A stretch of 14,947 bases of DNA. Origin: Bacillota bacterium. GTDB taxonomy: Bacteria; Bacillota_C; Negativicutes; JAEYSJ01. The first letter of the stretch is position 1, and each line of letters opens with the position of its first letter. The stretch spans positions 1-14,947 of the forward strand of contig JAEYSJ010000158.1 in assembly GCA_023434855.1 (NCBI GenBank), given 5' to 3'. Shown piece by piece: positions 1 to 14,947 of the stretch. The notes under the pieces are model-generated. The model saw only the letters and a program-made list of their open reading frames with translations. It did not search any database and was not told where the DNA came from. Both the position numbers and the translations under genes were made by a program.

Positions 1-630
1 CCTTTTCAAGAAGATAGCGATAAAAGAGCCACCTATTACAATAAAAATACCGCTAAAGGCAATGTTGACAGCTTCTGTCCGAATGAGCTCTAAAAAGAGC
101 GCATTATACTCTTCGATTCTAGGTTGCTCGCTGTAAATTCCTTCCACGTCATTGCTAGCTGATTTCAATCTGATTGCCACCAGATTGTAGCTTGCCGGCT
201 TCAAATATTTATCTGGTATAGGATAAATCCGTATTTTTTGTAAATCAGCCGGCTTATCTATCTCGCTTTGCCCAAGACTATAGCCATTGATAAAATTCTC
301 ATCTGCCGAAGCAAGGCTTCCCAGCCGAAGCCCCAGATTATATTGCGACAGATCGGCGGGAATAAACACCCAGGTTCTATACCAGATAAACTCTTCTTCA
401 TTCGACAACTTGCCTTTTACATTGTTCGGCACCTGTACTGGCTGCCAGAATGAATCATCATAGTCTGGATTTTTAAACTCTGAACTATCACCTCGTAGCA
501 TCAGCCATGGTCCAGTCAAAGAAATTTGCGCATTTTCTGCCGCCTCCATCTTTGACGATAAAAACGTCCATACAATAATAAGGAGTACTCCTAGCACTAT
601 GATTTTTCTTGGCCATTTGCTGTATCTCAT
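1..630 (-). CDS. Membrane sensor protein, N-terminal part (7TMR-DISM-like; probable histidine kinase), runs off the window
   Basis: The minus-strand frame is open from the ATG at 630 to the window edge (210 residues visible), with an AGAGGT-type ribosome binding site about 7 nt upstream. Residues about 9-24 form a membrane helix or signal anchor (IIVLGVLLIIVWTFL). Residues about 38-185 read like an extracellular jelly-roll, galactose-binding-like domain (GPWLMLRGDSSEF, YDDSFWQPVQVP, FIWYRTWVFIPADL). Residues about 190-208 begin a second membrane segment (NIAFSGIFIVIGGSFIAIF). In known proteins this order precedes a seven-helix 7TMR-DISM membrane domain and then a histidine kinase or diguanylate cyclase output. 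The divergent OmpR-type regulator next door favours a kinase, but the output domain lies outside the window. The domain call is from pattern recognition only. Confidence 0.7.
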   Translation of the reverse strand, partial: MRYSKWPRKIIVLGVLLIIVWTFLSSKMEAAENAQISLTGPWLMLRGDSSEFKNPDYDDSFWQPVQVPNNVKGKLSNEEEFIWYRTWVFIPADLSQYNLGLRLGSLASADENFINGYSLGQSEIDKPADLQKIRIYPIPDKYLKPASYNLVAIRLKSASNDVEGIYSEQPRIEEYNALFLELIRTEAVNIAFSGIFIVIGGSFIAIFLKR

Positions 631-708
631 AGTTTTACCTCTAAATGTAAATATATAAAACAGATTATTTCTTGAAAAAAGCCTCATTTTCCTGCGTATT
701 TAGGTAAT

Positions 709-742
709 TTTAAACAAAGTTTAAACTTTATGACAATATGAT
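709..742. promoter_or_regulatory. Tandem TTTAAAC half-sites in the sensor/regulator divergent region
   Basis: TTTAAAC occurs at 709-715 and again at 720-726, exactly 11 bp apart. The second copy lies in a perfect 14-bp palindrome, AAAGTTTAAACTTT (716-729). A TATGAT -10-like hexamer follows at 737-742. OmpR-family regulators commonly bind direct half-sites about one helical turn apart, so this is a good candidate for an autoregulatory site of the response regulator at 868 that could also control the divergent sensor gene. No convincing -35 hexamer was seen. Confidence 0.45.
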
Positions 743-867
743 GAGGATTTTATGATAAAAAGCCTATAAACACAGTCATTGCGCCACATTTTATGTTATT
801 TGGCCTAAAACTCCCTAAGCAGGAATCTTTTAGGGCAGATAGAATCATAAGTTCGAGGTGTATTGAC

Positions 868-1563
868 ATGACACAACAGAAAATCATGATTATTGAAGAC
901 GACAATGATATCAGTGAAATTATAGCCGTTTATTTACGTAAAAACGGTTATGATTGCTACCAAGTTTTTGATGGCAATGAGGTGCTCAGCACGGCGCATG
1001 AGCATATCCCCGATCTATTCATCTTGGATGTGCAGTTACCAGGATGCAATGGGATAAATATCTGTCAATCACTGCGCCACGAAACGGATAGTCCTATTCT
1101 ATTTCTTAGCTGTCTCGGTGAAGAACTTGATAAAATTCGTGGTCTAGATGCTGGTGGCGACGACTATATTACAAAACCTTTTAGTTTACCAGAACTTTTG
1201 GCGAGGGTCAAAGCTGCCCTCCGGCGCAGCGGGCTTCCTGTTATACCTTCCACAAGAAAGCAAGTACTTACATTTCCTGGACTTACCATCGACCTTACGC
1301 AATCTATGGCCTTTCTAGACGGAGAAGCACTCGTCCTTCCTTACTTGGAATTTCAAGTTCTGGCACGTCTAGCCCGCAATCCTGGCTGGACGTTTACCAG
1401 CGAACAATTATTTTCATTGATTTGGGGTGAGGAAAGTATCGACACCCGCACTGTCGCTGTCCACATCAACCGCCTGCGCAAAAAGCTCGAAAACAATATC
1501 GGCAAAAAAGAATATATCCTCACCGTGTGGGGGAAAGGATATAAATTTAATAATCAGTTATAA
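868..1563 (+). CDS. OmpR/PhoB-family two-component response regulator
   Basis: A 231-residue cytoplasmic DNA-binding regulator. The receiver domain covers residues 5-120: acidic pair D11-D12, phospho-acceptor D54 in LILDVQLPG context, conserved switch S81, and K103 in the YITKPF motif. A winged-helix output domain follows (about 131-231), ending in the recognition helix and wing RTVAVHINRLRKKLE...ILTVWGKGYKF. An upstream in-frame ATG at 793 would add 25 residues, but the ATG at 868 is preceded by GAGGTG at 855-860 and begins the receiver fold directly, so I chose it. Its likely partner is the divergently encoded membrane sensor at 1-630. A stem-loop terminator follows. The regulated genes cannot be deduced beyond likely autoregulation. 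Confidence 0.93.
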   Translation: MTQQKIMIIEDDNDISEIIAVYLRKNGYDCYQVFDGNEVLSTAHEHIPDLFILDVQLPGCNGINICQSLRHETDSPILFLSCLGEELDKIRGLDAGGDDYITKPFSLPELLARVKAALRRSGLPVIPSTRKQVLTFPGLTIDLTQSMAFLDGEALVLPYLEFQVLARLARNPGWTFTSEQLFSLIWGEESIDTRTVAVHINRLRKKLENNIGKKEYILTVWGKGYKFNNQL

Positions 1564-1609
1564 TTTAATTATTCGAGATTTTCGATAGTTTAACCAAACC
1601 AATTAGCGA

Positions 1610-1646
1610 AAGGAGTTCTCAGTGTTAGAACGCTGGGAACTCTTTA
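1610..1646 (+). terminator. Rho-independent terminator after the response regulator
   Basis: Arms 1613-1624 and 1631-1642 pair over 12 bp, including two G-U pairs, around a 6-nt TTAGAA loop. The pairing extends by A-T pairs outward, and the sequence TCTTTATT follows. It lies 50 nt after the regulator stop codon. The U tract is modest, so termination may be partial. Confidence 0.7.
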
Positions 1647-1670
1647 TTCATTATATATATATATCGTAAT

Positions 1671-1772
1671 AATTTCGTCTAAAATATAATAAATATAAAC
1701 AATAGACGAGATTTCATTGCTCAAAAGATGCATTTCGGCTATAATATAATAAAGTTTACTTTTAGACGATGA
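1671..1772 (+). promoter_or_regulatory. Duplicated promoter/operator unit (two copies, exact 60-bp period)
   Basis: Two related units of about 40 bp lie at 1671-1712 and 1731-1772. Each has a left arm (TCGTCTA at 1675, TCGGCTA at 1735), a TATAAT hexamer (1685-1690 and 1745-1750) and a right arm TAGACGA (1703-1709 and 1763-1769). The arms are inverted repeats of each other flanking the -10 box, which looks like an operator overlapping a promoter. The second unit ends next to the ribosome binding site GAGGTG (1771-1776) of the ATPase gene. I infer two tandem regulated promoters; the regulator is not identifiable. Confidence 0.55.
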
Positions 1773-1781
1773 GGTGAATTC

Positions 1782-3011
1782 ATGAATTATATACATAGAG
1801 CAATGGAAGCTACCTTTCTCCGTCTTAACAAGGAATTTCCAGCGTTGCTGCTCACCGGTCCAAGGCAGGTTGGCAAGACCACCATGCTTCAAAAACTGGC
1901 TGCGGAGGAGAACATAGGGCGGGGGTATGTGACACTGGACGATTTGACGGAGCGGCAAATGGCAAAGAACGACCCAAAGATGTTCCTGCAAATCCACAAG
2001 CCGCCAGTGTTTATTGATGAGGTACAGTATGCACCGGAGCTGTTTACCTATATTAAAATACACGTTGACCAGAACCAACGGGCCGGTGACTTTTGGTTGA
2101 CTGGTTCGCAGGTATTCAAAATGATGGAGGGAATACAGGAGTCGCTTGCCGGGCGTATCTGCCTGTTGCATATGGCTCCCATGTCACAGGCGGAAATCTA
2201 TGGTGCTGCCACTACACCTTTTGTGCTGGATTTGGAGCAGTTGTCACAGCGAATAAAGGAGCGCACTCCGATTGATACTTCTGCACTTTATGAGCGTATT
2301 TTTAGAGGCGGTATGCCTGCCCTCATCAGCGGGCAGTATAGCGACCATCGAGCAGCTTATTCCAGCTACATCAGCACCTATATAGACCGGGATGTAAAAG
2401 AGCTTTCCGGTTCTATAGATTCGCTCATGTTTATGGATTTTATCACGGCCGCCGCAGCCTTATGCGGACAGATGCTCAACTACAAGACCATTGCTGACAC
2501 TGCCGGTATTGACCAGATTACCGCCAAAAATTGGCTGGGAATTTTAGAGAGACTGGGCATCGTGTTTTATCTCCACCCGTATTCTAATAATATGCTTAAA
2601 CGCATGGTAACCAAGCCAAAGCTCTATTTCTATGACTGTGGGTTGGTGGCCTACCTGACCAGATGGAGTAATAGTGATACCCTGATGAACGGCGCCATGA
2701 GTGGTGCGATTCTGGAGAATTTCGTGGTAACTGAGATTGTTAAGAGTTATCAAAATTGCGGCTGGGAACCCTATATTTATTACTATCGGGATAAGGATAC
2801 TAAGGAGATTGATATTCTACTAGAGGACAGCGGCAAGCTATACCCTATGGAAATCAAGAAAACTGCCACGCCGCAAAAGCAGCTCACTCGTGTGTTTGGC
2901 GTGATTGACAAGGCTACTTTAGAGCGCGGCACAGGAGCTGTGCTTTGTACGACTGATCGATTGTCGGCGTTTGACAGCCAAAATTTGATTGTACCTATTT
3001 GGGGGATATAA
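1782..3011 (+). CDS. ATP-binding protein, AAA_14 ATPase with C-terminal DUF4143
   Basis: A 409-residue soluble protein. Walker A is GPRQVGKTT (residues 26-34), Walker B is VFIDE (76-80), a sensor-like LTGSQ lies at 106-110, and an arginine-finger-like SLAGR ends at 125. The C-terminal half has the DUF4143 pattern: YIDRDV, a winged-helix-like stretch near 240-265 (YKTIADTAGIDQITAKNWLGILERLGIV), LYFYDCGLVAYL, and a nuclease-like end with EIDILLE followed by YPMEIKK, the D...ExK spacing of PD-(D/E)xK folds. This is the usual full length for a common bacterial and archaeal family whose function is unsettled. The ATG at 1782 has GAGGTG 5 nt upstream. It stands alone with its own duplicated promoter and its own terminator, and looks more GC-rich than its surroundings. 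It is probably a mobile accessory gene. Confidence 0.9.
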   Translation: MNYIHRAMEATFLRLNKEFPALLLTGPRQVGKTTMLQKLAAEENIGRGYVTLDDLTERQMAKNDPKMFLQIHKPPVFIDEVQYAPELFTYIKIHVDQNQRAGDFWLTGSQVFKMMEGIQESLAGRICLLHMAPMSQAEIYGAATTPFVLDLEQLSQRIKERTPIDTSALYERIFRGGMPALISGQYSDHRAAYSSYISTYIDRDVKELSGSIDSLMFMDFITAAAALCGQMLNYKTIADTAGIDQITAKNWLGILERLGIVFYLHPYSNNMLKRMVTKPKLYFYDCGLVAYLTRWSNSDTLMNGAMSGAILENFVVTEIVKSYQNCGWEPYIYYYRDKDTKEIDILLEDSGKLYPMEIKKTATPQKQLTRVFGVIDKATLERGTGAVLCTTDRLSAFDSQNLIVPIWGI

Positions 3012-3016
3012 CTTTA

Positions 3017-3058
3017 AATGCCTTTGGTCGTTACTTCGGTAATGACTAAAGGCATTTT
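3017..3058 (+). terminator. Strong rho-independent terminator with TTCG tetraloop
   Basis: Arms 3017-3034 and 3039-3056 pair over 18 bp with only G-U exceptions, closed by a TTCG loop (3035-3038). The stem starts 6 nt after the ATPase stop codon. The flanking A/T bases let it work in both directions. Confidence 0.85.
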
Positions 3059-3099
3059 AGGTTGTTCTGATAACTTGTATGATAGTCTTCATCAAAAAA

Positions 3100-3434
3100 T
3101 TAATTTGCCAGCCAACGTTCAAAGAATTCCAGCTCAAATGCGAGGCATTAGGCGATATTTCTCCGCTAATGTATGAACTTCTCCCTCAACCGCCTGCTGT
3201 TCTTTTGCATTGCATTGCAACGCCAATATTGTCACTCTCCAAGCCGCTCTTTGTCCGCTTCTATTAATTTGAATACTAGTCCAGGTAAGCCTTTTTTCAT
3301 CCTCCCCCCTTGATGCTTTGTTAAACCTTTTGCTTGCATTAAATCAAGCAGGAGAGAACTGATACTGTCCAAGTAAAAAAAGTTTTTTCTGATTGCTCTT
3401 TCTATTTCAACGACGTGAGCAACAATGTTCCTAC
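3100..3434 (-). pseudogene. Possible decayed minus-strand reading frame, unidentified
   Basis: This gene-poor stretch lies between the ATPase terminator and the coiled-coil gene. On the minus strand, from about 3434 down to a TGA at 3232-3234, one frame reads like protein (IERAIRKNFFYLDSISSLLL, then DLMQAKGLTKH, then KKGLPGLVFKLIEADKERLGE). A second frame near 3100-3150 ends CLAFELEFFERWLAN-stop. No ATG with a good ribosome binding site starts either piece. The upper part overlaps the 3' end of the coiled-coil gene in another frame. It may be a gene broken by frameshifts, or chance. I do not recognise the family. I see no clear terminator for the minus-strand operon here. Confidence 0.25.
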
Positions 3435-4379
3435 AGCAAGCAAAGCACCTATCCCTCCCACCATATAAGAAACCATTAATTTTTGAGAAATAGTCGTATG
3501 GGACAGTGACATATCTCTCTTTAGTGCAACAATGGTCTTGTTGTGTTCTTCTTCTTGTTTTGATAAATACGAAAGTAGCTCCTTATGATTTTTGTAATTT
3601 TCTGTTAACGCGCGAAGTTCCTCATTGTGCTTTTGATAACTTTCTACTTGTGCTTTAATTTCTTCAGCAAGCTGCCTATCCACTTCTGCTTGTAGTTTTA
3701 GTTCTGTATCGTGGCGATTGACAACTTCAGCTTGTGCTTTAATTTTCTCATTAAGTTTCTTATCCTCTATTATTTGTGTTTGAATTTCCTTATCGTGCCG
3801 AATAATTGTCTCATTCTGTTCTTTAAGTAGATCATCTTGTCTGACGTTCTCATCGTGAACGAGCTTGATTTTCTGATCTAGTTCTTCTTGCTTTTGAAGC
3901 AAATCTTCTTGGGCTTTAAGTTGCCTGATAACATTTAGGATTTCTTGCTTTGCAAGATCTGAGAGTTCTTCAGCAGATGCACCTTCCAGCTTTAATTTCA
4001 ATTCCCTTACAACACTTCTATTGAGTGCTAGATTGGTTACTCCTAAGCCAAACAAGTATTTTGTTATTTGAGCAAGTTGTGTTTGAAATTCAAACGCAAT
4101 CTTCTGTGCCTCTGCTCCAGAAACAACAGCTTCCGCAAGGACAGATTGGGATGATTGAATTGCTTCGATAGCGGCTTTCTTTTGAAACAAGCCAGCTGAT
4201 TTACCGGCAGCCAAGTCGGCGGATGATTTAGCTGCTTCCGCTTGTTCAGTAGCGACCTTAACTTTTTTGTCAAGGTCATTTAGCAAAATCACTTGCTCGG
4301 AAATAATGTCGGGCAGTTCCGCCCTATGAAATTGAGACGCTAATTCATTTGTGTTTAAGACTACCCTGTTTTGCTCCAT
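3402..4379 (-). CDS. Coiled-coil protein with C-terminal membrane anchor, unknown function
   Basis: A 325-residue protein. Residues 1-130 are mostly alpha-helical (Ala/Lys/Glu/Gln-rich, then KYLFGLGVTNLALNRSVVREL). Residues about 140-295 form a long charged coiled coil with three 28-residue (four-heptad) repeats starting RHDKEI (194), RHDTEL (222) and KHNEEL (250). Residues about 303-322 (VSYMVGGIGALLAVGTLLL) form one membrane helix with a short cationic tail, as in tail-anchored proteins. The ATG is 6 nt after the stop of the upstream 518-residue gene, and its ribosome binding site (GGGGGTAA) overlaps that stop codon, so the pair is probably translationally coupled and works together. From memory, similar uncharacterised proteins occur in gut Bacillota. 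The role is unknown; a membrane-tethered scaffold or sensor is an inference. Confidence 0.82.
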   Translation of the reverse strand: MEQNRVVLNTNELASQFHRAELPDIISEQVILLNDLDKKVKVATEQAEAAKSSADLAAGKSAGLFQKKAAIEAIQSSQSVLAEAVVSGAEAQKIAFEFQTQLAQITKYLFGLGVTNLALNRSVVRELKLKLEGASAEELSDLAKQEILNVIRQLKAQEDLLQKQEELDQKIKLVHDENVRQDDLLKEQNETIIRHDKEIQTQIIEDKKLNEKIKAQAEVVNRHDTELKLQAEVDRQLAEEIKAQVESYQKHNEELRALTENYKNHKELLSYLSKQEEEHNKTIVALKRDMSLSHTTISQKLMVSYMVGGIGALLAVGTLLLTSLK

Positions 4380-4385
4380 GACACT

Positions 4386-5942
4386 TTACCCCCATGTAAG
4401 AGCTTCCTTCATTTTTTCGTTCAGCCTTGGATTTGTCTTTTGGATACCACCGATATGTTCGCCAACTCTTTCCATGTCGGTATCGATTTCCCCAAACGAT
4501 TTAATCAAAATCAACGTTGTGCGTTCCATCATTTCTAATGCTTCACTAATTGTTCGAGCAGTCGTTTCTGCAGCAATCCAAGTATTCGCCTGTAAATAGT
4601 AGACTTTTGCATTCATAAGATGCAGTTGTTCACTAAAAACGGCTATCCTTTCGTTTCTGAGATTACTTCGCTTTATGCTCATTACTGTATCATAACCGAC
4701 CGCTATAGCAAAACGACCAACACCGATAAAGTTGACACGCATTATGAACTCCTTGGCAAAAAGAGCACTGTTACCTCCTGATTTCACAGCACCTCGTATC
4801 GCTGCATCAGTCATATCTACAAGCGTAAATGTACCTGTTGCAATAGTCAGCATACGCGTAATTGTACGGTTATTTGCTGGTTTTACTTTATGCCAATCTA
4901 TTCGCTTCAAATCGTTTATCTGCTTAATATCTTTTTCCTTTATTTCTGACGCAAGCCTACGAATGAAGTAAAAGCCCCGCACTATACATTCATTTAGTAT
5001 GACAGGCAGTGCCTGACGCCCAAGCTCGTGCATAACACCGATTTCAGCCCGCAAGTCGAACCGTTGCACCGTTTCTTTAATAATTTTACCATTCTCATCA
5101 TGTTCCGCAAGCAAAGTTCCATTAAACAACTTTGAAATCCACAAGGAAAACTCCTTGACTCCGTCTTTGTTTAGCGAATTGAAAAACGGCAAGGAAGATA
5201 GTTCCTTCAATAGAGAAAGAATCGGGCCGGGTAAACCTGTTCCGGCGCCAGGATTTATGCTTGTTCCCGCCATATCGCTTACCATATGAAACACCCAATA
5301 TATTGTGCCGTATAAGAACTTTTGTTGGATATCCTCGCCTATAAAAGCCTCATTTTTTATATCCTCAATCTGAAAAAAACCATTTTTATCAGTGCCATAT
5401 GCTTTACTTGTAAATTGCGTAAGCATTGAAAATCCAAGACCGATAGGTGTGGGATGATGAGCAAAATCGCGCAGATGATGTTGCAATCCACCACCAAATT
5501 TATCTGTGACACTATCACTCGGAGCAGGGAACTTATCTTCAAGATACTTAATGGCATCTTGAAGGTCATCGCCTTCATACCCTTTGCTTGTGGCTATATG
5601 TTTAACAAAATTGTTTGCCTTTTCACTACTCCATTCCTTACCACGTTCTAAACTAAATTGTCCCACCCAAAAAGAATCAACCAATCCAGCCAATAGACCG
5701 CTTCCAACAGCGACCATATAGTCAATACCATCGGCATGATTGGTCAAACGATCGATATCATTGTTGAGTGCATCAATTTTGTCTTGATTATTCTGCAATC
5801 TTTTATCAACGGTTCTTAATCCATTGATTATCAATTGCTCGCGCGGATCAGTTACATCATACATCGGAGAGATATCATACTGTAACTCAAGATCATCAGT
5901 AACGACTTTATATTCCAGCAAAGATTTCATTTGTGTGGTCAT
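4386..5942 (-). CDS. Membrane protein with HHxxDFxHHP and HxxxD signatures, unknown function
   Basis: A 518-residue protein, first gene of a two-gene operon. Residues 35-70 look coiled-coil. Hydrophobic segments lie near 75-93 (MVAVGSGLLAGLVDSFWVG), 166-178, 207-222 and 400-420. It has a dense polar motif GGLQHHLRDFAHHPTPIGLG (H155, H156, D159, H162, H163) and a second motif WVFHMVSDMAGT (H219, D223) beginning a hydrophobic helix, followed by GTGLPGP. The spacing and setting resemble the His/Asp signature of YdjM/DUF457 membrane-bound metal hydrolases, so I infer a distant metal-dependent hydrolase or relative; this is not established. The annotated ATG follows AGGAAGG by only 1 nt. The ATG at codon 5 would be spaced 13 nt away, so the exact start is uncertain. 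A WYL regulator lies upstream on the same strand. I recall the family as uncharacterised. Confidence 0.85.
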   Translation of the reverse strand: MTTQMKSLLEYKVVTDDLELQYDISPMYDVTDPREQLIINGLRTVDKRLQNNQDKIDALNNDIDRLTNHADGIDYMVAVGSGLLAGLVDSFWVGQFSLERGKEWSSEKANNFVKHIATSKGYEGDDLQDAIKYLEDKFPAPSDSVTDKFGGGLQHHLRDFAHHPTPIGLGFSMLTQFTSKAYGTDKNGFFQIEDIKNEAFIGEDIQQKFLYGTIYWVFHMVSDMAGTSINPGAGTGLPGPILSLLKELSSLPFFNSLNKDGVKEFSLWISKLFNGTLLAEHDENGKIIKETVQRFDLRAEIGVMHELGRQALPVILNECIVRGFYFIRRLASEIKEKDIKQINDLKRIDWHKVKPANNRTITRMLTIATGTFTLVDMTDAAIRGAVKSGGNSALFAKEFIMRVNFIGVGRFAIAVGYDTVMSIKRSNLRNERIAVFSEQLHLMNAKVYYLQANTWIAAETTARTISEALEMMERTTLILIKSFGEIDTDMERVGEHIGGIQKTNPRLNEKMKEALTWG

Positions 5943-5951
5943 CCCTTCCTA

Positions 5952-5980
5952 TGGGACACTGGGGAAGGTTCATCGTCCCA
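5952..5980. repeat. REP-like imperfect palindrome upstream of the 518-residue gene
   Basis: TGGGAC (5952-5957) and GTCCCA (5975-5980) are exact inverted arms around a 17-nt GGGGAAGG-containing core, inside the leader of the minus-strand operon. It resembles the dispersed GGGAC...GTCCC palindromes I recall from Bacillota genomes. It could alternatively be an operator. Only one copy is in the window, so its repeat nature is untested. Confidence 0.3.
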
Positions 5981-6082
5981 AATAAATCGTATCCTTGTTT
6001 TTTTCTTTGCTCTCGCCAGTGGATGCGCTGTCATGCTATGCGAGGTTACAAAGTTACTTAATCGTTTATTTTCCATTCGTGG

Positions 6083-7000
6083 CTACAGCACCTCAACTTT
6101 CTCTCCTTGCCCTTTTAGCCACATATCAATGCCGTTTCCATACACTTCAGCGGAAACAGTATAACATCCATCTTTCTTAGACAAAATCTCTGCCGTAGGC
6201 AGCCTGTCTAACACCGCCTCAATAGATGGCCCGCTGTAGTCAAACTTTACTCTCTGCAATTCCCCCGAATACATAAACTGCACTCTCTTGCGAAACTCCC
6301 CATCATTGAATTTATCCCTATAGGGAATATGAAATCGGACTCCCGTCCCTTGAAAACTGCCAATTCTGTCAATACGAAATACAGTGGGAAAGTCTTTGCT
6401 CTCATCAGCTATATAAGCAATAAGATAAAAATAATATTCGGAAAACATAATGGCGACCGGCTTCACTTCGTGCTCTCGCTCCGCACCATCCTGACGGCTG
6501 TAGGCAGTCCGAATCACTTCCTGTTTAGTGATGTACTGCGAAAGCTCCCAGATGGCGGTGAGCAGTTTCTTGCCATGCCGCAAAGGAACATAATAAAATT
6601 TTTCATTTCGAATCACTGCATCTACCAGCTCGCGGTCATTGGGGGTTACCTGCGCCAATAGTTTTCTAACAAGCCTGTCCAATTCTTCCTTACAGAAAGC
6701 ACGGCTCTCCAGAAGGATTTTACACGTTGCCAAAACCTCTTCATTGGTCAGCCATTCCCGTTCCATGCGGACAAGATAGTACCCCAAACGGCTTCTGTCG
6801 TATGCAATAGCTACTTCGCCTTCATCATAATGGGTGCAGGCCAGATATTCTCTCAAATCTTCAATGTCGCGCTGGATGGTTTTTTCGGTTACGCCATATT
6901 GTGCAGCAAGCTCTGCTTTCTTTATAAGTTCACTTTTATTCAGCCTCTCGTACATGCTTAGCAGGCGAAACCCCTTATTTCCTTTAAAATCAATGTGCAA
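6083..7000 (-). CDS. WYL-domain transcriptional regulator (DeoR-type HTH, WYL, WCX)
   Basis: An N-terminal helix-turn-helix (FRLLSMYERLNKSELIKKAE...YGVTEKTIQRDIEDLREYL) is followed by a linker, a WYL ligand-binding domain (EHEVKPVAIMFSEYYFYLIAYIADESKDFPTVFRIDRIGS) and a WCX-like C-terminus (residues about 225-305). The frame is open to an ATG at 7051, but that ATG and the one at 7030 lack a ribosome binding site, and the latter overlaps a TATAAT box (7029-7034 on this strand). The TTG at 7000 has GGAGGG 5 nt upstream, so I chose it (305 residues). WYL regulators of this layout (BrxR/CapW type) often control phage-defence genes and sense nucleic acids or nucleotides. The next genes downstream on the same strand are the uncharacterised membrane/coiled-coil pair, a plausible target. 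Confidence 0.88.
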   Translation of the reverse strand: MHIDFKGNKGFRLLSMYERLNKSELIKKAELAAQYGVTEKTIQRDIEDLREYLACTHYDEGEVAIAYDRSRLGYYLVRMEREWLTNEEVLATCKILLESRAFCKEELDRLVRKLLAQVTPNDRELVDAVIRNEKFYYVPLRHGKKLLTAIWELSQYITKQEVIRTAYSRQDGAEREHEVKPVAIMFSEYYFYLIAYIADESKDFPTVFRIDRIGSFQGTGVRFHIPYRDKFNDGEFRKRVQFMYSGELQRVKFDYSGPSIEAVLDRLPTAEILSKKDGCYTVSAEVYGNGIDMWLKGQGEKVEVL

Positions 7001-7331
7001 ATTGACCCTCCGTTCGGCTGTTTTCTCCATTATACAAAACCACATGGACATATATTGGGCTTATGATATTTTTTTATTTTATTGGCAATCTTTCAGAACC
7101 AGTATATATCTAAATAAACAGATAAATGGCTAAAAATCATGCATATTATCTATTCTCCCAATTTAATCTATATTCCTGTAAATTTCGCCATTTTTTTCTA
7201 TTTTTAAATATAGAATATACACAGATGTGACTAAAATAGGTGTCAAGAGAAAGGTAGACCGTTTGAAAACTGGAATACAGACAACCAGCCATTGAATAAA
7301 CTTTATCAGCCACCGAAAGGAGGGGGTGAAT

Positions 7332-7499
7332 TTGAAAGTAATCGTCCACCCTCCTCGAAGCCCGGAGGGATTACGCAATTTGCAAAAAAAGGTTGCGACG
7401 GTTCATGCCGAAGCGGTTTTGAAGTACATAGCAAAGCTCCCTTGCTCTAAAGAACAGAAAATACAATTGGTTTCCAGTATCCAAAATTCTTTCAAGTAA
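7332..7499 (+). CDS. Small basic protein, 55 residues, unidentified
   Basis: The TTG start is preceded by a near-perfect ribosome binding site, AAAGGAGGGGGTG (6 nt spacing). The product begins MKVIVHPPRSPEGLRNLQKK, continues as a helical stretch (VATVHAEAVLKYIAKLPCSKEQKIQLVSSIQNSFK), and stops at 7497-7499 where a terminator begins. There is no signal peptide or membrane segment. It looks translated and complete. From memory, short proteins of this style accompany serine-recombinase or conjugative-element modules in Clostridia, which would fit an accessory region, but no recombinase follows here. The region 7001-7331 upstream holds only AT-rich divergent promoter DNA with the WYL gene's TATAAT. 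Confidence 0.6.
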   Translation: MKVIVHPPRSPEGLRNLQKKVATVHAEAVLKYIAKLPCSKEQKIQLVSSIQNSFK

Positions 7500-7545
7500 A
7501 ATAAGTAAGCGAAGCAATCAGAAGACTGCTTGGCTTACTTATTTT
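7498..7545. terminator. Bidirectional-type terminator after the 55-residue ORF
   Basis: AAAATAAGTAAGC (7498-7510) pairs perfectly with GCTTACTTATTTT (7533-7545), and the stem continues inward AAGCA/TGCTT across one G-G mismatch. The A-rich left arm and T-rich right arm give U tracts in both directions. The left arm overlaps the stop codon of the small ORF. Confidence 0.75.
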
Positions 7546-7619
7546 ATATTGTATGAATACGTTTTTAGAAAAACTTGTTGTAAATCTTCGCAGTGATTAA
7601 AGAATATCCATAAACTAAC

Positions 7620-7665
7620 AATTGAAATGAAAGGCCCCCCTAGCAGGATGGCTCTCATTTCAATT
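7620..7665. repeat. Inverted repeat in the 500-bp gap before the Fic gene
   Basis: ATTGAAATGA (7621-7630) and TCATTTCAAT (7655-7664) pair, with A7620-T7665 extending the stem to 11 bp around a 24-nt loop containing a run of C. TTTTT follows on the plus side, so it may be a weak terminator. The rest of 7546-7960 shows no supportable gene. A minus-strand frame at 7539-7859 lacks a ribosome binding site and overlaps both hairpins. Confidence 0.4.
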
Positions 7666-7960
7666 TTTAAAGCTCTATTGTAAAGTTGAATAACAACCAT
7701 CCTTTGCCTTCTTCTAAACATGATTTTACACAGTCGTCTATACTGGCTTTTCCGTTCAATATTGTTGCACACTTGTGTGCTTAGTAGTAAGACAACTTCC
7801 TTCGCCTGGATTTTCATGGTATAATTCTTATCAGAATTAGCGTACGTGACCCTTGGCAAAAAATCAGTGTAACATGCTTTGATACGTTGTCGCCATAGTT
7901 CATGGAATCTCCTACCCTATATCAACTATATTTCCTGCGGATATGGTAAACACTATCTCA

Positions 7961-7999
7961 GAAAGGAGTGTCGAGTTATCTGCTCGACGGAATTTTATG
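7961..7999 (+). promoter_or_regulatory. Hairpin-spaced ribosome binding site of the Fic gene
   Basis: The only good Shine-Dalgarno, GAAAGGAG (7961-7968), lies 28 nt from the ATG at 7997, too far for normal use. Between them is a perfect 6-bp hairpin, GTCGAG (7970-7975) and CTCGAC (7983-7988) with a 7-nt loop. Folding it leaves 9 unpaired nt, an ideal spacing. The start therefore probably depends on this fold; this is inference from spacing. Confidence 0.45.
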
Positions 8000-8764
8000 A
8001 CCAAGCAAGAATTATTTAATAAGGCAGATGAGTATAAAAAAATTATACAAGCGGCACGTCCATTAAAGCCGGAAGAAATAAAGGAATTAGATGCCTATTT
8101 CAAAATTGGCTTAACCTATAGCAGTAATGCCTTAGAAGGAAATACCCTTACGATTTCGGAAACGAAAGTGCTGTTGGAGGATGGGCTGACAGCTGGTGGT
8201 AAACCTCTGAAAGACAGTTTGGAAGCAATAGGTCATGCAAAAGCATATGATTTTATGCTTCAGATGGTCAGAGAAAAACCTTTTGAAATTACAGAGCATA
8301 TTATTTTAGAATTGCATCGCCTGTTTTACGAAGGGATTGACAAACAAAACACCGGAAAATATCGTGATATTTCCGTCTATATTACGGGAACCGATTATCT
8401 ACCGCCGGAGCCAGAACAAGTTCCGCGGCTGATGAAGGAATATGTACATAAAGTAAATCAATTATCAGGAAAAACGCATCCTATTGAACTGGCTGCGCTT
8501 GCTCATAAATGGCTGGTTGATATCCATCCATATGTTGATGGTAATGGTAGAACAGCGCGTCTGCTGATGAATCTACTTTTGATGCATTATGGATATGGAA
8601 TTGTATCTATTCCGCCTGTATTGAGGATGGAATACATTGAGGCGCTTCGTGTATCACAATGTGCTAACCAACCGGATGCGGAACCATTTATCAAGTTGAT
8701 TGCAGAATGTACCATAGAAACCCAAAAAGATTATTGTAGGCTTTTACGCATAAAAACGAATTAA
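7997..8764 (+). CDS. Fic-domain protein (class II, predicted protein AMP-transferase)
   Basis: A 255-residue cytoplasmic protein predicted to transfer AMP (or another nucleotide) from a nucleotide donor to target hydroxyls. The catalytic loop HPYVDGNGRTAR (H177 to R188) matches HxFx(D/E)GNGRxxR with Tyr for Phe. The autoinhibitory motif [S/T]xxxE[G/N] is present N-terminally as SNALEG (S43, E47, G48), which places it in class II with a built-in inhibitory helix and so no separate antitoxin needed. The flap region (GKYRDISVYITGTDYLPPEPEQVP) precedes the Fic core. An upstream in-frame ATG at 7943 has no ribosome binding site, so I chose 7997 (see the hairpin-spaced site). The target protein cannot be deduced. 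The gene stands alone, and its complete motifs suggest it is active. Confidence 0.92.
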   Translation: MTKQELFNKADEYKKIIQAARPLKPEEIKELDAYFKIGLTYSSNALEGNTLTISETKVLLEDGLTAGGKPLKDSLEAIGHAKAYDFMLQMVREKPFEITEHIILELHRLFYEGIDKQNTGKYRDISVYITGTDYLPPEPEQVPRLMKEYVHKVNQLSGKTHPIELAALAHKWLVDIHPYVDGNGRTARLLMNLLLMHYGYGIVSIPPVLRMEYIEALRVSQCANQPDAEPFIKLIAECTIETQKDYCRLLRIKTN

Positions 8765-8817
8765 AAAGCAACCGATACAAAATAACTTTCGCTTGCTATT
8801 TCAAGCTTTCTACTCAT

Positions 8818-8862
8818 AATCTAACCATTCTAACCAGTTAAGTTGGTTAGAATGGTTAGATT
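8818..8862. repeat. Perfect 19-bp inverted repeat, 7-nt loop
   Basis: AATCTAACCATTCTAACCA (8818-8836) is exactly complementary to 8844-8862 around GTTAAGT. Each arm contains the half-repeat CTAACCA twice, as CTAACCATTCTAACCA. There is no U tract after it, so it is not a classical terminator. Its right end overlaps the -35 region of the promoter that follows, which suits an operator, though it might end the Fic transcript by another route. Confidence 0.6.
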
Positions 8863-8888
8863 GCTTCATGGTTCAATTCATATATAAT
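8861..8888 (+). promoter_or_regulatory. Candidate SigA promoter for the structured leader
   Basis: TTGCTT (8861-8866), a 16-nt spacer and TATAAT (8883-8888); a second TATAAT lies at 8889-8894. Transcription would begin at the first hairpin of the structured block. The -35 matches only its TTG, so strength is uncertain. Confidence 0.4.
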
Positions 8889-8895
8889 TATAATG

Positions 8896-9051
8896 TAGCC
8901 ACTCCCCCAAATGGCTATAGGCGCAGCGGGTTAATTACTTCTTGATCGAGTAGGAGACTCCCAGTAACTGAGTCGTCGCCGGGTAGAAAGGGGCACCCAA
9001 TCGGTGCGGGAACCCCTACAGACCCCACTCCAAGTCAACCGGTGAATACCC
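8896..9051 (+). ncRNA. GC-rich structured leader or candidate non-coding RNA, unidentified
   Basis: About 155 nt, clearly GC-richer than both flanks, with several compatible helices: TAGCCA/TGGCTA (8896-8901, 8911-8916), GACTC/GAGTC (8955-8959 with 8969-8973), and a nested set of GGGTA/TACCC (8981-8985, 9047-9051), AGGG/CCCT (8989-8992, 9014-9017) and GCACC/GGTGC (8993-8997, 9003-9007). It sits between a promoter-like site and the membrane-protein gene starting at 9142. It does not match any riboswitch class whose consensus I can recall. It could be a cis-regulatory RNA, a stand-alone RNA, or the non-coding end of a lost mobile element. Confidence 0.4.
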
Positions 9052-9141
9052 TAATAAAAAAGTACTATGCATGTATATAAAACAGCCCCGCAGGATAGCC
9101 TACGATATATTCAGCGATATCATAATCAGGAGGACTACACA

Positions 9142-9651
9142 TTGAGCAACCAAATGCTGCTATGGGCTATGCTAATTTTACCATTTTTGACCTTCTTTTT
9201 TATGGGGAAAAAATATATAAAGCGTTATATACCTGCTGGTTTGTTCGCTGTGCTTGTAAGCACAATAATAGGTGATGTAGGTGGTACTTTTCACTTTTGG
9301 GTTCGTCATGAAACCGCTTATCCACTTCATAATTTATCGCCGTGGAATATTTCTTTACATATGGTAGTGACAATGTGGGTATTAAAATTCACCTACCGGC
9401 GCTATTGGGTGTATCTAATTGTCAACGCAATTTTTGATCTAGTATATGCTTTCTTTTTTCTAAATACTTTTCTCCCAAACAAAGGCATATATAATTATGT
9501 AGCAATTACCAGTTTTCAGGTTTGGCTAATAAATCTTGTTACTGCAAACTTGATTTATCTTTTCCAAGTATGGCGAGAAGGTGGAAAATTACGGCTAGCA
9601 GCAGCAAAACCATTACCTAAAAATCAAGACAATGGGGAAGATAAGAAATAA
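9142..9651 (+). CDS. Five-helix membrane protein, unknown function
   Basis: The frame is open from an ATG at 9067, but that ATG has no ribosome binding site. The TTG at 9142 has AGGAGG at 9128-9133 (8 nt spacing) and starts directly at the first membrane helix, so I chose it (169 residues). Hydrophobic segments lie at about 6-20, 31-46, 66-83, 88-110 and 119-142. Between helices are GDVGGTFHFWVRHETAY and HFTYRR-like basic turns (KFTYRRYWVY), and the C-terminal tail is hydrophilic and Lys-rich. Similar small integral membrane proteins are widespread in Bacillus and relatives without an assigned role. The leader of 8896-9141 is long and structured, so expression may be controlled at the RNA level. 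Confidence 0.75.
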   Translation: MSNQMLLWAMLILPFLTFFFMGKKYIKRYIPAGLFAVLVSTIIGDVGGTFHFWVRHETAYPLHNLSPWNISLHMVVTMWVLKFTYRRYWVYLIVNAIFDLVYAFFFLNTFLPNKGIYNYVAITSFQVWLINLVTANLIYLFQVWREGGKLRLAAAKPLPKNQDNGEDKK

Positions 9652-9729
9652 AAGGCGCCCGTTAACTTATTGAAGTATCCTGTATTTTCCGAACGTTTAG
9701 CCCATTATTGGGAAATCAATCAGGTGTGT

Positions 9730-9776
9730 AAACCTCCATTGTCAGGTAAACTGGAACTTGACTATGGAGGTTTTTA
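9730..9776 (+). terminator. Rho-independent terminator
   Basis: AAACCTCCAT (9730-9739) pairs with ATGGAGGTTT (9764-9773). The stem continues GTCA/TGAC (9741-9744, 9759-9762) past one T-T mismatch, with a T run at 9771-9775. It sits 80-120 nt after the membrane-protein gene. The A tract on the left lets it also serve the convergent XRE gene. Confidence 0.75.
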
Positions 9777-9816
9777 AATATGTATGACTATGGGTGAAGT
9801 AGTAGGACCGTGTTTC

Positions 9817-10416
9817 TCATGTATTACCAAACAACTTTACCCAGGTACTTTTTAAAATTTGAATATTATCATTTTCCCATTGGTTAACCGTGCGTGCGTG
9901 AAACCCATATAGCTTGCCAAATTCTTTTTGCGTCAGCCCCAGGCTTTGACGTAACATCCGTATTTGTCGGCCTTGGCCATCGTATAAAAAACGATTATAC
10001 CGATCAAGCAGGTCTGTAATTTCAACGCCAAAAAGCTCAGCAATTTTACTTAGCTTATCAAAAGGGTAAGGGATTTTTCTGTCTTCCTGTTCATAACCGC
10101 AATAAGTAGCGAGATGAATGCCAGTTTTTTCAGCCACATCTCTTTGCCTTAGCGCTTTTTTATGTCTGTAATAGCGCAGCTTGTCCGCTACTGTGGCAAT
10201 TTCAGACGGGCCGGTATATTTAATATTAAACCTTTCCGCTTCAAGCAATTTGCGTGGTTGCAATAACTGGAAACGGTGAATATATAATGGGGCATACTTG
10301 ACGCCGCCGAGACAATGGCAGGTCACTATATACATATGTTTACCAAGGCGTATAAATGGGTACCATTTATCATGAAAAAGAATCCGGTTAGTACAATTCA
10401 GATCACTTTTAGCCAC
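9817..10416 (-). CDS. XRE-family regulator with two HTH domains
   Basis: A 199-residue protein. After about 70 residues of unassigned N-terminal sequence (FHDKWYPFIRLGKHMYIVTCH...) there are two Cro/C1-type helix-turn-helix domains: residues about 79-138 (LRYYRHKKALRQRDVAEKTGIHLATYCGYEQ...ITDLLDRYN) and about 149-186 (GRQIRMLRQSLGLTQKEFGKLYGFHARTVNQWE). The start used is GTG at 10416, which shares its G with the TAG stop of the truncated sigK (TAGTG). There is no Shine-Dalgarno, so translation would depend on coupling to sigK or on another start such as the ATG at 10335. If the sigK break is a mobile-element junction, this is the first gene inside that element, a usual place for a phage or element repressor. 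Confidence 0.8.
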   Translation of the reverse strand: MAKSDLNCTNRILFHDKWYPFIRLGKHMYIVTCHCLGGVKYAPLYIHRFQLLQPRKLLEAERFNIKYTGPSEIATVADKLRYYRHKKALRQRDVAEKTGIHLATYCGYEQEDRKIPYPFDKLSKIAELFGVEITDLLDRYNRFLYDGQGRQIRMLRQSLGLTQKEFGKLYGFHARTVNQWENDNIQILKSTWVKLFGNT

Positions 10417-10766
10417 TATGTTAGTATAGCATTTTCAATACATCTTGCTGCATATGTAGCTAAACGTATCTTTTTTGCGATATCAAAAGTATTAATTGCC
10501 TTTATCAATCCAATAGTCCCAATGGATATCAAGTCATCAATGTCCTCGCCTGTATTGTCAAATTTTTTGACGATATGTGCCACTAGTCGCAGATTTCTTT
10601 CAATTAATACGTTTTTGGCCTTTTCATCTCCATTTTTAAGTCTGTCGAGATATATCTGTTCTTCTTTTTCGGAAAGCGGTAAAGGAAAAGTATTATTAGT
10701 AACATAAGCGACAAGAAAAGCTATACCCTCAATAACGGCGGTTGCCAGAGCCGCAAAAAAAGACAC
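10416..10766 (-). CDS. sigK: SigK, N-terminal half only (interrupted mother-cell sigma factor)
   Basis: The product (116 residues) starts [24 protein letters not shown], the SigK pro-sequence region with a hydrophobic stretch, then [43 protein letters not shown] (sigma region 2) and [12 protein letters not shown] (region 2.4), and ends AILT-stop. Full SigK is about 230-240 residues; regions 3 and 4 are absent, and no continuation was found in the nearby frames. The break falls at the residues where the B. subtilis skin element divides sigK (around CIEN). I chose GTG at 10766, with GGGGGTGAT 6 nt upstream, over TTG at 10787. Region 2 remains open. It may be a live gene rejoined by excision during sporulation, or a relic; the E-to-A change in CIEN(E/A)IL sits at the junction. 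Confidence 0.85.
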
Positions 10767-10798
10767 TAGCCAATCACCCCCTGACAATTCTGTGTTTC

Positions 10799-10825
10799 AT
10801 TGTATGGGGAAATAAGGCATATTGT
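10799..10825 (-). promoter_or_regulatory. SigE-like promoter upstream of sigK
   Basis: On the minus strand CATACAAT (10806-10799) matches the SigE -10 consensus CATACANT, and ACAATAT (10825-10819) resembles the -35 at a 12-nt spacing. In B. subtilis sigK is transcribed by SigE holoenzyme, so function and position agree. A GGCA/TGCC inverted repeat overlaps the -35 (10816-10828). Confidence 0.5.
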
Positions 10826-10911
10826 GCCTGTCATAAATTAAAATAAATATGGTTTTTCATGGAAATGCACTGGCTTTTACATTATAATTATCTATAGGAA
10901 GGTGATACATA

Positions 10912-11004
10912 ATGGACCAATACTTGGGCGACATGGGAATTCTGATTTCTATTGGACTTATTATTCTATATATGACATGGGACAAACTTTTTCCAGACGA
11001 ATAG
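10912..11004 (+). CDS. 30-residue single-pass membrane microprotein
   Basis: ATG at 10912 with a strong ribosome binding site, AGGAAGGTGAT, about 5 nt upstream, and a TATAAT box at 10883-10888. The product MDQYLGDMGILISIGLIILY is followed by MTWDKLFPDE: an acidic short N-terminus, one membrane helix (about residues 8-21) and an acidic tail. It is divergent from sigK and ends where a dispersed repeat begins. Such tiny membrane proteins are often missed by gene finders. I do not recognise it. Confidence 0.55.
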   Translation: MDQYLGDMGILISIGLIILYMTWDKLFPDE

Positions 11005-11162
11005 AGTCTTTTTCAAAACGTCCATCTACGTTGTTGCTCCTACGCGTTTTCGCTCAACGTACTTCCTTGTACGCCTTCGCTCAAACGCTAGTCGCGAGCC
11101 GTACAATCTGTATCGGGAAACGTTCAAGTCAGAACGTTGCATCTGAACTTTTTTAAACAGCC
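11003..11162. repeat. About 160-bp structured repeat, MITE/REP-like
   Basis: This fills the gap between the microprotein and yyaC. The ends are imperfect inverted repeats (GAGTCTTTTTCAAAACGTCC at the left; GTTCAGATGC and AAAAAAGTTC on the reverse of the right end). The centre folds as GCGTT/AACGC (11044-11048, 11084-11088) enclosing CGTAC/GTACG (11058-11062, 11069-11073), with a matching TTCGCTCAA on each side. It has no coding potential. It resembles a dispersed intergenic element I recall from Sporomusa/Pelosinus-type genomes; copy number cannot be tested here. Confidence 0.5.
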
Positions 11163-11212
11163 TCTTTTTATTAATGTTGCGTGTTTTTTATCACCCATTT
11201 ATAATCAACAAG

Positions 11213-11797
11213 TCAACCCATCGCTATTATACTGTCTTTTTCATTTGAAATTGCATTTATTACATTCTCAAGTGCGCCGCCAATTATTTTACTGAGTTTC
11301 ATAACAATTGACAGCGGTGTGCTTTGTAAATCTAAATAACCAATTTGTCCTCCGGCATTTACTACACCAATAATGGAGATGTGTCCTACACTAGGCAAAT
11401 TATTGCCGACTGCAATACCGGCTTGCAGGCCGCCTTCCCATATCTCGATATTGCCAATTTCATTAGATTTGCCTAAGCAGGCATCAATGGCGATAATAAT
11501 TGGATGGTGATATTGATGGTTAATGATAGCTATTGTTTCAACTAAATTACCGGCATGAACCGGGCATTCCAAACTTCCGAATACAATACAGTCAACATGT
11601 TCTCTTAAATGCGAACCAATTAACGGCCCAAGGGCGTCACCGGTATAGCGGTCCGAACCAATACATAATATTACTAGGGGCCTTATACTAAATCCTTCTT
11701 GTTTATGCAGCAAACATAATGCATGCTCGTACAATTTGTCACGAGCAGCAGTGTCATTCCGATTTGTTGTTAGTTTACTGATAGGATTTTTTTTCAT
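11213..11797 (-). CDS. yyaC: YyaC-family spore protease homologue
   Basis: A 194-residue protein closely following the B. subtilis YyaC pattern: VILCIGSDRYTGDALGPLIGSHL (residues about 42-64), a VFGSLECPVHAGNL segment, IDACLG (104-109), LPSVGHISIIGVVNAGG (about 134-150) and a terminal helix. The fold is related to germination protease GPR and hydrogenase-maturation peptidases, with conserved D49, D54 and D105 as candidate catalytic or metal residues. In B. subtilis it belongs to sporulation-expressed genes and its substrate is not firmly established. The ATG at 11797 has GGAGAGGGG upstream. It is transcribed toward the dispersed repeat. This is strong independent evidence of a spore former. 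Confidence 0.88.
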   Translation of the reverse strand: MKKNPISKLTTNRNDTAARDKLYEHALCLLHKQEGFSIRPLVILCIGSDRYTGDALGPLIGSHLREHVDCIVFGSLECPVHAGNLVETIAIINHQYHHPIIIAIDACLGKSNEIGNIEIWEGGLQAGIAVGNNLPSVGHISIIGVVNAGGQIGYLDLQSTPLSIVMKLSKIIGGALENVINAISNEKDSIIAMG

Positions 11798-11870
11798 TAT
11801 CCCCTCTCCTCATCAAACAGCCTTTAGTAATCTGTATGCATTATACCGATAATTATTGCAATAAATTTTT

Positions 11871-11906
11871 AAACCTCTTCGCTCATCTAGATGCGAAGAG
11901 GTTTTT
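11871..11906. terminator. Rho-independent terminator between the HD-domain gene and yyaC
   Basis: AAACCTCTTCGC (11871-11882) pairs perfectly with GCGAAGAGGTTT (11893-11904) around a 10-nt loop. There is a T run on the plus side (11902-11906) and A/T-rich sequence on the other. The only plausible user is the minus-strand HD-domain gene, whose transcript would also include the structured repeat next door. Confidence 0.7.
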
Positions 11907-11914
11907 CTTACAGT

Positions 11915-12045
11915 ATCAGAAAGTATAACTTTCCGGATTTTTCTAAAGTATTTCGCTTTACCCTGTGGAGCCGGAAAGTAACTTACTTTCTTTCTGCTTT
12001 AAAACCTTACGGTTTTCCCCGATTCTTCACTGTTCGAAACGGAAC
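11915..12045. repeat. Multi-hairpin intergenic element downstream of the HD-domain gene
   Basis: No gene is present. At least four short hairpins follow one another: GAAAGT/ACTTTC at 11919-11933, AAAG/CTTT at 11945-11959, a second GAAAGT/ACTTTC at 11974-11990, and AAAACC/GGTTTT at 12001-12016, with GTTC/GAAC near 12028-12041. TTCCGG and CCGG motifs recur beside the GAAAGT hairpins. It lies in the 3' untranslated region of the minus-strand HD-domain gene and looks like a dispersed structured element rather than unique sequence. Confidence 0.45.
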
Positions 12046-12052
12046 GTTTTTC

Positions 12053-12622
12053 TTACCCCACAAGTGGCAATGTTTGGTATTCAGGTTGCTCAGCCGCTTC
12101 TGCCAACGCCTTAATTACAAATTGAATATGTTCTTTAATATCAATTCCCATTTCTTGAGCACTGCTTAGTATAGTATCACGGTTTACTGCTCTGGCAAAC
12201 GCTTTGTCTTTCATCTTTTTGACTACTGACTTAACTTCAAGGTTGTCCAGATTTTTATCCGGGCGTACTAAGGCGCAGGCAATAATAAAACCCGTAAGTT
12301 CATCAACCGCTAATAAAGTTTTCTGCAAAATAGTACGCTCGCCGCACCAATCCCGGGCATGGGACTCAACATTGGTGATAAATTCTTCGTCATAACCATG
12401 AGCTGAAAGTATTTCCCTGGCATGGTCAGGATGTTCAGCAGGATATTTTTCAAAGTCAATATCATGTAACAGCCCCACTGCACCCCAATAGTCTCTATCT
12501 TCATTGTATTTAACAGCATAGGCCTTCATAGCGATTTCCACTGCCAAACAATGTTTAAGCAAGACTTCGCTCGTAACATGCTGATTAAGTACTTCCCAAA
12601 CTTGCTGCCTTGCAATTTGCAT
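12053..12622 (-). CDS. HD-domain phosphohydrolase-like protein
   Basis: A 189-residue cytoplasmic protein with the full HD metal-binding set: H24 (LLKHCLAVE), H53-D54 (LLHDIDFEKY), H88 (VESHA) and D107 (AVDELTGF). Proteins of this compact type are predicted metal-dependent phosphohydrolases, often acting on nucleotides; the substrate is unknown. The frame extends to GTG at 12634, but the AGGAG site overlaps that codon. The ATG at 12622 is spaced 11 nt from it and begins the usual N-terminal helix, so I chose it. The gene is monocistronic, divergent from the Na/Pi transporter, and followed by a structured element and terminator. Confidence 0.88.
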   Translation of the reverse strand: MQIARQQVWEVLNQHVTSEVLLKHCLAVEIAMKAYAVKYNEDRDYWGAVGLLHDIDFEKYPAEHPDHAREILSAHGYDEEFITNVESHARDWCGERTILQKTLLAVDELTGFIIACALVRPDKNLDNLEVKSVVKKMKDKAFARAVNRDTILSSAQEMGIDIKEHIQFVIKALAEAAEQPEYQTLPLVG

Positions 12623-12677
12623 ACAACCACTCACTCCTTTTTTAGATTATACTATAAGCTTATAAATTATTCAAAAT

Positions 12678-12706
12678 TCTATAAATCCTCCGATAGTCAT
12701 ACAGTA
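12678..12706 (+). promoter_or_regulatory. SigE/SigK-like promoter of the Na/Pi transporter gene
   Basis: CATACAGTA (12698-12706) fits both the SigE -10 (CATACANT) and the SigK -10 (CATANNNTA). TCTATAA (12678-12684), 13 nt upstream, resembles a SigE -35. It lies 24-30 nt before the GTG start, suggesting mother-cell expression. The match is short and could be chance in AT-rich DNA. Confidence 0.4.
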
Positions 12707-12729
12707 TAAGAAAGAATGGGGGTAATGTT

Positions 12730-13656
12730 GTGTACATTGTATTTTCAGCGTTTCTGGGAATTAGCATGCTAATAAGTGGTATATTCACCATGCGGCTTGG
12801 TCTTAAACACTTGTTATGGCACCGCATGCAGCATACTTTACGAAAACTTGTCATTACTCCCTGGCGAGGCATGATAATTGGAACGCTGGCAGCTGCTATA
12901 ATGCAAAGCAGTACAGCATTATCACTAATTACCATAGGCTTAGTTAGCGCCGAATATTTATCATTTTATCAAGGACTGGGATTAATTCTTGGAGCTAATA
13001 TTGGTACTTGCTCCACTGTGCAATTAATGAGTTTATCCCTACCGGATGAATTATTGCTTCCGCTGTTTTTTATATTAATTTTCGTCATTGCCAGCAGTAA
13101 TCGTCTGCGTTATTTAGCAATGGCTGCAGCCGGGCTATTGAGCATGTTTATCGGTTTAGATGTTTTGTCTGACACGCTAAGCAACATGTCAGAACTTAAT
13201 ACCGTTATCCAATACTTAACAATTGCTAGACGAAATCCGTTATATGGAATTCTGGGCGGAATTATAATGACATTTCTGTTTCAATCAAGCAGCGCAGCTA
13301 CAGGGGTTCTAATGATGCTGGCCACTGAAGGCATTATAGATTTGACTACTGCTGCTTATGTCGTGTATGGCAATAATATCGGCTCTTGCCTTTCATCAGT
13401 TGTTGTCGGTGCCACCGCTCCTTTGGCAGCTAAACGAATAGCTGTATCTCACATAGTGCTCAATGTTCTGGGAGTAGCCGCCGCCTTACCCTTTACTTCC
13501 CTGTTAATAGCAGCCGCAAATTGGTTCACCGCTGATTTTGCCAGACAAGTAGCGCTGGTACATACAATATTCAACATAATATCATCCCTGGTTGTATTGC
13601 CAATAGTAAAACAGTATGCCCTTTTCATCATGCGTCTTGTTCCCGGAAAAGAGTAA
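12730..13656 (+). CDS. Na/Pi-cotransporter family protein (NptA/YjbB-like), without PhoU domain
   Basis: A 308-residue integral membrane protein predicted to move phosphate with sodium. It shows the family's two inverted halves, each with a QSS motif (IMQSSTALSLITIGL at about 57-71 and FLFQSSSAATGVLMML at about 180-195) and a GANIGTC / GNNIGSC motif shortly after. It has about 8 hydrophobic segments. It ends soon after the last helix, lacking the C-terminal PhoU-like domain of longer bacterial members, which is also seen in YjbB-like short forms. GTG start at 12730, with GGGGGT 6 nt upstream. Its promoter looks sporulation-type. Confidence 0.9.
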   Translation: MYIVFSAFLGISMLISGIFTMRLGLKHLLWHRMQHTLRKLVITPWRGMIIGTLAAAIMQSSTALSLITIGLVSAEYLSFYQGLGLILGANIGTCSTVQLMSLSLPDELLLPLFFILIFVIASSNRLRYLAMAAAGLLSMFIGLDVLSDTLSNMSELNTVIQYLTIARRNPLYGILGGIIMTFLFQSSSAATGVLMMLATEGIIDLTTAAYVVYGNNIGSCLSSVVVGATAPLAAKRIAVSHIVLNVLGVAAALPFTSLLIAAANWFTADFARQVALVHTIFNIISSLVVLPIVKQYALFIMRLVPGKE

Positions 13657-13731
13657 AAAACAGGTTAACTATCCTTTTATCTTAATTCCAATACTACCAC
13701 TTCTATCAGCGGGAGTTCCACTTTGCTGCAT

Positions 13732-13783
13732 CGGTGGGGTTAGAATCCCTCACCGAAGCCACGATGTTCAGCGTTAGCTGGAC
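13732..13783. repeat. Paired stem-loops between convergent genes
   Basis: CGGTG/CACCG (13732-13736, 13751-13755), extended by GGG/CCC across a bulged T, is followed by GTTCAGC/GCTGGAC (13766-13772, 13777-13783) with a GTTA loop. No U tract follows, so neither is a textbook terminator, though they may separate the convergent transporter genes. The block is GC-richer than its flanks and looks like a dispersed element. Confidence 0.4.
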
Positions 13784-13791
13784 GAGTTTAC

Positions 13792-14947
13792 TTATCTGCA
13801 CAGTTCACCTGTTTGAATTGCCTGAAAATATAAGCCGGCTTGGCTGACTAATTCTTCATGAGTACCCATTTCAACAATTCTGCCATTTGATAAATAAACT
13901 ACTTTGTCAGAAGCTGTCAGTATGGAAAGACGGTGTGTAATGATAAAGGTGGTACGTCCTATGCTAACCTGACGGATGGTTTCCATTACCTGCTTTTCGG
14001 TCTGGGCGTCAAGAGCTGCTGTAGGTTCATCCAACAAGAGTATTGCTGGTTCTGTTATTATTGCTCTGGCAATAGCGATGCGCTGTCGCTGGCCTCCTGA
14101 TAAATTGCCCCCATATTCGCCTACAACATAATTGTAACCTTGATCAAACATCATAATAAAGTCATGGGCGTCAGCCATTTTCGCAGCATGCTCTATCTCT
14201 TCGCAACTTGCAGATGGCCTGCCATATCTAATATTTTCCATAATACTGGTATTAAACAAAATAGGCTCCTGTTGAATGAAGCCGATATGTTTGCGCAAAG
14301 CGCTAAATTTTAGATTTCTTATATTAATACCATCAATATAAATATCGCCCTCGCTGGGGTCGTAAAACCTGAGCAGCAAATTAGCAAATGACGATTTCCC
14401 GGCACCACTTGGTCCCACAATTGCTATAACATCGCCAGTTTGTGCAGTAATATTGATATTGCTAAGTATTCCCAAATCTGGACGATAACTGAAAGAAACA
14501 TTCCTGAACTCTACCTGACCGGTTACTTTATCCAGTTCCATACTGCCTTCAACAACGGTGCGGGGTTGCTTTTCCAGACTGCCGATGCGCCGCCAGGCGA
14601 CAACACCCATTTTTAAACGAGTAACAGCTTCACTAATTTTCCTCACCGGAGTAGGCACATTAATGATATAAATTAGAAAGGCAAACATACCGCCGATTGT
14701 CAGATCACCATTGATTACTTCCCGCCCACCATACCAGATAATTATAGTCAGACCAATAGCCGCCAAAAATTCCACTAAAGGTATCAGAATTGCGTTTAAC
14801 CGCTGGACTTTCAGAAAATCCCCGGCAGCCTGGTGAATTTTCACGCTAAACTTTTCATATTCGTAATCTTCCCGCACATAACTTTGGACTATCATTGTTG
14901 ACAGGAAAGCCTGATGCAAAATGGCAGTCACCTTAGCCAGCGTATGT
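13792..14947 (-). CDS. ABC exporter, fused permease/ATPase, C-terminal part; runs off the window
   Basis: The minus-strand frame is open to the window edge, beyond the internal GTG at 14931, so the gene is cut and its true start lies outside. The visible part holds the last membrane segments of the transmembrane domain (LIPLVEFLAAIGLTIIIW, GGMFAFLIYII), then a complete nucleotide-binding domain: Walker A GPSGAGKSS, Q-loop QQEPILF, signature LSGGQRQR, Walker B ILLLDEPTAALD and H-loop ITHRLS. This is the MsbA/BmrA-type half-transporter layout that works as a homodimer or heterodimer to export lipids or drugs. The D-loop has A for the usual S. The substrate is unknown. Confidence 0.93.
   Translation of the reverse strand, partial: HTLAKVTAILHQAFLSTMIVQSYVREDYEYEKFSVKIHQAAGDFLKVQRLNAILIPLVEFLAAIGLTIIIWYGGREVINGDLTIGGMFAFLIYIINVPTPVRKISEAVTRLKMGVVAWRRIGSLEKQPRTVVEGSMELDKVTGQVEFRNVSFSYRPDLGILSNINITAQTGDVIAIVGPSGAGKSSFANLLLRFYDPSEGDIYIDGINIRNLKFSALRKHIGFIQQEPILFNTSIMENIRYGRPSASCEEIEHAAKMADAHDFIMMFDQGYNYVVGEYGGNLSGGQRQRIAIARAIITEPAILLLDEPTAALDAQTEKQVMETIRQVSIGRTTFIITHRLSILTASDKVVYLSNGRIVEMGTHEELVSQAGLYFQAIQTGELCR

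What the first reader, a model, noticed from the sequence alone, without database searches (positions are those of the whole stretch)
10416..10766. sigK stops at the residues where the skin element splits it in B. subtilis
Sequence shows: SigK region 2 is preserved up to [12 protein letters not shown], then AILT and a TAG, with regions 3-4 missing. Known: in B. subtilis (and near there in C. difficile) a prophage-like element interrupts sigK around this point and is excised in the mother cell. Inference: 10415 and below is one arm of a sigK-intervening element, or its remnant, so excision could gate late sporulation in this lineage. Region 2 is not riddled with stops and a SigE-like promoter is kept, which argues against an old pseudogene.
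Basis: partly seen in the sequence, partly recalled or inferred. Interest (0 to 1): 0.75.

Follow-up and report, generated by a model that had tools for sequence, protein, structure and literature searches.

The report
Defence-island element splitting sigK
The window holds one end of a mobile DNA island that cuts a late spore-formation gene in two, and its relatives suggest that when the island pops out it mends that gene and at the same time changes the form of its own cutting enzyme.

Summary
In detail: sigK ends after region 2 (RCIEN, then AILT and TAG), in a clean frame. Relatives support the reading as one arm of a sigK-intervening (skin-like) element. The window itself shows one end only: no genome is held for it, and it holds neither a recombinase match nor the C-half. 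Five relatives with the same left end (Sporomusa ovata and four others) have the sigK C-side directly behind a large serine recombinase, 25-38 kb away where both ends lie on one contig, and no intact sigK was found in them. Three have or appear to have sigK in three parts, with a second element at DKEGNE. Cargo includes anti-phage defence (BREX; Gabija). The same element family sits at the same sigK site in 18 Clostridia-class genomes. The most novel point is predicted, not shown: in the excised circle the recombinase frame runs straight into the tandem-XRE ORF beside sigK-N (window 9817-10431). This held in 20 of 21 scored elements, and one element keeps the frame through matching shifts on both arms. 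Integration would thus trim the recombinase and excision extend it. Against: no deposited fusion protein found, no codon-position signal in the linker. My searches listed no description of this.

The parts
10432..10766 (-). sigK 5' part (region 2), GTG start at 10766; a TTG upstream gives an ORF to 10787
   Evidence: TIGR02846 E=1.7e-54, model positions 3-114 of 227; reading frame
10430..10434 (-). AAATG, the core shared between left and right junctions of the relatives; element DNA begins at about 10431
   Evidence: junctions of relatives; coordinates
10416..10430 (-). element-derived tail of the truncated sigK frame (..AILT and TAG)
9817..10431 (-). tandem-XRE (HTH) ORF, open from the junction itself ([12 protein letters not shown]...); predicted to become the C-terminal domain of the recombinase in the excised circle; annotatable alone from GTG 10416
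   Evidence: HTH_3/HTH_19; frame analysis; model mean pLDDT 87.1
10799..10823 (-). SigE-like promoter (AATATG...CATACAAT)
10773..10781 (-). ribosome-binding site GGGGGTGAT before the GTG start
   Evidence: sequence
7943..8764 (+). Fic-domain protein, cargo; DNA around it 91% identical to the S. ovata element
   Evidence: Pfam Fic 2.3e-23; blastn; PADLOC SoFic/PDC-S04
6083..7051 (-). WYL-domain regulator, cargo
   Evidence: PADLOC WYL
4386..5942 (-). BnzB-like protein (candidate defence gene), cargo
   Evidence: PADLOC BnzB 1.6e-46; no Pfam match
3402..4379 (-). protein next to the BnzB-like gene, no match in PADLOC or PHROGs
1782..3011 (+). AAA_14/DUF4143 ATPase (PDC-S01); DNA 2271-3054 is 88% identical to a stretch inside the S. 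ovata element, so the element probably reaches at least here

Best explanation
Window 1-10431 is, at least down to about 2271, the left arm of a sigK-intervening element of the 'site 1' family (crossover in the AAT of CIEN|EILM). Shown in relatives: where both ends lie on one contig the element is 25.2 kb (S. ovata) or 38.1 kb (G043); it carries defence systems there and ends at its far side in a large serine recombinase read in the same direction as sigK, whose stop codon is usually the TGA that sigK supplies (AAATGA), and the sigK C-side follows at once. Inferred: SigE switches on sigK-N in the mother cell, the recombinase joins the sigK parts at the AAATG core, and full-length SigK is made there while the spore keeps the element. 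Predicted from sequence: in the excised circle the recombinase frame no longer meets that stop. It continues in frame through the junction into the tandem-XRE ORF, so the circle encodes a recombinase-XRE fusion and the integrated form a trimmed recombinase. The likeliest role, a guess, is direction control: the trimmed enzyme excises (with an unidentified helper), the fused enzyme integrates an incoming circle or is kept silent.
For: Same left junction and HTH in window, S. ovata, G002, G003, G023, G043, G057, G063. Right end with recombinase then NEILM..: S. ovata, G057, G063, G043, G002. Element lengths from both ends. No intact sigK found in these genomes. Defence cargo. Same family at the same site in 18 Clostridia-class genomes. 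Fusion frame: 20 of 21 scored in frame; the 21st (G1012) joins in frame to the N-terminal half of its XRE ORF and is shifted further in; 19 of 21 read through 150 aa or more. Stops in the 24 codons after 26 junctions: 1 of 624 in the scored HTH frame (that one is G433, scored in the wrong phase), against 32 and 62 in the other frames. G433: recombinase frame and HTH frame are both displaced and still match.
Against: The window has no C-half, no recombinase match and no genome. No excision data of any kind. G003's right flank is not sigK beyond a few codons. For the fusion: the first 31 codons show no third-position excess among 9 sequences (209, 229, 157 pairwise; codons 32-120: 309, 227, 838; the same in column counts); no 447-1421 aa protein with this domain was found (548 candidates, none at E<=1e-12); an ATG or GTG is present at codon 36 in all 9, and most left ends have some possible start near the junction (3 of 27 lacked one, two rows being in the wrong phase); S. 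ovata and G617 meet stops in the XRE part and G1012 a frameshift, so the domain is dispensable in some. The in-frame relation is one inherited trait, not 21 independent ones. No directionality factor was recognised.
Confidence: 0.85

Rival explanations
1. The XRE ORF is an ordinary separate regulator gene at the element's end; its frame match with the recombinase is inherited by chance and means nothing.
For: No codon-position signal in codons 1-31; start codons exist near the junction in most cases; no deposited fusion found.
Against: No true stop in the linker frame over 26 left ends while the other frames hold 32 and 62 (allowing for the G433 phase); length changes in the linker of G1068, G1036 and G707 leave the frame intact; G433 has matching displacements on the two arms; the model's first beta strand lies upstream of codon 36, so a start there would cut it off.
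Confidence: 0.27
2. The truncated sigK is a dead remnant or decayed duplicate, and the lineage no longer completes sporulation or uses another sigK.
For: The window alone cannot exclude it; S. ovata carries an additional sigK 3' end about 4.6 kb downstream and KB1 a decayed one; some XRE copies are broken.
Against: Frames of the sigK parts seen in carriers are free of stops, and no other sigK was found in G001, G002, G003, G023, G043, G057, G063, several of them drafts.
Confidence: 0.08
3. Assembly or strain-mixture artefact: the junction is a chimera.
For: The window is a short contig.
Against: The same junction is seen in 7 other genomes of the class, including a 1.38-Mb S. ovata contig and a 2.68-Mb contig of G043.
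Confidence: 0.02

Closest known systems
skin element of Bacillus subtilis (SpoIVCA, Skr)
   Different: B. subtilis spoIVCA lies behind the 5' part of sigK (PMC10747680 passages) and skin is a defective prophage (PMC6957869 passages); here the recombinase is at the 3' side, recognised cargo is largely defence, and a recombinase-XRE frame spans the junction
skinCd of Clostridioides difficile (CD1231, CD1234)
   Same: sigK split, excised in sporulation by a serine recombinase with a directionality factor (PMC5025042 passages)
   Different: Inserted at a different site and in opposite orientation to B. subtilis skin (same passages)
gin element in gerE of Bacillus cereus
   Same: Non-phage element in a late mother-cell gene (PMC5595907 passages)
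   Different: Three serine recombinases; other target gene
Archaeal 'suicidal' (SSV-type) integrases
   Same: Attachment site inside the integrase ORF; described as found exclusively in archaea (PMC8371274 passages)
   Different: Tyrosine recombinases, and integration breaks the enzyme; here a serine recombinase whose catalytic part stays whole when integrated
Integration-dependent repressor of mycobacteriophage BPs
   Same: attP inside a gene so that integration trims the protein's C-terminus and changes its behaviour (PMC4557955 abstract)
   Different: There the trimmed protein is the repressor, not the recombinase
sigK-integrated phage MMB025 of Alicyclobacillus and phiS63 of C. perfringens
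   Same: Insertion in sigK (PMC13141910 passages)
   Different: Phages; in 28 proteins of the window, S. ovata and G043 elements no virion, packaging or lysis family was matched in PHROGs, though not every ORF was tested

Membership tests
sigK-intervening (skin) elements | Interrupts the sigK coding sequence | tested here: met
sigK-intervening (skin) elements | sigK parts in one orientation with a short shared core | tested here: met
   Met in relatives S. ovata and G043 on one contig, and in the junctions of G057, G063, G002 on separate contigs; not visible in the window, which holds one end
sigK-intervening (skin) elements | Encodes a large serine recombinase at one end | tested here: met
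   Met in relatives (Resolvase + Recombinase + Zn ribbon); no match in the window
sigK-intervening (skin) elements | No other intact sigK, so excision is needed | tested here: inconclusive
   None found in 7 carrier genomes, several of them incomplete; window genome not held; Clostridia carriers not tested
sigK-intervening (skin) elements | Excision in the mother cell rebuilds sigK | not testable with these tools
   needs sporulating cells
sigK-intervening (skin) elements | Directionality factor | tested here: inconclusive
   No conserved small sense ORF by the recombinase start in 7 elements; the rest of the elements not searched
Self-splitting ('suicidal') integrases | attP lies inside the integrase ORF | tested here: inconclusive
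   Predicted in frame in 20 of 21 scored elements; no circle observed
Self-splitting ('suicidal') integrases | Tyrosine recombinase inactivated by integration | tested here: not met
   Serine recombinase domains, all upstream of the junction

The most novel reading that the evidence does not exclude
A bacterial large serine recombinase gene carries its own attachment site inside its reading frame. Insertion into sigK cuts off a tandem-XRE domain and usually borrows a stop codon from sigK. Excision during sporulation rebuilds two genes at once: sigK on the chromosome and a recombinase-XRE fusion on the circle. The enzyme's form thus records whether the element is in or out, and could set the direction of recombination. 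Carriers examined for cargo are defence islands, and the family is lodged in the same sporulation gene in two bacterial classes.
Probability: 0.6. Interest if true: 0.85.

Novelty: new variant of a known kind. Interest (0 to 1): 0.72.

Why it matters
It extends split sigK to the Negativicutes spore formers and to many Clostridia-class genomes as one recombinase family that keeps the same site. It shows sigK in three parts, which should need two separate recombinases. It places defence systems (BREX, Gabija) in an element that the mother cell would discard but the spore keep. If the fusion is real, it gives a natural, testable way in which a serine integrase changes form by its own recombination; the review whose passages I read reports self-disrupting integrases only for archaeal tyrosine enzymes.

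Tried and rejected
Own-genome search: no genome is held. An attP-like 18-mer in viral contigs gave one hit, L146, whose listed ORFs show neither recombinase nor XRE gene: taken as chance. The XRE protein in viral contigs (4 stretches, none confirmed), plasmids and phages (no match at 1e-10). A deposited natural recombinase-XRE fusion: none found. A small directionality-factor ORF at the recombinase start: only antisense echoes of the coding sequence. The idea that XRE ORFs lack a start codon was tested and largely fails (3 of 27; in that script G068 and G433 were scored in the wrong phase). P0055 (765 aa) looked like a fusion but its tail is not XRE by eye. Fold search of the XRE model: no match at E<=0.001; the top 50 are mostly XRE-type domains and phosphonate enzymes with such a domain. 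One search's script missed the right ends of G003, G855, G926 and G1068 and misjudged G760, G1064 and G433; one search rescored these except G003.

Full report
Observation. The minus-strand ORF 10416-10787 is the first half of SigK: TIGR02846 at 1.7e-54 over model positions 3-114 of 227, and Sigma70_r2 at 1.9e-15. The frame is clean, ends [12 protein letters not shown], and starts at a GTG at 10766 behind GGGGGTGAT; a SigE-type -10 sits upstream, and the same -10 is at about the same offset in 14 of 20 sequences scanned. No genome is held for the window, and its XRE protein's longest contig is 14,947 bases, so the window is probably a whole contig. Two recombinases of relatives find no match in it.

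Relatives. A scan of genome contigs with the fragment gave 80 kept loci (455 encoded a relative, the best 80 were kept). Of these 80, 62 have an intact sigK and 18 a split one; 14 of the 18 are among the closest 18 loci (L001-L018), which are Sporomusaceae or MAGs. Two split sites stand out. Site 1, CIEN|EILM, is that of the window. Site 2 is at DKEGNE. In the order of S. ovata, 28 genomes searched: 13 intact, 11 split at site 2, 2 at site 1, 1 broken near residue 127, 1 without a match (my sorting of the listed matches).

The element. The XRE ORF next to the window's sigK was found in 11 of 300 genomes of the class. Seven of them have it directly behind sigK-N, as in the window (G001 = S. ovata, G002, G003, G023, G043, G057, G063); G068 has it in another gene; G188, G038 and G044 gave partial or broken matches. 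Core to core, on one contig each, the element measures 25.2 kb in S. ovata and 38.1 kb in G043. The last gene before the C-side of sigK is a large serine recombinase (Resolvase, Recombinase, Zn-ribbon) in the direction of sigK; its stop codon TGA is part of the AAATGA that sigK contributes. The shared core is AAATG. No intact sigK was found in these seven genomes, several of which are drafts. G003 is a partial exception: after its recombinase the DNA follows sigK for a few codons only and then departs, and no C-half was found. For G023 no recombinase was found at the cut-off used.

Mobility. G068, whose only match to SigK at 1e-10 is a 35% one, carries the same element in a gene that resembles a gamma-glutamylcyclotransferase (PF06094 in its relative P0139). 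The junctions share AA there, which fits a two-base crossover in AA. G230 and G044 hold other or decayed insertions.

Three-part sigK. G057 has part 1 on contig C31, and on contig C5 the recombinase, part 2 ([31 protein letters not shown]), a second serine recombinase in the opposite direction, and part 3 37.9 kb further on. G063 shows three parts on three contigs; G002 shows parts 1 and 2, part 3 not found. Full SigK in these genomes should therefore need two excisions (inference).

Cargo. S. ovata: BrxC, PglX, PglZ and BrxA models at very low E-values, that is a BREX system. G043: GajA and GajB (Gabija) and a type IIG restriction-modification pair. Window arm: a BnzB-like protein (1.6e-46), a WYL regulator, a PDC-S01 ATPase and a Fic protein. 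Against PADLOC I tested 9 cargo proteins plus the recombinase (S. ovata), 10 (G043) and 6 plus the XRE ORF (window), not every ORF. Against PHROGs 28 proteins in all (8, 10, 10) gave no virion, packaging or lysis family; G043 has a RecE-like exonuclease and an FtsK-like protein, S. ovata a weak excisionase-like stretch (3.7e-06) at the start of a Fic protein, and the XRE ORF matches phage regulators. Window stretches 7783-8897, 7271-7594 and 2271-3054 are 88-92% identical in DNA to stretches inside the S. ovata element, so the window is element DNA at least down to about 2271.

Clostridia. The XRE ORF was found in 7 of 391 genomes of the class of Clostridium sp. KNHs214 (32-48% identity to the window's), 2 of 31 of one order (one seen before) and 12 of 394 of another order (33-52% to G535's, G605 93%; two seen before). 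A related recombinase was found in 7 of 7 and 10 of 12 of the genomes then searched (G978 and G188 negative). All 18 left ends from these searches lie behind sigK-N at site 1, as do the 8 of the Negativicutes: 26 left junctions. For the Clostridia I did not test for a second, intact sigK, nor the cargo.

The frame across the circle. Joining the right end (up to the core AA) with the left end (after the core) puts the recombinase codons, often ..GENSK or ..GEDSK, directly before the XRE ORF. Of 22 sigK elements with both ends, one search scored 21 by frames taken from tblastn matches: 20 are in frame; the 21st, G1012, is in frame with the N-terminal half of its XRE ORF and carries a shift further inside. 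The unscored one, G535, is in frame. In 19 of 21 the joint frame reads on for at least 150 residues; S. ovata (57) and G617 (52) meet stops. In 18 of 21 the integrated recombinase stops within 6 nt of the core. G003 and G068, whose far ends are not in a sigK C-half, are also in frame. In the first 24 codons after 26 junctions the script counts 1 stop in 624 codons in the XRE frame, against 32 and 62 in the other two; that single stop is G433, which the script read in the wrong phase. Linker length differs in G1068, G1036 and G707 without loss of frame. In G433 the recombinase frame leaves one base over at the core and the XRE frame is displaced by the matching amount, so that the circle still reads through for 202 residues. 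This is the strongest single hint, since the two arms touch only in the circle.

Against the fusion. Codons 1-31 show no excess of third-position change in 9 sequences, as expected for a loose linker or for untranslated DNA alike. A possible start codon exists near the junction in all but 3 of 27 left ends (two rows in wrong phase), among them an ATG or GTG inside sigK itself, from which some database proteins begin (MYRK..). An ATG/GTG at codon 36 is shared by the 9, but the model puts the domain's first strand before it (residues 18-23 of the GTG-start protein). A search for natural proteins of 447-1421 residues with this domain found none at E<=1e-12 among 548 candidates; a circle limited to mother cells would rarely be sequenced.

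Mechanism, step by step. Shown: split gene, paired ends, recombinase, core, cargo, frame relation. Inferred from established knowledge of skin elements (PMC5025042, PMC6957869, passages only): excision in the mother cell, SigE control, need of a helper factor. Guess: the trimmed recombinase is the form for excision and the fused one for integration or silence. The XRE repeats resemble SinR-type domains, so they may bind DNA near the recombinase promoter or the attachment site.

Literature. Nine searches of the PMC library for sigK with Sporomusa, Negativicutes, Lachnospiraceae, defence systems, and attachment sites inside integrase genes listed no paper that by title or shown abstract describes these elements; only the top rows were seen. 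I read passages of eight papers, the abstract and outline of a ninth, and no supplement. [quoted passage not shown] PMC4557955 (abstract) gives the nearest logic, in a phage repressor. PMC5737554 on integrases fused to directionality factors was seen only as a listing with the start of its abstract. Most subscription papers are not held, so earlier description elsewhere cannot be excluded.

Noticed in passing
L112:11905-12189 (S. ovata) and L116 around 7490-7860 (Sporomusa sp. KB1): A second copy of the sigK 3' end, starting about site 2, lies 4.6-5.2 kb downstream; it is 96.5% (S. ovata) and 96.8% (KB1) identical in DNA to that genome's own sigK end, with a frameshift in KB1, as if an element at site 2 had once been there.
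   Followed up: partly
L062 and L064 around 10369-11990; L074 10360-14373: Very small sigK site-1 elements (about 1.6 and 4 kb) in MAGs, one named Peptococcaceae bacterium 1109: a short (279-294 aa) serine recombinase by eye next to the sigK C-half, plus a gene that looks like a HAD-type sugar phosphatase (no family search run).
   Followed up: partly
L120 (S. acidovorans), L123, L124, L163: Compact site-2 sigK elements of 3.7-6.1 kb (from and 36 coordinates) with inverted-repeat ends (TTTATCTG / CAGATAA); in L163 the recombinase (Pfam) runs opposite to sigK.
   Followed up: partly
G044:C1:495344-531309 (L144, L159, L135, L160): Decayed member of the same element family with a frameshifted recombinase and a partial XRE ORF about 36 kb apart.
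   Followed up: no
   Followed up: no
L111:6973-7890 (S. ovata element): A Fic protein whose first 57 residues match a phage excisionase family weakly (3.7e-06): a possible lead for the missing directionality factor.
   Followed up: no
window 10902-11160 (+): Short ORF and a stretch between sigK and yyaC that was not examined.
   Followed up: no
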